Assembly (NCBI RefSeq): GCF_000969825.1
Contig: NZ_KQ033920.1
Coordinates: forward strand, 1,477,075-1,541,074
Length of the DNA: 64,000 bases
Origin: Parabacteroides gordonii MS-1 = DSM 23371
Lineage (GTDB): Bacteria > Bacteroidota > Bacteroidia > Bacteroidales > Tannerellaceae
Direction of reading: 5' to 3'
This document shows positions 1 to 64,000 of this stretch, piece after piece; position 1 is the stretch's first letter; each line of letters begins with the position of its first letter. Position numbers and translations under genes: made by a program. The notes under the pieces are model-generated. The model searched no databases. It saw only the letters and a list, made by a program, of their open reading frames with translations, and was not told the origin of the DNA.

Positions 1-707
1 CAGGAGATAAAGTATTAGGTGGTACAAAATTGATTATTACGACCGAAGCGTCGGAAGGCTATCAGGTAAACGAGTTACTCGTCAACAGTACACCTTTCAC
101 ATCAGGTGACGTGCTGACAGTTTCATCCAATATAGATATCGCAGTAACCATCACTAAAAAACCGGAACCTACCCCCGACCCTGATCCCGATCCTACTCCA
201 AAGCCCGATCCCGATCCGACCCCGACAGTATACCATATCGTCACCCTCCCGCAAATAGAAGGTGCAACAACCGACCCTGTCGCCGGAGAATACGAAGTAG
301 AAGCTTGGAGCAGCTTCCGTTTCTACCTCACACTGGATGAAGCATACAGCCAATCCTCCCCCATCGTCACGACCGACCGGGGCGAAACAATCACCCCACG
401 TTCAAGCGACGGCGCATACATCATCAAATATGTACGCCAGCCGATCGCCATCAGCATCGACGGCATCATAAAGAACCCCGACCCCGTAGCCAACGAAAAG
501 ATAGATGCAAACAGCCCAAAGGTTTGGACAAAAGACTCCTACCTCCACCTCCAAACTCCGCAGCCCGAAACGGTCTTCATCTACACCTTCAACGGCACTT
601 TGCTGAAAAAGCTCACCAACCTATCCGGCAACAAAATACTTTGGCTCCCCCAAGGCAATTACATTGTTCTGATTGGAAAGGAACGGTTTAAGGTACAGGT
701 GAAATAA
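1..707 (+). CDS. C-terminal part of a secreted InlB-type repeat surface protein (5' end outside window)
   Basis: The reading frame is open from the first bases of the window, so the 5' end is missing; the TTG near position 30 is an internal leucine, not a start. What remains is a beta-rich repeat fragment, an Asp-Pro linker (PDPDPDP and PDPDPTP, about residues 48-68 of the visible part), a further beta module containing FRFYLTLDEAYSQS, and a C-terminal domain of about 65 residues ending in GNYIVLIGKERFKVQVK. That tail has the look of a secretion or sorting domain (a hydrophobic strand, a GNY turn, then a basic end), as on many Bacteroidales surface proteins. The module resembles ones in the large protein at the other end of the window. 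The substrate or partner cannot be told. Confidence 0.75.
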   Translation, partial: GDKVLGGTKLIITTEASEGYQVNELLVNSTPFTSGDVLTVSSNIDIAVTITKKPEPTPDPDPDPTPKPDPDPTPTVYHIVTLPQIEGATTDPVAGEYEVEAWSSFRFYLTLDEAYSQSSPIVTTDRGETITPRSSDGAYIIKYVRQPIAISIDGIIKNPDPVANEKIDANSPKVWTKDSYLHLQTPQPETVFIYTFNGTLLKKLTNLSGNKILWLPQGNYIVLIGKERFKVQVK

Positions 708-717
708 CCAATAAACA

Positions 718-754
718 AAAAGCCGCAAAAGAAATTAAATCTTTTGCGGCTTTT
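718..754. terminator. Bidirectional terminator between convergent genes
   Basis: A 14-bp perfect stem (718-731 with 741-754, loop AAATTAAAT) has an A-run on the left and a T-run on the right. It serves the repeat-protein gene on the plus strand and the UpxY-like gene on the minus strand. Confidence 0.9.
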
Positions 755-784
755 ATATTACTAAATAACTCTTATTTTCATGTC

Positions 785-1279
785 TTACTTCAACCTATTC
801 ACCCTAGCCACATCCGTCAGCTTCACACAAACCGTTGCGCCCAACTGTTCCAGATAAAGCATGAGGTGGTTCTTCTTTATCTTCTTGATCTTTCCTGATA
901 CATGCCGCATAGCACCGGTAAGGATTTCAACCTCTTCACCTGCACAAAGCTCATGCTCGGCAGCCTGCTCCAAAAACTCTTTGATGGCATCCACCTCCAC
1001 CTGGCGGACAATAGCCGGCTTCTGGTTGTAAAAGACAATCCGGATAACGCCATACACCTTTAGCAAGTCGCGCAAAACGGCATCCGTACACCTGACAAAC
1101 ACATACGAACTGAACAAAGGTATTTCAACGATCTTCACACGGTCTGACCATACACGTGGAGTACGGTGCAAAGGTAGCCAGCATTCTACTCCCAACATAT
1201 CGATTCGCTCTTTTACCTGCTTTTCTGCACGCGGAGCCGTATATAAAACATACCAGTTAGTATCTTGAGTGGTTATCAT
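785..1279 (-). CDS. UpxY-family transcription antiterminator (NusG-like)
   Basis: The start chosen is the ATG at 1279 (MITTQDTNWYVLYTAPRAEK), giving 165 residues. The longer upstream frame would run through the promoter. The NGN domain (WYVLYTAPRAEKQVKERI, then LPLHRTPRVWSDRVK and IPLFSSYVFVR) fills about residues 8-100. A KOW-like segment (EVEILTGAMRHVSGKIKKIKKN) follows at about 118-140. UpxY proteins of Bacteroides bind RNA polymerase and let it read through the leaders of capsule operons, usually as the first gene of such an operon. Here no capsule genes follow: the gene is monocistronic and faces a terminator 31 bp after its stop. It is therefore an orphan paralogue whose target is unknown. 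Confidence 0.88.
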   Translation of the reverse strand: MITTQDTNWYVLYTAPRAEKQVKERIDMLGVECWLPLHRTPRVWSDRVKIVEIPLFSSYVFVRCTDAVLRDLLKVYGVIRIVFYNQKPAIVRQVEVDAIKEFLEQAAEHELCAGEEVEILTGAMRHVSGKIKKIKKNHLMLYLEQLGATVCVKLTDVARVNRLK

Positions 1280-1303
1280 TGGTAATTTTTTTAATTCAGG
1301 GCA

Positions 1304-1336
1304 CAAATATAGAACTATTTTTCGTATTATTGCAAA
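1304..1336 (-). promoter_or_regulatory. Bacteroidetes-type promoter for the UpxY-like gene
   Basis: On the minus strand a -7 box TATATTTG (1304-1311) fits TAnnTTTG, and a -33 TTTG (1333-1336) lies 21 nt upstream. The placement leaves a leader of about 20 nt before the ATG at 1279. Confidence 0.7.
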
Positions 1337-1338
1337 GC

Positions 1339-1350
1339 TGTTCGCGAACA
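1339..1350. promoter_or_regulatory. 12-bp perfect palindrome TGTTCGCGAACA in a divergent promoter region
   Basis: The palindrome sits next to the minus-strand -33 box and 15 bp before the ATG at 1366. Its place suggests an operator acting on one or both divergent genes. The binding protein is not known from the sequence. Confidence 0.45.
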
Positions 1351-1365
1351 CATAATTTAAATACC

Positions 1366-2688
1366 ATGAATAGAAGAAATTTTTTACAAAAGTCCGCATT
1401 ATCTGCTGCCGGACTTGGTTTATCGCCGTTATTCGGCCATGCTTATGAAACGGTCTACGGACAAACTGCCCCTAGCAACAAAGTAAAAGTAGCCCTGATC
1501 GGATGCCGTTCGATGGGTTTCTCCAACCTGAGTAATTTCCTGAAATACCCGGAAGTGGAATGTGTCGCCCTCTGCGACATAGACGACGAGTGGCTGAACA
1601 AACGGGCTGCCGATGTGGAGAAAAGCACCGGAAAGAAGGTGAAACACCTGTACAAAGACTGGCGCAAAGTAATCGACAACAAAGATATCGACGCCGTGAT
1701 CATCGGTACCCCCGACCACTGGCACTGCCTTCCTACCATATATGCCTGCCAGGCAGGGAAAGATGTATATGTGGAAAAACCGCTTTCCAACACCATCGAA
1801 GAGTGTGACCTGATGGAGAAAGCCGCCCGCAAATACAACCGTATCGTACAGGTAGGCCAATGGCAACGCAGCGACCCGCACTGGGACGAAGCCGCCAACT
1901 ACCTGAAAGCCGGCAATATCGGCCGCATCCGTACAGTAAAAGTCTGGGCTTACCAGGACAGCAAACCTACCCTACCCATCATACCCGACAGCCCGGTTCC
2001 TGCCGGAGTGGATTATGATATGTGGCTGGGCCCGGCACCGAAACGTCCGTTCAACACCTACCGTTTCCATTATAATTTCCGTTTCTTCTGGGATTATGCA
2101 GGCGGGTTGATGTCCGACTGGGGCGTGCACCTGCTGGATTATGCATTGGAAGGAATGAACGCCGACCTGCCGAGCCGCGTATTCTCCGGTGGTGGCAAGT
2201 TCGCTTATCCCGACGATGCTATGGAGACACCCGATACCCTGATGGCTACCTATGCTTACAAGGATTTCAATATTATCTGGGATCATGCCTGCGGTATCAA
2301 CCACGGCCCGTTCGACAAGAAAGAAGGACTGGCCTTCTTCGGTGAAAACGGTACGCTGGTACTTACCCGTGCAGGATGGGAAGTCCTTCCCGTCATGGTC
2401 GGGAAAGAGGCGCGCATGGAAGCCGTACCTTTCAAAAAAGGCGAAGGCAAAGGGTTGTACAACCATGTCGGCAATTTCCTGAGTTGCATCAAGAGCCGCG
2501 AATTACCCAACGCGGATATAGCCATCGGCGCTCGTGTAGCCAAAATGTCTCACCTGGCAAATATTTCATGCCGCCTGCAACGCGAAGTGCGCTGGGACGA
2601 CGCCAACAGCCTGTTTGTCGGTGATAATGAAGCGACTGCGCTATCAAAGGCCTATTATCGGGCTCCCTGGGAATTACCTAAAATTTAA
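1366..2688 (+). CDS. Secreted Gfo/Idh/MocA-family oxidoreductase with Tat-like signal
   Basis: The start at 1366 places a twin-arginine signal at the N-terminus (MNRRNFLQKSA followed by a hydrophobic stretch ending near GHA). This supports it over the longer frame beginning at 1279. A Rossmann NAD(P) domain follows (VKVALIGCRSMGFS, about residues 42-55), with the family motifs GTPDHWH and EKPLSN at about residues 120-145. The C-terminal substrate domain contains DYAGGLMSDWGVHLLD, typical of secreted members. These enzymes oxidise or epimerise sugars with a bound nicotinamide; some relatives (GH109) cleave glycosides. The gene stands alone between a divergent regulator gene and a kinase gene, so its substrate cannot be inferred from neighbours. 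Confidence 0.88.
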   Translation: MNRRNFLQKSALSAAGLGLSPLFGHAYETVYGQTAPSNKVKVALIGCRSMGFSNLSNFLKYPEVECVALCDIDDEWLNKRAADVEKSTGKKVKHLYKDWRKVIDNKDIDAVIIGTPDHWHCLPTIYACQAGKDVYVEKPLSNTIEECDLMEKAARKYNRIVQVGQWQRSDPHWDEAANYLKAGNIGRIRTVKVWAYQDSKPTLPIIPDSPVPAGVDYDMWLGPAPKRPFNTYRFHYNFRFFWDYAGGLMSDWGVHLLDYALEGMNADLPSRVFSGGGKFAYPDDAMETPDTLMATYAYKDFNIIWDHACGINHGPFDKKEGLAFFGENGTLVLTRAGWEVLPVMVGKEARMEAVPFKKGEGKGLYNHVGNFLSCIKSRELPNADIAIGARVAKMSHLANISCRLQREVRWDDANSLFVGDNEATALSKAYYRAPWELPKI

Positions 2689-2726
2689 ACAAGATAATCA
2701 TTATTCTAAGGAAAGCTTAGAACATC

Positions 2727-2756
2727 TTTGAAAATCAAATTTTATATGTACTTTTG
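2727..2756 (+). promoter_or_regulatory. Promoter of the histidine kinase gene
   Basis: A -33 TTTG at 2727-2730 and a -7 TACTTTTG at 2749-2756 are 18 nt apart and match the Bacteroidetes consensus. The start codon follows 37 bp after the -7 box. Confidence 0.7.
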
Positions 2757-2792
2757 TTCCCATACAACAAACAATAAACTTCATATACCGAT

Positions 2793-4949
2793 ATGGGTAG
2801 CGTATATGCTAATTATTCGAGAGAAGATCTGATCCGTGAAATAGAAATGTTGAAGGCCGAAGACTCCTCCGTCAATGTAGAAAAGACATATAAAAACCGT
2901 ATGCTGACGAATGCCATTGCACTACGGAAAACTTTTTCGGATGTTCTGGCTTTACTGATGAGACCGGGACAGAAGCATCTTATAGACCAGTCCCTCTTGG
3001 TTATCCTGAAGTTCTTCGATGTCGACAGGGTATATATCGGGAATTTTGAAGAGAATAAACCGACATTTAACTTCACGCATGAAGTGACCTGCCAAGGTAT
3101 TATCTCCATGCGTGAAGATATTCTGACGGAAATGCCTCAGGAAGACTTTCCCTGGTGGATAAAAACAATCAGGGAAGGTACGGATATCATTATCAATGAT
3201 ATTGACTATATGCCGGCAGAAGCTGTTGCCGAGCAAAATATATTGCGGGTACAAAATATAGTCTCCCTACTGGCCATACCTATTTTCCACGAGGGGGCGA
3301 CAAATAGTTTTATCGGCCTTGACTGTGTAAGGCAGAAAAGGACGTGGACTGCCCTGGATATAGAAAACCTGCGGATACTGACAGATATCATCTCGATCGC
3401 CATCGAACGCGAAATGGCTCACGGGATGATGGAGCACTCGATGAAACAGGTGCTGAAGAGTGAAGCCAAGTTCCAGATCATCTTCGACAAATTGCCGTGG
3501 GGAGTAGAACTTTACGACGAAAACGGCTATCTGCTGGATATCAACAATGCCGACCTGGAGATATTCGGGACGACACACGACCAGGTGCTCGGACTTAACA
3601 CCTTCGAGAATCCGAACATCCCTGACTGGGTAAACGAGAAACTGAAAAAAGGGGAAGATGTCTCTTTCCTGCTGGATTACAATTTCAGTAAAGTTACGGA
3701 AACGGATTTTTACCCGTCGACGGTAACCGAACAGGTCAAACACCTGAGGGTGAAAGGGGTTGTCCTGAAAGATCCCCAAAACGTTATCATGGGTTTCATC
3801 TTTATCGTCTTCGATGACACCGAAAACTACCATAAGACAGAGGAGATACAATACAGCCTTGCCAAGTTAAAGGCCGCAGTCGATACCGGCGAGTCGGTTA
3901 TATGGGAATACGATGTAGCCATCGATAAGCTGACTACCGACTTCAGCCTGAACGATAAGATACAGGACACTTCTTTCCTTAATTACCTGAAAGAGGACAG
4001 ATTCGGTTCCATAAACGACTTTATGGAGACATTGCATCCGGACGACTATCCGATTGTTTATGAAAAGAAATTCAAACGGCTTATCAATGGGGAAATCGAC
4101 AAATACACGGCTGTGTACCGCAGGATATTCGACGATAAGGTGTACTGGCTCAACTCCAATGTGCGTGCCTACAAATATTTTGAAGATGGAAAACCCAGCA
4201 AGATAATAAGCTATACTTCCAACATCACCGACCAGCGCGAGAAAGAGCTGGAGCTGCTGAAGGTGAAGGAAGCGGACAAGCTGAAGTCGGCTTTCCTGGC
4301 TAATATGAGCCATGAAATACGTACGCCGCTGAATGCGATCGTCGGTTTCTCGGATCTGGTGGCCGAGACGGACGATCCCGAAGACAAACAGGTTTATCTC
4401 GATATCATCCATAAGAACAATGATTTGCTTCTTAATCTTATCGGCGACATCCTCGACTTCTCAAAGATTGAATCGGGCATGTTGAAATATAATATAGAGG
4501 AGGTTAATATCAGGGAACTATGTATGGAGGTTTACTTGGGAGGCACGCTGAAAGTAAAGCCGGAAGTAAAACTGATTTTCGACAGGAGCCAGCCGACCGT
4601 CACTCTCAGGACAGATCCCCAGCGGGTCACACAGGTGATTGCCAACTTTATCAACAACGCGATCAAATTTACGGACAAGGGAAGCATCACTATCTTTTAC
4701 GAAATAAAAAAAGATAAAGTGAAAGTCTGTGTGCAGGACACCGGGATCGGTATTTCCGAAAGCAACAGGGAGCGCGTATTCGAACGTTTCATCAAGATCA
4801 ACGACTTCCATCAAGGCACGGGGTTAGGACTGACTATCAGTAAAACGATCATTGAATACCTGGGTGGTTCTATCGGGGTGGACTCCGTAGAAGGCAAAGG
4901 TTCCACTTTCTGGTTTACCTTACCTTTAAATTATAACGGGGCTTATTAG
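2793..4949 (+). CDS. Soluble GAF-PAS-PAS sensor histidine kinase
   Basis: This 718-residue protein has no signal peptide or membrane segment, so it should sense a cytoplasmic cue. A GAF-like domain covers about residues 50-205. Two PAS-type domains follow at about 225-345 and 355-480 (the second ends in YWLNSNVRAYKYFEDG). The HisKA domain has the phospho-acceptor His507 in FLANMSHEIRTPLNAI. The HATPase domain shows the N box FINNAIKFTDKG and the G boxes DTGIGIS and GTGLGL. There is no receiver domain, and no response regulator gene lies nearby, so the partner must be encoded elsewhere. The gene has its own promoter and a strong terminator. Confidence 0.92.
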   Translation: MGSVYANYSREDLIREIEMLKAEDSSVNVEKTYKNRMLTNAIALRKTFSDVLALLMRPGQKHLIDQSLLVILKFFDVDRVYIGNFEENKPTFNFTHEVTCQGIISMREDILTEMPQEDFPWWIKTIREGTDIIINDIDYMPAEAVAEQNILRVQNIVSLLAIPIFHEGATNSFIGLDCVRQKRTWTALDIENLRILTDIISIAIEREMAHGMMEHSMKQVLKSEAKFQIIFDKLPWGVELYDENGYLLDINNADLEIFGTTHDQVLGLNTFENPNIPDWVNEKLKKGEDVSFLLDYNFSKVTETDFYPSTVTEQVKHLRVKGVVLKDPQNVIMGFIFIVFDDTENYHKTEEIQYSLAKLKAAVDTGESVIWEYDVAIDKLTTDFSLNDKIQDTSFLNYLKEDRFGSINDFMETLHPDDYPIVYEKKFKRLINGEIDKYTAVYRRIFDDKVYWLNSNVRAYKYFEDGKPSKIISYTSNITDQREKELELLKVKEADKLKSAFLANMSHEIRTPLNAIVGFSDLVAETDDPEDKQVYLDIIHKNNDLLLNLIGDILDFSKIESGMLKYNIEEVNIRELCMEVYLGGTLKVKPEVKLIFDRSQPTVTLRTDPQRVTQVIANFINNAIKFTDKGSITIFYEIKKDKVKVCVQDTGIGISESNRERVFERFIKINDFHQGTGLGLTISKTIIEYLGGSIGVDSVEGKGSTFWFTLPLNYNGAY

Positions 4950-4980
4950 GATATGACACCCTGATCCCCTGTTTCATAAA

Positions 4981-5018
4981 ACAAGAAAGCCGGTTGATTT
5001 CTCAACCGGCTTTCTTGT
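4981..5018. terminator. Bidirectional terminator, 17-bp stem
   Basis: A perfect 17-bp inverted repeat (4981-4997 with 5002-5018, loop TTTC) lies between the 3' ends of the kinase gene (plus) and the GH92 gene (minus). Confidence 0.92.
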
Positions 5019-5032
5019 TATTATAGCTCTGA

Positions 5033-7312
5033 TCATTGCGGCATCGGAGCGGCAGAAGGAGGAGGCGTTCCTACCCCCCAGGCTTTATTGGCTCTCGGGC
5101 CCATTTCAAGTTCAAGCAAACCGCCCTGGGCGATATCGCTATGCTGGAACCAGGGTTGGTTCAGGACTTCACCATTCAAACGGGCAGACTGTACGTACTT
5201 GTTCTCTTCAGAAGCATTGTTCGCTTTCACCTCGAAGGCATTGCCATTGCCCAGGTCGATCTTCACATCGGTAAATACCGGGCTACCTATATTATATGTA
5301 GGCGAACCGGGAGTAACCGGATAAAATCCCATCTGGCTGAATACTACGAAAGCAGACATACCGCCACCGTCTTCATCACCCGGAACACCCATCAGGTCGT
5401 TGCGGAACCATTGGTTCAACAGCGTACGGATACGTTTCTGCGTTTTCCAGGGCTGGCCGGCATAATTATATAGGTACGGGATATGCAAGCTCGGCTCATT
5501 GGCCATAGAGAACATACCTACATTACCTGTATGGTCGGGCAGGAAGGAATAGAATTGCCATTTGGACATTCCCAGGGGTTCGTTGAACATAGAGTCGAGG
5601 TCTGACACAAACGCTTTATCGCCACCGATCATCGAGATCAGGTCGCCAATGTTATGCTGTACGTCCCAACGGTAAACGTAGCCGTTGTTCTCGTCGTAAT
5701 AGTCGCGTGCACCCAGGCCACCGTCGTAACGATAATCCATCGGTTCGATGAACTTGCCGTCTTTATCCTTCGGATGGAAGAAACGGGTGTCGGGGTTGAA
5801 CAGGTTGCGGTAGTTGTACGACTCACGCAGGTAGTGCTTCGCTTCGTCTTCCTTACCCAGTTCGGCTGCGATCTGTGAAAGGCACCATTGGTCGTAAGCC
5901 GTACCCAATGTAACAGCTACCGGCTGACGTTTTTCCCAGATAGATACATTTTCCACTGTTTCCTTTTCACCGGGTTTCAAAGCCGGGATATAACCGTGTT
6001 CCTTATAGAAATCATCCAACCATCCGGCAGGTTTAGCCGACCAGGGGATCAATGTTTTCTCTTCGATACCTTTCTTCGATGCGACATAAGCTTTTTCCAG
6101 GTCGAAGCCGCGTACGCCTTTCTTCCAGGCATCGATTACAGTAGCAACGGCATGGTTGGAGTTCATACGGCGGGAGTCGCCGGTCACTTCGGGGAAGGTC
6201 GGCATCCAGTTCGTACCCATCTGTTCGGCCATCAGCAGGAAGGAGTGGATGATATTGCTTTCTTCCTCATTGTCGATCAGGATGCGTAGCGGATGAGTGG
6301 CACGGTAGGTGTCCCAGATCCAGTCGTCGGTATAGAACGGACGGCCACCGTCTTCGTGTATCTTTCCGTCGAAGGCGCTGTAATAGCGGCCGTCTTCACT
6401 CAGGTTGACCGGACGTTCGTAGCAACGGTACAGGGAAGTATAGAATACGGTCTTATCGTCGTCGGTTCCCCCTTGTGTCTGTATCTTGCCGAGGGCATCG
6501 TTCCAGTCGTTACGGGCGATCTTGGCAACGACATCGACATCGTAGGCTGCTATCTCGCGTTCCAGGTTCTTCTTCGCCTGTTCTTCACTGATGAAGGAGA
6601 TACCGTAACGGACGCCGAGTTGCTTCACATCGTTGCCGTAAGCCATCACCAGAGCGGCGTCTTTTCCTTCCACAGAAGTTTCTCCGTACTTCACGGTGTT
6701 GTCTGCCAACACGCCGCATTGCTGCGGAGCTTTGTCGGTTTCGGCATACAAGTAGACTTTCGTCTTACGGTCTACGAACTGGTAACCGCTGATGTTCTTG
6801 CCATCACTCTTCAGCTGACCGTTGCGGCTGTTGAATACCAGATACGCCGGGCCTTGCCCTTCAAAAGTGATACTATAAACCGCACTCTGGTGAGAGGGGG
6901 CATAGTCTACATCGATATTGTTGTCGTCCAGATATACCTGGTAACGGTACGGATGGATCTTCTCATGATCGTAGCTGTAGTTGATAACCGGCTTCAGTCC
7001 GGCTTCTTCCCCCTGATACGGGCTCAGGTTGAAGGCGGAGCTTCCGCGGTGGCTGGTCACGATGATAGGCAACCCGCTCAACATATCACCCGTAAAGTCG
7101 GCACGCTCCGGATAAACACGGAGCATGCTGTTAGGTAAATGTATCGTCGGATAGGTAGGCACCAGCAGGTGACTGATATTTCCCATGTAGGGATTCACAT
7201 AGTCTACCGGGCTTTTCTGCGGGGAAGTACCTCCCCCAGCTGTACAGGAAGCCAGCAGAAAAGCGGAAGCCAGCAGGGCTACACCTGTTTTTATTTTCTT
7301 GTTAACGTTCAT
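5033..7312 (-). CDS. GH92 alpha-mannosidase lipoprotein with the catalytic Glu present
   Basis: This 759-residue lipoprotein (lipobox LLASC, Cys23) spans the usual GH92 length. The N-terminal beta-sandwich begins PVDYVNPYMGNIS, and the (alpha/alpha)6 domain holds WIWDTYRATHP near residue 332. The motif MANEPSLH carries Glu606 at the position of the GH92 catalytic acid. GDEDGGGMSA carries Asp646 and Asp648 at the base position. GH92 enzymes are calcium-dependent, inverting exo-alpha-mannosidases; an intact Glu fits ordinary alpha-mannoside cleavage, often alpha-1,2. The linkage is an inference. The gene follows a second GH92 gene by 12 bp and is the last of that pair, ending at the terminator near 5000. 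Confidence 0.93.
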   Translation of the reverse strand: MNVNKKIKTGVALLASAFLLASCTAGGGTSPQKSPVDYVNPYMGNISHLLVPTYPTIHLPNSMLRVYPERADFTGDMLSGLPIIVTSHRGSSAFNLSPYQGEEAGLKPVINYSYDHEKIHPYRYQVYLDDNNIDVDYAPSHQSAVYSITFEGQGPAYLVFNSRNGQLKSDGKNISGYQFVDRKTKVYLYAETDKAPQQCGVLADNTVKYGETSVEGKDAALVMAYGNDVKQLGVRYGISFISEEQAKKNLEREIAAYDVDVVAKIARNDWNDALGKIQTQGGTDDDKTVFYTSLYRCYERPVNLSEDGRYYSAFDGKIHEDGGRPFYTDDWIWDTYRATHPLRILIDNEEESNIIHSFLLMAEQMGTNWMPTFPEVTGDSRRMNSNHAVATVIDAWKKGVRGFDLEKAYVASKKGIEEKTLIPWSAKPAGWLDDFYKEHGYIPALKPGEKETVENVSIWEKRQPVAVTLGTAYDQWCLSQIAAELGKEDEAKHYLRESYNYRNLFNPDTRFFHPKDKDGKFIEPMDYRYDGGLGARDYYDENNGYVYRWDVQHNIGDLISMIGGDKAFVSDLDSMFNEPLGMSKWQFYSFLPDHTGNVGMFSMANEPSLHIPYLYNYAGQPWKTQKRIRTLLNQWFRNDLMGVPGDEDGGGMSAFVVFSQMGFYPVTPGSPTYNIGSPVFTDVKIDLGNGNAFEVKANNASEENKYVQSARLNGEVLNQPWFQHSDIAQGGLLELEMGPRANKAWGVGTPPPSAAPMPQ

Positions 7313-7324
7313 ATACCTGTATGT

Positions 7325-9673
7325 TTATTTCTTTTTTGACTTAGCGGCCGGAACCAGTTTCTTAAAGTTCTCGTCGTTGACAGAGAAGGAATAAGGAAGA
7401 TCTTCCGGATTAACGCCTCTGTTCAGGTTAGGTTTGTCACCCATCTTGATATCGAGCACGCCGCCTTTCAGCAGTTCGTTATGGTCGAGATAGTTCTTGG
7501 TGTAGTTCACGCCATTGAACGACATCGACTCGATATAGATATTCTTGTCGCTGTTTTCAGGGGCATTGATCACCAGGTTCTTTCCGTTCTCGAAATGCAA
7601 GGTCGCTTTCTTGAACAGCGGGGCACCCAGCACATACTGTGTCGTTCCCGGAGCTACCGGATAGAAACCGAGGGCTGAGAATACATACCAGGCTGAAGTC
7701 TGACCGTTGTCTTCGTCACCGCAATAGCCGTCGGGGGTCGGAGTGTACATTTTATTCATTACATCGTGTACCCAGTACTGCGCTTTCCAAGGTTCTCCGG
7801 CATAGTTGTACATGTAGATCATGTGCTGGATCGGCTGGTTACCGTGTGCATAGTTACCCATGTTCATGATCTGCATTTCGCGGATTTCGTGGATAACCTG
7901 TCCGTAGTAGCTGTCGTCGAACAATGGCGGAACGGCAAACACAGAGTCGAGCATCATAACGAAAGAGTCTTTACCGCCCATCAGGTCGATCAATCCCTGC
8001 GGATCATGGAACACAGACCAGGTATAATGCCAGCTGTTACCTTCCGTAAAGGCATCCCCCCATTTCAGCGGAGAGAACGGAGACTGGAACGTACCGTCGG
8101 CATTCTTTCCACGCATCAACTTAGATTCTTTATCGTAGAGGTTCTTATAGTTCATGGCACGTTTGGCATACAGTTCGAGCTCTTTCTTCGGACGTCCCAG
8201 CTCTTTTGCGATCTGGTAGATACACCAGTCGTTGTAAGCATATTCGAGTGTACGAGCTGCATTTTCATGGATCTTTACATCGTAAGGTACATAACCCAAC
8301 TTGTTGTAGTATTCATGTCCCAGACGACCGGTAGACGAAACGGTAGGATGTACGTTTTCTGTTCCGTGGATCAGGCCTTTATACATGGTTTCCAGATCGT
8401 CCACTTTCACTCCTTTCATATAGGCATCTACCAGAACGGAAGCCGAGTTATTACCTACCATGCAACCACGGTGGCCCGGACTTGCCCATTCGGGGAAGAA
8501 GCCGCTTTCTTTATATGTATTGATCAATCCTTCCTGCATTTCCTTGTTCATAGACGGGAACATCAGGTTCAGGAACGGAAACAGGGCACGGAAAGTATCC
8601 CAGAAACCGGTATCGGTAAACATATAACCGGGCAGTACTTCGCCGTTGTACGGGCTGTAATGAACTACATTGCCTGCTGCGTCGATTTCATAGAATTTAC
8701 GCGGGAAAAGCAGGGCGCGGTACATACAGGAATAGAACGTACGATACTGATCCAGCGTACCTCCTTCCACCTCGATCTTACCCAACACGTCGTTCCAGGC
8801 TTGTTTGCCTTTTGTCACCAGTGTTTCGAAAGAATCGTTACCCAGTTCCTTCATATTTACGGCAGCCTGGTCGAAGCTGATAAAGGAAGAGGCTACTTTG
8901 GCATGAACGATCTCGCCTTTCTTTGTCTTGAAACCGATTACGGCTCCCACATGCTTGTCGGTCTGTTCCTTTGCCCCTTCTTTCAAAGAGTTATCGGCAA
9001 AAGTAGCTTCGTAAGTGAAAGGTTTGTCAAATTCTATGATGAAATAGTTCTTGAAGTTTTCAGGAACACCTCCGCTATTCTTTGTAGAATAACCGATGAT
9101 CTTGTTTTCTTCCGGTATCACCTTAATGTATGAGCCATTATCGAGTGCATCGACTACGATGTAAGAATGGTCGTTTTCGGGGAAAGTGAAACGGAACAGG
9201 GCGGCACGGTCGGTCGGAGTCAACTCTGTGATCACATCGTGGTCGGCCAGGTATGCTTTATAGTAATAAGGTTTTACCACTTCGCTCTTATGCGAGAACC
9301 AGCTGGCACGCTTGTCCTGGTCGAACTCAGGAGCACCTACAACCGGCATGATGGCAAACTGTCCGTAATCGTTGATCCACGGGCTGGGCTGGTGGGTTTG
9401 CTTGAACCCTCTGATCTTATTCGCAGTATATACATACTGCCATCCGTCTCCCATCTTTCCCGTCTGGGGAGTCCAGAAGTTCATACCCCACGGACGGGCG
9501 ATGGCAGGATATGTATTTCCTGTTGACAACTCAAAAGAAGATTGAGTTCCCATCAGGGGCATTGCATACTCTACCGGATCGAATGCTTCATTCCCGGAAG
9601 CGGCCATAGCAGGTTTCCCGACACAGGCCAACATCGCGGCCAAAGCGAAAACCCATACACTTTTTCTTTTCAT
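7325..9673 (-). CDS. GH92 family protein with Gln in place of the catalytic acid
   Basis: This 782-residue protein has a signal peptide (to about AMA, residue 24) and no lipobox cysteine. The GH92 landmarks are present: FDPVEYAMPLMGT, FTDTGFWDTFRALFP and CGDEDNGQTSAWYVFSALGF, with Asp653 and Asp655 as likely base residues. The acid motif reads HGNQPIQH, so Gln613 replaces the usual Glu. In the characterised GH92 enzyme that removes mannose-1-phosphate caps, a Gln stands at this place, because a phosphate leaving group needs no protonation. Phosphomannan uncapping, or another linkage with a good leaving group, is therefore possible but unproven. It is the first gene of a pair with the downstream GH92, 12 bp away, and a promoter lies 56 bp upstream. 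Confidence 0.92.
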   Translation of the reverse strand: MKRKSVWVFALAAMLACVGKPAMAASGNEAFDPVEYAMPLMGTQSSFELSTGNTYPAIARPWGMNFWTPQTGKMGDGWQYVYTANKIRGFKQTHQPSPWINDYGQFAIMPVVGAPEFDQDKRASWFSHKSEVVKPYYYKAYLADHDVITELTPTDRAALFRFTFPENDHSYIVVDALDNGSYIKVIPEENKIIGYSTKNSGGVPENFKNYFIIEFDKPFTYEATFADNSLKEGAKEQTDKHVGAVIGFKTKKGEIVHAKVASSFISFDQAAVNMKELGNDSFETLVTKGKQAWNDVLGKIEVEGGTLDQYRTFYSCMYRALLFPRKFYEIDAAGNVVHYSPYNGEVLPGYMFTDTGFWDTFRALFPFLNLMFPSMNKEMQEGLINTYKESGFFPEWASPGHRGCMVGNNSASVLVDAYMKGVKVDDLETMYKGLIHGTENVHPTVSSTGRLGHEYYNKLGYVPYDVKIHENAARTLEYAYNDWCIYQIAKELGRPKKELELYAKRAMNYKNLYDKESKLMRGKNADGTFQSPFSPLKWGDAFTEGNSWHYTWSVFHDPQGLIDLMGGKDSFVMMLDSVFAVPPLFDDSYYGQVIHEIREMQIMNMGNYAHGNQPIQHMIYMYNYAGEPWKAQYWVHDVMNKMYTPTPDGYCGDEDNGQTSAWYVFSALGFYPVAPGTTQYVLGAPLFKKATLHFENGKNLVINAPENSDKNIYIESMSFNGVNYTKNYLDHNELLKGGVLDIKMGDKPNLNRGVNPEDLPYSFSVNDENFKKLVPAAKSKKK

Positions 9674-9728
9674 GATTTAGTTTTTATTTGGTTGAATAAC
9701 TAATTATACTCATTGATTATTATCAGTA

Positions 9729-9736
9729 CAAAGATA
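9729..9736 (-). promoter_or_regulatory. -7 box (TATCTTTG) upstream of the GH92 pair
   Basis: The box matches TAnnTTTG exactly. The nearest TTG-like -33 element (9762-9764) is 25 nt away, slightly too far, so only the -7 element is firm. Confidence 0.5.
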
Positions 9737-9807
9737 ACCAGATTTTTATAGCAGAAGTACACAATTTAAATTAATTGCAGGCGGCTACTTCTGAATAAGT
9801 GATAACG

Positions 9808-9835
9808 CCTTTCCTCCCCGCACAGGGAGAAAAGG
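9808..9835 (-). terminator. Hairpin downstream of the palindrome array
   Basis: An 11-bp stem (9808-9818 with 9825-9835) is fully paired only in a minus-strand transcript, where one position becomes a U-G wobble. That suggests it belongs to RNA reading leftwards from the 10066-12297 gene. No clear U-run follows, so its role as a terminator is uncertain. Confidence 0.4.
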
Positions 9836-9859
9836 CTGCTTTTCAGATAGAAGATCGTC

Positions 9860-10054
9860 ACATACGTATATGTATTCCAATCACTTACGTATGTAGAAGA
9901 TGGCTACGTACGTATGTAAACGGTAGTCAGGCAGTATGTAGGAGACAGTCGCATACGTATGGGGGTGCCGGCTGCATGCGTATGCAAGGGTTGGCTACAT
10001 ACGTATGCGGACACCTGCTACATACGTATGTAACGACCTTCCACATACGTATGT
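9860..10054. repeat. Array of nine 12-bp palindromes on an exact 23-bp period
   Basis: The consensus is ACATACGTATGT, with the TACGTA core starting at 9863, 9886, 9909, (9931, degenerate), 9954, 9977 (TGCGTA), 10000, 10023 and 10046. Eight 11-nt spacers separate the palindromes. Their sequences differ, though several end in GGCT or TGCT. The degenerate fourth unit is one base short. The array starts 11 bp after the stop codon of the 10066-12297 gene and ends before a hairpin, inside the 392-bp gap that precedes the GH92 pair. The palindromes and their spacing are better kept than the spacers, which points to selection on the palindromes. The array is far too short-period for CRISPR, and no cas genes are present. 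The function is unknown. Confidence 0.92.
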
Positions 10055-10065
10055 AGCTGGCATGG

Positions 10066-12297
10066 TTACCAAACAAAGGAAACAGAGATACCTGCCGGAT
10101 CGTTCTCGAACTTAAGCAAACAGGTTTTACTTGCTTCGTCCCATTCCGATACCGCTCCAGCGAGAGCCTGGCCGTTTGCATCTGACACAGAGACTTTTTC
10201 CGGTTTCTCCGGCAATAACACGCGCATCACATTGGTGGTATTAACCGGGCTTTTGGCAATAAAGGAATAGGCCTTTTTACCGGCTTTTTCTTCATACACA
10301 CGAGCTGCTCCACAAAGTACCTGCGGCTTGTCCTGATCCGGCACACGGCCGATATTGACAAGGAAAGCCTGCTCGCCCGGTTGAACGGTCTTTTCGTTTA
10401 GTACCGGTAGTTCGGGATCGAAGAGGTCGATCAACTTCCCTTTCACGGTATATGGTTCATTGCTGATCATGCCTTCATCCAGCACGGCAACCAGGTCATA
10501 AAAGCCTCTTTCCAGATAGAAGCAGTTCTTATACTGAAGATTTCCTGCTTTCGCTTTTTCTTCAAATAAGCGCTGTACCGTAGCAACATATTCTTTATCG
10601 GCATTCGCTTTCAAGACAAATTCTTTCGGATCCTGGCGTATGATGCAGACTGTTCCTTTCCCGTAAGTATATTCACCTTCTTTGGCATCTTTGTCTATCC
10701 CCATCAGGCTGAACAGGTGTTGTGAAGGTGTTTTATACTTTTCCGTATCCTGATTCCACCACTCCTGTACCGACTGGAAGGGATCGGTATCGCGGGTGCT
10801 GTAAACCAATACGCCACCATTCTTAACCCATTCGGCAATATATTGATGTGTTTCCTTCTCCAACGGTTTCATATTGGAATAGGTCATCAGCAATACTTTC
10901 GTGTTCTTCCAGGTTTCCGGATAAGAGACATTTTCCAGATGCAGCAGATGTACGGGAACCCCTCGTTTCAGGAATGGCAACGCCTGTCCGTAAAAGTTAG
11001 ACAACTGCGGGTCATCATAACCGGCAACCGGCTGGGGGGCACGCTGGAACATCAACGAGTTGGCCATTAATACGCTTATACCGGAAGAACCGGAAACCTT
11101 ATTGTCGGACAATGGCATATTATTCAGCGAATTGATCATCACCTGCATCTGTGTGGAATAGAAACGGGGGATGCGTGCTTTTTCTTCGCTGTTGGCACTT
11201 GTACGGTACAGGCCTTCGTAAATGCGATCCGGCCAGGGCATTACTTCGTAGTTGTTATTGTTCGGATACAACAACTTCGCGGTGAAGGTTGCCTGGTAGT
11301 TCTTCTTATAGTCAGCCCAGTCGCGAGGCCAGTCTTCAATCGGGTCGGTCAGGAAAAAGACCTTACGGCCTGTCGGAGCCGTCATCGATTCCATACAGCC
11401 ATATTCAAGGAAAGCCGTTTCAAAGACACGTTCTTTCGCTACTCCGTTGAAATAGTTCGGTTCGCGCGACGTACCTGTCCACACCTGGGCGATATACCCG
11501 TCCACACAAGGCAGAGAGGCCAGGCTTGCTTCGGGGCTGACGATCTGCCATTGCGAATAGTTCACCAACGAATGAGTGGGGACATAACAACGGACATCCA
11601 TTCCTTTACTTTTACCGTATTCCTTGGCATAGGTAAAACATTCGTTCAATGCACGGTAATACAAATGGTATTTCAGTTTATTGGAAAGGTAGGTATTCTC
11701 TGCCGACTCATGCTGCGGACGCCAGTCGAAACCGTAATATTCTTTCCACTCCCGTTTAAAGGCATCACTATATCCGCCACGGGCCCAGAACTCCGGTTCT
11801 TCCAGATAAATGGCATCGATACCGGCATCTATCACTCTCTTTATATGCTGTTCCTGCATATACTTGATGAAATTCTTCGAAGGAACAATATAGGGTACCA
11901 TGTGGCCATGCCAGATCGTATCCCCTTTCATCGTTACCTGTCCTTCATCCAGATGCCATTTGCCATCCCATTGGCCGGTAAAATAATCCTGATATTCTCC
12001 CCAGGCAATGCCCGTCATAAAATGGGTAGTGTAGCCTTTATCACGCCAGCTTTGTACGCGTTGTTCGAAAGTTAATCCCGAACGTTTCTCGGAAGGATTC
12101 CCCCCCACTCCATAGACGATGGAAACATCAGCCCGCACATCGGTAGTTGGTTTCCAGGGTTGTCCGGTTTGAAAGGCGGTTTTTTCCCGTCGTTCGGCAG
12201 GAGTTGTTTCCGTTCCCTTTTGCCCGGTCAGGCAGGAGATGGTTAACAGGGAAAAGGCCATACAACTCAATACTAGTTTTTCTACATTTGTCTTCAT
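10066..12297 (-). CDS. TIM-barrel glycoside-hydrolase-like lipoprotein, family not recognised
   Basis: This 743-residue protein has a lipoprotein signal (LLTISC near residues 17-22). The N-terminal half looks like a TIM barrel, with AGIDAIYLEEPEFWARGG near residue 160 placing acidic residues at a strand end, as in retaining glycosidases. The middle (about 400-560) resembles the GATase-like domain of beta-galactosidase-type enzymes (VLLMTYSNMKPLEKETHQYI, WVKNGGVLVYSTRD). The end is beta-rich. I do not recognise a defined GH family. It follows the SusC/SusD operon in the same direction across a terminator-like hairpin and has no evident promoter of its own. That makes a role in the same mannoside PUL likely, but the activity is not known. 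Confidence 0.7.
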   Translation of the reverse strand: MKTNVEKLVLSCMAFSLLTISCLTGQKGTETTPAERREKTAFQTGQPWKPTTDVRADVSIVYGVGGNPSEKRSGLTFEQRVQSWRDKGYTTHFMTGIAWGEYQDYFTGQWDGKWHLDEGQVTMKGDTIWHGHMVPYIVPSKNFIKYMQEQHIKRVIDAGIDAIYLEEPEFWARGGYSDAFKREWKEYYGFDWRPQHESAENTYLSNKLKYHLYYRALNECFTYAKEYGKSKGMDVRCYVPTHSLVNYSQWQIVSPEASLASLPCVDGYIAQVWTGTSREPNYFNGVAKERVFETAFLEYGCMESMTAPTGRKVFFLTDPIEDWPRDWADYKKNYQATFTAKLLYPNNNNYEVMPWPDRIYEGLYRTSANSEEKARIPRFYSTQMQVMINSLNNMPLSDNKVSGSSGISVLMANSLMFQRAPQPVAGYDDPQLSNFYGQALPFLKRGVPVHLLHLENVSYPETWKNTKVLLMTYSNMKPLEKETHQYIAEWVKNGGVLVYSTRDTDPFQSVQEWWNQDTEKYKTPSQHLFSLMGIDKDAKEGEYTYGKGTVCIIRQDPKEFVLKANADKEYVATVQRLFEEKAKAGNLQYKNCFYLERGFYDLVAVLDEGMISNEPYTVKGKLIDLFDPELPVLNEKTVQPGEQAFLVNIGRVPDQDKPQVLCGAARVYEEKAGKKAYSFIAKSPVNTTNVMRVLLPEKPEKVSVSDANGQALAGAVSEWDEASKTCLLKFENDPAGISVSFVW

Positions 12298-12325
12298 GAT
12301 TTAAAATTTACTGTTCGATATAAAA

Positions 12326-12366
12326 AGGGCACCCTAAATGTATGAATTATTCAGATAAGGTGCCCT
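12326..12366 (-). terminator. Terminator or attenuator after the SusC/SusD operon
   Basis: The arms AGGGCACC and GGTGCCCT (12359-12366 with 12326-12333) enclose a long 25-nt loop. On the minus strand the hairpin is followed by TTTTTA. Only 28 bp separate it from the next start codon, with no room for a full promoter, so partial read-through is likely. Confidence 0.75.
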
Positions 12367-12387
12367 AAAAAAATTACATTAGTCTAT

Positions 12388-13113
12388 TTATGGGATTTGA
12401 ATGGTTATCATTTCCGTATAATTGTAGCGTCTGCTACCTTCTATCTCCTTATCCATACGGGCACCGACTCTGAAATGATAGGTAAAGCCGGACTGCAAAG
12501 CTGTCTTGGTTGTCAGTGTTACTGTTGTCCCTAACATTGCACTGGCATTATCACCGTCAATATAGACAGAATAACGGTCGTCTTTATTATTTTCTCCTAC
12601 ATAAGGAGCTCCGGCAACAACGAAGAAACGGACATCCGAAACATTCTGCTGATACTCCGGATTAGTTGTTCCCCGTTTGATCGTGGCCTTTACTGTTACG
12701 GTTTTATCTGCATTGATCACAGGTTCGCCTACCCAATCAACATTCAGGAACGGCTCTACCTCGAACTTCAGATCCAACGTTCCTTTTACCTGATGTATTT
12801 CTTCAGGAACCGGAACGAAAGCTCCCATAACAGTAATACCATATTCACCGGCAAAGATCTTTTCATTCTTAAAATCACCCTCCTGCATACCACCGAAGTA
12901 GTAAGGTGTAGGACTTTCACTCCAGCTGTACTCCATCAGTTTAATGCGAACACCGCCTTCACCGACTTCCGTCTGTACAGGTTTCTGTGTATTCTTATCA
13001 ATTACAACACCTTTAATAGTTTCTTTAGGTTCTTCGTAATTATCAAATTTAGTACATGCATTGCTCGTCAGGAGTAACAGAGCCATTGAAAAATAATATA
13101 CTATCTTTTTCAT
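12388..13113 (-). CDS. DUF3823-type lipoprotein, probable surface glycan-binding partner of SusCD
   Basis: This 241-residue protein has a lipobox ending in NAC (Cys20). An N-terminal carboxypeptidase-like beta domain (ETIKGVVIDKNTQKPVQTEV, then IFAGEYGITVMGAF) covers about residues 33-120. A second beta domain ends in YHFRVGARMDKEIEGSRRYN. This layout is that of DUF3823 proteins, commonly the third gene after susC-susD, where SusE/SusF-like binders sit. It begins 19 bp after the SusD stop and is the last gene before the hairpin at 12326-12366. No catalytic residues are evident; glycan binding is inferred from position. Confidence 0.78.
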   Translation of the reverse strand: MKKIVYYFSMALLLLTSNACTKFDNYEEPKETIKGVVIDKNTQKPVQTEVGEGGVRIKLMEYSWSESPTPYYFGGMQEGDFKNEKIFAGEYGITVMGAFVPVPEEIHQVKGTLDLKFEVEPFLNVDWVGEPVINADKTVTVKATIKRGTTNPEYQQNVSDVRFFVVAGAPYVGENNKDDRYSVYIDGDNASAMLGTTVTLTTKTALQSGFTYHFRVGARMDKEIEGSRRYNYTEMITIQIP

Positions 13114-13132
13114 CTTATTTCTCTATATTAAA

Positions 13133-15061
13133 TTAATAACCTGGATTCTGCGTAAGACCGCTCTTGGTAACTTCGTCGTTAGGCACTTCGTTGTAATACC
13201 ATCTTTCATCGAAAGTAAAGCGTTTGTTCTGATCGTCCGGTCTGGCATCAAAGAACCATTTATTTGCTTTTTCAGCATAGAATGCAAACAATGATCTGTA
13301 ACGCGTAGAGTTTTGTTCTTTATGAGCAGTTCTCCAACGCCTCATATCCCACCAAACTTTATTTTCGAAGCTGAGTTCTTTACGTCTTTCTATGCGGACT
13401 GCCTCTTTAGTCAATTCATTCTTATTGGTCAGTAATGTTGCACCAGCCCGTTCACGAACTTCATTGATACACTCGTAGGCATCCTTCAGATAATCTACAC
13501 CGCTTTCACCTTCTTCATATAGTTCGTAAGCAGCTTCTGCACGGTTCAATAGTATTTCTGCATAACGCAGCTCCAGCCAGGATTGATCCGAACGTCTTTC
13601 CATCACCAGTTCGGCCGGCATATCCGGATTAATCCATTTACGAACCACAAAACCGGCAATAGCACCTTCACCTGAGTTAAAGAAACTTCCACTTCTACCG
13701 CTGGCATTCATCTTTTCACCATTCGGCAAAACATGAACTGTCTGGTTATCCGCACTCTGGGAACTAACGAATAGGTCTTTGCAGTTTGCATCATTCTCAT
13801 ATTTCTCGGCAGGATCGTCGTCTTTCTGCAAACGGGGAATGCCATTTGTTACATCACCGGTATAAATACCACGCCAAAGTTCAACCTGTTCGCCTTTCAA
13901 ATAATCTCCCGGCAAGATAACGATTGCCCTTAAACGGGGTTCAGCCTCTGCAAAAAGATCCATCGTATTATCAAACAGCTTATAAGTTCCGTCTGCATTC
14001 AATACATCGATCTGGCCTTTCTCATTCTTAGGATAACCTCCGAACATTTCAACAAAACTTAATGTAGGGCTTGTCGAAGCTGTCCAACCATTTGTACGGA
14101 ACTGACGCGGGATATTGTAAGCATCATACCCATGTACAGATTCAGGATAGCTGTATTGACGAATAAAAATATTCTCACTGCTATTTTCTGCAAAGAACAT
14201 GTCCACATAGTTCTGATACTGTGCTTCCTTGTCGTCAGCTTTCCAACCATCTTTATACAGGGAGTATTTACCTTTTAATAATAAAGCGGCTTCATAACTC
14301 TTCTTAAAATACTCTTTGGCTTTTTCTTTGGGGACACCGCAAACGCGAATGCTATTATCAGTATTGTCTCTCTTATCGACCTCATTGTACTTTGCGATGG
14401 AACCGGCAAACAACATTGCTCTTGACTTAAAACCGGCAGCCACATACTTATTTGCACGACCTTTCTGATTGCTTTCCGGTAATAACCTATAAGCCTCGTC
14501 GAAGTCTTTTTCCATCTGATCATAAACAGCTTCTTCTGAAGAACGCTGAATCTTCATATCCTCAACCGATTCATCCGGATAGTTAAGTACTCTATTCACA
14601 ATAGGGACACCGCCATAACGTTTCGCCAATGCATGATAAGTAAGAGCCCGCATGAAATAAGCCTCTCCCGTCCATGTATCTACTTGATCCTGGGAGAAAT
14701 TAGTCGCATATTGAGGTAATGTTTCCAGAAAATAATTAATCTCACGGATCAGCTTGTATGCATCGTTCCATATCTGGTTCGATTCGGTAGCTGCTCCACC
14801 AATATCACGGTTTAAAGCCTCGCCTGTCATACCAAAAGTAGACTGGAAAGCATAGGAATTATTAAATCCACGTGTATGCGAATAGCGGAAGTCTTCAATA
14901 AATGAATTACTATATAATCTCGACAAATAACTCTTCACCCCATTTTCCGAAGCAAAAATATCGTCATTCTGAACTATATTCAAAGGCGGTATATCCAAAT
15001 CCATACATGAAGGCATACCACAAGCTAACGCCAGTAATAATATATATTTTGATACTTTCAT
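13133..15061 (-). CDS. SusD/RagB-family outer-membrane glycan-binding lipoprotein
   Basis: This 642-residue protein starts MKVSKYILLLALACGMPSCMD, with the lipid-attachment Cys in the first 20 residues. SusD-like features include an N-terminal TPR region (WTGEAYFMRALTYHALAKRYGGVPIV, about residues 130-155), the segment LELRYAEILLNRAEAAYEL, and the C-terminal IERRKELSFENKVWWDMRRW. The family caps the SusC transporter and captures oligosaccharides at the cell surface. It is encoded 14 bp after SusC, in the operon with a sigma/anti-sigma pair. Confidence 0.95.
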   Translation of the reverse strand: MKVSKYILLLALACGMPSCMDLDIPPLNIVQNDDIFASENGVKSYLSRLYSNSFIEDFRYSHTRGFNNSYAFQSTFGMTGEALNRDIGGAATESNQIWNDAYKLIREINYFLETLPQYATNFSQDQVDTWTGEAYFMRALTYHALAKRYGGVPIVNRVLNYPDESVEDMKIQRSSEEAVYDQMEKDFDEAYRLLPESNQKGRANKYVAAGFKSRAMLFAGSIAKYNEVDKRDNTDNSIRVCGVPKEKAKEYFKKSYEAALLLKGKYSLYKDGWKADDKEAQYQNYVDMFFAENSSENIFIRQYSYPESVHGYDAYNIPRQFRTNGWTASTSPTLSFVEMFGGYPKNEKGQIDVLNADGTYKLFDNTMDLFAEAEPRLRAIVILPGDYLKGEQVELWRGIYTGDVTNGIPRLQKDDDPAEKYENDANCKDLFVSSQSADNQTVHVLPNGEKMNASGRSGSFFNSGEGAIAGFVVRKWINPDMPAELVMERRSDQSWLELRYAEILLNRAEAAYELYEEGESGVDYLKDAYECINEVRERAGATLLTNKNELTKEAVRIERRKELSFENKVWWDMRRWRTAHKEQNSTRYRSLFAFYAEKANKWFFDARPDDQNKRFTFDERWYYNEVPNDEVTKSGLTQNPGY

Positions 15062-15075
15062 AACTTTAGAATAGA

Positions 15076-18000
15076 TTAAAATTTAACATTTGCACCTACC
15101 GAGAACGTTCTGTTCAGAGGATACATATTGCCATAACTATCTTCCGGATGTTCCGGGTCAATCTCTACACCTTTTATAGTGAACAAATTATAAGCATTCA
15201 CATATAGGCGGAGATTTTTAATACCTACTTTAGATATCCATCTTTGCGGCATTGTATAACCGATCTCCGCACTCTTCAAACGAAGATAACTTGCATTGTG
15301 GAAATTGAAACGGGAATTCTCGTCTGCAATCGATCCGGTGTAACCATACTTACCGGATATCCATGAAGTAGAAGGATCATAGGGGTTTGCGGTAGGATCG
15401 GCAGGATGCCATCTATCCATGAAATAATCCAGTGCATTAGACAGGTCGTTACCCCACATCGGTTCACGCAATTGTTCAATATATCTTACATAACTCATAC
15501 CGGCTCCCTGGAACAACAGGTTAAGATCGAAGCCTTTATAATCGGCACCAACATTCAAACTGAAGTTGATCATCGGACGACCGCTGTATCCGATCGGATG
15601 TACATCATGGTCAGTGATCTGTCCGTCACCATCCCAATCCAGATAAATATAATCACCCGGCAGCACATTCTTATCCGCATAAATCGGGCTATTCAGGATC
15701 TGATCGTATGAACCGTAACGTCCGCCATCGCCTCTACCCCATTTGATATCATTATAACGATCGTTTCCGTTGTTTCTCCAGTTTTCATACGAGTTTCCGG
15801 CACGACCACGTTCCTGGTAAGTCGTTTTTGTACGTGTGAAGGAGAAAATACCTTTTAGATTGTAACCAACTTCACCTACTCTGTTTCTATGACTAAGTTC
15901 TAATTCTACACCCTGTGTAAAGTCGCCATTCAAGTTTTCCTGAGGCAGATCAGCGCCTACAACACCGGGAAGACTCAGGTTTCTTGTTGCAAGCAAGCCT
16001 GTTCTGTCACGGGTAAAGTAATCAGCAGAGATACCCAACAAACCGTTCCAGGCTTCCAGATCAATACCCAAGTTCAATGTTTTGGAAATATACCATGTAA
16101 TATACGGATTGGTAATACCTTTATTCTGAGCACCGGAAACAAAAGTTCCATCAAAAACAGTACCGCTTGATCCCTGACCGTCAAAGCCATTACCCGGATA
16201 TAGATAGCCGTTTACAAACTGATAGTTGGAAGCACGGTCGTCTCCCATCTTACCATAAGAGGCACGTAGTTTTGCATTGCTGACGAATGAGAGTTTAGAT
16301 TCTTTCCAGAAGTTTTCTTCAGAAATACGCCATCCGACAGATGCAGAAGGGAAGAATCCCCATTGTCCACCTGTTCCGAATTTGGAAGAACCGTCATAAC
16401 GGAAACTAAACTCAGCCAGGTATTTAGACATATAATCATATCCGAACTTACCTACCAAACCCAGGTTAGCTTCTTTATATAAATCGCGTCTTGCCGGATC
16501 ATCGACATCATAACCCGTACTCATATTTGCTTCCTGGTTTTCACTGTTACCCGCAAAAAGTTGGTCTAAAGCAAGTGACAATTCTCTTTGTGCAAAAAAG
16601 TTGTCGCCATTCCTCTTACTTCCTTCCAACAGAACCAGACCGCTAACATTATGCTTTTCATCAAAAGTACGATTATAGTTTAATGCTACCTGATAAAGCA
16701 ATGCCTCTTTCGTATAATGTTCGCGACGGAACTTACTTGTTCCAACACGCGGATTAACCATATAAGTATCAGAAGCTTCATCATAGGTATACTGATTGTA
16801 GCTCTTTTCATAAAGGCTGTTGTCTGCTATTTGATAGTCATAACTAAACATCACTTTCGCTTTCAGTCCGTCGATGTAAGGGACATCATAGGTTGCATCT
16901 GCCGAAGTCTGGAACCATTTATTATTGTACTTTTTATAACCGACCTGGTCTGCATCCATCATAGCCACAGGGTTATCACCTTCAATCCATCCATTCATCA
17001 GATATTCCGGATTATTGTTAGCATAGATCGGCTGCGTAGCCGGAGCACGCTGGAAAGCACGGATAATCCAATCCGAATTCTGATAAGGTTGGTTTTTCTC
17101 ATCCATAATACCGCTCATATTCAAAGAGACAGTCAAGCGGTCAGTCAGTTTACTGGTAATATTGGAACGGACATTGAAACGGTCGTAATCCAAACTCTTG
17201 CTTTTCAGGAATGATTCCTGGTACAAATAACCTGTACTGATATAGAAGTTGATCTTTTCATTACCACCTGTCGCATTTAATGTATGCTGGGTTTGAGGTG
17301 CCAGCGTACGCATACAGGCATCCCACCAGTCTGTCCCCTGCATATCACCATTGCGGTATGCATCAATTTGTTCCTGCGTATATGGACGGACACCGCCTTC
17401 CAGGTTATGCATAGCCTTTTCATTCTTCAACACCATCCAGTCGGCAGCACTGGCACTTTTGGGTGAGCCGGTAGGATTCTGCCAGCCTACATTTCCTGAA
17501 TATTCCAGTTCCAGAGATCCTTCTTTCCCTTTCTTTGTTGTAATCAGCACAACACCGTTTGCTGCACGTACACCATAAATAGCGGCAGAAGCATCTTTCA
17601 GAACCGACAGAGATTCGATATCATTTGCGTCCAGGCGAGACATATTATCACGGGGCACACCATCAATGATGATCAACGGATTCCCCATACCACGGATATC
17701 AAATGTATTATTGAAAGAACCCGGTTCGGAAGATTTCTGAACGACACGTACCCCGGGAACCTTACCCGTCAGCATATTTTGTGCATTTTCGTTCTTGGTA
17801 GTAATGATATCATCACTTTTAATAGCAGAAACAGCTCCCGTCAAAGTTACTTTCTTTTGAGTACCATATCCCACTACAACCACTTCATCCAAAGCCTGGG
17901 TGTCTTCAGTCAATATAACATTAATCACAGACTGATTTCCCAGAGGCAACTCTTTTGTCAGATAACCTATGTAAGAAATCGACAGAGTCGAACCAGTCGT

Positions 18001-18480
18001 CACATCCAAAGAATAGTTACCATCGATATCGGTAACAGTTCCGTTAGTCGAACCCTTCACCATCACATTTGCACCAATAATCGGTTCACCGGACTGATCC
18101 GTAACCACACCAGATACTTTTTTACCCTGTTGTACGACAGGAAGCATCGCATTCTTCGTCAATATAATATAGTCATTTTCAAAAGCGTATCTGACATTCG
18201 AACCGTCAAATACTTCTTTCAGGTACTGCGAAACCGCTTTTTTACCGGTTTTCACAGAAATGGCCTCATTTATATTCACTTCATTTTTACTATAGACAAA
18301 CAGATAGTCCGTTTGTTTTTCAATTTGATCGATCAAGTTGCCGATCGTTAAATTATTTCCATTGATATTCACTTTTGCATTTTGCGAACTCGTTTTTGCC
18401 GCAAAAGAAGAGAATACGCAAAGGAAAAGGAGGAAGGCTGAAATTCTCATAATGCTTAGAAATTTCGGTTCTTTTTTCAT
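15076..18480 (-). CDS. SusC/RagA TonB-dependent transporter with N-terminal STN signalling domain
   Basis: The protein has 1134 residues. After the signal peptide there is an STN domain (about residues 35-108: INGNNLTIGNLIDQIEKQTD to YIILTKN), then a carboxypeptidase-like domain (VSGVVTDQSGEPIIGANVMV). The TonB-box region reads ALDEVVVVGYGTQKK, and the plug has AAIYGVRAANGVVLITTKKG. A 22-strand barrel ends NRTFSVGANVKF. STN domains of TonB-dependent receptors touch an anti-sigma factor in the periplasm. The FecR and ECF sigma genes directly upstream fit that circuit: substrate binding at SusC would free the sigma factor, which would then turn on this operon. The neighbouring mannosidases indicate a mannose-rich substrate. 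Confidence 0.96.
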   Translation of the reverse strand: MKKEPKFLSIMRISAFLLFLCVFSSFAAKTSSQNAKVNINGNNLTIGNLIDQIEKQTDYLFVYSKNEVNINEAISVKTGKKAVSQYLKEVFDGSNVRYAFENDYIILTKNAMLPVVQQGKKVSGVVTDQSGEPIIGANVMVKGSTNGTVTDIDGNYSLDVTTGSTLSISYIGYLTKELPLGNQSVINVILTEDTQALDEVVVVGYGTQKKVTLTGAVSAIKSDDIITTKNENAQNMLTGKVPGVRVVQKSSEPGSFNNTFDIRGMGNPLIIIDGVPRDNMSRLDANDIESLSVLKDASAAIYGVRAANGVVLITTKKGKEGSLELEYSGNVGWQNPTGSPKSASAADWMVLKNEKAMHNLEGGVRPYTQEQIDAYRNGDMQGTDWWDACMRTLAPQTQHTLNATGGNEKINFYISTGYLYQESFLKSKSLDYDRFNVRSNITSKLTDRLTVSLNMSGIMDEKNQPYQNSDWIIRAFQRAPATQPIYANNNPEYLMNGWIEGDNPVAMMDADQVGYKKYNNKWFQTSADATYDVPYIDGLKAKVMFSYDYQIADNSLYEKSYNQYTYDEASDTYMVNPRVGTSKFRREHYTKEALLYQVALNYNRTFDEKHNVSGLVLLEGSKRNGDNFFAQRELSLALDQLFAGNSENQEANMSTGYDVDDPARRDLYKEANLGLVGKFGYDYMSKYLAEFSFRYDGSSKFGTGGQWGFFPSASVGWRISEENFWKESKLSFVSNAKLRASYGKMGDDRASNYQFVNGYLYPGNGFDGQGSSGTVFDGTFVSGAQNKGITNPYITWYISKTLNLGIDLEAWNGLLGISADYFTRDRTGLLATRNLSLPGVVGADLPQENLNGDFTQGVELELSHRNRVGEVGYNLKGIFSFTRTKTTYQERGRAGNSYENWRNNGNDRYNDIKWGRGDGGRYGSYDQILNSPIYADKNVLPGDYIYLDWDGDGQITDHDVHPIGYSGRPMINFSLNVGADYKGFDLNLLFQGAGMSYVRYIEQLREPMWGNDLSNALDYFMDRWHPADPTANPYDPSTSWISGKYGYTGSIADENSRFNFHNASYLRLKSAEIGYTMPQRWISKVGIKNLRLYVNAYNLFTIKGVEIDPEHPEDSYGNMYPLNRTFSVGANVKF

Positions 18481-18527
18481 AACTTTGCTTCGTTTACTTG
18501 TTAATACTTAATTTATTTAGTGTTAGC

Positions 18528-18579
18528 AGCTGTCGATGGATGCGGGAACATCCATCGACAGCTTTTTATATAAAAAGCT
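18528..18579. promoter_or_regulatory. Two overlapping inverted repeats between fecR and susC
   Basis: A 15-bp perfect stem (18528-18542 with 18549-18563, loop CGGGAA) shares its AGCT end with a 20-bp AT-rich perfect palindrome at 18560-18579, so both cannot fold fully at once. The stem has a T-run only on the plus side. For the minus-strand transcript it lies about 48 bp before the SusC start. It could end the FecR message or shape the SusC leader. The rest of the 162-bp gap is AT-rich, with no clear promoter box. Confidence 0.6.
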
Positions 18580-18642
18580 CAATTCGTCATAGGCTATTAC
18601 TGATTTAAAGGTTACACATATATTTTACTCTTTCTCTTTGCT

Positions 18643-19623
18643 TCAGCGTATTGTAATCGTATTCAACTCCTCATCCTTAACGTATGAGAAATTATAGATT
18701 TTCTGTAAAGTTTTCAGGACGCTTTCTATACCGTCTCTTTGACGAAACTTACCGCTAAACTTGTAATTATTCAGCTTCTTATTCCTTATTTCTATTGTGA
18801 TATCATAATAGAGTTCCAGCTTTTTGATTATCTCACCGAAAGGAATATCATCGAAAGCATAAATACCTTCTTTCCATAATAAGAAGTCAGTACTGCTGAT
18901 CTTACTTTTTACCAACCTTCCATCTTTCAGTTCCGCATAATCATTCGGACTCATGTACATGGCTACCGATTCATTGTCCGATTGATATAATTTCACCGAA
19001 CCTTCAATCAAAGCAGTTGTAAATTCATTCTTTCCTTTATAGGCAAAAACATTAAACTTGGTTCCCAGTACTTTTATATCCAGTTTTTCCGTAGAAACGA
19101 CAAACGGGGCTTCTTCATTACGGAAAACTTCAAAGAAAGCTTCTCCGTCCAATTCCACCTTCCGTTCCGCACCGGAAAATCGGTTAGGATAACGCAACCG
19201 CGAACGGGCATTCAACCATACAACCGTTCCATCATGCAATTTTACCTGGGCACGCTGGCCAGGAGGAGTCGAGAATTCTTCAAAAGCAAGCTGTTCTTCG
19301 ATTGCATTATCGCGTTGATAATTCATTATTGTCCAGGTTGAAAGAACTGCCAGACAAATAGCCGCAGCATAACCCACAAAATGTCGGGTGAGATGAACAA
19401 ACTTCTTTTTCTCATTCTTATGAGCTTGTTTAAATTGCAGAAGTTTGCCGACAGCTTTCATCTCATCGCCTTCAGCAGGCAATGAGGCCGACAGAGCAGA
19501 TAGATTCTGCATAGACACAAACTCTTTATGCAACTCCTTATCTGTTTGCATCAAAGAGAATAGCTCTGCTTTTTCTTCTGTCGTTATCTCTTTATTGAAA
19601 TATTTAGTAATTAAAATATGCAT
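18643..19623 (-). CDS. FecR-family anti-sigma factor
   Basis: This 326-residue protein has a short cytoplasmic N-terminal region, one membrane segment (FVGYAAAICLAVLSTWTIM, about residues 86-104) and a periplasmic FecR domain (FSTPPGQRAQVKLHDGTVVWLNARSRL onward). A C-terminal domain of the DUF4974 type ends in LNTITIR. Such proteins hold an ECF sigma factor at the membrane and release it when the partner SusC binds its ligand through the STN domain. It lies 68 bp after the sigma factor gene and just before the STN-type SusC gene, the standard arrangement. Confidence 0.94.
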   Translation of the reverse strand: MHILITKYFNKEITTEEKAELFSLMQTDKELHKEFVSMQNLSALSASLPAEGDEMKAVGKLLQFKQAHKNEKKKFVHLTRHFVGYAAAICLAVLSTWTIMNYQRDNAIEEQLAFEEFSTPPGQRAQVKLHDGTVVWLNARSRLRYPNRFSGAERKVELDGEAFFEVFRNEEAPFVVSTEKLDIKVLGTKFNVFAYKGKNEFTTALIEGSVKLYQSDNESVAMYMSPNDYAELKDGRLVKSKISSTDFLLWKEGIYAFDDIPFGEIIKKLELYYDITIEIRNKKLNNYKFSGKFRQRDGIESVLKTLQKIYNFSYVKDEELNTITIR

Positions 19624-19691
19624 TTTTCAGCTTTTATAAGGGAGAGCGTTTAAGAATTTATTTTCCCCCAAAGCCTCTTAGGAAATAAATA

Positions 19692-20255
19692 TTATTTAAC
19701 AGTAATAAGAAAAAGTAATAATGGCAGATAGTCTTTTAATTCCAATCGGAGTTTCTTCAAAGCAATGGTCATTTGGTTCTCCACTGTACTGGCAGAGATA
19801 TTTAGTTCTTCAGCTATTTCTCGGTTTTTCTTTCCTTCAATACGGCTTTTTAGAAATATTTCCCGACAGCGTTCAGGCAATTTATTGATAGCCTCCATCA
19901 ATACACGTTCAATATCCTCTTCAGAGGTTAACGTATAATTCAAGGCTTCGAGAGAAGATAGTTTGGCCTTAAATTCCTGTTGATATTCTTCTACTACCAA
20001 TCGGTGTCTGATATGATCCAAACATTTATTTTTCACCAGACTAAACAGGTAAGACATCAAACTCACCTGGATATCCAACACATCCCGTTTTTCCCATAAC
20101 AACAGAAATACATCCTGTACAATATTTTCAGCGTCTTCATCAAACAAAACATACTCCTTAGCAAAGCGATACATACGGAAATAGTACGTCACATAAATCT
20201 TATCGAAATTACTCCGTATATCTTTGGATGAAATATTTGTGTTGTTTAACGGCAT
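19692..20255 (-). CDS. ECF-type RNA polymerase sigma-70 factor
   Basis: This 187-residue protein has sigma region 2 at about residues 15-85 (DEDAENIVQDVFLLLWEKRD, then LFSLVKNKCLDHIRHR) and region 4 at about 120-178 (LPERCREIFLKSRIEGKKNREIAEELNIS with ALKKLRLEL). It is the usual length for Bacteroidetes ECF factors paired with FecR. It should direct transcription of the SusC/SusD operon when released. The C-terminal tail LPLLLFLITVK is hydrophobic. A -7 box lies 57 bp upstream, and a strong terminator separates it from the GH38 gene. Confidence 0.95.
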   Translation of the reverse strand: MPLNNTNISSKDIRSNFDKIYVTYYFRMYRFAKEYVLFDEDAENIVQDVFLLLWEKRDVLDIQVSLMSYLFSLVKNKCLDHIRHRLVVEEYQQEFKAKLSSLEALNYTLTSEEDIERVLMEAINKLPERCREIFLKSRIEGKKNREIAEELNISASTVENQMTIALKKLRLELKDYLPLLLFLITVK

Positions 20256-20311
20256 CTTTTATTCTATTGAATTATATGATTACTTCTGTCATTTATATGA
20301 AACAGGTGCAG

Positions 20312-20319
20312 CAAAGATA
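20312..20319 (-). promoter_or_regulatory. -7 box (TATCTTTG) of the sigma factor gene
   Basis: An exact TAnnTTTG match lies 57 bp before the sigma factor start. No clear -33 TTTG is seen at the expected distance. Confidence 0.5.
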
Positions 20320-20353
20320 TAAAAGATACACACATATTGAGACTATTTTATTA

Positions 20354-20411
20354 AAAAACATCATTTATCGAAACAGTGGTTAACACTTTTGTTTCGATAA
20401 ATGATGTTTTT
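20354..20411. terminator. Very strong bidirectional terminator, 22-bp stem
   Basis: A perfect 22-bp inverted repeat (20354-20375 with 20390-20411) has A-run and T-run ends, and its 14-nt loop can pair further (AGTG with CACT). It closes the operon that ends with the GH38 gene, downstream of the 22-bp palindrome array. Confidence 0.93.
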
Positions 20412-20440
20412 AGCAGTAGCAGCAGATTACTGACTTAAGG

Positions 20441-20541
20441 CTAATATCTGTGCAATGCCTATGGCACAAAAGTGCGACTGCTATGGCACAAATGTGCAGC
20501 TATAGTGGCACAGTTGTGCCATAAGCATAGCACAACAGCTA
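20441..20541. repeat. Array of about five 16-bp palindromes on an exact 22-bp period
   Basis: The consensus is TGGCACA-NN-TGTGCCA. GGCACA starts at 20463, 20485 and 20507, and an AGCACA half-unit starts at 20529. A right half TGTGC at 20449 gives a degenerate first unit in the same phase. The three central units keep the palindrome; the outer two each keep one arm. The spacers differ. The array begins about 20 bp after the stop codon of the GH38 gene and lies between it and the 22-bp-stem terminator, so it is probably transcribed as 3' untranslated RNA. It parallels the 23-bp array at 9860-10054 in design but not in sequence. The function is unknown. Confidence 0.88.
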
Positions 20542-20560
20542 CATAGGGCTAAGCAAGGAC

Positions 20561-23455
20561 TTACCAGGATAGCTTTATAAACTTGTTCTCCCAGGGAGCA
20601 AACGTTGCTTCCGGATTACCTTTCACTGGCTCTCCCACTACATCGCATACGGTTACTCCGGTAAAGTTCACCTTATCGGATGTTACGGCAAACTTAGCCG
20701 GCTTACCTGCTATTTCACGCAACTGAAGCATGACGGCTTTTTCTCCTTCCACCGGTTTCATGTTTACCAACAAAACATTATCGGGAACGATATTGAATAC
20801 GGATGCAGGAGTGATAACCTTACTACCCTTTGCTCCGGCCGGCAATACGCGGGTCAGGAACGGGATACGATTTTCCCAGGCAAAGCGGGTGGCATAACCT
20901 ACCGAGTTGTCTTTGCTTGAATTGATAAAGTAGCTCCATTGCAATTCACCCATCTGGTCGGCGTTGAAATTGGTTACCCAATAGTTATTCATCGGCCAGG
21001 AATACATGTTGGTGGACTGCGGAACAGCTCCGGCTTTATAGCGTCCCGTATTGATGGCTCCGAACTGCATCAAAGGTATCTCCGGACTTCCCATAACGAC
21101 CTGCGACTCACTGTTGCGTGCCGTCGCAAAGTTCTGCACGGTATACCAGTCGTTCGATGATCCGGGGATCTGGTCGACACCCGCTTCGATCGTACCGCCC
21201 GGCACGTCCAGCATGATCTTACCCTGGTTCACCTCAAACGGGAACGAGATATAGATGGCTTCGGGATCGATAACGGCTTTCTTACGCAAACGGTACACTA
21301 TATCAATCTTCTTGGCTACATTGAATACACGGAACTCGACCATCAGGTTGTTCGGTTCGCGTCCGGCAACAGTCTCGCCACGGAAACGGTAAGTATCCCA
21401 GATAGGCCCTTTCTCGTAACGCTCGAAACGGATACGTTCGGGACGGCGGCGCAGGAATTGCGGTTCACGGTATTGTTCCATCGGGTGGCGGCTGTCGATG
21501 ATCTCATAAATAAACTCACCCATCTCCCATTCGGCTTTCGGAGTAGTCAGCTCCTTATTCAACTCTTTGTCGAACAGCTTGCTGATCGTACCTTTACGCG
21601 GATTGAAGTCGATAGCGTACCAGGCATTCTCGACATGCGCCTTTTCCAGTGAGGAAGAAGCGACTGTCTCCGGGCGGGGCTCGTCTTTTACCTTTATATA
21701 ATACTGTGCATATCCCAAGGCCGGGACATCTTTCACGAACAAAGACCAGTATGTTCCGTCAGAACGGCTCTCCGCCGGTTGAGCCGGAATTACATTTCCT
21801 GCTGCATCCGTTATTTCAAATGCCTTCTCGCGGGGCAATATCTGATGGTCGATATACACTTTAGCCAGGCCGCTGTATGTCCAGTTCAATGTATTGAAAA
21901 CGGCCACAGACGGGTATTCGGCTTTAGGCACGAACGATTGCAGTAATCCCATCGTCACCTCTCCCAGCAAACCCGAATGACGGTAAGCTTCCCAGGCATA
22001 CGATTGTTTCAGGGAACGTTGCTCCCAAGTTTCCAGGCCATACGGGTTGCGTACGCTCTCACTGAAACCGAACGTATGTTCGTCATAAAAGAGCAAAGCT
22101 TTGTTGATGCCGCTGATCTGATTGTCGATATCATCCGGAAGTTTGGCTCCCAGCATATCGGCAAACGACAAACCGGCTTGGTTGGCGATAATATCCGAAT
22201 GGGTAATGCGGGAGATGGCAGCTTCGCGGGCTCCGGAACCGAAACCGTCCGTCCACCAGTCGGGCCATGCGCCACGGATAGTCTGTATCTTATCGGCATA
22301 GTTGTTTTCCACCTCTTTGATAAATTCGCTGGAAACAGCCGTGCGCAGTTTAGGCCATTCGTATTTCTCGTTCCACCTCATCAGCATCTCGCAGCTTTTG
22401 GTGGAAGGGGGCGAGTTATCCGTGAAATAACCGGAATGCTGGGCGGCAACGATATCATACGGATAGTTCTTCGCTTCCATTTCACCCAGATAATTGAGCA
22501 CACGTTCTTCAAACTGCTCGAAGTTATCAGTATGGACACCGAAGAAGTTCCCCTGGTTATAATGCTCGGCACGATAGGTCAGCACCTTCTTTCCCGAAGG
22601 CGACTGCCACCAGAACACCGTAGGAATATCGAAACAGATCAAGGCGCGGTGGCCGTGTGTTCCCATATTGACATATTTCACACCTGCATCCGCAAAGTAC
22701 TCGCTGAAACACCAGCCGATACCATTCACGTCATTCTGCATGGCGACTTCGGCTTTCAACCCGGCTTCACGGAATTGCTTCAGCGGATAAAGGGAAGCGG
22801 CCAGCGTCTGCTCGTCAGGTAGTTCGTCGAAGTTCAGATACATGGCGGCCAGTTCGATACGGCCTTCACTCACGCGCTTCTTCAGGCGGGCGATCTGCTC
22901 GGCAGGGCGACATTTCAGATATTCGCTGACCGCCCAGGCGATCTCGCAAGTCCAACGGAACTTGGCGAAATCAGGGTAATCGTCGGTTGCATCGCAGTAG
23001 TCGAGTGCATAGTCGATATAGCGAAGATGCTCGGCCAGGATCTCCGTTTGCGAACGGGTGTAGCCGATATCGGTATGCGTATGCTGCACCATATTCATCT
23101 GCCAGTGACGGACAGGTTTCACTTCCACCTCTGTCGATTGCTTCTCCTTCCCTTTTGTCAGGACGAGCGGCAGGCGTTGCGTGGACTGGACTTCCGGTAC
23201 TTCAAAGAAAAACTGGTTCGCTCCATCTTTCAGCTTCCCTTTCTGCGTTTGTCCGGCAAGCGTGAGCGTTACATTCTCCGGTTCTCCGGTATGAGTAAGA
23301 GAGACGCGTACTTTTTGTACCAGTCCCTGTTTCGATTTATACAAAGCCGGATAGACATGCGTGTCGATACCCGGGGGAGCTGTTGCGCCCCAAACGGCGA
23401 AAGACAAGGCAAACAGCGCTATGCCTATCAGAAAGAATACTTTTGGTGTTTTCAT
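20561..23455 (-). CDS. GH38 alpha-mannosidase
   Basis: This 964-residue protein has an N-terminal signal sequence (about residues 1-23) and a beta domain before the catalytic barrel. The GH38 zinc site is visible: HTHTDIGYT with His127 and Asp129, and QNDVNGIGW with Asp242, the family nucleophile. Further family features are YVNMGTHGHRALICFD and the long C-terminal beta domains. GH38 enzymes are zinc-dependent retaining alpha-mannosidases. It is the last gene of a six-gene operon for releasing and using mannose, starting 8 bp after the MFS gene. A palindrome array and a strong terminator follow. Confidence 0.93.
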   Translation of the reverse strand: MKTPKVFFLIGIALFALSFAVWGATAPPGIDTHVYPALYKSKQGLVQKVRVSLTHTGEPENVTLTLAGQTQKGKLKDGANQFFFEVPEVQSTQRLPLVLTKGKEKQSTEVEVKPVRHWQMNMVQHTHTDIGYTRSQTEILAEHLRYIDYALDYCDATDDYPDFAKFRWTCEIAWAVSEYLKCRPAEQIARLKKRVSEGRIELAAMYLNFDELPDEQTLAASLYPLKQFREAGLKAEVAMQNDVNGIGWCFSEYFADAGVKYVNMGTHGHRALICFDIPTVFWWQSPSGKKVLTYRAEHYNQGNFFGVHTDNFEQFEERVLNYLGEMEAKNYPYDIVAAQHSGYFTDNSPPSTKSCEMLMRWNEKYEWPKLRTAVSSEFIKEVENNYADKIQTIRGAWPDWWTDGFGSGAREAAISRITHSDIIANQAGLSFADMLGAKLPDDIDNQISGINKALLFYDEHTFGFSESVRNPYGLETWEQRSLKQSYAWEAYRHSGLLGEVTMGLLQSFVPKAEYPSVAVFNTLNWTYSGLAKVYIDHQILPREKAFEITDAAGNVIPAQPAESRSDGTYWSLFVKDVPALGYAQYYIKVKDEPRPETVASSSLEKAHVENAWYAIDFNPRKGTISKLFDKELNKELTTPKAEWEMGEFIYEIIDSRHPMEQYREPQFLRRRPERIRFERYEKGPIWDTYRFRGETVAGREPNNLMVEFRVFNVAKKIDIVYRLRKKAVIDPEAIYISFPFEVNQGKIMLDVPGGTIEAGVDQIPGSSNDWYTVQNFATARNSESQVVMGSPEIPLMQFGAINTGRYKAGAVPQSTNMYSWPMNNYWVTNFNADQMGELQWSYFINSSKDNSVGYATRFAWENRIPFLTRVLPAGAKGSKVITPASVFNIVPDNVLLVNMKPVEGEKAVMLQLREIAGKPAKFAVTSDKVNFTGVTVCDVVGEPVKGNPEATFAPWENKFIKLSW

Positions 23456-23463
23456 AAGCGTTC

Positions 23464-24609
23464 TTATTTAGTTAATCTAAAGGATATAAGACAAATATAA
23501 AGCATACAGAGCAGCAGGACAGACAATCCGGCCACCTGTCCGAACCCATCTGAAATAATTCCCATCAGCGGAGTGATCAGGGCACCACCCGACACCCCCA
23601 TGATCATCAGGGCGGATATTTCATTCGCCCGCTCCGGCTTATGCTGAAGGGCGTATGAGAAGATGATCGAAAAGACATTGGCACAGGCCAACCCCACGAT
23701 AACGATCATAGCAAACATGCTCCACGTACCCGGAACCAGCAACAGCAACACAAATGCCGCTATCGCTACGAACATGCTATATTTCAGGAAACGGGCACCG
23801 GAGAGTTTCGCCAGCAGGAAAGCTCCTGCAAAGGAGCCGATCGTACGGGCGGCAAAGTAAAGGCTCGTACCCAACCCCGCTTCGGTGAGCGCCATATCGG
23901 TGCGCTCCATAAGCAGTTTCGGGATAGAGGTATTCAAGCCCACATCGATGCCGACAATGAAAAGGATTCCCAGGAAGAGGGAAACGATGTATTTATCTTT
24001 AAACAGGGATAGTGTAGTTCCAAAGGTTGCTTTGGCCGCTTCCAGGTGTTCTTTTCCGGGGATGGTAGAGATCAGCCAGATGGTGGAGATCAGGGTCGTT
24101 GCTGCGTAGACGGCAAAGATCAGTTTCCAGTCGCCCCAGAAAGAAGAGGCGGCTCCGGCAATGATCGGCCCCAGGAACGAGGAGATCGCCTTGATGAACT
24201 GCCCCAGTGTCAACACGCTGGTGATACGGTCGGGGTTGACCACATTCGCCACCATCGGATTCAATGAGACTTGCAGGATCGTATTGCCTATACCCAACAG
24301 GGCAAAAGCGACCAGTATGCTGGCAAAGTCGTAGAAGAACAAAGGCAGCAACATAGCCAGCACCGTAATGGCGAGAGCTATCACAACCGTATTGCGCCGT
24401 CCGGCTTTCCCCATCAGGATCCCCGTAGGGATAGAGAACAGGGCGAACCAGAGGAATACGATCATCGGGAGCAGGTTTGCCAGCGTGTCGGAAAGGCCGA
24501 AATCGACCTTCACATAGTTTGTTGCAATGCCTACGACATCAGCAAAGCCCATCACGAAGAACCCGAAGAGGATAGGGTAAATGGCCTTTTGATTTTGTTT
24601 GTTGTCCAT
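23464..24609 (-). CDS. MFS sugar transporter (FHS/FucP-like permease)
   Basis: This 381-residue protein has about 12 hydrophobic segments and no signal peptide. Features of the family include FFVMGFADVVGIATNYVK in the first helix and GILMGKAGRRNTVV in the loop between helices 2 and 3. Also seen are LGIGNTILQVSLNPMVANVV and the second-half SYALQHKPERANEISALMIMG. Members bring fucose, glucose, galactose or related hexoses across the inner membrane by proton symport. Its place between mannosidase genes and next to a kinase and an isomerase argues for mannose, or short mannosides, as the substrate. That assignment rests on context. Confidence 0.88.
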   Translation of the reverse strand: MDNKQNQKAIYPILFGFFVMGFADVVGIATNYVKVDFGLSDTLANLLPMIVFLWFALFSIPTGILMGKAGRRNTVVIALAITVLAMLLPLFFYDFASILVAFALLGIGNTILQVSLNPMVANVVNPDRITSVLTLGQFIKAISSFLGPIIAGAASSFWGDWKLIFAVYAATTLISTIWLISTIPGKEHLEAAKATFGTTLSLFKDKYIVSLFLGILFIVGIDVGLNTSIPKLLMERTDMALTEAGLGTSLYFAARTIGSFAGAFLLAKLSGARFLKYSMFVAIAAFVLLLLVPGTWSMFAMIVIVGLACANVFSIIFSYALQHKPERANEISALMIMGVSGGALITPLMGIISDGFGQVAGLSVLLLCMLYICLISFRLTK

Positions 24610-24621
24610 GATATAATCGAT

Positions 24622-26982
24622 TTAATAATTATCCACCGGCTGATTCCCCATATCCAGTTCCAGACGGCCACCGGCGGTAATCGTTTCGAAAGGAATGCGG
24701 GTGGAAGAATAGGGTTTACCATCCAGGCGGTATTGCTGAACATAGACGTTATCCTTGCTGTTGTTCTTCGCTTCGATAACGAATTCCTTACCTTTATAAT
24801 AGCTGTTATTCAACCGGATCGTGATCTTGTCAAACACAGGGCTACCCAAAGCGAACGAAGGTTCCGGGTCTGTCAGTCCCTTCACGTCAAACAATCCCAG
24901 GGAAGCGATCGCATACCAGGCACCCAACTGTCCCTGATCCTCATCCTGCCCGTAACCATATCCGTGGATTCCGTCCGTACCATAGAACTCATCGAGGATG
25001 GCACGTACCCATTTCTGTGTCAGCGAAGGACGTCCCGCTTCATTGAACAACCAGGAGATATGCAGGCAAGGCTGATTGCCATGATTATACAACGTTTGCA
25101 ACCCGGCGAAAGCGCCTACTTCCGTACCCCCACTGAATATCAGCTTCTGGGAAACGGTAAAGATACTGTCGAGACGCTGATTGAATACATCGGCACCGAC
25201 TTTACCGACCAGCCCTTCCGCATCATGCGGCACATAGAAGGTGTACTGCCACGCGTTGCCTTCCTGAAATCCGCGCCATACCTGCATCGGGTTGAAGTCT
25301 GCGAGGAACTGCCCGTCCGCCTTTTTGGGGCGTACGAAGTTGGTAGAAGGATCGTAGATACGCTCCCACCCTTTCGACAACCACATCAGTTTATCGTAAT
25401 CGTCTGTCTTACCCAATTTCTTAGCCCATTGAGCAACCGCCCAGGCACTGTACGAGTATTCCAACGTATGCGAAGCCGAGAACATGAACGCTTCATCCGG
25501 CCCGTCCCCTTTATCGAGGTGGGGAACATAACCATATTCGAGGAACTTATCCGTATCCACCTTACCAGCTCCCAACGGACGGTTCTCACCATCCAGTTCA
25601 TTCTTACGGGCAGCTTCATAAGCCAGATCGACATCATAATTACGGATACCGCACTGGTAAGCACCGGCAAAAACAGCCCCCAGCAGATTGGTTCCTACCC
25701 CGGAGACATACCGGCTATTGGCAATACCGTCGCCCAACCAACCGGCATCCTTATACACCAACAGATGGCTGCTGATATAATCGGCATAATACTCGGGAGC
25801 GATCAACGCCCACACCTGTGCCAGGTTCCATTGTCCGCCCCAGATACCGTCGGTGTTATAGAAATTATGTACCGGCTTTCCGTTTTCCACCGGGATCTGC
25901 CCGATGCTACCGTCATTGCAAGGATAAGCACCGTTCACATCGCTGGCCAGTCCGCGTCCCAACAGGGCATGATACAGGCCGGTGTAGAATTTCACCTTAT
26001 CTTCCTTGACCGGAGTCTCCACCCGGATACGTCCGAGGTAGTCTTCCCATTGCCGGTGAGCCGCCTCTTTCGCCTGGTCGAAGGTAAGCGTACGCGCTTC
26101 CGTATCGCGATTCAAGCGGGCATTCTCCACAGAAGTATACGACAGGCCGACCTTGGCCGTGATGCTTTCCCCTTCCGTAGTCTTATAAGTGAGATACAAT
26201 CCCGAACCGACACCGGTAACCTGTCTGGCATCCGCCTGCACCTTTTCACCGATGAAGGTTCCGCATCCGGTAGGTTGTTTATCCAACTGGGCGGAGAAGT
26301 ACAACGGCACCGTAGCACCCGCCTGGTATTTCTTTACATATTCCGGCAACGTAACCACCCAGCCTTCAACCGTCCCGTCCTCATTCAATGTGACGGAAGC
26401 GTCTTTTACGGCACCGCTTTCACCCTGCCGGTTACCGATATCGAACAGGATACGGCTCTCTTCGGATGCAGGGAACGTATAACGCTGAAAAGCCACACGA
26501 GGGGTGGATGTCAGTTCCGCACGGATATTATAGTCTTGCAGATTCACCGAATAATAACCGGCAGTGGCAATCTCTTCCGAATGGTCGAAACGGGAACGGT
26601 AACCGCTCCCCGTCGAGTCGTCCACAGCACCGGGGATCGTTTTCAATGCCCCCACCGTCGGCATCAGGACTATACCGCCCACCTGAAACTCATGCAGGCA
26701 GGGGAAACCTTCGATAGAAGTATCGCGATAATCATAGCCGGTTGCTTCCCAGCCGGAGTTGTTTCCCACGTGGGCGTTAGTCGCCGGGGCAGGCTTTGCC
26801 ATACCGAAAGGATGGGCGCCCGGGGTGAAATGGAACCAGCGGCAGTGCGCCGTTCCGATACGGGGTTCTACATATTGGGATAAGTCCTCTTGTACTGCTT
26901 CCTCTTTCACCGGCGAACAGCTGACAGCCAGTAAGCCGGTCAGCAGACCGAGAACCGGGATGAATAGATTGTGTTTATTCAT
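24622..26982 (-). CDS. GH92 family lipoprotein with Gln in place of the catalytic acid
   Basis: This 786-residue lipoprotein (LLAVSC, Cys22) has the GH92 N-terminal motif YVEPRIGTAHCRWFHFTPGA. The helical domain contains FYNTDGIWGGQWNLAQVWAL, and the base region is GQDEDQGQLGAWY with Asp680 and Asp682. The acid motif reads HGNQPCLH, so Gln637 occupies the Glu position, as in the 7325-9673 protein. Overall it is quite different from the other two GH92 proteins here, for example TDGIWGGQW instead of WDTYR or WDTFR, which implies another linkage. It is the fourth gene of the mannose operon, between the ROK kinase (11 bp) and the MFS transporter (12 bp). Confidence 0.92.
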   Translation of the reverse strand: MNKHNLFIPVLGLLTGLLAVSCSPVKEEAVQEDLSQYVEPRIGTAHCRWFHFTPGAHPFGMAKPAPATNAHVGNNSGWEATGYDYRDTSIEGFPCLHEFQVGGIVLMPTVGALKTIPGAVDDSTGSGYRSRFDHSEEIATAGYYSVNLQDYNIRAELTSTPRVAFQRYTFPASEESRILFDIGNRQGESGAVKDASVTLNEDGTVEGWVVTLPEYVKKYQAGATVPLYFSAQLDKQPTGCGTFIGEKVQADARQVTGVGSGLYLTYKTTEGESITAKVGLSYTSVENARLNRDTEARTLTFDQAKEAAHRQWEDYLGRIRVETPVKEDKVKFYTGLYHALLGRGLASDVNGAYPCNDGSIGQIPVENGKPVHNFYNTDGIWGGQWNLAQVWALIAPEYYADYISSHLLVYKDAGWLGDGIANSRYVSGVGTNLLGAVFAGAYQCGIRNYDVDLAYEAARKNELDGENRPLGAGKVDTDKFLEYGYVPHLDKGDGPDEAFMFSASHTLEYSYSAWAVAQWAKKLGKTDDYDKLMWLSKGWERIYDPSTNFVRPKKADGQFLADFNPMQVWRGFQEGNAWQYTFYVPHDAEGLVGKVGADVFNQRLDSIFTVSQKLIFSGGTEVGAFAGLQTLYNHGNQPCLHISWLFNEAGRPSLTQKWVRAILDEFYGTDGIHGYGYGQDEDQGQLGAWYAIASLGLFDVKGLTDPEPSFALGSPVFDKITIRLNNSYYKGKEFVIEAKNNSKDNVYVQQYRLDGKPYSSTRIPFETITAGGRLELDMGNQPVDNY

Positions 26983-26993
26983 GGCGTATTTGT

Positions 26994-28082
26994 TTATAGA
27001 TGATTTAATGCATACACATAAGCGCCCAGAGCCACCGAACGGCTTGCCCCCTGTTTGCTGATAATCACACCGATCCGTTTGAACGGGTCGTAATTGACGG
27101 TACGGTCGGAACCGGGCACAGCAATCCTCACCGCCGCTCCTTTGGCGAACTGTTCGAACTCCGCCGCGTCATCCAGATTGAAAGCCTTACTTTGCAGGCG
27201 ACTGAAGCGGCTACCGTTCATCATCCCCGTTTCGCTGTTCATCTCCTTCAGAAGGGACGGCATGAAATACTTCGCAGCACCTGTCAGGCCACCGCCTATA
27301 ACGATCAGACCGTCGATCAGCGTAATCGCTTGCGCCAGGGCATCACCGGCCATTTCGCCCAATTCGGCAAAGGCGGAACGGGCAGCCTCTTGGTTACCCG
27401 GACGAGTTCCTTCGGCTATATCATAAATATCTTTGGGAGTGAAGGGAGAAGCATCGCCCGACAGCAATCCGTAGATATGTTGCACGGCGCGGATACTGAC
27501 GCTTTCTTCCACGATATAAGATTGGTATTTCTTATTGCGGAAGCACCAGATATCACCTCCCGCCGCATTGTCGCCTTCCAGCAGATTGCCGTTCAGCACG
27601 ACACCCGCTCCGAAGCCTGTGCCCAGCGTCACACCGAGCAGGTTCTTGTAGCGTTTGATACTTCCGGCTTCTTCCAAGCGGCGGTTGATCTCCGGCAGGG
27701 CTCCGGTCAGGGCTTCGCCATAAGCAAACAAGTCTCCATCGTTATTGATGAAGACAGGAATGCCGAACTTCTCTTCCAGATACGGGCCCAAGGCCACTCC
27801 TCCACGGAAAGAAGGAAAGTTCGGAAGGTCGCCGATGATCCCGGCGGGGTAATCGGCCGGCCCGGGGAAAGCGAAGCTGATGGCTACCGGGGCTTCCGGC
27901 AATTGTTCGCTGACATGGGTGAAGCCGGTCAGGAGTTGTCCCAGGCATTGATCCAGGTGGCAGGCACAGGAAGGCAAGGTGATAGGTGTCACTATCTCCC
28001 TGCCGCCCCGGATGGCAGAGAAGACCAGGTTGGTTCCTCCGGCATCAAGGGTCATTACTATTCGGTTATCGTTGGTATACAT
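26994..28082 (-). CDS. ROK-family sugar kinase (probable mannokinase or hexokinase)
   Basis: This 362-residue cytoplasmic protein has the phosphate-1 loop LDAGGTNLVFS at the N-terminus. The sugar/catalytic motif INNDGDLFAYGEAL (Asp in NND) and a GTGFGAGVVLNG loop follow. The usual ROK zinc motif (His, then Cys-rich CxCGxxGCxE) is missing; the matching region reads GGDIWCFRNKKYQSYIVEE. Members phosphorylate glucose, fructose, mannose or amino sugars. With a mannose-6-phosphate isomerase gene 23 bp upstream and mannosidases around, ATP-dependent mannose phosphorylation is the likely role. The missing zinc motif leaves the precise substrate open. Confidence 0.85.
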   Translation of the reverse strand: MYTNDNRIVMTLDAGGTNLVFSAIRGGREIVTPITLPSCACHLDQCLGQLLTGFTHVSEQLPEAPVAISFAFPGPADYPAGIIGDLPNFPSFRGGVALGPYLEEKFGIPVFINNDGDLFAYGEALTGALPEINRRLEEAGSIKRYKNLLGVTLGTGFGAGVVLNGNLLEGDNAAGGDIWCFRNKKYQSYIVEESVSIRAVQHIYGLLSGDASPFTPKDIYDIAEGTRPGNQEAARSAFAELGEMAGDALAQAITLIDGLIVIGGGLTGAAKYFMPSLLKEMNSETGMMNGSRFSRLQSKAFNLDDAAEFEQFAKGAAVRIAVPGSDRTVNYDPFKRIGVIISKQGASRSVALGAYVYALNHL

Positions 28083-28105
28083 GGTATATATTTTATGTTC
28101 AGTTA

Positions 28106-29854
28106 TTATCCTTTCGTCCGTACATACGCTTTGATCGTACCGCAGGTCTTGCCTTCAGAGATACCGTGAGGGCGGATCGTGTAATCGCCTACCACGGCAG
28201 GGACGATGAATGTTTCGGCATAATGCACGATGAACGGTTCGAAGGCATCCGTCGGACTCTCGACGATCAGCTCATCCCCTTCCACCACATTCAGAACGTT
28301 GACACCCCCGCCCGTATTGTGTGGCACCTTTCCGGAAAACCAGTGGCGGCGTGTCTCGATAAACTCGTTCTCATGCAGGCCGGTGCGTTCCTCACGCCAG
28401 TCCTCCCCTTCGGCACGCGGTTCGAAATGGTTGACCAGCTGGTCGCGTACGAAATCCGTCTGCCGTTCCCACTGGATGACATGTGAGCCGTGGGCGATAT
28501 TGATAGGGCGCGGCTTGCCGTCCAGTCCCAGGCGATCCCAATCCCAGAGTTTGAAGGTAAAGATACTCGGTGTGGCACTGATCTCCAACACCATCGCTTC
28601 CGAACCCGAACAATGGATCGTGCCCGCCGGTATCAGGTAATGGTCGTGCTTCCTGGCAGGCCATTTGTTTACATATTTCTCAGTATCGAAAGTAGTGCCC
28701 GACTCCTGCGCTTCATTCAGGGCGGCAATCATTTCATCGGGATCTACCCCGTCTTTCAAGCCCAGGTAAACGGTAGCCCCTTCGCCCGCATCGAGCAGGT
28801 AGTAGCTTTCGTCCTGCGTATAATAGATACCGAACGTATCACGGATATATTGTGTAGTGGGATGCACCTGCAAACTCAGGTTGCCCCCTCCCATCGTATC
28901 GAGGAAGTCGAAACGGATCGGGAAGTCCTGCCCGAAGCGCGCCTCCACCGGAGCACCCAGCAGGTTGCGGGTCTGGTAGAACACCAGGTTGTTGGAAGCC
29001 ATCTCGAACAACTCCCCTTCCACCTTCAGATACAGGCTGTTTTCTTCGGGGACGCAATCGAAGCACCATCCGAAGTTATCCTGTTCCTTATCGAGGTCGC
29101 ACACCTCCTTCATCCACTGGCCACCCCAGGGAGCCGGATCGAAGAAAGGCACCACACGGAAGGGACGGTGAGCCGTCTTGACCAGTCCGTCGCGCATCGT
29201 CTCGCCGGTAATCATCTTCGGCATTTCGGGGATATGCGTGTCCAGCCAGAAGTCCACCTTCGGCAACAACTGTTTCTTCAAGTCGTCGCATACGTTCCAG
29301 TCGATAAAGTAACCGCGCTTGTAATGCAACGATGGCGCTTCTTCCCGGTTCTTCACGCCCAGACCATTAATCTCCCGGCGACGGAAACGCTGCTGTATCT
29401 CCCAGCGCGCCATATCGGCATAGACCAGCACATCGGGTTCGGGCACCAGACAAGCGGCACCGGGGCCCCAGACGATAACCAATCCGTCTGCTGCTTTTAT
29501 CTTTTCGCGACACACCTCCATCCGGCTCTCATCCAGAAAGTCCGTGTAATGGAAAGCGGCGCGGCGACCGAAAAGGCGGTCGTCCGTCAGATAAGGATAC
29601 GTCATCGCTTCGATCTCTTCTACGCCTTTGAAGAACATCTCCGAATGAATGATCAATGAAGGTTGCAATGCCGCCAGGTGCTTAGCTAGCTCTTCCGGAT
29701 GCACACCCTGATAGCATTCGACAACAACAACTCCATGCGCCAACTCAGAGCCGTTGCAGGCTTCCTTCAACTTATCCAAAACAGACTCCCAGCCTTTCCA
29801 GAGCCTGCCCCCGACAACTGTCGAGGGGGTTTTATCGTAATTACTCTTTCTCAT
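28106..29854 (-). CDS. manA: Long class I mannose-6-phosphate isomerase with N-terminal extension
   Basis: This 582-residue protein is nearly twice the length of short bacterial forms. The C-terminal part (about residues 230-582) is a cupin isomerase: PFFDPAPWGGQWMKE, then SLQVHPTTQY with Gln329 and His331, DESYYLLD with Glu349, and PAGTIHCSG with His414 as zinc ligands. The N-terminal 215 residues form a separate alpha/beta domain (HGVVVVECYQGVHPEEL, ADGLVIVWGPG, DVLVYADMARWEIQQR) that recalls a nucleoside-kinase-like fold but shows no Walker A loop. The isomerase interconverts mannose-6-phosphate and fructose-6-phosphate and so completes the route from mannoside to glycolysis. The role of the N-terminal domain is unknown. 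It is the second gene of the operon. Confidence 0.87.
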   Translation of the reverse strand: MRKSNYDKTPSTVVGGRLWKGWESVLDKLKEACNGSELAHGVVVVECYQGVHPEELAKHLAALQPSLIIHSEMFFKGVEEIEAMTYPYLTDDRLFGRRAAFHYTDFLDESRMEVCREKIKAADGLVIVWGPGAACLVPEPDVLVYADMARWEIQQRFRRREINGLGVKNREEAPSLHYKRGYFIDWNVCDDLKKQLLPKVDFWLDTHIPEMPKMITGETMRDGLVKTAHRPFRVVPFFDPAPWGGQWMKEVCDLDKEQDNFGWCFDCVPEENSLYLKVEGELFEMASNNLVFYQTRNLLGAPVEARFGQDFPIRFDFLDTMGGGNLSLQVHPTTQYIRDTFGIYYTQDESYYLLDAGEGATVYLGLKDGVDPDEMIAALNEAQESGTTFDTEKYVNKWPARKHDHYLIPAGTIHCSGSEAMVLEISATPSIFTFKLWDWDRLGLDGKPRPINIAHGSHVIQWERQTDFVRDQLVNHFEPRAEGEDWREERTGLHENEFIETRRHWFSGKVPHNTGGGVNVLNVVEGDELIVESPTDAFEPFIVHYAETFIVPAVVGDYTIRPHGISEGKTCGTIKAYVRTKG

Positions 29855-29863
29855 TATCTTCGT

Positions 29864-31162
29864 TTATTTATTCTCTTCCGCCCATTCGTTAAACATCTCG
29901 ATTGCTTTCGCCAGCACGCCTGCCGACCCTTTGAAATGGCCTGAACCGCTGGGAACACCTCCCATGCCGTACCACTCATAGAAACCGTCGTTCTTGATCA
30001 CACGGTCGATCATCGGACGCACTTCCTCGTACGCTTCCTTCACCATGCCGTTGGCAATCAACTGCTGGATCATACGGCCTCCGAACCAAGTCCAGTCGCC
30101 GCCGTTCTGATACAGGTACGATTTCGCCATCCCCCCGTGGAAAAAGCCGTCAGGGTAGGTAGGATAAAGCGTCAGCCCGATACTCGGCATGCCCGACAGA
30201 CGGACATTCTCGACCATCTGCGCATTGACCGTAGCGATCTCTTCGGCCGACAGCAATCCGGCTTCGATAGCGATAGCCGTTCCCCCGTGATAATGCACGT
30301 CCAGTTCGTTGAACCCTTCGGGAATCGGCGAGTTCTCTATATAAATATGAGGGATGAACTTCTGACGCTGCGTATCCCAAAGGTGCTTGCGCACATTTCC
30401 GGCGATATGCTGGCGGAGTTCTTTCCAACGGGTCTTATCGGCTTCATCAGCCGTCATCTCGTCCATATAATTAAGGGCGATGATAAACATGGCATTGTCG
30501 TATACGTCGATGGCCGGGTCGGACAACTCGTTCATATCGCAGCCAAACGGGTCGTTGGGCTGCACGTCACCCCAGTCAGCCGTCATGGCACCATAGAGCA
30601 GGCCGTATTGTTCATTATAGCGTTCTTTCATCAGGTAATCGATCATTCCGACCATCCGCTGGTAGACTGTGCGGCCTGCCACTTCTTCGTCGAGGATGGA
30701 ACGGTCGCCCGTCTTGCGGATATACTTTCCTACGATTTGGATCAGCGACGACTCCTGGTCTGTCTCCACCGTATTCTTAAAGGCTACATGATCGGGAGCC
30801 GTTTCCGAATAGTACGGATGATCGTCTCCCCAGGTGAAATCTTCCTTCAGCACATACCCATCGATCATTTCGTCATTAGGCTGCTGAAGGGCAAAGAACA
30901 GGACGATCGCATGGCGCAACTCCGCCGGATTGCTTTCCTCGCAGGCCACTTCAATAAAGGTATTCATATCGCGTGCCCAGATCTGGGAGTAACCGCTCCC
31001 GGCATTGAAACCGCTGCGGATCGTGGCGCGCGCCATACTGTCGACTATATGCAGGGTATTATCGTTTTGAATATCCTTCGCTAACTGTTGCGTCGGTGTA
31101 GGCCCCGTACAGGCGATAAAGCCGCTGCACAAAAGGGTAAATAGCAGATGTTTTTTCTTCAT
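29864..31162 (-). CDS. Six-hairpin (alpha/alpha)6 glycosidase-like lipoprotein, first gene of the mannose operon
   Basis: The start at 31162 (MKKKHLLFTLLCSGFIAC, Cys17 as lipid site) is preferred to 31189, because the -7 promoter box covers 31187-31194. The 432-residue protein has the helical-barrel signature SGYSQIWARDMNTFIEVAC, TVETDQESSLIQIVGKYIRK and GLLYGAMTADWGDVQPND, similar to clan GH-G or amylo-glucosidase-like enzymes. The expected GH125 motif (AMWLRDST) is not present, so I do not assign that family. Acidic residues in WARD and DWGD are candidates for catalysis. As the leader of an operon with GH38, GH92 and mannose catabolism genes, it probably acts on mannosides or their glucose caps. 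That is inference. Confidence 0.75.
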   Translation of the reverse strand: MKKKHLLFTLLCSGFIACTGPTPTQQLAKDIQNDNTLHIVDSMARATIRSGFNAGSGYSQIWARDMNTFIEVACEESNPAELRHAIVLFFALQQPNDEMIDGYVLKEDFTWGDDHPYYSETAPDHVAFKNTVETDQESSLIQIVGKYIRKTGDRSILDEEVAGRTVYQRMVGMIDYLMKERYNEQYGLLYGAMTADWGDVQPNDPFGCDMNELSDPAIDVYDNAMFIIALNYMDEMTADEADKTRWKELRQHIAGNVRKHLWDTQRQKFIPHIYIENSPIPEGFNELDVHYHGGTAIAIEAGLLSAEEIATVNAQMVENVRLSGMPSIGLTLYPTYPDGFFHGGMAKSYLYQNGGDWTWFGGRMIQQLIANGMVKEAYEEVRPMIDRVIKNDGFYEWYGMGGVPSGSGHFKGSAGVLAKAIEMFNEWAEENK

Positions 31163-31186
31163 ATCACTTGTTCTGTTGTTTTGGTG

Positions 31187-31194
31187 CAAAGATA
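31187..31194 (-). promoter_or_regulatory. -7 box (TATCTTTG) of the mannose operon
   Basis: This exact TAnnTTTG match lies 24 bp before the chosen ATG at 31162 and excludes the longer reading frame. It should drive all six genes down to 20561. Confidence 0.6.
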
Positions 31195-31271
31195 CCCTAT
31201 TGCGAAGGAATGAAAAGGTGCATTTGTTTCGAAAATGTTATACTATCTTACGATTCAGCCCTATTTAGGCT

Positions 31272-31289
31272 GTATATTATACAATATAC
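31272..31289. repeat. AT-rich inverted repeat in the 330-bp gap between operons
   Basis: The arms GTATATT and AATATAC flank ATAC, about 80 bp upstream of the mannose-operon -7 box. It could be an operator. The other contents of the gap are the promoter, a small coding remnant and a terminator, each listed separately. Confidence 0.35.
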
Positions 31290-31351
31290 CTCTTTTACCT
31301 CTGATACAGGAGCGTTGACACTGTATGAGCTTACCTGTTAGCACTATCTAA

Positions 31352-31486
31352 CCACCATTATACTCTGTTAATCTGCCACCGGGAGAATATAAGTTGCGGG
31401 TGATGTCGCAATGTACAACCAACCCGAAACCGATGCAGCGGGTTGCTGTCGGAGATTGGTCGGGAAGGATTACGATTAAGGAGTGA
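31352..31486 (+). pseudogene. Possible 3' remnant of a secreted enzyme gene, 44 codons
   Basis: Between a stop at 31349 and a stop at 31484 the plus strand encodes a protein-like stretch. It includes YSVNLPPGEYKLRVMSQ and ends VGDWSGRITIKE, with no start codon context before it. It looks like the last strands of a beta-sandwich domain and is followed 8 bp later by a terminator with a plus-strand T-run, as a real gene end would be. No intact plus-strand gene lies nearby. I do not recognise the parent family. Confidence 0.4.
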
Positions 31487-31494
31487 ATGAAAAG

Positions 31495-31525
31495 GGGATG
31501 CGGCACAAACCGCATCCCTTTTTTA
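31495..31525. terminator. Terminator next to the GH2 gene 3' end
   Basis: A 9-bp GC-rich stem (31495-31503 with 31510-31518) is followed by TTTTTTT on the plus strand and by TTTTC on the minus strand. On the minus strand it directly follows the stop codon of the GH2 gene. Confidence 0.85.
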
Positions 31526-34492
31526 TCAAAATACAATCTCTATCCTGCCATAGCAGGGATTGGCTTCGAGGGTTTTGCAATAGTTGCCCCAGGCGATTTC
31601 GGGGTAATCCCAGCGGTTGTTGACGTAGAGGAGCAGCTGGCCGTCGGCACGCTTACTGGAGCGGCAGGCAACGGATGCGTCGGGCGAGATGACCGACAGG
31701 CCGTCTCCCGCAGCGGGCGAAAGGGTGTAGAAGTAGATGTTCTCTTTCATTCCTTTGGCCTTCTGGGTAAGCGGACGGTCGCAGTTAGCTCCGGCATCGG
31801 CCCAGTAATAGTAGTTGTGGGTGTCGTCGTACCAGGGTTGGTCGGGACGGGCACCGTAGGCTACCTTGTTCGGGTTGTAAAGGGAAGTGCTGCCCTCGTT
31901 GCCGGCAAATTCCCCAGCCGGGTAATAGCTCCAGTGGCCACGGCGTTTCCAGGTGAGGCGGTCGAGCGTTTCGGGCAGGTAGAACGACAGGCCTGTCTCA
32001 CGAAGGAAGCCGTTGGGCTGTCCGTCAGTCAGGTAGTCGATCTGCATCTTTCCTTCCGGCGAGATCAGCAGGCGGATGTCGGTGCGGACATCGCGGTAGT
32101 TGCCGGAGAGCAGGACGAGGACGTCGGCACCCCGTTTCTCGTAAGTGATGCTTTGCTTCTGCCAGTCGGCATCCGAGGTCATGAACTTGGTGGCGCTCTT
32201 GCGTACTTCGGCTCCGGTGAGGTGGTTCAGATTGATGTCGAGGTTAAGGAAAGGGCCTTTTTCGATGATGACCTTTCCGCCGGCTGTGGCGTTGTAGATC
32301 AGGCCGGTTTCCTTGCAGAAAGGGATCTCGAAGCCGTTGCCTTTGACGAGGATACGGTCGGGCGTATCTTCCACCTGAAGCGTACCTTTGCGGGTGGGCT
32401 GCGGAAGGACAACGGTCTGCTTTCCAAGCGTGACGAGGGAAGCGTCGATCAGCCTGCCGTCGGCATCGAGGAAGCTCACCAGTAGTTCGCTACCATCTTT
32501 CCAGTCTTCCGAAGGAATAACCAGGAGGCCTTTCTGATGCGGCAGGACGGCTGGGGCGGCGGCTTCCTTCTCAGTGCCGTTGTAGGTGTAGCGCACCTTT
32601 ATCTCGCTGAGGTTCGTATGGTCGAAACGGTTGTAGACCGGAAGGATCAGACGCTCGCCAGGGGTGAAACTGCCGACCTGTTCCGTCAGCAGGCGGACGG
32701 GCGAATAGGCTTTCTTGGTCGACCAGAACTCCGGTTTCTCCCGGCGCCATACGTCTACGATACCCCACTCGCCGTAACCGACACAGTTACCCTGATAGTC
32801 CTCGGGCTTGGCAGTACGGGCGAATTCTTTCCAGAAAGCAGTGCCCTTCTTCGGTTCGGGGAGCATGAATGTTTCGTCGATATATCCCCAGATGGCACCG
32901 CCCAAACCGCCGGGAGCATCGAACAGGCCACTCCACATCTTTTCGAGGGAGATGCCCCAGAACTCACGGATATTCGGGTCGTCCTGCAATGTCTTATAGG
33001 TGTAGCAAGCCGGGTGTGCCCATTCGTCGAAAAGGGCGGGGATGCCGTGTCCCTGGAAGTTGCGGGTGGACATTCCGAACTGGTTCACATCGCCGTTCAC
33101 GTCCTGGTAATGCATACTGAGGATGTCGTAGACCGGCTTCCTGTCTTTCACCGAGCCGGGGTAACTGAAGATGACAGGGCGTGTCGTGTCGGCAGCCTTC
33201 ACCCAGTCCCAGCAGGCCTGGAAGTTCTTCCCGTAGATGCTTTCGTTGCCGATCGACCAGAACAGAATGGACGGATGGGAACGGAACGATTTCACCATCT
33301 CGCGGCATTGGGAGAGATAGCGGGGAGCGAATTCGGCGCTGTCCTGCGTCCGTCCGGGAGCATAGTTCTTCTGACGGTAGGTGTCAACGAAGCAGACGGC
33401 TGTCTCACTTTCCACGTAGATACCGAAGCGGTCGCAATAGTTGAGGAACGCTTCCGACGGGGGATAATGCGAGGTGCGCACGAAGTTCATGTTCGACTGC
33501 TTGAAGCGGATGACGTCGAGACTGTCGAGCTCGGCTGTCGTGGTACGTCCCAACGTCGGGTGGATATCGTGGCGGCAGGCTCCGCGCAGTTTGACGGGCT
33601 GGCCGTTGACGAGCATACGGTCTTTCACGATCCTCACGTCACGGAAACCGATGCGTTTGCTGAAGCGGGTGGTCTCCTTGTTTTCCTCACGGATCGCGAC
33701 GGTGAGGGTGTAGAGGTTGGGGTGTTCGGCATCCCATTTCAGCGGGTTGCGTACCGGGAGTTCGTTGCTGTTCTCATTCTTCTTCAACGGGAAGATGCTT
33801 TGGGCAAGAGGGACGTTGCGGCCGGAAGGGTCGGTCAGGGTGTAGGCGACTTCCGCGTTTCCGGTTGTCTCGCCTTGGTAAGATACTTTCAATACGGCAT
33901 CGCGGTAGAGGGTATCGAGGTGCGTCTCCGCCGCAAAGTCATAGAGACAGTTTGCAGGCAGGGCAAAAATCGTGACGTCGCGTAAAATACCGCCGATCGG
34001 GTGGTGACCGTAACCGGATGCATAGGAGATATCGTCGATACGGTCGGTCACTTCCAGTTGTATCTCGTTCTTCTTTCCGGGACGGACATGGTCGGTGATG
34101 TCTGTTTCCCAACGGGTGAAACCACCGTGATGTTCGCGGATAAAGGTACCGTTCACCGACAGGCGGGCATGGCTGTACACGCCGTCGAAGCGGAGTATCG
34201 TCCGTTTGCCTTTATAATCGGCCGGAAGGGTAAAGGATTTGCGGTAGAGATAAGGGGTGTCGTGCTGGATGGCGTAGCCTTGCATGGCGAGTTCGCCGGG
34301 TACCTGCACGTTGTTCCACTTGTCTTTCGGGGCATAACGGAATTGCCAGGTGCCGCTCAGGAGCAGCGCCGGATTGTCCACACCCGCCACCTCTGAGGGG
34401 ATCAGAAAAGCAGACTCCGGCGATAATCCGGTGGCAAGTATGCCTTGCCCCATAAGAAGGCAGGTGCCTAGAAGTAAGAAAGTCTTTTTCAT
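31526..34492 (-). CDS. GH2 beta-galactosidase-type enzyme
   Basis: The start at 34492 (MKKTFLLLGTCLLMGQGILA, a cleavable signal peptide) is preferred to 34528, which would overlap the upstream transporter gene. The 988-residue protein has the GH2 sugar-binding jelly roll (GTWQFRYAPKDKWNNVQVPG), an Ig-like domain and the TIM barrel. The acid/base is in SILFWSIGNES, and the likely nucleophile Glu is in PALFDEWAHP. The C-terminal third (FLNLDINLNHLTGAEVR, ETGLSFYLPETLDRLTWKRRGHWSYYP) matches the beta-galactosidase small chain. It is the last gene of a five-gene operon whose other products import and dehydrate a sugar acid. Beta-galactoside cleavage is the likely but untested activity. Confidence 0.9.
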   Translation of the reverse strand: MKKTFLLLGTCLLMGQGILATGLSPESAFLIPSEVAGVDNPALLLSGTWQFRYAPKDKWNNVQVPGELAMQGYAIQHDTPYLYRKSFTLPADYKGKRTILRFDGVYSHARLSVNGTFIREHHGGFTRWETDITDHVRPGKKNEIQLEVTDRIDDISYASGYGHHPIGGILRDVTIFALPANCLYDFAAETHLDTLYRDAVLKVSYQGETTGNAEVAYTLTDPSGRNVPLAQSIFPLKKNENSNELPVRNPLKWDAEHPNLYTLTVAIREENKETTRFSKRIGFRDVRIVKDRMLVNGQPVKLRGACRHDIHPTLGRTTTAELDSLDVIRFKQSNMNFVRTSHYPPSEAFLNYCDRFGIYVESETAVCFVDTYRQKNYAPGRTQDSAEFAPRYLSQCREMVKSFRSHPSILFWSIGNESIYGKNFQACWDWVKAADTTRPVIFSYPGSVKDRKPVYDILSMHYQDVNGDVNQFGMSTRNFQGHGIPALFDEWAHPACYTYKTLQDDPNIREFWGISLEKMWSGLFDAPGGLGGAIWGYIDETFMLPEPKKGTAFWKEFARTAKPEDYQGNCVGYGEWGIVDVWRREKPEFWSTKKAYSPVRLLTEQVGSFTPGERLILPVYNRFDHTNLSEIKVRYTYNGTEKEAAAPAVLPHQKGLLVIPSEDWKDGSELLVSFLDADGRLIDASLVTLGKQTVVLPQPTRKGTLQVEDTPDRILVKGNGFEIPFCKETGLIYNATAGGKVIIEKGPFLNLDINLNHLTGAEVRKSATKFMTSDADWQKQSITYEKRGADVLVLLSGNYRDVRTDIRLLISPEGKMQIDYLTDGQPNGFLRETGLSFYLPETLDRLTWKRRGHWSYYPAGEFAGNEGSTSLYNPNKVAYGARPDQPWYDDTHNYYYWADAGANCDRPLTQKAKGMKENIYFYTLSPAAGDGLSVISPDASVACRSSKRADGQLLLYVNNRWDYPEIAWGNYCKTLEANPCYGRIEIVF

Positions 34493-34512
34493 ATTGTGTT
34501 GTTTTATTATTA

Positions 34513-36066
34513 TTACCACCAGAACCAATAGAACGCTATCAGTATCGCTATCACGACGAAGGACAGGATATTAAACATGCGGCTCGTGCGGAACAGCCCG
34601 GGCGAGTGTGTGGTGTATGCATTCTCCACCGGCTTACGGCTGCCCAGCAGGACGATCAATCCGCAGCAGAGGAAGAAAACGATCATCATACGATCCATCC
34701 ACGGCAGACCGGGACAGAGGAATTTCATCCCCGTGGAGAAGACAAAAGAGCCGAGAGCCGCAGCCAGTGCCCCGTTCGCCGTCGCCCGCTTATAGAAGAA
34801 CCCGGCCAGGAAGATCGACAACGCTCCGGGACTGATAAAGCCGGTAAACTCCTGGATATACTGAAACGCCTGGTCGAGCCCCGAAAGCATCGGCGCGATC
34901 GACACGGCAACCAGCAGCGACAGGAAACTGGCCCAGCGGCCGGTCTTCACCAGTTCCTGCTGTCCGGCTTCCTTCCGAAAGTACGACTTGTAGATATCCA
35001 TCGTAAAGATCGTGGAGATACTGTTCATCATGGAAGCCAGCGAACTGACGATAGCTGCTGTCAGGGCGGCGAAAGCGATCCCCTTCACTCCTACCGGAAG
35101 CAGGTTGCTGAGCAGCCACGGATAGGCTTCGTCCGACTTCTCCAACGGTGCATCCAATGCAAAGGCAGCGATGCCGGGGATAACCACCAGCAACGGAACC
35201 AGCAGTTTGATGAAGCCGGCAAACAGCATACCGTTCTGCGCCTCTCCCACCGATTTAGCGGCCAGGGCACGTTGGATAATATACTGGTTGCATCCCCAGT
35301 AATACAGGTTGGCCACCCACAGTCCGCCGAGGATGACGGAGATACCGGGCAGGTCTTTATAACTCGGGTGCGACTTGTCGAGGATCAGGTGGAACTTATC
35401 TTCGGTCTGTGCATACAGGTTCGTGATGCCTTGCCAGACTCCTTCGCCGGCACCCAGCAGGTCGAGGGCGATATAGGTCGTTATCAGTCCGCCGCCAACA
35501 AGGAAGACGACCTGGATCACGTCGGTAAGTGCCACTGCCTTCAGTCCCCCGTAGATGGAGTAGATAGCGGCAAAGGCTGCCAGTCCGACAATTCCCCAGA
35601 TCATGGGGACACCCATCACCTTCTCGATGGTCAGTGCGCCGAGGTAAAGGATGGAAGTGAGGTTGATAAAGATAAAGACGGCCAACCAGAAGACGGCCAT
35701 CACGGTCTTTACCCGCTTGTCGAAGCGTTCTTCCAGGAACTGCGGCATGGTGAATATCTTCTTCTCCAGAAAGATCGGGATGAAGTATTTAGCCACGATG
35801 ATCAGTCCGAGTGCCGCGATCCATTCGTAGGTAGCCATCGCCAACCCGATGGCATAGCCGGAACCCGACATGCCGACGAACTGCTCCGCCGAGATATTAG
35901 AGGCGATGATCGAAGCACCGATCGCCCACCAGGCCAGTCCGCGACCTGCCAGGAAGTAATCGCCCGCATCGCGCTCCTCCCCTTTCTTCTTCCTCGAAAC
36001 GAAAAGGCCGACGAAAAGGATCAGGGCGCAGTAGGCGATAAATATGAGTAAGTCTATTGTGTTCAT
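34513..36066 (-). CDS. Sodium/solute symporter (SSS family, SGLT-like)
   Basis: This 517-residue protein has about 14 membrane segments. SSS features include DYFLAGRGLAWWAIGASIIASNISAEQF near the N-terminus, AIYSIYGGLKAVALTDVIQ, and the sodium-site region AAIVSSLASMMNSISTIFTMDIY. The family couples sodium entry to uptake of sugars, sugar acids or amino acids. In an operon with a GH2 enzyme, an SDR, an enolase-superfamily dehydratase and an RraA-like protein, a monosaccharide or sugar acid is the probable cargo. It starts 15 bp after the SDR gene. Confidence 0.92.
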   Translation of the reverse strand: MNTIDLLIFIAYCALILFVGLFVSRKKKGEERDAGDYFLAGRGLAWWAIGASIIASNISAEQFVGMSGSGYAIGLAMATYEWIAALGLIIVAKYFIPIFLEKKIFTMPQFLEERFDKRVKTVMAVFWLAVFIFINLTSILYLGALTIEKVMGVPMIWGIVGLAAFAAIYSIYGGLKAVALTDVIQVVFLVGGGLITTYIALDLLGAGEGVWQGITNLYAQTEDKFHLILDKSHPSYKDLPGISVILGGLWVANLYYWGCNQYIIQRALAAKSVGEAQNGMLFAGFIKLLVPLLVVIPGIAAFALDAPLEKSDEAYPWLLSNLLPVGVKGIAFAALTAAIVSSLASMMNSISTIFTMDIYKSYFRKEAGQQELVKTGRWASFLSLLVAVSIAPMLSGLDQAFQYIQEFTGFISPGALSIFLAGFFYKRATANGALAAALGSFVFSTGMKFLCPGLPWMDRMMIVFFLCCGLIVLLGSRKPVENAYTTHSPGLFRTSRMFNILSFVVIAILIAFYWFWW

Positions 36067-36081
36067 GGTAAAAAAGATTGA

Positions 36082-36873
36082 CTATTCATCCTGCATCAAA
36101 GCCGACCGTCCGCCGTCCATCAGGATCGTTGTGCCGCTGATAAAATTAGCCATTGGAGAAGCCAGGTAGACGCATAGGGCACCGACTTCTTCTACGGTTC
36201 CGATCCGTTTGACGGGATGCAGGTCGATGGTTCGCTGACGTTCCTTTTCCGCGTCGGGGAAGGAGTCGAACCAGGTATCATTGCCGGCCGTATCGATGAA
36301 GCCGGGAGCTACGCCGACCGTGCGGATGGCAGGCCCCCACTCGATCGCCAGGTTACGCACCAGCCCGGTGATGGCCGTTTTCGTTACGCTATACGGGAAG
36401 CAGCCGGGAATCGTTCCGAAAGCATGGTTGGATGTCATCAGCAGGATCACTCCCGCCCCGCTCTGCTCCAGGTAAGGCTTGCAGAGTTTCGCCAGTCGCC
36501 AGTGTGCCGCCAGGTTCAGGTCGAGGTTGTACTGCCAGCGTTCTTCCGTGCATCCTTCAGCTCCTTCAAAGACGTTGACCCCGGCACTGGAGACAAGGAT
36601 GTCCAGGCGTCCGAACGTGCGGATCGTCCCTTCTACCAACTCTTCCAACTCCTCCGGACGGGTCACATCCGTTTGTTTATAGAATGCCTGCACTCCCGCG
36701 TCCTCAACGGCCTTACGGAAAGCAACCGCCTCCTTATCTCCGGAAGCCTTACGCGAACATCCGGCCACATGGGCACCTGCCCGGGCAAACTGGCAGGCCG
36801 TACCGAGCCCGATACCGGACGATACGCCGGTAACGAGCACTACTTTATCTTTATAGTCTATCGTAAAACTCAT
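36082..36873 (-). CDS. Short-chain dehydrogenase/reductase (SDR)
   Basis: This 263-residue protein has the nucleotide loop VTGVSSGIGLGTACQFARAG at residues 14-33 and the catalytic Ser in LLMTSNHAFG. The active-site tyrosine and lysine are in YSVTKTAI, and the C-terminus is ISGTTILMDGGRSAL. Classical SDRs of this kind oxidise sugars or sugar-acid intermediates with NAD(P). It is separated from the dehydratase gene by 4 bp, so it probably acts before or after that step, for example as an aldose dehydrogenase or as a 2-keto-3-deoxy acid dehydrogenase. The substrate is not known. Confidence 0.92.
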   Translation of the reverse strand: MSFTIDYKDKVVLVTGVSSGIGLGTACQFARAGAHVAGCSRKASGDKEAVAFRKAVEDAGVQAFYKQTDVTRPEELEELVEGTIRTFGRLDILVSSAGVNVFEGAEGCTEERWQYNLDLNLAAHWRLAKLCKPYLEQSGAGVILLMTSNHAFGTIPGCFPYSVTKTAITGLVRNLAIEWGPAIRTVGVAPGFIDTAGNDTWFDSFPDAEKERQRTIDLHPVKRIGTVEEVGALCVYLASPMANFISGTTILMDGGRSALMQDE

Positions 36874-36877
36874 ACGC

Positions 36878-38047
36878 TTAAATATAGAAGTTATCGGGAG
36901 CGTCGGAAGTGATACCCGGGTGTTTTTCCATCTCTTCTTCCACCAGGTCTACTCCCAAGCCGGGACGGTCGGACAGGTGCAGATGACCGTCGTACACCAT
37001 CTCTGCAATCGGATGGTCGATCACCGTATCGCGCCAGGGCACATCGTTATACATGAATTCCTGACGGAAGAAGTTAGGGATGGCGGCACACACATGCGAA
37101 GAGGCCAGCGTAGACAACGGGCCGTTGGGATTGTGCGGGGCGATCAATACGTTATAGGCTTCCGCCATCGAAGCCATGCGCTTCATTTCCGACGGGCCGC
37201 CGCAACGGGTGATGTCGGGCATGATCACGTCGCAGACATGTTTCTCCAGGATCGAACGGATACCGAAACGGGTGTAATGACGTTCGCCGACACAGATAGC
37301 CACATCCGAAGGGATGCGTTCGCGCATAGCCCGCAGGGTCTGCGAACTTTCCGGGCCGGCGGGTTCCTCGTACCAGGTGATATCGAGTTTAGCCAGGCGT
37401 TCGGCCATCTTCACGGCTACGCGGTAGTTCAGCATGGCGTGTGTCTCGATCATAATATCGAACTCCGGGCCTACGGCATCGCGGACGGCCTTCGACACAT
37501 CGAAAGCGAGGTCTTGCTGTGCGGCCGTCAGGGTCAGGTTGGATGCCAGGTCTTCACCATAGAAATAGTTTGTGTGTGCGAACGGGTCGAACTTCAGGCC
37601 GGTAAAGCCGGCTTCTTTTACTTTCAGTGCCTGCTCGGTGTAATCCTTTGCGTTGTGTCCGCCGCCGGTAAACCAGTAGTTGGCATACAGTAATATATCT
37701 TTCCGGTAGGCTCCCCCCAGTAATTCGTAACAGGGAACGCCCAGTACCTTTGCTTTCAGATCCAGCAAGGCCATATCGATCCCGCTGATCGCACAAAGGC
37801 TGGCACCATACGGGCCGATCCAGTTCAGGTCGCGGTAGAGCTTCGTCCAGATAAAGTCTGTCTTCATCGGGTCGAGACCGATAATGCGCTGTCCGACGTG
37901 TTTGGCTGCTTCGAAGACGATCGGGCTTCCCGGCCAGTTGGTAGCTTCGCCGACTCCGGTATAACCTTCGTCCGTATATATTTTAAGTAGCGTCCAGTTG
38001 TATTTGATACCTTGTACCAACCATACTTTAACATCTGTGATCTTCAT
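36878..38047 (-). CDS. Enolase-superfamily sugar-acid dehydratase (mandelate racemase/galactonate dehydratase type)
   Basis: This 389-residue cytoplasmic enzyme has an N-terminal capping domain (ITDVKVWLVQGIKYNWTLLK, then DEGYTGVGEATNWPG) and a TIM barrel. The active-site pieces are AGFTGLKFDPFAH, a first metal ligand in FDIMIETHAML, WYEEPAGPES and ICVGERHYTRFG as second and third ligands, and HNPNGPLST with the likely general-acid His. Acid-sugar dehydratases of this type turn aldonates such as galactonate into 2-keto-3-deoxy acids. The operon context with an SDR and an RraA-like aldolase supports that. The exact aldonate cannot be read from the sequence. Confidence 0.88.
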   Translation of the reverse strand: MKITDVKVWLVQGIKYNWTLLKIYTDEGYTGVGEATNWPGSPIVFEAAKHVGQRIIGLDPMKTDFIWTKLYRDLNWIGPYGASLCAISGIDMALLDLKAKVLGVPCYELLGGAYRKDILLYANYWFTGGGHNAKDYTEQALKVKEAGFTGLKFDPFAHTNYFYGEDLASNLTLTAAQQDLAFDVSKAVRDAVGPEFDIMIETHAMLNYRVAVKMAERLAKLDITWYEEPAGPESSQTLRAMRERIPSDVAICVGERHYTRFGIRSILEKHVCDVIMPDITRCGGPSEMKRMASMAEAYNVLIAPHNPNGPLSTLASSHVCAAIPNFFRQEFMYNDVPWRDTVIDHPIAEMVYDGHLHLSDRPGLGVDLVEEEMEKHPGITSDAPDNFYI

Positions 38048-38062
38048 GTCTGTCTTTGTTTA

Positions 38063-38755
38063 TTACATTATACCGAATTGATCGAAAGCATCACGGGCTT
38101 TCATTCCTTCCTGAATTTTCTTCAATACCATACGTTCGCCACGGGCCTTTTCCAGTGCACGGGTAAACACTTCCTCTTCGATGCTGCGCGGCACGACGCA
38201 TACACCATCTATATCTCCTACCAGAATATCGCCGTCGTTAATGCGCACACCGTCCATTTCGATGGGGACACGGAAATCGATCACCTTTCCACGGGGCGCC
38301 TGATCCTGTGCATACGGCCCGTAAGAGAAACAGGGGAAGTCGAGTGCCAGGATCCCTTTCGTATCGCGGGAATAACCATTCACTACCGCACCTGCCGCCT
38401 TGCACTGCATGGCACGGGCACTCATCAACTCGCCCCACAGGGCATAGGCCGGGGACGAACCGGAACAGACGTAGACTTCATTTTCCTTCAGGTCGTCCAA
38501 CGCTTCCAGCATCAGTCCGAAAGAGCGTTTCAACAACGGATTCTGGCCGCATTCCTTTCCATGATCCAGCACATCGGCTTCCAGAACGGTCATTGCCCGT
38601 CCGGCAACCAGCATGTTGTCGCGAAGCGGACGGATCTGTGGGGGAAGAAACTGACGGGTATACCCCATCTTATCCATGATGTCACCAATAACTGCCGTAT
38701 AAAGCTCCTCCTTTATCAAAGAGAACAATGCTTTATCATCTTTCCATTCTTTCAT
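38063..38755 (-). CDS. RraA-like/HMG-aldolase-family protein
   Basis: This 230-residue protein has the family core ALWGELMSARAMQCKAAGAV followed by VNGYSRDTKGI (the conserved Arg-Asp pair), then FRVPIEMDGVRINDGDILVG. It ends with DIDGVCVVPRS and a helix. Members of this fold are class II pyruvate aldolases (4-hydroxy-4-methyl-2-oxoglutarate aldolase) or regulators of ribonuclease activity. As the first gene of an operon with a sugar-acid dehydratase and an SDR, cleavage of a 2-keto acid to pyruvate is the better guess. It starts 15 bp before the dehydratase gene. Confidence 0.82.
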   Translation of the reverse strand: MKEWKDDKALFSLIKEELYTAVIGDIMDKMGYTRQFLPPQIRPLRDNMLVAGRAMTVLEADVLDHGKECGQNPLLKRSFGLMLEALDDLKENEVYVCSGSSPAYALWGELMSARAMQCKAAGAVVNGYSRDTKGILALDFPCFSYGPYAQDQAPRGKVIDFRVPIEMDGVRINDGDILVGDIDGVCVVPRSIEEEVFTRALEKARGERMVLKKIQEGMKARDAFDQFGIM

Positions 38756-38802
38756 TCTACTATCGTTTTTTCAATGTCTGTTTAATACTGTATTACTGAT
38801 TG

Positions 38803-38810
38803 CAAAGTTA
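38803..38810 (-). promoter_or_regulatory. -7 box (TAACTTTG) of the GH2/sugar-acid operon
   Basis: A TAnnTTTG match lies 48 bp before the first start codon of the five-gene operon, within the 145-bp gap after the AraC gene. No convincing -33 box is seen, which fits a promoter needing an activator such as the adjacent AraC protein. Confidence 0.5.
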
Positions 38811-38900
38811 ACGGGTATGTACAAAAGCGGCATAGGTAACTTCAATTGCAACGTATGCAGGTAGGCTCTTTTAGCGGGAATATGTGTACAAAACGGAAAT

Positions 38901-39764
38901 CTATTTCGTAACCTCCCTCGGAGTGATCCCCATCTGCTGTTTAAAGACACGTGAGAAATATTGCGGCGATTTAAAGCCGCAGGTGAAGCAGACTTCCTTG
39001 ATCGACATTTCCGTATTGCGCAGCAACTCGATCGCTTTATTGATCCGTATCTGGTTCAGATAATCCAGCGGGGACAGATTGAGATGCTGGGCAAACAGTT
39101 TGCGCAGGTAGCGCTCCCCTATGCCGGTTTGTCCGGCCACGTCGCTGATGGTTACGTCCGACTGGTAGTTCATACGGATATAGGAAATTGCCTTTTTCAG
39201 CGACTCGTTTGTACATATCGGCAGGTAGGACTCATCCATATAGCGATAGATCAGAATAAGCAGTTCCGCATAGTACATCACTACCAGGTATTGATAGTAT
39301 TTACTTTTCAGGTTCATCTCGTTGACGATACGCTGGACGGCTCGCATGATACGGACATTGTTGACGATTTTGATCAGGCGGTTCTCCTCCGAAAAGATCG
39401 TTACGGGAGTCAGTTCGCCCGTCTCGTCCTGCGCATGGGGATTGAAGCGGGAGAATATCTCCGGCAGGAATTCCAGCTGCATGAGCGTGGTGCCTTCCGA
39501 GCCTGCCTCGAAGGTATGCTCTACGTTTGAACAGATGATCATCATTTCGTTCTCATTGAAACTGATACTTTCGTTTTCGAGGTGAAGGATGCAATTCCCT
39601 TTCTTGACATAATTGATCTCTATACGCAGATGCTGGTGCGGGCCGAAGGTCTCGAACGGCTGAAAGGACACAAAACGAAAGACATCCGCCAGACGTTTAT
39701 GCTTCAGGTTATCCGTTATCCCTTCCAAAAGTCCCCAAAGGGACTGCTCTGTTGTGTTATTCAT
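38901..39764 (-). CDS. AraC-family transcriptional regulator
   Basis: The start at 39764 (MNNTTEQSLWGLLEG) is preferred to 39794, since the -7 box lies at 39792-39799 and an A/G-rich ribosome site precedes 39764. The 287-residue protein has an N-terminal cupin sensor (FGPHQHLRIEINYVKKGNCILHL, about residues 40-110). Its C-terminal tandem HTH holds ISDVAGQTGIGERYLRKLF and CFTCGFKSPQYFSRVFKQQMG. It reads into the sugar-acid/GH2 operon from upstream, so it is the likely local activator, with a sugar or sugar acid as effector by inference. Confidence 0.92.
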   Translation of the reverse strand: MNNTTEQSLWGLLEGITDNLKHKRLADVFRFVSFQPFETFGPHQHLRIEINYVKKGNCILHLENESISFNENEMMIICSNVEHTFEAGSEGTTLMQLEFLPEIFSRFNPHAQDETGELTPVTIFSEENRLIKIVNNVRIMRAVQRIVNEMNLKSKYYQYLVVMYYAELLILIYRYMDESYLPICTNESLKKAISYIRMNYQSDVTISDVAGQTGIGERYLRKLFAQHLNLSPLDYLNQIRINKAIELLRNTEMSIKEVCFTCGFKSPQYFSRVFKQQMGITPREVTK

Positions 39765-39791
39765 AGTGCTTTCCTTTTCCATTGTAGGAAA

Positions 39792-39799
39792 CAAAGATA
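39792..39799 (-). promoter_or_regulatory. -7 box (TATCTTTG) of the AraC gene
   Basis: An exact TAnnTTTG match lies 27 bp before the chosen start at 39764. It decides against the longer reading frame. Confidence 0.6.
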
Positions 39800-39840
39800 G
39801 AGAAAAGAGAGAGCCGGATTTTACACTTCAGCAAAAAAAG

Positions 39841-39869
39841 AAGGGCCGATATGGTATCATTCGGCCCTT
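39841..39869 (-). terminator. Terminator of the GH-like gene
   Basis: A 9-bp stem AAGGGCCGA/TCGGCCCTT (39841-39849 with 39861-39869) is followed on the minus strand by CTTTTTTT. It lies about 40 bp after the stop codon of the 39908-42595 gene. Confidence 0.88.
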
Positions 39870-39907
39870 TAACTTATACAAAACGGAACTGGGTTCGTTC
39901 GGGTTTC

Positions 39908-42595
39908 TTATTTCTCCAATAGAATGATCATTCCGCCACGTCCCATTAGTTCACATTGTTTCAGAGCGGGCAACTTACCCTCCCATTGCATATTCCTTAT
40001 TTCGGGTAGTGTATATGACACCGGCTTGAATCCCAACAGTTGCTCGTCGAGGGTTATGTTAGCCGTCTGCGGCAGATCAGTCCAGTTTGCCAGTACGACC
40101 AGCGCTTTATCCCCATGAATATAAACGGTGGCCGGGATATTGGGATTGTCGGTCTTTACCGGGCAACGTTCGTCCCAGTAGCCTCTCATCACCGCATCTT
40201 TCATTCCAAAGGAGTCCCACAGCCCCCATAGCGGAACCGGGTTACCGCTCCACGGAAGGCGTGGAAGCATACCGTACATCATTCCCCGGTAGGTATTACG
40301 GGCATCCAGCGTTTCACTCATCAGGCCGAAAGGAATACCAGACATTTCCACCAACCAGAAGTCTAACGTATTGTTTGCAGGGAAGCCTTCACCGATCCAG
40401 GTACGGTCTACATAAGGCAGCAATTCCAGATACAGATGCAGGGAGTTGGCATAACCGGCCCATTCGTTCATGTGATTCCAGGAATGGATATCTATCAGGC
40501 GGCGTTTGCCATCGGCATCCATAATACGGCGGGCACGTTGCAGGGTCTGATGATCCAAGGCGCTGTCGTCGATATAGACACCATCCAGTCCCAGGTTCTT
40601 TATCATCCAGTCCAACCCTTCCAGATAGTAATTGTTCCAACGCGAATCGGGAGTCGTGATGACCGAGATATCCATATCCCCGGCATATTTACCTTCTTGG
40701 AAAGCGTTATACCAAGCCGGGATGAAATGAGTCGTCAGGTTCTTGTTCAGCCATTCGTGCGGGCCGTTCCGGTGGATCAGGGTACGGGCGTCTTTCCCGG
40801 GGCCATCATGGATCACTTCGCTACCCAGGCTACGGAGAGCCCATAGTTCGGGTATTTTCACCGTCAGTTCGCGGGTCGTATAATACAGTCTCACATCCAG
40901 GTTTTTGCTGTGTGCGTCTGAAATAAAACGTTTCAGATCCGGAACGGCTTCATCATAATACGGATAGTTAATGAACGGGTAAATATCTTTCTTATGATGC
41001 ACATTGATCATATTGGCTCCTGCTTCCAAGGCGGCAGGAATATAACCGGCACTTACATCGCTGTTGGAATGATAGAAACGGTTTTCAGCCAACCCTTTCA
41101 GGTCGAGCGGTTTTACGGGGGTGACCAGCATATTGAAATTATAGTGCAAGGTCTCCCCTCGCTGCATCCTGCGTTCGCCGCTATAGGCTTTCAGCAGGAC
41201 AGTCCCGTCTTTCTCCGGCAGGATATCGATACCGCCTTTATTGGCGTTTCCCCATGAAACAGGGAGATTCAACTTGCCTAAAGCATAGTAGATATTCACC
41301 AATGGACGGTTGTAATTTTCATCTTTGAAGCAGAAGTTCAGACCGGCATTTATATTTCCCATCCAAATTTTATCCTGATGTTTGTCGACGTTCCATCGCC
41401 AGTTGATCACAGAGTCCGGGCGGAAACCGCCTTTATGCCCCAACCCCATCATATAGTCAGCAGCGTAGGATGTATAAGGTACTTCCAGACGGATATCCTT
41501 CACCGCCACTTCTCCCAGCGACCGTACTTCTATCTTATAATCAGCCAGGCCATCGAAACCCAGTTTGCCTGTACATAGGACTTCAAAGTGACGGCTCTTG
41601 CTAGCGACCGACCAACTTACCGAAGCCTTGTTCTTTTCCGTGATCCGGAAAGATCCGGGTTTCAGTATTTCTTCTCCTTTCTCCGTTTCTATGATAAATC
41701 GCATGGCTCCGGACAACACGGGATTGTTAGCCTGGTCTGCCAATTGGTTGCTCTGGTCATAACGGGTAGCAATAGATTGGGGCAGACCGTTCTTCGACAA
41801 CTCCATCGTTCCTCCCAGCCAGGAGACAGCCTGCTTTTGCTGTTTGACCGGGATATAAGGATATGTAGGTTCATCCGCATTTCCGATAGAAGAATCGAGC
41901 CAGCGTAAACGAGTCTTCCGCCATCCTTCGTCGTCCCCGTGATTAACGGCAGGTTCTCCTTTTACGGTCAGTTCGCAGGCGATCTCCACCGGTTTTGCAT
42001 TGGTAGCCTTCACAGTGACAGTACCTTTATAAGTACCGGAAGCTGTTGCCGGCATATCCCCTCCTATCCATAATGCCTGTAAATTGCCTTTGGGTACATC
42101 GATCTTCTTTTTAAACGGTTTTCCGTTCGTATCGACTCCTCCGAGATTGAAACAGCGGAAAGCCGAAGCCGGAATCTTATTCCCTTTCTCATTCTTCCAA
42201 TCGGAAAAAGAGACGGATACATCCGATAATACTTCATACGGGGCAAAAAGTCCGACCTGCCAGGTATAGAATTCACCGGGAAGACATTCTCCGGTAAACG
42301 TCGTACGCAATGCGGCCGGACGTTCCACCCAGCGTAGAGGTATCGCATCCGTCATACGGATATCATGCATCCGGTCTTCCGTAAAACAAAAATAACCGCA
42401 GGCCGGGTTTTCCTGTATCAACTTATTCACGGCATCCGATGGGGCTGTACGACGCATTTCCGACTCCTGCTCATTGACTGTTCCCTGTCTTTTCAGGTCA
42501 TCGAAAGCATTCGTCACATCATCCTGCGCCTGTATGATACTAGGCAAGGTCAGAAGCGAATACACCATCAGGTACTTAATTTGTTTCCTCAACAT
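39908..42595 (-). CDS. Secreted glycoside-hydrolase-like protein (DUF6067-like), TIM-barrel type
   Basis: This 895-residue protein has a signal peptide (cleavage near IQA, residue 23). A beta-rich N-terminal part covers about residues 60-480, including a galactose-mutarotase-like region (FFKDENYNRPLVNIYYALGK type strands). A TIM barrel is at about 520-800. Likely catalytic acids lie in GLDGVYIDDSALDHQTLQRA, and RTWIGEGFPANNTLDFWL follows. It looks like the glycoside-hydrolase-domain proteins called DUF6067, related to GH123-type architectures. No activity can be named. A small winged-helix gene lies 7 bp upstream in the same direction and is probably co-transcribed. Confidence 0.72.
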   Translation of the reverse strand: MLRKQIKYLMVYSLLTLPSIIQAQDDVTNAFDDLKRQGTVNEQESEMRRTAPSDAVNKLIQENPACGYFCFTEDRMHDIRMTDAIPLRWVERPAALRTTFTGECLPGEFYTWQVGLFAPYEVLSDVSVSFSDWKNEKGNKIPASAFRCFNLGGVDTNGKPFKKKIDVPKGNLQALWIGGDMPATASGTYKGTVTVKATNAKPVEIACELTVKGEPAVNHGDDEGWRKTRLRWLDSSIGNADEPTYPYIPVKQQKQAVSWLGGTMELSKNGLPQSIATRYDQSNQLADQANNPVLSGAMRFIIETEKGEEILKPGSFRITEKNKASVSWSVASKSRHFEVLCTGKLGFDGLADYKIEVRSLGEVAVKDIRLEVPYTSYAADYMMGLGHKGGFRPDSVINWRWNVDKHQDKIWMGNINAGLNFCFKDENYNRPLVNIYYALGKLNLPVSWGNANKGGIDILPEKDGTVLLKAYSGERRMQRGETLHYNFNMLVTPVKPLDLKGLAENRFYHSNSDVSAGYIPAALEAGANMINVHHKKDIYPFINYPYYDEAVPDLKRFISDAHSKNLDVRLYYTTRELTVKIPELWALRSLGSEVIHDGPGKDARTLIHRNGPHEWLNKNLTTHFIPAWYNAFQEGKYAGDMDISVITTPDSRWNNYYLEGLDWMIKNLGLDGVYIDDSALDHQTLQRARRIMDADGKRRLIDIHSWNHMNEWAGYANSLHLYLELLPYVDRTWIGEGFPANNTLDFWLVEMSGIPFGLMSETLDARNTYRGMMYGMLPRLPWSGNPVPLWGLWDSFGMKDAVMRGYWDERCPVKTDNPNIPATVYIHGDKALVVLANWTDLPQTANITLDEQLLGFKPVSYTLPEIRNMQWEGKLPALKQCELMGRGGMIILLEK

Positions 42596-42602
42596 TGTAA
42601 TA

Positions 42603-43082
42603 TTAATTTATCGGTTCTATCCCGCCATACAATTTTCTCGCGTCTCCAAAGAAATCGAAATTGACCTCCTGCTGTCCTTTTTTCTTTTGGGAAGACCCTT
42701 TTATTTCCGGAGCAGCAATCAGACTTGTATATCCATGTACTTTTATTAAACTTCCTCCTTGTATTTTGGTCACAGAAATCAGGTTCATGGCTTCCAGTTT
42801 TCGGATTAAACGATTGACCGAACCGATATTGATACCTGACAGATCAGCTAATTGCTGTTGTGTTCCAACGTACTCTCCCCTCTTACACGGAACTTTCCGC
42901 CCATTCAAACTGGCATAACCATCGGCAAAAAAACAAATATCGAATAACAACAAATGAAGTTGTCCCAACTGGCGGGTAGCCGGGCTCTTTAGTAAATCCA
43001 GTGTATAACGTGGAATTTTTACGTAAGGCAATCCCATTAAATCGATTGCCTGCTTCTCATTGACAGAGTGGAACTCATCCAT
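42603..43082 (-). CDS. Small winged-helix DNA-binding protein, function unknown
   Basis: This 159-residue protein has a probable winged helix in its middle: YVGTQQQLADLSGINIGSVN and RLIRKLEAMNLISVTKIQGG (about residues 70-109), preceded by a helical segment LGQLHLLLFDICFFADGY. The tail is charged and Lys-rich (GSSQKKKGQQE). The fold resembles replication-initiator or DnaD-like helix domains as well as one-component regulators. It precedes the GH-like gene by 7 bp. Repeated CGATGTAA motifs lie just upstream of its start and could be its own binding sites. Confidence 0.65.
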   Translation of the reverse strand: MDEFHSVNEKQAIDLMGLPYVKIPRYTLDLLKSPATRQLGQLHLLLFDICFFADGYASLNGRKVPCKRGEYVGTQQQLADLSGINIGSVNRLIRKLEAMNLISVTKIQGGSLIKVHGYTSLIAAPEIKGSSQKKKGQQEVNFDFFGDARKLYGGIEPIN

Positions 43083-43109
43083 AACATCACATTTTATTTA
43101 CAAATATTA

Positions 43110-43218
43110 CGATGTAACTTCCGATGTAAACGATGCTATTTACTACCTACATCTAATAACCTATCAATAAGACTTTTATACCAGCTATTGAAATTTGATA
43201 TATTATTCCCCGATGTAA
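43110..43218. promoter_or_regulatory. Cluster of CGATGTAA motifs upstream of the winged-helix gene
   Basis: Exact CGATGTAA copies lie at 43110-43117, 43122-43129 and 43211-43218, with a variant CGATGCTA at 43131-43138. The first three sites fall 28-56 bp before the start codon. The 330-bp AT-rich gap (43083-43412) otherwise holds only a small hairpin and the promoter of the downstream RNA. Confidence 0.5.
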
Positions 43219-43269
43219 CAAACGCGATTCCTTATATTATATATAATAAATAACTTAAAAATAAAATAT

Positions 43270-43289
43270 AAAGCCTTCGGCATTTTTTT
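43270..43289 (+). terminator. Small hairpin with a T-run
   Basis: GCC-TTC-GGC flanked by AAA and TTT (with one bulged A) leads into seven T residues at 43283-43289. The stem is short, so termination is uncertain. No plus-strand gene ends just before it. Confidence 0.3.
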
Positions 43290-43380
43290 GTGAAAATATG
43301 CATCCTTTAAATCAATTGTAAAGATATAAAACACATTACAAATACGACGTTGTTTCTTTGATTATTTTTCACATTATTCC

Positions 43381-43409
43381 TTGTGTTTTCTATAAAAGCG
43401 TTATATTTG
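43381..43409 (+). promoter_or_regulatory. Promoter of the structured RNA
   Basis: A -7 box TATATTTG (43402-43409) with a TTG -33 element at 43381-43383, 18 nt apart, predicts a transcript start near 43414-43417. That is exactly where the closing stem of the RNA begins. Confidence 0.65.
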
Positions 43410-43413
43410 CAGT

Positions 43414-43579
43414 ACTCAACATATATCCAAGATGCGGGAAAACCTGCTTCTGGTTAGTTGCAGGCATTTTTTTGTCTGCAACTTTTCCCCATAGGCGGTT
43501 CCGTACCCCCGTGGAGAGCATTAATGTGCCTCCAGCATCTTGGATGTGTTGAGTAACGGGAAAGGCGGAACCGTTTTTT
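43414..43579 (+). ncRNA. Structured non-coding RNA or leader with three-way junction and terminator
   Basis: The 5' end (43413-43435) pairs with 43535-43555 over about 21 bp, with one 2-nt bulge. Inside, GGGAAAA (43436-43442) pairs with TTTTCCC (43483-43489) and AGTTGCAG (43456-43463) with CTGCAACT (43476-43483), forming the second arm. The third arm is TGGAG-GCA/TGC-CTCC (43512-43520 with 43527-43534). A short hairpin AACGG/CCGTT leads into TTTTTTT at 43573-43579. CGGTTCCG (43496-43503) can also pair with CGGAACCG (43566-43573), an alternative that competes with the closing stem. A good promoter precedes it. It could be a stand-alone small RNA (a 6S-type RNA is one option, not shown) or an attenuator leader for the gene that starts 30 bp later. 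Confidence 0.7.
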
Positions 43580-43608
43580 TCCTCCTGTACTTTAAAGAAA
43601 ATACTACC

Positions 43609-44037
43609 ATGAATGAAGCAGAAAACACATTGACACTCCCGAAAGAAGTCTCCAATGAAGTCTTTTTTAAAGAAGAAGCTCGCCGTATACGGGAAGCATT
43701 CAACAACAAAAGTAATGAGCTGGACCTCGAGTATCTCCGTCACCAGTTGAAATGTATGAAAAGTCTGGCAACAAGCCTTGAACTTCCGTGGGATCGCTTT
43801 ATTCCCATCCTGTTTCGTAGTCTTACCCTCTACATGCAACAACCGGACATAAATATAAACAAACGAAAAATGGTCCAGTTGACTGCACAATTGATTGATT
43901 GTATCACTTATCTGTCACAAAGCGGACGGGAGATTAATGCTCTGGCTGTTTATTTCGACCACCAGATAGACGATCTTGACAACCTATTGGCAAAAAACGA
44001 AGAACAACAAGGTAATTCAGTGATAGTTGAGTCCTAA
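43609..44037 (+). CDS. Small acidic helical protein of unknown function
   Basis: The ATG at 43609 (MNEAENTLTLPKEVSNEVFF) is chosen because the longer frame from 43540 runs through the terminator of the structured RNA. The 142-residue product is rich in Glu, Asp and Leu, predicted mostly helical (FKEEARRIREAFNNKSNELD, LIDCITYLSQSGREINALAV), and has no signal peptide or membrane segment. I do not recognise the family. It follows the RNA terminator by 30 bp and ends before a perfect palindromic terminator. Its expression may depend on read-through of that RNA, or it may be independent. Confidence 0.7.
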   Translation: MNEAENTLTLPKEVSNEVFFKEEARRIREAFNNKSNELDLEYLRHQLKCMKSLATSLELPWDRFIPILFRSLTLYMQQPDININKRKMVQLTAQLIDCITYLSQSGREINALAVYFDHQIDDLDNLLAKNEEQQGNSVIVES

Positions 44038-44063
44038 TAAAACAGGACATAACTATCTCCAAA

Positions 44064-44101
44064 AAAATAAGGGACTTTTGAATTCAAAAGTCCCTTATTT
44101 T
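44064..44101. terminator. 38-bp perfect palindrome, bidirectional terminator
   Basis: The 19-nt arms meet without a loop at GAATTC, with AAAA and TTTT ends. It separates the convergent small-protein gene (plus) and GH2 gene (minus). The remaining bases up to 44172 hold further partial inverted repeats of AGGAC/GTCCT type but nothing clear. Confidence 0.9.
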
Positions 44102-44172
44102 GTAATTAAAAGTCCTGTCTTAACATTTCAAAAGACCGGACCTTTAAAACAGGTTGTATTCTTCCTGACAGA

Positions 44173-47073
44173 TCAAAAAGAAATCCTTATTTTTCCTTCT
44201 ACCTTATCCCCTCTCCGCAGCGGTCTATAATCTTTTTCGGCATGGGAGATCAGGAAGTTTTCATTACCGGCGTTGTTATAACCGGCTACCAGAAAGCGGA
44301 TAACATCGCCCTCCAACCAGGCACGCACATGTTGTGTGCCGTCGGAGACAACCGACAGTTTATCTCCGGAAGCATTACTTAAGCTGGCTGAATAAATATT
44401 CTCCTTTGTTGAACGGAAAATATTAGCTCCTGCCGCCGTCTGATCCATCGACCAGGAAACAACCGGTTGTTTTGACGGCCCGGCAACACCCGATACGGGC
44501 AACTTATCATTGAATGCTTTTGCCGATCCCTTCAAAGCGCCGATATGATCTTCCGGATAAACACTCCAGTAACCTTTGCGTTCCCAGTCCAGATCCGTAT
44601 AGGAAGCCGGTAGCGTAAATACCAGACCGGTCTGTCTGGGAGAGACTTCCTGAAGGATCGTAAAATCGTATGTGACAGTAACCTCTCCTGTATTATGGAA
44701 ACAATATTCCAGCATACCTTCCGCTTCTTTATAGGAACCTTTTACACGTATCGTGACCTGATCATCGCCAGATGTGCAGGCAACAGCATGTGCCACCCAG
44801 TTCTTACAAACGGGGTTGAATGGCGTAAAGTTCTGATCTTTTCCAGTCATCTGTATTCCCTCACCATGCGGATTCAAAGGAAGAACCATCAAAGAAGGCG
44901 AAGGCTGCATACATTCTTTTCCTTCCCGTTTGGCAGACAGCAGGCCATTTCTTTTATCTACGGTAAAATCACCACCCAGGGAGCGAACCAGAATCGAACC
45001 GGCTGTTTCTTCACAAGTAAGGCGACCTGTTTTTAAGTCTTTCTTTTCATCTGCCCTTACCGGCAACAGATCGAAACGATATTCATCGATCATGAAACCA
45101 CGTACACCGTTAACCGTCAGAGTCATCTGTTTCGATTCACGCAGAGATTCCGGTAACTGTATTTCAAACTCCCCTTCCGACCGCGGAGCCACATCGACGG
45201 AAACCGTTCCATTCTTCCCCCCGGCACTCCATGAGATAGAGCACTCGGACAAATTGCTGAAGTTATGGCGGTTCTCTACTTGGAACCTTACAATACCATC
45301 GGCCGACATATTCCCTTTCTGTTCGATCTTGACCGGACTAAAGGCTTTCTTCATCCCCCAGTACTCCGGCTTCTCACGACGCCAGCCATCGATCGGCCCC
45401 CAGGTTCCATAACCTACCGCTTTCTCTCCAGGCAGGAAGAAAGTATCGTCGATACCTGCCCAGATTGCACCGCCCAGGACACCTTTGCTACGATACATAT
45501 CCGTCCACATACGATCCAGTAAAACGCCCCACATATTACGAAGCCCCGGATCGGCCGCCAACTCCAGGCGGTTATAGGCATTCAGGTGGCAGAACTCGTC
45601 GAACGTTACCGGACGTTTGCTGTTGCGGTACATATCCGGCCCTTTAGGCCCGGGGTAATGGTGGTTGGTTACTTCCAGTTCTCCATTATCGGCATCCGGC
45701 CCCCACTGGCTGAAGATACGGGGACGCGTCGGGTCTATTTGCTGAACGACCTCAGAGGCTTTCTTAAAATATTCGGTAAACAGATTTGACTCATTTCCCA
45801 TCGACCACATAATAATAGATGGATGGCTACGGTTCAGATTCACCATTTCGATATGCTGGTTGACCAGTACGGGATAATGCATATCTTCCGGTACTTTCGT
45901 GTTATGCGCCCAGCAAAACGGTGCTTCGAGTTCCACTAACATTCCCAACTCGTCGCAGGCATCCAGCAATGCCTCATCCGGCGGATAGTGAGAAGTACGG
46001 ATATAATTCACATTTCCGCGACGGAACAGCTCCACATCCTTCCGCCACATATCGTTGTTCACAGAACGTCCGCGCAACGGCATGACTTCATGGCGGCAAA
46101 CTCCACGAAGTTTGACCGGCATATTATTTATGAACATCTGATTACCGCGTACCTCAATCTGACGGAAACCGATACGGCGCTCGGTTTCATGTAAGACCTT
46201 TTGTTTCTCTTTCAACCGGCAGGTTAAAGTGTACAGATAAGGATGTTCCGAATCCCATTTATGAGGATCGGCGATATCAAAAGAGACTTCCATCTTCTCT
46301 GTCGTACCGGCAGACAATTTACGGACTGCCTGCGAGCTTTTCTTCAAAGGGATTTCCTTTCCGGTTGCGTCTTTCAATACAAATTGCACAGTTAGCTGAC
46401 CGGCTTCTGCTATCGATTCATTAACGACTTCTATTTCGGTTTTCAGGGTAGCATCCGTATAAGTGGAATCAAATAATGTGCTGGCATGGAACATTCCCAG
46501 GTTCACATCCGGCAAGGCATACAGATAAATATCTCTCGAAATACCACCGAGGGGATGAACGGCATATTGGGAAGCACTGGAAGTAGAGTCGGCAAGACTT
46601 TCCGAAATCACTGAGACAGCGATCCGATTCTCTTTTCCTGTCTGTACCAAATCCGTTACATCCAACTCAAAAGCCGTAAACCCGCCTAGATGAGAACCGG
46701 CCTCTTTTCCGTTGATATAAATCCGGCTATCGCTGTATATTCCGTTACAACGCAGTTTAACCCGCTGTCCATCCCAAGAGGACGGGACAGTGAAAGTGCG
46801 GTAATATCCGGCGGCCTTGCCTTTTTCAACTTCAAAGCCCTGCATTACCCATTCACCGGGAACTTCAATGTTTTTCCAGTTGCTTACACTTCCTTTCTTC
46901 CAGAAATCCTTTTCGGGAGAAGGGTTGAACAGCCATTTACCGGCAAGAGGGACTTTCCTGTTCTCCACTTTGACGGGCAAAGGGGAAAGGCGTGGAATGG
47001 TAAAATCTGTTGCATACGAGGAAAGAGCCAGCCCCAGTAAACAGATCAGACAAATAATCTTCTTTAGATTCAT
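44173..47073 (-). CDS. GH2 beta-galactosidase-type enzyme of the second PUL
   Basis: This 966-residue protein has a signal peptide (MNLKKIICLICLLGLALSSYA). The GH2 jelly roll (GKWLFNPSPEKDFWKKGSVS), Ig-like domain and barrel are present. The acid/base is in PSIIMWSMGNES and the likely nucleophile Glu in PVTFDEFCHLNAY. The C-terminal beta-galactosidase domain holds RQTGLVFTLPASYTDLDWERKG. It shares its whole plan with the 31526-34492 enzyme, so the two are paralogues with different partners. It follows SusD by 78 bp, with a hairpin in the gap. Cleavage of beta-galactosides imported by the adjacent SusC/SusD is the likely role. Confidence 0.9.
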   Translation of the reverse strand: MNLKKIICLICLLGLALSSYATDFTIPRLSPLPVKVENRKVPLAGKWLFNPSPEKDFWKKGSVSNWKNIEVPGEWVMQGFEVEKGKAAGYYRTFTVPSSWDGQRVKLRCNGIYSDSRIYINGKEAGSHLGGFTAFELDVTDLVQTGKENRIAVSVISESLADSTSSASQYAVHPLGGISRDIYLYALPDVNLGMFHASTLFDSTYTDATLKTEIEVVNESIAEAGQLTVQFVLKDATGKEIPLKKSSQAVRKLSAGTTEKMEVSFDIADPHKWDSEHPYLYTLTCRLKEKQKVLHETERRIGFRQIEVRGNQMFINNMPVKLRGVCRHEVMPLRGRSVNNDMWRKDVELFRRGNVNYIRTSHYPPDEALLDACDELGMLVELEAPFCWAHNTKVPEDMHYPVLVNQHIEMVNLNRSHPSIIMWSMGNESNLFTEYFKKASEVVQQIDPTRPRIFSQWGPDADNGELEVTNHHYPGPKGPDMYRNSKRPVTFDEFCHLNAYNRLELAADPGLRNMWGVLLDRMWTDMYRSKGVLGGAIWAGIDDTFFLPGEKAVGYGTWGPIDGWRREKPEYWGMKKAFSPVKIEQKGNMSADGIVRFQVENRHNFSNLSECSISWSAGGKNGTVSVDVAPRSEGEFEIQLPESLRESKQMTLTVNGVRGFMIDEYRFDLLPVRADEKKDLKTGRLTCEETAGSILVRSLGGDFTVDKRNGLLSAKREGKECMQPSPSLMVLPLNPHGEGIQMTGKDQNFTPFNPVCKNWVAHAVACTSGDDQVTIRVKGSYKEAEGMLEYCFHNTGEVTVTYDFTILQEVSPRQTGLVFTLPASYTDLDWERKGYWSVYPEDHIGALKGSAKAFNDKLPVSGVAGPSKQPVVSWSMDQTAAGANIFRSTKENIYSASLSNASGDKLSVVSDGTQHVRAWLEGDVIRFLVAGYNNAGNENFLISHAEKDYRPLRRGDKVEGKIRISF

Positions 47074-47106
47074 AGTATGATACTTAAATGGTGATTATAT
47101 GTAGCA

Positions 47107-47134
47107 AAAGGTGATTACAAATATAATCACCTTT
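47107..47134 (-). terminator. Intercistronic hairpin between susD and the GH2 gene
   Basis: The 11-bp arms AAAGGTGATTA and TAATCACCTTT (47107-47117 with 47124-47134) surround CAAATA. On the minus strand TTTT follows within the arm end. It probably attenuates GH2 expression relative to SusC/SusD, or protects the upstream message. Confidence 0.6.
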
Positions 47135-47151
47135 CATAACAATACATGAGA

Positions 47152-48756
47152 TTAATATCCCGGATTCTGTTTCATATTCGGATTACGATCTAATTCCGTT
47201 TGAGGAATAGGTAACAGATAATTTCGTTTAGCCTGGAAAATACGTTCTTCCAACCGGATATAATCAGTACCCCAGGTTATTTTGCCTGTTTGGGAGTCAA
47301 TCGTTCCGTTCCGGCTACCAATAGCCCAGCCATTCAATAAAGTCGGTCCCAAATCCCAACGTTTAAGGTCAAAGTAACGCAAACCTTCAAAGGCTAGCTC
47401 TATCCGACGTTCGTAGCGGACGATCTTCTCTGTCAATTCCGTAACACTCGGCATGCCGGCACGTTGGCGAACTGCATTTATATAACGTAGTGCCTTGTCT
47501 TTGTCCTTTCCGGTTTGCAGAGCACATTCGGCAAATGTTATATACATTTCCGCCAAACGGATCACAATAGCATTACCGTCATGGTTATTAGCATCCACAA
47601 CTGTCATCGGATAAATATATTTTTTCACCAGCAAACCACCCCGAGAAGCTGCAGCCTCTTCATGGTAATCCAGATTTTTACGGTCGGATTTTCCATCGAT
47701 AAACTTATCCAAAGGATTATAATAGCGTCCGTTATATTCTTCACCCGGACACAAAACGATCTGAGTTAAACGCGGATCGCGACCTTTAAACGGTTCATCG
47801 GGATTATAGCCGGAGCCGGTTTCATCGATAAACTTGCCATTCGACATCTGGAAAGCATCGATAAACGGCCAAAGTGCATTCAAAGCAGACCAACCACCCT
47901 CCGTTGCCGGCAGGTTTAATTGAGGAAGCATATGGTAATAATCATTTTTCATATACTGCACATCCAGGATCGCTTCTTTATTGGACGATTCGGCTGAGGG
48001 CCAGAACATTTCCTCATAATCGGCATATAACTCGTAACAAGGCATATTGATTACAGTTTCAGCAGAAGCCTGCGCCTGCTCATATTTCCCGAGATAGAGT
48101 TCCAAACGGGCTTTTAAGGCGATAGCCGCCCCTTTGGTGATATGCCCCCCCGACTCTATCGTATTCTGCACAGGCAACAGGGCTGCCACCTCTTCCAGTT
48201 CCTTCAATACAAAGTCTTCCACTTCAGCCTTCGGTGTTCGTGAAAGGTTGGCTTCTTCAGCGGATGTTATCACCTTATCGACCAAAGGAACGTCTCCATA
48301 ATACATGATCTTACTATAATAATCGTATGCTCTCAGGAAGCGGACTTCAGCCTTATAACGTTCCTTTTTATCTGCATCCATCTCAACGGCTTCTATTTTC
48401 TCCAGGAAATTATTGTATTTACGGATACGGTCGTACCTGAACCAGCGGGTAGCATTCCCATCTACCCAAGGGGCATTCAATCCCGGTGCGGAAGTCGGTA
48501 GTATCTGACCGTTTCCAATAGATTGGAAATTATAATCAAACTGTTCATACCCATTATCGGATGCTGCATCCATAAATACAACATTAGAGATAGCTTCCCA
48601 ACCTTTATAGCAACCGTTCAATGCCATATCGACGTCTTTCTCACTTTGCCAGAATGTTGCATCCGATAACTTATCCTTCGGTGCCACATCCAGAAAACTA
48701 TCGCCGCACGATGAGAGTCCTATCATCAGTGCCAATCCCAATATATTCTTTTTCAT
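47152..48756 (-). CDS. SusD/RagB-family outer-membrane glycan-binding lipoprotein
   Basis: This 534-residue lipoprotein (MKKNILGLALMIGLSSCGDS, Cys17) has SusD landmarks: SDATFWQSEKDVDMALNGCYKG near the N-terminus, YKAEVRFLRAYDYYSKIMYYGDVPL, and VIRLAEMYITFAECAL. The C-terminal IVRYERRIELAFEGLRYFDLKRW leads to the end NPNMKQNPGY. It pairs with the SusC gene 12 bp upstream and should bind the glycan handled by this PUL. It differs strongly in length and sequence from the first SusD in the window. Confidence 0.95.
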   Translation of the reverse strand: MKKNILGLALMIGLSSCGDSFLDVAPKDKLSDATFWQSEKDVDMALNGCYKGWEAISNVVFMDAASDNGYEQFDYNFQSIGNGQILPTSAPGLNAPWVDGNATRWFRYDRIRKYNNFLEKIEAVEMDADKKERYKAEVRFLRAYDYYSKIMYYGDVPLVDKVITSAEEANLSRTPKAEVEDFVLKELEEVAALLPVQNTIESGGHITKGAAIALKARLELYLGKYEQAQASAETVINMPCYELYADYEEMFWPSAESSNKEAILDVQYMKNDYYHMLPQLNLPATEGGWSALNALWPFIDAFQMSNGKFIDETGSGYNPDEPFKGRDPRLTQIVLCPGEEYNGRYYNPLDKFIDGKSDRKNLDYHEEAAASRGGLLVKKYIYPMTVVDANNHDGNAIVIRLAEMYITFAECALQTGKDKDKALRYINAVRQRAGMPSVTELTEKIVRYERRIELAFEGLRYFDLKRWDLGPTLLNGWAIGSRNGTIDSQTGKITWGTDYIRLEERIFQAKRNYLLPIPQTELDRNPNMKQNPGY

Positions 48757-48768
48757 AATATGTTCGTA

Positions 48769-51700
48769 TTAAAATGTTATATCCAAACCAATTGTATAAA
48801 TAGCCACCTGAGGATAAGAAGAACCTGCGCTACCAGTCTTCACTTCCGGATCGAAATCTTTCGGAAATTTGGTAAAGGTCAATAGATTCTGTCCACTCAC
48901 ATATAACCTTGCCCGGTTCAAATGGATATTTTTCAGAAGACTCTGGGGCAGGTTATATCCGATCTGCAGATTCTTAAGACGCAGGTAGCTGGCATTCATC
49001 ACCAGGAAAGAACTCATCACACGGTTATGCGACTGATTGATCAACGTACGAGGGTAATGACCTAATTGTGTGACCTGACCGTTTTCTACAATTGTGCGAT
49101 CCAAATGTTTTTCCTGTGCATTGGCACCATCTATAAATCCCCACATCGATTCTCGGTCTACTGTACGGTAAACATCTGCGGCTCCCTGGAAAGAGGCCAG
49201 AAAATCGAAATCGCGATACTTCATATTCAGATTAAATCCATAGGTTATGTTCGGGATTGTGTTTCCTAAAAAAACACGGTCTTCCGCATCTATTTTACCA
49301 TCGTCATTCTGATCTTTAAACTTCAAATCACCAGCCTTTGAATAAACTGAATGGACAGGACTATTCTTGGCTTCATCGTCCGACATGAAGATACCAGTAC
49401 ATTCATATCCATAAAAAGAATCCCACGCATAGCCTTCCATTTTAATCTTATCTCCCTTTTCCGGGTTTGGGTATTTATCTACCTTATTTTTATTATATGC
49501 CATATAACCGTTGATGTCATATTCTACATTTCCGATCTTGTAGGTATGTCCCAATGAAACCTCTACTCCGCGGTTTCGCATAGCACCGGCATTCGAAACC
49601 GGTGCATCCAGACCAAAGATCAGGGAGACAGGTACTACAGCCAGGATATTATCCGTATAACGATCATAATAATCGAAAGAAACATTGATCAGATTATTCT
49701 TGAATCCGGCATCGAAACCCAAATCGAGTTCTTTTGTAGTTTCCCAAGTTATGTTTCCATTGTTTGCTTTTGTCTGTACGGCACCATCTGCTACAACATT
49801 ATTGAAATTATAGTTTTGTGCTAATTCGATCATTGCGATATACTGGTAATCATCCGTACGATGATTTCCCAATTTACCCCACGAACCACGTACTTTCAGA
49901 TTATCCAACCAATCAATATTCTTCATAAAGGATTCTTCGGAAATACGCCAGCCGGCTGAAAAAGAAGGGAATGTTCCCCAACGATGTCCGGAAGCAAATT
50001 TAGAAGATCCGTCACTACGCAGATTAAACTCTAACAGATACTTTCCGGCATAATCGTAGTTGATACGTCCGAAATAAGAACCGATATTAGCTTCAAGTGC
50101 ACTACCGTTGTTAGTCCATCCATTCGTTGAACCACCGTCTAGTTCGGTCAAGTCGTTACTGGGAAAATTCTTACGATAGGCCTTTGTCAGATTCTTTTTA
50201 TATGACTCCCTGGAAACACCCAACATTCCTTTGAATGAGTGTTTACCGATTTGTTTCTGATAATTCAACAATCCCTGAAGGGTTACTGTCATCCAACGGT
50301 CCAGATAATCTTCCACACTGTTGGGTCCTTGTATGGAACCATCCCCATAGGTTATTTCCTTGATATGGGTTTTTCCGTCGTCAAAATTGTAATCGATTCC
50401 GGCAATACCTTTTAAAGTTAATCCATCAATGATTTTAATTTCTCCGAAAGCACTACCCAGCACATGGCTGTAAGCAGATGTAGCTTTACCTCCGGCTTCG
50501 ACCCAGGCAATCGGATTACCGTCGATATGTCGTCCGTAAGTCCCATCGGAATATTGATTCACAAATGTGTTCGGTATACGGTTAGCCTGACGAAAAAACT
50601 GTCCCATACTGTTTGAAAATGGATTTGTCGGGGCAATAATTTCTCTACGCGACAAACTGGAGTTTATACCAAAGGTCAACCATTCTGAAACTTTACTATC
50701 CAGATTGATACGTACATTATACCGTTCATGCGAAGTATTCTTCGTCAAACCATCCTGACTATAATAAGCTAATGATACAGCATAACGTGTTGCATCCGTA
50801 CCACCGTTCAGGCTTATATTATGATTATGGGTAAAGCCACTCCCCTGCAAAAGCAAATCCATCCATTTTGTATTCGGATAATTATCCGGATCGGAACCAT
50901 TCCTGTATTTTTCAATATCTTCGGCAGTATAAGCTGCTTCAGAACCTTCATTGATCCTTCCCTCGTTGAACAACTCTGCATATTGGGCAGAAGACAAATG
51001 CTGAGGGGTTCGGATTGCTTTTTGCCATCCGACATATCCATTATAAGACAATACCGGCTTTCCTGTCTTTCCTCGCTTAGTAGTAATAAGAATTACACCG
51101 TTTGCGGCTCGGGTTCCATAAATAGAAGCGGCGGCAGCATCTTTCAAGACACTGATATTTTCTACGTCATTCGGATTGACATCGTCCATTTTACTTTCCA
51201 ATCCGTCGACTAGTATCATCGGGTCAGAATTATTCATGGTTCCGACACCACGGATACGGATAGATGTTCCTTCGCGTCCGGGTTGACCGGTTTCCGCCGT
51301 AATAGAAACACCGGGAAGTTTTCCTTGTAACATATTAGCTACATTCGTAGCCGGAAGTCCGCTTAATTGTTCACCGGAAACGGCCGCAACAGCGCCTGTC
51401 AAATTCACCTTTTTCTGGGTACCAAAACCAACCACAACTACCTCATCTAGTTTTTGAGTATCTTCCCTGAGAGTAATTAGAAAAGAAGATTTATTGGCCA
51501 CTGGAGTCGACTGTGTTAAATAACCAATATAAGAAATTTCTAAAGTCGCATCCTCCGGAATATCCAGTGTGAAACGGCCGTCTATATCCGTTATAATCCC
51601 ATTAGTGGTTCCTTTCTGTACCACATTGGCACCAATAACAGGAAGGCCTGTTTCATCGACAACCGTACCTGTTACTTTTTTTGTTTTTTGATTAACTCCA

Positions 51701-51843
51701 TGGTTTAACTCGGTAGCTACCGAGTTAAACTGACCTAGATCAGTTTCGCTTTTAGCAAAACCGGGGAAAGAACCGGCACTTAGCATAGTGGCAATCGCTA
51801 GACATCCCCCTCGTTTCAAGAAATACCTTTTTTTGTTTTCCAT
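48769..51843 (-). CDS. SusC/RagA TonB-dependent transporter without STN domain
   Basis: This 1024-residue protein has a signal region, then directly the carboxypeptidase-like domain (VTGTVVDETGLPVIGANVVQ). The TonB-box region is KLDEVVVVGFGTQKK, the plug has AAASIYGTRAANGVILITTK, and the barrel ends QVAIYTIGLDITF. The STN domain found in the first SusC is missing, and no sigma/anti-sigma genes lie nearby, so this PUL is controlled by some other regulator outside the window. With SusD and the GH2 enzyme downstream, a galactose-containing glycan is the likely cargo. Confidence 0.95.
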   Translation of the reverse strand: MENKKRYFLKRGGCLAIATMLSAGSFPGFAKSETDLGQFNSVATELNHGVNQKTKKVTGTVVDETGLPVIGANVVQKGTTNGIITDIDGRFTLDIPEDATLEISYIGYLTQSTPVANKSSFLITLREDTQKLDEVVVVGFGTQKKVNLTGAVAAVSGEQLSGLPATNVANMLQGKLPGVSITAETGQPGREGTSIRIRGVGTMNNSDPMILVDGLESKMDDVNPNDVENISVLKDAAAASIYGTRAANGVILITTKRGKTGKPVLSYNGYVGWQKAIRTPQHLSSAQYAELFNEGRINEGSEAAYTAEDIEKYRNGSDPDNYPNTKWMDLLLQGSGFTHNHNISLNGGTDATRYAVSLAYYSQDGLTKNTSHERYNVRINLDSKVSEWLTFGINSSLSRREIIAPTNPFSNSMGQFFRQANRIPNTFVNQYSDGTYGRHIDGNPIAWVEAGGKATSAYSHVLGSAFGEIKIIDGLTLKGIAGIDYNFDDGKTHIKEITYGDGSIQGPNSVEDYLDRWMTVTLQGLLNYQKQIGKHSFKGMLGVSRESYKKNLTKAYRKNFPSNDLTELDGGSTNGWTNNGSALEANIGSYFGRINYDYAGKYLLEFNLRSDGSSKFASGHRWGTFPSFSAGWRISEESFMKNIDWLDNLKVRGSWGKLGNHRTDDYQYIAMIELAQNYNFNNVVADGAVQTKANNGNITWETTKELDLGFDAGFKNNLINVSFDYYDRYTDNILAVVPVSLIFGLDAPVSNAGAMRNRGVEVSLGHTYKIGNVEYDINGYMAYNKNKVDKYPNPEKGDKIKMEGYAWDSFYGYECTGIFMSDDEAKNSPVHSVYSKAGDLKFKDQNDDGKIDAEDRVFLGNTIPNITYGFNLNMKYRDFDFLASFQGAADVYRTVDRESMWGFIDGANAQEKHLDRTIVENGQVTQLGHYPRTLINQSHNRVMSSFLVMNASYLRLKNLQIGYNLPQSLLKNIHLNRARLYVSGQNLLTFTKFPKDFDPEVKTGSAGSSYPQVAIYTIGLDITF

Positions 51844-51927
51844 AATAATAAAACTTTAGTGAGAATTATCCCTTTTAAATACTTAAATTTGATAAAGATT
51901 TACACTTGCAAAGTAAGGCAAGATCTC

Positions 51928-51940
51928 ATCGGCAACCGAT
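51928..51940. promoter_or_regulatory. Inverted repeat ATCGG-CAA-CCGAT upstream of the second susC
   Basis: The 5-bp arms lie 85 bp before the SusC start, beside a CAAAGTAA at 51909-51916 (minus-strand TTACTTTG, one base off a -7 box). The 322-bp divergent gap (51844-52165) must hold promoters for both SusC and the S41 peptidase. Nothing else clear is seen in it. Confidence 0.35.
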
Positions 51941-52165
51941 ATAACTATCTAACGAACAATGTATAAATTCGGAACTGTTTTCTAAAAAAAGTACGTATTT
52001 TGGAACAGAGGAAGAGAACATACTGTTAAGACCACAATAACGAGCTGATTATATGATCATGGCATATATTACACAATCCGTTTTCCATAATAATGTTTAA
52101 AGAGGACTCTTTTACCTGGGTATTTATGTATATTGCGACTCTATTCAACCCATAAATCTTCTGTC

Positions 52166-54400
52166 ATGAATAAGACTTATTTACCCTTCTTCTTTCTAAT
52201 GATTTCTCTTTTTGCCTGCACACACTCAGAAATGAGTCCTGACCAAACCATGTCGTTCAATAATAATCCTTCCGTGAGAAAAGGCCATCTGATCTCTTTT
52301 CAAGAAAAGCCTGGATGGTTTGTGCCAAATGGGATAGCAAATATAGATTCGACTGTTTTATATAATGATCAGAAATCACTCCGGTTGGTAAATACACCAC
52401 AGGATACAACCAAAGTGAATCAGGTCTATTATTGGCTCAATACGGAAATGATTGAAGGAGATTCTATCATATTTTCCGGTAAGTTCAGATACAAAAAAGC
52501 GGATAGCACCACAATATATTTTGGTATACAACAACTTAAGACTGATAGCGAACCGGAGAATACCGGCACTGATTTAGAGAAACGCTCCGGTGACTCGGAG
52601 TGGGAAGATTTTACCGTTAAAGCAGCAATGTCATCCACAACAACAGGTATTTGTTTCTTTGGCTTTACTACCGGAGATATTGAATTATGGATAAGCGGAT
52701 GGCAGGCGGAAATAGATAAAAAGCCAATCGGCTCGCAGATCGGTCTTGTTCCTAAAGCAGAGAGTGACAATGGGTTCTATATCGGTTCAACCATCGTCCT
52801 GCCGAAACCCTCTGCACAAATGCTGGATAATCTGGAAGTGCTCTGCAAGGTGTGGGGATTTCTCAAATATTATCATCCGGAAGTATGCCGGGGAAATTAC
52901 AACTGGGATTACGAGCTTTTCAGGGTATTACCGCAAATAGCAAATGCTTCTGACAAGATTCAAAGAAACAGATTACTAAGCGAATGGATCGACCGGTATG
53001 GAAAAATAACCGAAGTACAGCCGTATACAATAGATGACCCCGGTCTATATTCACGCATTATCGATCTGAGCTGGATCAATGACCGGGAAATGTTCGACGA
53101 TAAACTGATCTCAAAACTAAATACGATCAGGGATGCCAAACGTAGTCAGAAATTCAACTATTACATTATTCCCTATCAGTTATACTCTCAAGGTTCCTTC
53201 GACCGGGAAAAGGGATATCCCAACATTACATGGGAAGATCAGGGATTCCGCATCCTTACACTCTTCAGGCTTTGGAATGCAATGGAGTATTGTTTCCCTT
53301 ATGTCGATATGACCGACAAGCCCTGGCATTCGCTGATAAAGGAATTTCTGCCTAAGTTCGTCACACCCGGCAGCAAAGCGGATTACGAACTTGCCATCAA
53401 TGAACTGGCTGCATGTATCGACGATTCTCATGGCTTTGTCAATATACCTTATTCTGATCTGGATAAAACGATCCTGAAAAGAAAAAACGATAGCTACCAT
53501 ATCCCTGTTACTTTAATGGAATCAAAAAGCGGAGATATCGTAGTAAGAGATACGCGAACTTATGAAATGGAAAGAGGGGATATTATCCGCTCTGTCAACG
53601 GAGAAACTGTCGAAGAGTTTATCGAACGGTTTAAGCCTTATATCCCTGCTTCAAATCATTCGGGGCTAGTGAGGAATGTTATCCCCTGGCTTTTACGAAC
53701 CGACACAAATATAATGAATGTTACTTGTATTCGTAATGGAAAAGAGGTACAACTGGAATTAAAAAACTTCGGACTGAACAAGAGACGTAAACCGCATGAA
53801 TTAAGCGAGATGAAATATCCGGAAGCTAAAGGTATTGCTTATATCAATGTGACCTCTATGGATGCTCCCCTTATAACTGAGATCATTCAAAAGAATAAAA
53901 AGGCTAAAGGGATTATTCTCGATATGAGAAAATATCCCGGGATGTCGGCATTCGGAACGTTATCCCCTTTATTATATCCTACTCCACAGGAATTTATGTG
54001 GTTCTCATATAATGAAAAAGCTGCACCAGGCAACTATAAGCTTACTTTCAAATCGAAGGTTGGAACAGATAATCCGGATTATTTCAAAGGGAAAGTAGCC
54101 ATTCTTGTGAATGAAGGAACACAAAGCCACGGTGAGTTCTCCGCTATGGCTTACCGCAAAGCTCCTCAAAGTGCAATAATTGGAAGTATTACTGCCGGTG
54201 CAGACGGTAATGTGGGACACTTTTATCTTCCGGGTAATACTCGTTTTAACTATACGGCACTTGGTGCCTACTACCCGAACTGGGGCATTTGTCAACGTAA
54301 AGGAATACATATTGATATTGAAGCCCGTCCGACAAATGAAGAGATACGCAACGGACAGGATGTGTGGATGGAGAAGGCGATCGAGTATATCCTGAAGTAA
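52166..54400 (+). CDS. S41-family (C-terminal processing type) peptidase lipoprotein
   Basis: The start at 52166 (MNKTYLPFFFLMISLFAC, lipid Cys18) is preferred to 52133 because it gives a clean lipoprotein signal. The 744-residue protein has a beta-sandwich N-terminal part (about residues 45-205). A helical linker and a PDZ-like segment follow (SGDIVVRDTRTYEMERGDII). The TSPc catalytic domain contains GIAYINVTSMDAPLITEIIQ and, near residue 660, VNEGTQSHGEFSAMA, where the Ser after Gln is the likely nucleophile. S41 enzymes cut exported or misfolded proteins. It stands alone on the plus strand between two carbohydrate clusters; its substrate is unknown. Confidence 0.87.
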   Translation: MNKTYLPFFFLMISLFACTHSEMSPDQTMSFNNNPSVRKGHLISFQEKPGWFVPNGIANIDSTVLYNDQKSLRLVNTPQDTTKVNQVYYWLNTEMIEGDSIIFSGKFRYKKADSTTIYFGIQQLKTDSEPENTGTDLEKRSGDSEWEDFTVKAAMSSTTTGICFFGFTTGDIELWISGWQAEIDKKPIGSQIGLVPKAESDNGFYIGSTIVLPKPSAQMLDNLEVLCKVWGFLKYYHPEVCRGNYNWDYELFRVLPQIANASDKIQRNRLLSEWIDRYGKITEVQPYTIDDPGLYSRIIDLSWINDREMFDDKLISKLNTIRDAKRSQKFNYYIIPYQLYSQGSFDREKGYPNITWEDQGFRILTLFRLWNAMEYCFPYVDMTDKPWHSLIKEFLPKFVTPGSKADYELAINELAACIDDSHGFVNIPYSDLDKTILKRKNDSYHIPVTLMESKSGDIVVRDTRTYEMERGDIIRSVNGETVEEFIERFKPYIPASNHSGLVRNVIPWLLRTDTNIMNVTCIRNGKEVQLELKNFGLNKRRKPHELSEMKYPEAKGIAYINVTSMDAPLITEIIQKNKKAKGIILDMRKYPGMSAFGTLSPLLYPTPQEFMWFSYNEKAAPGNYKLTFKSKVGTDNPDYFKGKVAILVNEGTQSHGEFSAMAYRKAPQSAIIGSITAGADGNVGHFYLPGNTRFNYTALGAYYPNWGICQRKGIHIDIEARPTNEEIRNGQDVWMEKAIEYILK

Positions 54401-54406
54401 CTTAAT

Positions 54407-54458
54407 CCGCTACCGCATACAACATTAATAATAAACAATGTTTAGTATGCGGTAGCGG
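54407..54458. terminator. Long hairpin between convergent genes
   Basis: A perfect 14-bp stem (54407-54420 with 54445-54458) is extended inside by AACATT/AATGTT. It separates the S41 peptidase gene (plus) from the GH3 gene (minus). No real T-run follows. Confidence 0.75.
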
Positions 54459-54467
54459 GAATTAAAT

Positions 54468-56810
54468 TTATAATGTAAACTCCCCTTTCAGCCGGATATC
54501 ATCTGAAGCGGCTCCAACCATGACTTTGAAGTCGCCGGGTTCTACTACCTGTTTCATTTCCATATTATAAAGAGATAGTTCCTCTTCGCCTAATGTAAAT
54601 GTTATTTTCTTACTTTCACCTTTCTTCAAAGGTACACGTTCGAAAGACTTCAAGAGGATCGGAGCCTGGGAAACGGAAGCTACTTTGTCGCAGATATAAA
54701 GCTGAACTACTTCTTCGCCGTCACGATCGCCGGTATTGGTAACCGTGCAGCTTACTGTTTGCAGGATGTCTTTGCCATTGCCCTTCTGTATTTCCAGCCC
54801 GCTGTAATCGAATTGGGTATAACTCAGGCCATAGCCAAATGCGTAAAGGGGCGTTCCTTCTTCTTCCACATAAGCACGTTGTTTGCCTTGCGAATAGAAC
54901 AAAGGCAACTGGCCTTCACTGCGGGGAACGGATACAGGCATACGTCCGGCTGGGTTATAATCGCCAAATAAGACATCGGCAATGGCCGCACCGCCCTGTT
55001 CACCGGGATACCAAGCGGTGAGTAAGGCCTGTGCTTTTTCCGAAGCCAGATTCATATTCAACGTACGTCCCTGGATATAAACGACTACCAGCGGTTTGCC
55101 TGTGGCGGCCACTGCTTCCAGTAACTTCTCCTGATCGCCCAGTAGACGTAAGGTACTACGGTCGTATCCTTCGCCACAATCCATATCCGACAGGATCTGG
55201 TTTCCATCGCTTGATACATCGGCTGCACCGGTTCCTATATATTTAGTCTTGAAATCGCGGGCACTGGAACCACCTACCACCAGGACTACTGCATCTGCCG
55301 TACGAGCTGCATCCACAGCCGCCGGGATATTACTTGCCGTTACGTCGCGGATGGCGCAACCCTTCACATAATTTACTTTCGTGGAGGGAGAGACAGCTTT
55401 TCGTATGCCGTCGAGTACCGTAACGATTTCTTCACGTTCCTGCGGAGCTGTGTAGTCCCCCAACTGGTTATACATCATATCTGCATTCGGGCCGATCACG
55501 GCGATGCTTCCGATAGTCTTCTTCAGAGGTAATACTCCGTCGTTCTTTAGCAGGACAATTCCTTCACGGGCTACTTCGCGAGCCAGTTCCTTATGCGCTT
55601 TCGATCGTACTAACTGCTCGGCTTGCTCCGGAGAAACGTACGGATTCTCGAATAATCCCATGCGGAACTTCAAACGGAGCACGTTAGCCACTGCCCTATC
55701 GAGATCTTCCATTGTGATTAGGCCTTCTTCGTATGCTTTCTTCAGGTTCTTGCCATACGCATTTCCCCCTAGATCCATGTCGAGACCAGCTTTCAATGCC
55801 TGAACTGCGGCATCTTTATTATCTTTTGCCACCCTTGCTCCGACAATACCTTCGATACTGGTAAGGTCTGAATAGACAAAGCCTTTAAAGCCCCACTGGT
55901 CACGAAGCACATCGGTCAACAGATATTTGTTGGATGTACAAGGAACGCCGTCGATCGTATTATAGGATGTCATAATCGTTCCTACTCCTTCTTCTACAGC
56001 TTTCTTGAAAGGAGGCAGATAATCAGAAAACAGCTGGCGCATACCGACATTGGCACGTGCACCGTTATGTCCGGCTTCAGGAATACCGTAAGCAGCAAAA
56101 TGTTTTAATGTAGAGAAAAGGTGCTTACCGTCATTCTGAGTGTCTCCCTGCATCCCTTTCATAAAGGCTACACCCAGATTAGATGTCAATACCGGATCTT
56201 CACCGAATGTTTCTTCCATACGCGACCAACGGGGTTCGCGGGCGATATCCAGTACCGGGCCGTAACCGATGTTAGCTCCCTGCGAACGTGCTTCCAAAGC
56301 GATGGCCTCTCCCATGCGGTACATTAACTCTGCATTCCAGGTACTTGCCTGTGACAAAGAAGTCGGGAAGACGGTAGTACCGATCGCCATATGCCCATGC
56401 GGACATTCCTCGGCAAACAATACAGGGATTCCGAGACGGGTTTCTTCCACGGCATATTTCTGCAAGGCATTTAGTGCTTTAGCCGATAATTCGGGATTCA
56501 GGCCTGTTTCCAACGTTTTCTGTGTCCAGGGATCGGCGCGCAGGACAGCCCAGAATGAACCGATAGGCATCGCTTTCATCCGTTCCTTGTAAAGATCGGA
56601 AGCGACTACACCATTCTTTGTTTTAGTGTACATTTCCCAACCCAGCGGACAACAGAGCTGACCGACTTTTTCTTCAACGGTCATGCGTCCTATCAGATCA
56701 TTTACTCTATCTTCGACAGGAGCCGTAGCCTGTTTATACAACGGTTGCTGAGCCATAGCCTGTCCCGCAAAAGCGATAAGGCCGATAATTAAAGATGTTG
56801 TTTTACTCAT
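54468..56810 (-). CDS. GH3 beta-glucosidase-type enzyme
   Basis: This 780-residue protein has a signal peptide (MSKTTSLIIGLIAFAGQAMA). The GH3 N-terminal TIM barrel starts VNDLIGRMTVEEKVGQL. The nucleophile Asp is in GFKGFVYSDLTSIEGI, and Arg/His residues lie in KHFAAYGIPEAGHNG. The alpha/beta sandwich contains GIVLLKNDGVLPLKK and VLVVGGSSARDF. A C-terminal fibronectin III-like domain ends IRLKGEFTL. GH3 members cleave beta-glucosides, beta-xylosides or related sugars. It starts 40 bp after the GH29 gene and is probably in the same transcript, trimming the core after fucose is removed. Confidence 0.92.
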   Translation of the reverse strand: MSKTTSLIIGLIAFAGQAMAQQPLYKQATAPVEDRVNDLIGRMTVEEKVGQLCCPLGWEMYTKTKNGVVASDLYKERMKAMPIGSFWAVLRADPWTQKTLETGLNPELSAKALNALQKYAVEETRLGIPVLFAEECPHGHMAIGTTVFPTSLSQASTWNAELMYRMGEAIALEARSQGANIGYGPVLDIAREPRWSRMEETFGEDPVLTSNLGVAFMKGMQGDTQNDGKHLFSTLKHFAAYGIPEAGHNGARANVGMRQLFSDYLPPFKKAVEEGVGTIMTSYNTIDGVPCTSNKYLLTDVLRDQWGFKGFVYSDLTSIEGIVGARVAKDNKDAAVQALKAGLDMDLGGNAYGKNLKKAYEEGLITMEDLDRAVANVLRLKFRMGLFENPYVSPEQAEQLVRSKAHKELAREVAREGIVLLKNDGVLPLKKTIGSIAVIGPNADMMYNQLGDYTAPQEREEIVTVLDGIRKAVSPSTKVNYVKGCAIRDVTASNIPAAVDAARTADAVVLVVGGSSARDFKTKYIGTGAADVSSDGNQILSDMDCGEGYDRSTLRLLGDQEKLLEAVAATGKPLVVVYIQGRTLNMNLASEKAQALLTAWYPGEQGGAAIADVLFGDYNPAGRMPVSVPRSEGQLPLFYSQGKQRAYVEEEGTPLYAFGYGLSYTQFDYSGLEIQKGNGKDILQTVSCTVTNTGDRDGEEVVQLYICDKVASVSQAPILLKSFERVPLKKGESKKITFTLGEEELSLYNMEMKQVVEPGDFKVMVGAASDDIRLKGEFTL

Positions 56811-56850
56811 ATAATAACTGCTTGTTTCAAATATATTCTGAATTGAACCT

Positions 56851-58236
56851 TTATTTCTTTAATGTGAACTGTAAAGCTACCGGTTCGTTCTTCAACCCTT
56901 TTGGAAGGGTGACTTTTACTTTACCGTCTTTGCCGGTGTATTTTACCGTTTTGTTGCCTTTCAGCATTTTCATTTTGCCGGTAGGGATATTTCCTGTCCA
57001 TTCGATCGTTTCAGGAAGGTTTTCGCCATCAGGCAATGCATATATGGCATAGATCGTTTTACCGTCCTTATCAGCAGTGAACCAGACATTTCCATCATTA
57101 TAAACCGGAGTGATACGTGTATTATAGATGGCTTTCCCGTTGGCTTTCAACCATTCGCCCACCACATGCAGGCGTTCGCTTACAGCCTCTTCAATTGTTC
57201 CCTGCGGAGTGGGGCCGACACCCAACAGCAGGCAACCGCCTTTAGCCGTGATCTCAGCCAGCAGGCTGATAACCTTTGCCGGTGATTTGTAAGGAGCATT
57301 AGGAACCCATCCCCAGTCGTTACTCAACGTGATGCAACTCTCCCAGGGGTTATTCAACTGGGTTTCGGGAATGCTGCGTTCAGGAGTCTGGTAGTTTTCG
57401 TTTCTTCCGCGGATCGTACGGTCTACGGAGATCAGGCCGGGCTGGGTAGAGGTACGCACCTTTGTCAATAACTTATCCAGGTTGACATCATCGCCGGTTA
57501 CCCAGCCGCCATCCAGCCAAAGGATATCGAACTTACCATAGTCGGTCATCAACTCATCCATCTGGTTGTAAGTAAATTCCTGATAATTCTTCCACCAGTC
57601 CGGATGGCGGTCTTTCTTATAATTCTGACGGCGGTTAGGAGTAGCAAAGTAAGGATTCCAGAACCATTCGCAATGCCAGTCCGGTTTGGAGAAATAACAG
57701 CCGATCATAAAGTCTTTCTGGCGGAAGGCATCGAACACATGGCGGGCTACATCCTTCCGGGGATCAGTACCAAAGGGGCCGTTCGCTATGGAGAAATCCG
57801 TATATTTCGAATCGAACATACAGAAACCATCGTGATGCTTGGTAGTAAAAATCATATATTTCATTCCGGCATCTTGCATGATGTCCGCCCATTTAGCGGG
57901 ATCGAACTGTGTCGGGTTCAGGGAGTCCTTCAATCCCCAGTACCACTTCTTGTATTCGTTGTACGTCAGATCTTTTTTGCGGGAGATCCAGTCTACGTCT
58001 TCGGAGCAGATAGACCACGACTCGACGATTCCGGGAACCGAATAAAGTCCCCAGTGAAACAAAACTCCGAACTTCTGATCCTGCCATTTATCCAGCTTAT
58101 TCAAAACCTGTTGATCTGCAGGCCATTCATAATCGGTTGAACGTTGGTGGACGAATCCTTGTACTTCTTGGGCGCTTACATTCATAGTCAAAGCGGCGCC
58201 AGCTAAACATCCGAATAGTGTTTTCAGGATTTTCAT
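56851..58236 (-). CDS. GH29 alpha-L-fucosidase
   Basis: This 461-residue protein has a signal peptide (to about MNVSA, residue 22). The GH29 barrel has KFGVLFHWGLYSVPGIVESW, YMIFTTKHHDGFCMFDSKY and the nucleophile Asp in FDILWLDGGWV. The C-terminal beta domain ends VALQFTLKK. The length fits the catalytic plus one beta domain. GH29 enzymes are retaining exo-alpha-L-fucosidases. It precedes the GH3 gene in the same direction and follows the GH95 gene after a terminator, so two fucosidase families act side by side here, presumably on different fucose linkages. A weak -7-like TACCTTG lies at 58314-58320. Confidence 0.94.
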   Translation of the reverse strand: MKILKTLFGCLAGAALTMNVSAQEVQGFVHQRSTDYEWPADQQVLNKLDKWQDQKFGVLFHWGLYSVPGIVESWSICSEDVDWISRKKDLTYNEYKKWYWGLKDSLNPTQFDPAKWADIMQDAGMKYMIFTTKHHDGFCMFDSKYTDFSIANGPFGTDPRKDVARHVFDAFRQKDFMIGCYFSKPDWHCEWFWNPYFATPNRRQNYKKDRHPDWWKNYQEFTYNQMDELMTDYGKFDILWLDGGWVTGDDVNLDKLLTKVRTSTQPGLISVDRTIRGRNENYQTPERSIPETQLNNPWESCITLSNDWGWVPNAPYKSPAKVISLLAEITAKGGCLLLGVGPTPQGTIEEAVSERLHVVGEWLKANGKAIYNTRITPVYNDGNVWFTADKDGKTIYAIYALPDGENLPETIEWTGNIPTGKMKMLKGNKTVKYTGKDGKVKVTLPKGLKNEPVALQFTLKK

Positions 58237-58373
58237 AAAATAATCGTTTTAATTATTGTATAATATTAATTTTTCGTTTAAGTCAAACGGTGTCCGGTAT
58301 TAAAATATCACGGCAAGGTACAGATAAAATCCCAAATGTCAAAATGTACAGCTGACAATATGTAATAAAAAAA

Positions 58374-58400
58374 ATGTATGGATCAGAAAGATCCATACAT
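58374..58400 (-). terminator. Terminator of the GH95 gene
   Basis: A perfect 11-bp stem ATGTATGGATC/GATCCATACAT (58374-58384 with 58390-58400) is followed by a run of T residues on the minus strand. The GH29 promoter must lie in the remaining 137 bp to 58237. Confidence 0.9.
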
Positions 58401-58413
58401 CCTTCCATCCTAT

Positions 58414-60804
58414 TTATTCCAAAGAACCATCCAATACGACGGTCTGTCCTTTTGCTAATTTCACTGATTTGACGATGTCGCCATACCGCACCGGGATCGT
58501 TTCATCTCCCTTCGTCCGGTCGGCCTTGATCTCTGCTTTAGTCAATTTCCCTCCTTTCCAGAAAATATCGACTTCATATCCACCCCGGGCACGTAAGCCG
58601 GTGACGGAGCCGTCCGGATATTTGGCCGGTAAAGCAGGCAGCAGGTTGATCTCGCCGGCATGGCTTTGCAGCAACATTTCGGTGACAGCTGTCGTGATAC
58701 CCAAGTTACCGTCAATTTGCCAGGAGCCCATGAAGAGACTGGTCAGGTTGGGATGCAGCGCCAAATCGAAATGACGGTCGATCACACGTTGCACGCTGTC
58801 GGGCTCTTCGAAACGCGCCCAATAGATTGCCGGGAAAGTGCCTGTCCAGCTACCGCTGTTATAGGAATAGCCGGGACGGCGGTACTCAACGGTCTTGCGG
58901 AAAGCCTGAGCCAGTTCGGGAGTGCCGCGCAACGTGATCTGGTTGCCAACGGCAAAAGCCCATCCATGCCCCACCTGTCCGCTGGCCGGATCAGAAGGTT
59001 CCCAATCGTCGTTCCATTCCTGTAGCTGACCGGTTCGCGGGCTGATCTTCATCGGAGCCAGCTTGGCATACGCTTTCGCGACCTCCTCCTTAAATGCGCC
59101 ATCATCCAATATCTCTGCGGCATTCATCGTATTCTCAAACAGGGCGCGGACGATCTGCATATCCTGAGCCGAGCCAACACAAGCCCACCCGGTTTCTCCA
59201 TTCGGCTTCACATAACCGTTTTCAAACGATTCGGAAGGGATAGTTACCAGGTAACCGTCTTTATCTGTCTGAAGGTTATCCAGATAAAACAGAGAGGCAT
59301 TCTTCAACAGGTCATAATTCTTCTTCAGAAAATCTTTATCGAGCGTAAAAAGGTAGTGTTCCCAGATATGCTGGCAAAGCCATGCTCCGCCCACCTGGAA
59401 CAAAGAGTATAGCCCGGTTCCTCCCACCATCCAGGTCGTACGCCAGATATCCAGGTTATGATGTGCCACCCAGCCACGCGAGTTGTATAAGTTTGCGGCC
59501 GTTTTCGCTCCGTCTACCGATGCTTCCCGTATCATGTCGAACATCGGGGCATGACATTCGGAGAGGTTCGTGATCTCTGCCGGCCAGTAGTTGATCTCGG
59601 CGTTGCAGTTGATCGTCCAGTTGGCACTCCAGGCAGGTTGCATATCCTGATTCCAGATGCCCTGCAGGTTCGATGGTTGCGATCCGGGACGGGAAGCCGA
59701 GATCAGCAGGTAACGTCCGAACTGGAAATAAAGGGCTGTAAGAGCCGGATCGTCACCGGGTTTGTAATTGGCGATCCGTTCGTTGATCGGCAAAGAGGCT
59801 TCAGGTGATTTCCCCAGATCGATACTGACACGGCCAAAAAGAGAGGAATAGTCTGCCACATGCGATTGGTACAGGCTTTCATACTCTTTCGTTTTCAATT
59901 GGGAAATATACTTTTCGCAGGCGGCTTTCTCATCCCTGCCATTCGCATAAGGGTCTTTATCAAAGCCGTTAAAGCTGGTCGCAGCCACAAAAGTCAAGGT
60001 GGCTGACGAGGCATCTTTCACATGCAACCGATCTCCGGCTGCCGTCATTTCACCATCCGACTGCTTCACCTGCAAACGCCCCTCAAAGCGCATGCCTTTT
60101 CCCTCCATATAAACGGGAGAATGTACTCCCGTATAATTGGGGTCGGTATGGAAAGGAGCCTGCCCGTTGATCACTACCTGGTCACCATCGGTCTTTGTCT
60201 GATGGTTGACCTGGCTTCCCAGGCCGGCTGTGAACGCTATTGCCTTCTTTTTATCTGCCGAGACATTCATCACGATGGCCTGGTCGGGAAAAGAGGCGAA
60301 CAGTTCACGCTTATAGTTTACCCCGTTCCGGGAATAGGTGATCGTGACCACTCCCCTGTTCAGATCGAGCTCCCTTCTGTAGGCCGAGACGTCTCCGTCG
60401 CCGTCCCACTCGAGCAGGATGTCGGCCAACGGCATATAATTCTGATTCCACGGCCCCAGCATATTGGCATCGATCACTTTCTGGGCTTCCAGATTCTTTT
60501 CCTCCAATAACAGCCGGCGTATTTCAGGAAGACATTTGTAAGCCCCCGGCCGTTGCAGGTCACGCGGTTCGCCGCTCCAGAAAGTATCATCGTTGGTTCG
60601 TATCGTATCCTGTTTCACACCTCCATAGATCATACCTCCCAAACGTCCATTGCCGACGGGAGTCGCTTCATACCAGGAAGCGGCAGGCTTATCCATATAA
60701 AAGATAGTGGAAGAAGGGATGTCTGCCGGAGACTGTTTGTCCGTACAGGTAATCAATGTTGCCGGCATAAGGCAACAAATCATTGTCAAGAAAGAGTTTT
60801 TCAT
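58414..60804 (-). CDS. GH95 alpha-L-fucosidase-type enzyme
   Basis: This 796-residue protein has a lipoprotein-like signal (MKNSFLTMICCLMPATLITC, Cys20). The GH95 N-terminal beta domain begins MDKPAASWYEATPVGNGRLGG. The helical barrel has NLQGIWNQDMQPAWSANWT followed by NCNAEINYWPAEI, which keeps the Asn pair of the catalytic centre. FENGYVKPNGETGW and GSWQIDGNLGITTAVTEML follow. GH95 enzymes are inverting alpha-1,2-L-fucosidases, with some alpha-L-galactosidases. It has its own promoter and terminator next to the GH29-GH3 pair. Confidence 0.93.
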   Translation of the reverse strand: MKNSFLTMICCLMPATLITCTDKQSPADIPSSTIFYMDKPAASWYEATPVGNGRLGGMIYGGVKQDTIRTNDDTFWSGEPRDLQRPGAYKCLPEIRRLLLEEKNLEAQKVIDANMLGPWNQNYMPLADILLEWDGDGDVSAYRRELDLNRGVVTITYSRNGVNYKRELFASFPDQAIVMNVSADKKKAIAFTAGLGSQVNHQTKTDGDQVVINGQAPFHTDPNYTGVHSPVYMEGKGMRFEGRLQVKQSDGEMTAAGDRLHVKDASSATLTFVAATSFNGFDKDPYANGRDEKAACEKYISQLKTKEYESLYQSHVADYSSLFGRVSIDLGKSPEASLPINERIANYKPGDDPALTALYFQFGRYLLISASRPGSQPSNLQGIWNQDMQPAWSANWTINCNAEINYWPAEITNLSECHAPMFDMIREASVDGAKTAANLYNSRGWVAHHNLDIWRTTWMVGGTGLYSLFQVGGAWLCQHIWEHYLFTLDKDFLKKNYDLLKNASLFYLDNLQTDKDGYLVTIPSESFENGYVKPNGETGWACVGSAQDMQIVRALFENTMNAAEILDDGAFKEEVAKAYAKLAPMKISPRTGQLQEWNDDWEPSDPASGQVGHGWAFAVGNQITLRGTPELAQAFRKTVEYRRPGYSYNSGSWTGTFPAIYWARFEEPDSVQRVIDRHFDLALHPNLTSLFMGSWQIDGNLGITTAVTEMLLQSHAGEINLLPALPAKYPDGSVTGLRARGGYEVDIFWKGGKLTKAEIKADRTKGDETIPVRYGDIVKSVKLAKGQTVVLDGSLE

Positions 60805-60860
60805 AATATCCGATCTTTAAAATTAAGAACTAACCACCTTATTAACAGGCGAGAACGACA

Positions 60861-60868
60861 CAAAGATA
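60861..60868 (-). promoter_or_regulatory. -7 box (TATCTTTG) of the GH95 gene
   Basis: An exact TAnnTTTG match lies 57 bp before the GH95 start codon. No clear -33 element at the usual spacing was found. Confidence 0.55.
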
Positions 60869-60934
60869 AGATTTGTACCAATACAACTACCGATTTCATC
60901 AACAAAATACATTAAAGTTTCCTTTTAAGGAAAA

Positions 60935-60970
60935 AGCAGCCAGAGTTTGTATCATTCAACTCTGACTGCT
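60935..60970 (-). terminator. Terminator of the InlB-repeat gene
   Basis: A 13-bp stem (60935-60947 with 60958-60970, one U-G wobble) is followed by TTTTT on the minus strand, 22 bp after the stop codon of the repeat-protein gene. Confidence 0.85.
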
Positions 60971-60992
60971 CTCATATGTCTTTAATTCAAAT

Positions 60993-63900
60993 TTATCGAA
61001 TAATTATTTTTTGGGTTACCGTATTTCCTACTTTAATCAAATAACAACCTTCCGGCAAAGCATGTGAAGAACATCCTTCCGGAATCCTTTTCTCTAAAAG
61101 CATCCGTCCCGATAACTCCCAAACTCTTAAAAAAGTATCTTCCGCAGTTTCCACATACAACCTGCCGGACAAAACATACATTCGTATTGCGGACAAATGA
61201 ATATTTTCATTTGCCACGGCCATATCTCTCCGCATAAACACAGCCTGCAAACTCACATCCCCATTGACCGCATAAGGATACGGGTTCAAGGTATTCCCAT
61301 CATCCCACTTCACAAAGATATTTCCCGGATCAGGAGTAGCCAAGAAAGTCACCCGGCTACCATATTTCACCTTTCCGGAAGGACTGACCGATGCTCGCCC
61401 ACCCTCCGGCATTAAACATTCCACTTCGTAAGTATCAAGTTTCAAACCATCGATTTCAATTTTCACCTCTTTTTCCACATTGGTAAGAGAATAGACCAAA
61501 GTATGACTTTTACTGGCGGCACGCATGGACAATCCCTCTTCCAATAACTTGCCGTTAGCGGTGACCTTCACCTCGCTTTGACTGTATCCGGGCAGAAGCA
61601 CGACTTTGAACGGCATCTTGCCCCCTACCTCAACCGAATGTACATCCACCTGCACGCCGACACCTGCACCGACCACGTTCGGGAGTTGTATCTTGGCGTA
61701 GTCACCTTTTCCAGATCTCGGCTGGAACAATGGCAGTAATCCGGAAGCCTCACGAACCGTTACGATACGCGGGTTATCACTATTCCCGTCATTCCATTTG
61801 TAGAAATACTGTCCGTCAGGAGCCGTTGCCAACAGGGAGATCATCGACTCCGGATAGAGCCGGGCTTTCATCGCATCCGTCGCCGTCGCAATGTCAACGG
61901 CTGATACATGCTCTGCCAACTTCAATTTCACACTGTCCTTCACGACTCCTTCCAGCGAGATGGAATAGTTCCCGGCAATCCGATACAGGCTATACACACC
62001 TTCCTCATTCGCCGTCAACTCCACTCCGTTCGCCTTGACGATCAGATTCTCTCCATGATATCCATCTGCAAAACGCAGGTAGAAATGGAACTTACCACCT
62101 TGCAGTACTTCGGTCGAATAACCGGACAACGGTTTGACCGCCACACCTTCCAATACAGGAAGGGTAATCGTAAAATATTTGGCATCCGGCACAAAGACAG
62201 CCTCCAATGTCGTATCGCTCGTTATCGTGAAAATGCCCGGATTGGCCTGGCTTCCGTTCTTCCAACCTCCGAACTTATAGTTCAGGTCGGGCACGGCCGT
62301 TACTGAAATCTGCTTAGAACAAGGCAACGTAAGCGAACCATCGCTACCGTCTTCCGTAAAATGAATATGACCTCCCTCCGCTGCTTGTTCCAAAGTAACT
62401 GTATAAGTCACGCTTTCCAATCCCTTCACCGTAATCTTCACATCCTTGGAAGCGCCTTCCACGCGATAAATGCCGTTAGCGTTTGCCGTCAATACGGAAT
62501 CGTTTGCCAATACGGTCATCGAATCCAACGACTGGAAATAGTTCCTGTCTACTTCTAAAGAGAATTCAAACGCACCTCCGAAAGCGATTGCCGAAACCAC
62601 CTCACCTCCCAACGGATTGATGGCGGTAATGCCAGCCGGCAAATCGAAGGTAACCAGTAGTTTCTTCACACCGAATCCCATATCCCGCACGGTCACTCCG
62701 TCTTTATAACCCTCCTTGACTGCAAATGCTTTCAGGGTAATGAGTTGCTTTGCATCGGTGCTCACCTCGAAAGGTTCTTCATAAAGCCGTTTCGGACTGT
62801 CACTGATCGAATAATAGAGTGTCGTGTTTTCATCCGTCTTTTTGAGAGTTACTTTCACAACTGTTCCCGTAAGCATATTGTCGGTGTTTTCCGGGTCGGT
62901 GATGATCTCCGGCGCGGAAGCTACCGTACGCGCATCTTCAAAGATGGCGGAGATATACAAGTCGTTTGCAGGCATTTTGATGGTCTGAGGGCTGGTGGTG
63001 TATGTCTTTCCACCGATCGACAAGGCTTTCAGGCCATACTTCGCATCCGTAGGCGTTGCCGTGATCGTGATCTCCACGCCTTCCCCGACCTTGTCGCCCG
63101 AAACCAACAGGTCTCCTCTCCGCTTTACCTCGATCTTTCCGTTTTCCGGTTGGGTAAAGCGAACCATATAACCAGGTTTCCAGGTGGCATAGAATGTCTT
63201 GTCGCCCGATTCACCCTTTTCAATCTTCGTTACAGGTCCCACCGTCAACATATCGTCGGCATACCAACCGGCAAATGTAAATCCGGGACGGATAGCATTC
63301 GTCGGCAACTGTTTCGACTCTTCTGTCGTATAGGTATCATCGGGCAATTCTTCCCCGTGAAACATATCGTAATGGATCTTGTAGTGCTTCGGTCCCCATT
63401 TGGCGTATAAGGTGAGGTCGCCGCCAATACTTCCGGATGTATTTTTATCATACGGCTTAGTAAAACCGGCATCCACAAACCAACCTTCAAAATCGTAGTT
63501 CGTCTTATAAGTACGCTTATCTATTTCAATCGGTTGTCCATACGTAAACGGGAAACTACCCTTGATTTCGGAACCGCCATTCGTTACGAACGACAAATGA
63601 TATATTTTCGGTGTCCATCGGGCATAAAGGGTTTTATCACCGGTTTCGTAATAAAACACATTCTCCATATATTTCGTTCCCCCTTCATTCGCGGTGAACC
63701 ATCCGACAAAATCATAATGTTCTTTCTTCGGCTCAGGTAGTGTAACAACCTCTGCCACGGTGTATGTCTTTTTGACATCAGCAGGAAGAGTTCCTCCATT
63801 TGTTACATAAGCAAGTTTATAATCACAAGCTTTCCAATGCGCATAAAGAGTTATCTTTTTCTTATCTGGTCCCGGTTGCGCAGCAATTGAAGTATACTTG

Positions 63901-64000
63901 TTTCCTCCTTCAGGTTGATCGAACCAACCCAAAAACTCCCAACCTCTTCTTTCTGTTTTAGGCATTTTATTTTCCGGTACACCGTTTTCCAAACTATAAT
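60993..64000 (-). CDS. Large secreted InlB-repeat/multi-module surface protein (5' end outside window)
   Basis: The frame is open to the window edge (the codons before the TTG at 63992 read YS), so the true start lies beyond. The visible 1000 residues begin with four Listeria-Bacteroides repeats of about 65-70 residues (FLGWF, FVGWF, FEGWF and FAGWY, each followed by a TLYA-W type end) to about residue 275. Next come a divergent InlB repeat and a chitobiase-C-like domain (TLYYSISDSPKRLYEEPFEV). Then a beta module (FEFSLEVDRNYFQS type) alternates with divergent InlB repeats three times. A C-terminal sorting-type domain ends EGCYLIKVGNTVTQKIIIR. Such proteins sit on the cell surface. A role in binding hosts or glycans is inferred. 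Confidence 0.85.
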   Translation of the reverse strand, partial: YSLENGVPENKMPKTERRGWEFLGWFDQPEGGNKYTSIAAQPGPDKKKITLYAHWKACDYKLAYVTNGGTLPADVKKTYTVAEVVTLPEPKKEHYDFVGWFTANEGGTKYMENVFYYETGDKTLYARWTPKIYHLSFVTNGGSEIKGSFPFTYGQPIEIDKRTYKTNYDFEGWFVDAGFTKPYDKNTSGSIGGDLTLYAKWGPKHYKIHYDMFHGEELPDDTYTTEESKQLPTNAIRPGFTFAGWYADDMLTVGPVTKIEKGESGDKTFYATWKPGYMVRFTQPENGKIEVKRRGDLLVSGDKVGEGVEITITATPTDAKYGLKALSIGGKTYTTSPQTIKMPANDLYISAIFEDARTVASAPEIITDPENTDNMLTGTVVKVTLKKTDENTTLYYSISDSPKRLYEEPFEVSTDAKQLITLKAFAVKEGYKDGVTVRDMGFGVKKLLVTFDLPAGITAINPLGGEVVSAIAFGGAFEFSLEVDRNYFQSLDSMTVLANDSVLTANANGIYRVEGASKDVKITVKGLESVTYTVTLEQAAEGGHIHFTEDGSDGSLTLPCSKQISVTAVPDLNYKFGGWKNGSQANPGIFTITSDTTLEAVFVPDAKYFTITLPVLEGVAVKPLSGYSTEVLQGGKFHFYLRFADGYHGENLIVKANGVELTANEEGVYSLYRIAGNYSISLEGVVKDSVKLKLAEHVSAVDIATATDAMKARLYPESMISLLATAPDGQYFYKWNDGNSDNPRIVTVREASGLLPLFQPRSGKGDYAKIQLPNVVGAGVGVQVDVHSVEVGGKMPFKVVLLPGYSQSEVKVTANGKLLEEGLSMRAASKSHTLVYSLTNVEKEVKIEIDGLKLDTYEVECLMPEGGRASVSPSGKVKYGSRVTFLATPDPGNIFVKWDDGNTLNPYPYAVNGDVSLQAVFMRRDMAVANENIHLSAIRMYVLSGRLYVETAEDTFLRVWELSGRMLLEKRIPEGCSSHALPEGCYLIKVGNTVTQKIIIR

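Follow-up and report, generated by a model that had tools for sequence, protein, structure and literature searches.

The array and its neighbourhood

The window, the whole 64-kb stretch of DNA analysed here, carries an array of short palindromes at positions 9860 to 10054, in the gap between two genes of the minus strand. The upstream gene (10066-12297, minus strand) encodes a protein of 743 residues without a Pfam match at an E-value of 0.001, and the array begins 11 bp past its stop codon, following that stop on the minus strand as the original prediction had it. By eye, the 743-residue protein has a signal-like start, and its gene sits beside genes of glycoside hydrolase family 92 (GH92). 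The downstream gene (7325-9673, minus strand), 186 bp beyond the array, is a member of GH92, one of two GH92 genes downstream of the array according to Pfam; another gene in the window is presumably SusD-like, and GH92 and SusD-like genes fit a host of the order Bacteroidales. At 9807-9836, in the stretch that separates the array from the GH92 gene, a GC-rich inverted repeat that lacks a strong T run is visible by eye, and the terminator scan made no call on it; it is a neighbour, outside the array proper. One other genome (G023) has the same gene pair with 55 bp between the genes and no array.

The array is assigned to neither strand. It consists of nine palindromic units, eight full and one worn, each a 12-bp core (RCATACGTATGY) followed by an 11-nt spacer, with a period of 23 bp. 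Core starts fall at 9860, 9883, 9906, 9929, 9951, 9974, 9997, 10020 and 10043. Seven of the steps are 23 bp, and one, from 9929 to 9951, is 22 bp; it originates in the worn fourth unit (AGGCAGTATGT, 11 nt, 9929-9939). The original prediction described nine palindromes on an exact 23-bp clock, with the base missing from the short unit made up in the next step. The nine units and the period stand, but "exact" is one base too strong, because the missing base is never made up later and the total is 183 bp, or 8x23-1.

The eight full cores lie close to ACATACGTATGT; the palindrome is perfect over 12 bp in two of them and keeps five of six pairs in the other six. Mean pairwise identity is 83% among these cores versus 35% among the nine spacers, in agreement with the earlier statement that spacers differ while palindromes are kept. 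Twelve-mers with at least five of six palindromic pairs make up 0.47% of window positions, and from any start outside the array region at most two of nine slots in phase 23 are filled by palindromes. Searched with up to two mismatches, ACATACGTATGT has nine matches in the window, seven of them within the array; shuffled sequences had 1.98 on average and 6 at most.

Several familiar readings were set aside. CRISPR arrays have direct repeats of about 21-50 bp, spacers of like length and cas genes; with a core of 12 bp and a spacer of 11 nt, the present array falls outside that class. A tRNA reading found no support. A phage-borne origin was dropped after an exact two-unit probe gave no match in viral contigs.

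A homologous site in conjugative transposons

Conjugative transposons carry an array between genes named traJ and traK, the names being those of a plasmid annotation. There are four distinct copies: three sets (L057/L108/L180, L056/L182 and L060/L181), each without a difference among its members in the 224 bases aligned, and L159. All their steps are 23 bp. Once identical rows from one and the same genome are excluded, pairwise comparison gives 0-3 differences at 60 core positions and 6-14 at 44 spacer positions. Between L056 and L060 the cores differ at 2 of 60 positions and the 60 bases past the last core at 15 of 60 (p 0.001); when the left flank is added, compared ungapped across an indel, the surrounding bases differ at 37 of 120 (p 6e-6). 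The original prediction expected both spacing and palindromes to be kept at homologous loci while spacers vary, which is what the traJ-traK site, the one homologous site compared, displays. Because pitch and cores are kept there while spacers drift, simple slippage is a poor account of the arrays, as had been proposed.

L057 and L159 differ at none of 60 core positions, 9 of 44 spacer positions and 6 of 120 flanking positions, and five of the nine spacer changes fall in spacer 3. That spacer reads AATAGGCTGCT in one copy, and its counterpart, AGCAGCCTATT, is its exact reverse complement; the two arrays otherwise match. It is the one clear spacer inversion that we found. A second candidate, an apparently inverted block at the end of L221, was dropped since its spacers run the same way in L223.

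The slot also shows turnover. Among the 30 best-scoring loci with the traJ-traK slot, three hold the array, and the other 27 have an empty slot of some 30 bp; the three are copies described above, taken from other records, and the 27 are not independent counts because many are alike. Two further loci (L210 and L211, in G591 and G731) have a different core, AAGGTAGCTACCTT, in the same slot, with three and two units. The transposon region also has four plasmid matches, with a query coverage of 36-37% in three and 15% in the fourth, which is consistent with a slot that lacks the array.

These comparisons bear on the reading of the arrays as neutral minisatellites, in which slippage and switches of template at the replication fork copy a palindrome, arrays are gained and lost, and no function is selected. 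Presence or absence at a site and differences in unit number would suit it, and template switching makes reverse-complement spacers. Slippage, however, would copy spacers along with cores, contrary to their low identity in the window; cores at the homologous site change less than neighbouring bases; and odd step lengths are rare. We regard a neutral minisatellite as unlikely.

The same core in other genomes

An exact two-unit probe, searched against one genome each of 84,980 species, matched 16 stretches in 12 assemblies as counted by contig name. The record titles of all 16 name Bacteroidales taxa. A looser probe matched 11 of 38 genomes of the genus, and its control pattern matched 1. Three of these genomes (G000, G014 and G021) hold arrays of the target core at unrelated loci, and seven more hold a single palindrome pair each. 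In G005, a separate dispersed element like ACGTATGTGCGTTGGCATTTTAACATACGT occurs at 11 places with a 26-bp period; its spacer is mostly conserved, which sets it apart from the free-spacer arrays.

Across the order, the core pattern matched 5 of 393 genomes, at spacings of 23 bp (G000 and G423), 26 bp (G350), 25 bp (G394) and 22 bp (G157). The element in G157 is again a separate one: it is dispersed over 10 places, each with a pair of ATACGTAT palindromes at a distance of 22 bp, and its spacers are AT-rich. Another member of the order, G794, has the target core at 13 loci with a pitch of 22 bp and flanks common to several copies. In the host genome a search for multiple copies of the target core found a single locus, so the target copy itself shows no sign of dispersal.

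Step lengths were counted in chains of ATACGTAT units, under a rule that admits steps of 21-24 bp only and demands at least three chained units. Of 27 sources entered, 24 gave arrays (L052, L061 and L067 fell out), and the window contributed five units. Within those limits the 116 steps comprise 95 of 23 bp, 20 of 22 bp and one of 21 bp.

Different cores at the same pitch

One scan required only that some 5-base arm recur together with its reverse complement, at any period from 12 to 60; it covered 1.82 Mb (1.824) from five genomes of the order: the 64-kb window plus 800 kb of G000, 400 kb of G014, 160 kb of G021, and 200 kb each of G672 and G642. It returned 37 arrays with many different cores, and in 27 of the 37 the smallest period was 21-24 or 42-47. 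Some of these 27 are not of the free-spacer type; L245:3427, for example, is apparently a plain direct repeat. The same scan of 250 kb of Escherichia coli K-12 gave four arrays, none with a period in either range, a modest control from one species because about 3.7 in-range arrays would be expected there at equal density. Shuffled sequence yielded three arrays, all for G014; in the first form of the scan, shuffles of G000 and G014 had given an array each, with periods of 22 and 58. Fewer arrays emerged when palindromes were scanned for more strictly.

The largest family in the host genome has the form GAAAC-N4-GTTTC with 8-nt loops, with 59 forward and 57 reverse matches against none for the control pattern, and it forms at least 33 loci among the matches listed. 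It is present in 24 of 38 genomes of the genus, and the control gave none in all 38. Steps between matched units in 32 arrays are 22 bp in 69 cases and 44 bp in three, with no other value, the pattern itself fixing the 8-nt loop so that the linker length alone was free to vary. The step, loop and flank analyses of this family use 32 of the 33 listed loci, leaving out C2:37438. One of its arrays, of three units (L139:1501-1562; G000 C1, about 2.05 Mb), lies in frame within a gene that presumably encodes a P-type ATPase. Four species (G000, G023, G021 and G004) have it at the same place, with arms identical between G000 and G023 and worn in G021 and G004; since it is common to all four, this array is old and no fresh insertion.

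The window holds a second phased palindrome array, likewise assigned to neither strand, at 20449-20535, with a GGCACANNTGTGC-like core (GGCACA..TGTGC) and a period of 22 bp. The GGCACA/TGTGCC family has seven loci in the host genome including this one, and its control has none. Two further loci show mixed composition. At L222:1501-1780, arrays with cores AGATACGTATGT and GTCTCTATAGAGAC adjoin, both at 23 bp. At L072:6471-6660 (G000), TGCAACGTTGCA and TCGTACCCCTACGA palindromes alternate with a period of 42, twice 21. Arrays of the same layout built on different words elsewhere in the order point to a little-noticed repeat class.

Folding, placement and the level of action

Computed with RNA parameters, predicted folding of the target array is strong on both strands (z -6.1 and -5.7). 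The minus strand is predicted to form a long fold-back over 9877-10060, and the plus strand three hairpins over 9877-10060, the largest at 9965-10063. Such folding, together with a start 11 bp past a stop codon and a minus strand that gains more from its spacers (below), speaks for a string of RNA hairpins, 3' untranslated or intercistronic, that would protect or cut the message, one of the options in the original prediction.

Signs of selection on RNA pairing were sought in G-U pairs. In 19 arrays with same-direction neighbours, from which the sense strand was inferred, core pairs include 23 G-U against 36 A-C (p 0.12) and spacer-centred pairs 17 against 28 (p 0.14). RNA hairpins gain no support from this comparison, because the sense strand has no excess of G-U. 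No Rfam 15 family matches the 64 kb above its gathering threshold. No intrinsic terminator is called at the array; the scan of 9500-10300 made a single call, at 10269-10286, and it falls beyond the array.

Placement relative to genes differs between families. Among 28 GAAAC arrays, 15 lie in same-direction gaps, 8 in convergent and 4 in divergent gaps, and 1 within a gene; in addition, the arrays of L132 and L152 overlap short ORFs (78 and 77 aa), treated as spurious. In 14 of the 15 same-direction gaps the array is closer to the 3' than to the 5' gene end, which favours a role in RNA. The direction of GAAAC linkers relative to transcription is nevertheless split, 4 one way and 5 the other, with 7 of 16 mixed or unclear. 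The 28 ATACGTAT arrays with both neighbours known comprise 19 between genes of the same direction, 8 convergent and 1 divergent, and they show no 3' preference, 9 of the 19 being nearer the 3' end. A passenger element that avoids promoters explains array placement as well as a role at the 3' end does. The G-U, orientation and terminator results lower the likelihood of RNA pairing, and with it the earlier suggestion of 3'-UTR hairpins for mRNA decay or termination; an RNA element now seems quite improbable to us.

Complementary spacers

Spacers carry a signal of their own. Within GAAAC arrays, 10 of 123 pairs of loops are reverse-complementary at 7 or 8 of 8 positions, against 2.4 by permutation, with none of 5000 permutations as high. 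Direct likeness is not raised (3 vs 2.5). The outer flanks of these arrays are complementary at 67 of 128 comparisons over the first four positions, versus 47.9 (p 0.0014); the effect peaks at the first position (23 of 32), and over twelve positions p is 0.011. Linkers hold one direction within an array, with 2.8 of 4 alike versus 1.8. In ATACGTAT arrays the self-complementarity of spacers is 41%, and 25% after shuffling, in 130 spacers from 31 arrays that are not independent.

With cores held fixed, real spacers were compared by RNA parameters with their own shuffles in 23 arrays, a number that includes homologous sets. Real spacers fold better, with a mean z of -2.1 on both strands; negative values come from 19 of the 23 arrays for the plus strand and from 18 for the minus strand, and real spacers do worse than shuffles in 4 and 5 of 23. 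Three of the four transposon copies (L056, L057 and L060) have a z near zero or positive. The target array scores a modest -0.93 on the plus strand and a clear -2.82 on the minus strand. When spacer halves were re-dealt within 24 arrays, spacer-centred and core-centred pairing each gave 170 of 348 against about 162 (p 0.11 each), so pairing across the spacer and pairing across the core are not separated. Complementary spacers are consistent with fold-back, and template switching during replication can also make them with no function needed.

Complementarity weighs as well on another option of the original prediction, a cooperative array of binding sites. Here a dimeric DNA-binding protein would sit on each palindrome, a pitch of about two helical turns would align neighbours, and the cores would differ by member of the protein family, the purpose being chromosome organisation or regulation. 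Cores conserved by letter, beyond mere pairing, a strict pitch and the absence of a sense-strand pattern all agree with it. Yet divergent promoter regions are poor in arrays, with 1 of 28 ATACGTAT and 4 of 28 GAAAC arrays, and binding sites leave the complementary spacers, the outer flanks and the inverted spacer unexplained. We consider a protein array somewhat unlikely.

Comparison with known repeats

Iteron and centromere arrays of plasmids place binding sites every two helical turns or so, at replication or partition loci and with a cognate gene. The present arrays share with them repeats at about two helical turns; they differ in being scattered, and no cognate gene was seen.

Porphyromonas belongs to the same order as the host of the array. 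In Porphyromonas gingivalis, BrickBuilt is a MITE minisatellite with a 23-nt tandem unit, intergenic and predicted to form long stem-loops; it has a leader and a tail with IS5-like inverted ends, occurs in 19 copies and was found only in P. gingivalis and P. gulae (PMC4596501). The original prediction knew of no named element of this design, which was not quite right: set in tandem, the printed BrickBuilt consensus AGAYCATARTATCCTCTCRTRTG contains, in our reading by eye, TCTCATATGAGA, a 12-bp palindrome with R=A, and an 11-nt spacer (PMC4596501). The main text of that paper has no word beginning with "palindrom". The target array shares the 23-nt unit with a palindromic core. BrickBuilt spacers, as far as the printed consensus goes, belong to that consensus, whereas those of the target are free. 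Several copies per genome, the BrickBuilt habit, contrast with one target-core locus in the host; in G794 the core has 13.

REP, BIME and REPIN sequences are likewise short intergenic palindromes with conserved ends, a free spacer and fold-back as a hairpin or clover (PMC3116915, PMC3733652, PMC2817692), and two alternative folds of this sort are described there for REPINs (PMC3116915). Fold-back of conserved ends round a free spacer is predicted for the present arrays as well. The arrays differ in having a fixed pitch of 22 or 23 bp, several units, and many core families of equal pitch. REP-type elements carry a GTAG or CGTC tetranucleotide at one foot, beyond the paired bases, and have a cognate RAYT gene flanked by their own palindrome. 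In the window, three of nine units have GTAG as a right foot and three others its complement CTAC as a left foot, so that 6 of 9 carry a GTAG foot when both strands are counted; GT, half of GTAG, lies inside the pairing core, and CGTC precedes unit 1 only. No REP-type foot (GTAG or CGTC) was seen by eye in GAAAC arrays. A RAYT/REP reading was rejected: the genome has one Y1_Tnp match, at L169:1350-1980, and beside it CCGTCGGTTTTAACCGACGG inverted repeats, not these cores, are seen by eye; no RAYT was seen adjoining the array. The C-terminal motif of that Y1 transposase, translated by eye, resembles YIKNQKEHH of subclass 1.2, as given in PMC6006769.

TAACTGA repeats of Beggiatoaceae, Cyanobacteria and some Bacteroidetes also form short intergenic arrays whose role is described as unsettled, but they are direct 7-nt repeats and not palindromes on a 22/23-bp pitch (PMC4679880). 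Among the papers listed by searches of the open literature, none has a title or opening lines of an abstract that describe a 22/23-bp phased palindrome class in Bacteroidales.

Proposed reading

We put at roughly 0.45 the probability of the following reading: the target array belongs to a class of small repeats of Bacteroidales, most of them intergenic, which are strings of palindromes with a fixed 22/23-bp pitch, cores uniform within an array and different between families, and free spacers, and which act through fold-back of DNA. The class, its pitch, its turnover, the conservation of cores at one homologous site and one exact spacer inversion are shown by the comparisons above; the role of the palindromes is the inferred part. 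We read the array as a DNA-level fold-back repeat that would work like a REPIN and have the unit design of BrickBuilt. Its palindromes may matter at the DNA level, as dyads where a strand folds back on itself, and the element could fold as one long hairpin or as a row of small ones. Since the pitch is equal and the cores are palindromic, units would stay in register wherever the strand folds. A putative machine that reads hairpins or dyads would keep cores and phase and sometimes flip or remove units, and spacers would serve as loops only. A search for an enzyme that mobilises the arrays found none. The host copy lies past a stop codon and short of the following gene, where it probably does little harm.

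A wider proposal, which we advance tentatively and think possible rather than probable, is that these arrays form a categorically new kind of bacterial repeat. What Bacteroidales would conserve in such dyad arrays is the pitch, 22 or 23 bp, and not the sequence; the arrays would be phase-locked and indifferent to the core. Cores would be undirected crossover or hairpin points, spacers would be flipped in place, and one machinery would handle many cores, BrickBuilt included.

A pitch that stays fixed while cores are exchanged points strongly to a single common mechanism. Should the class hold, recurring intergenic DNA of gut Bacteroidales that has so far been nameless would belong to it, and BrickBuilt, a repeat of an oral pathogen, would be one case of it. 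Annotation would then call for caution before an array of this kind is read as a terminator, an operator or a CRISPR-like locus.
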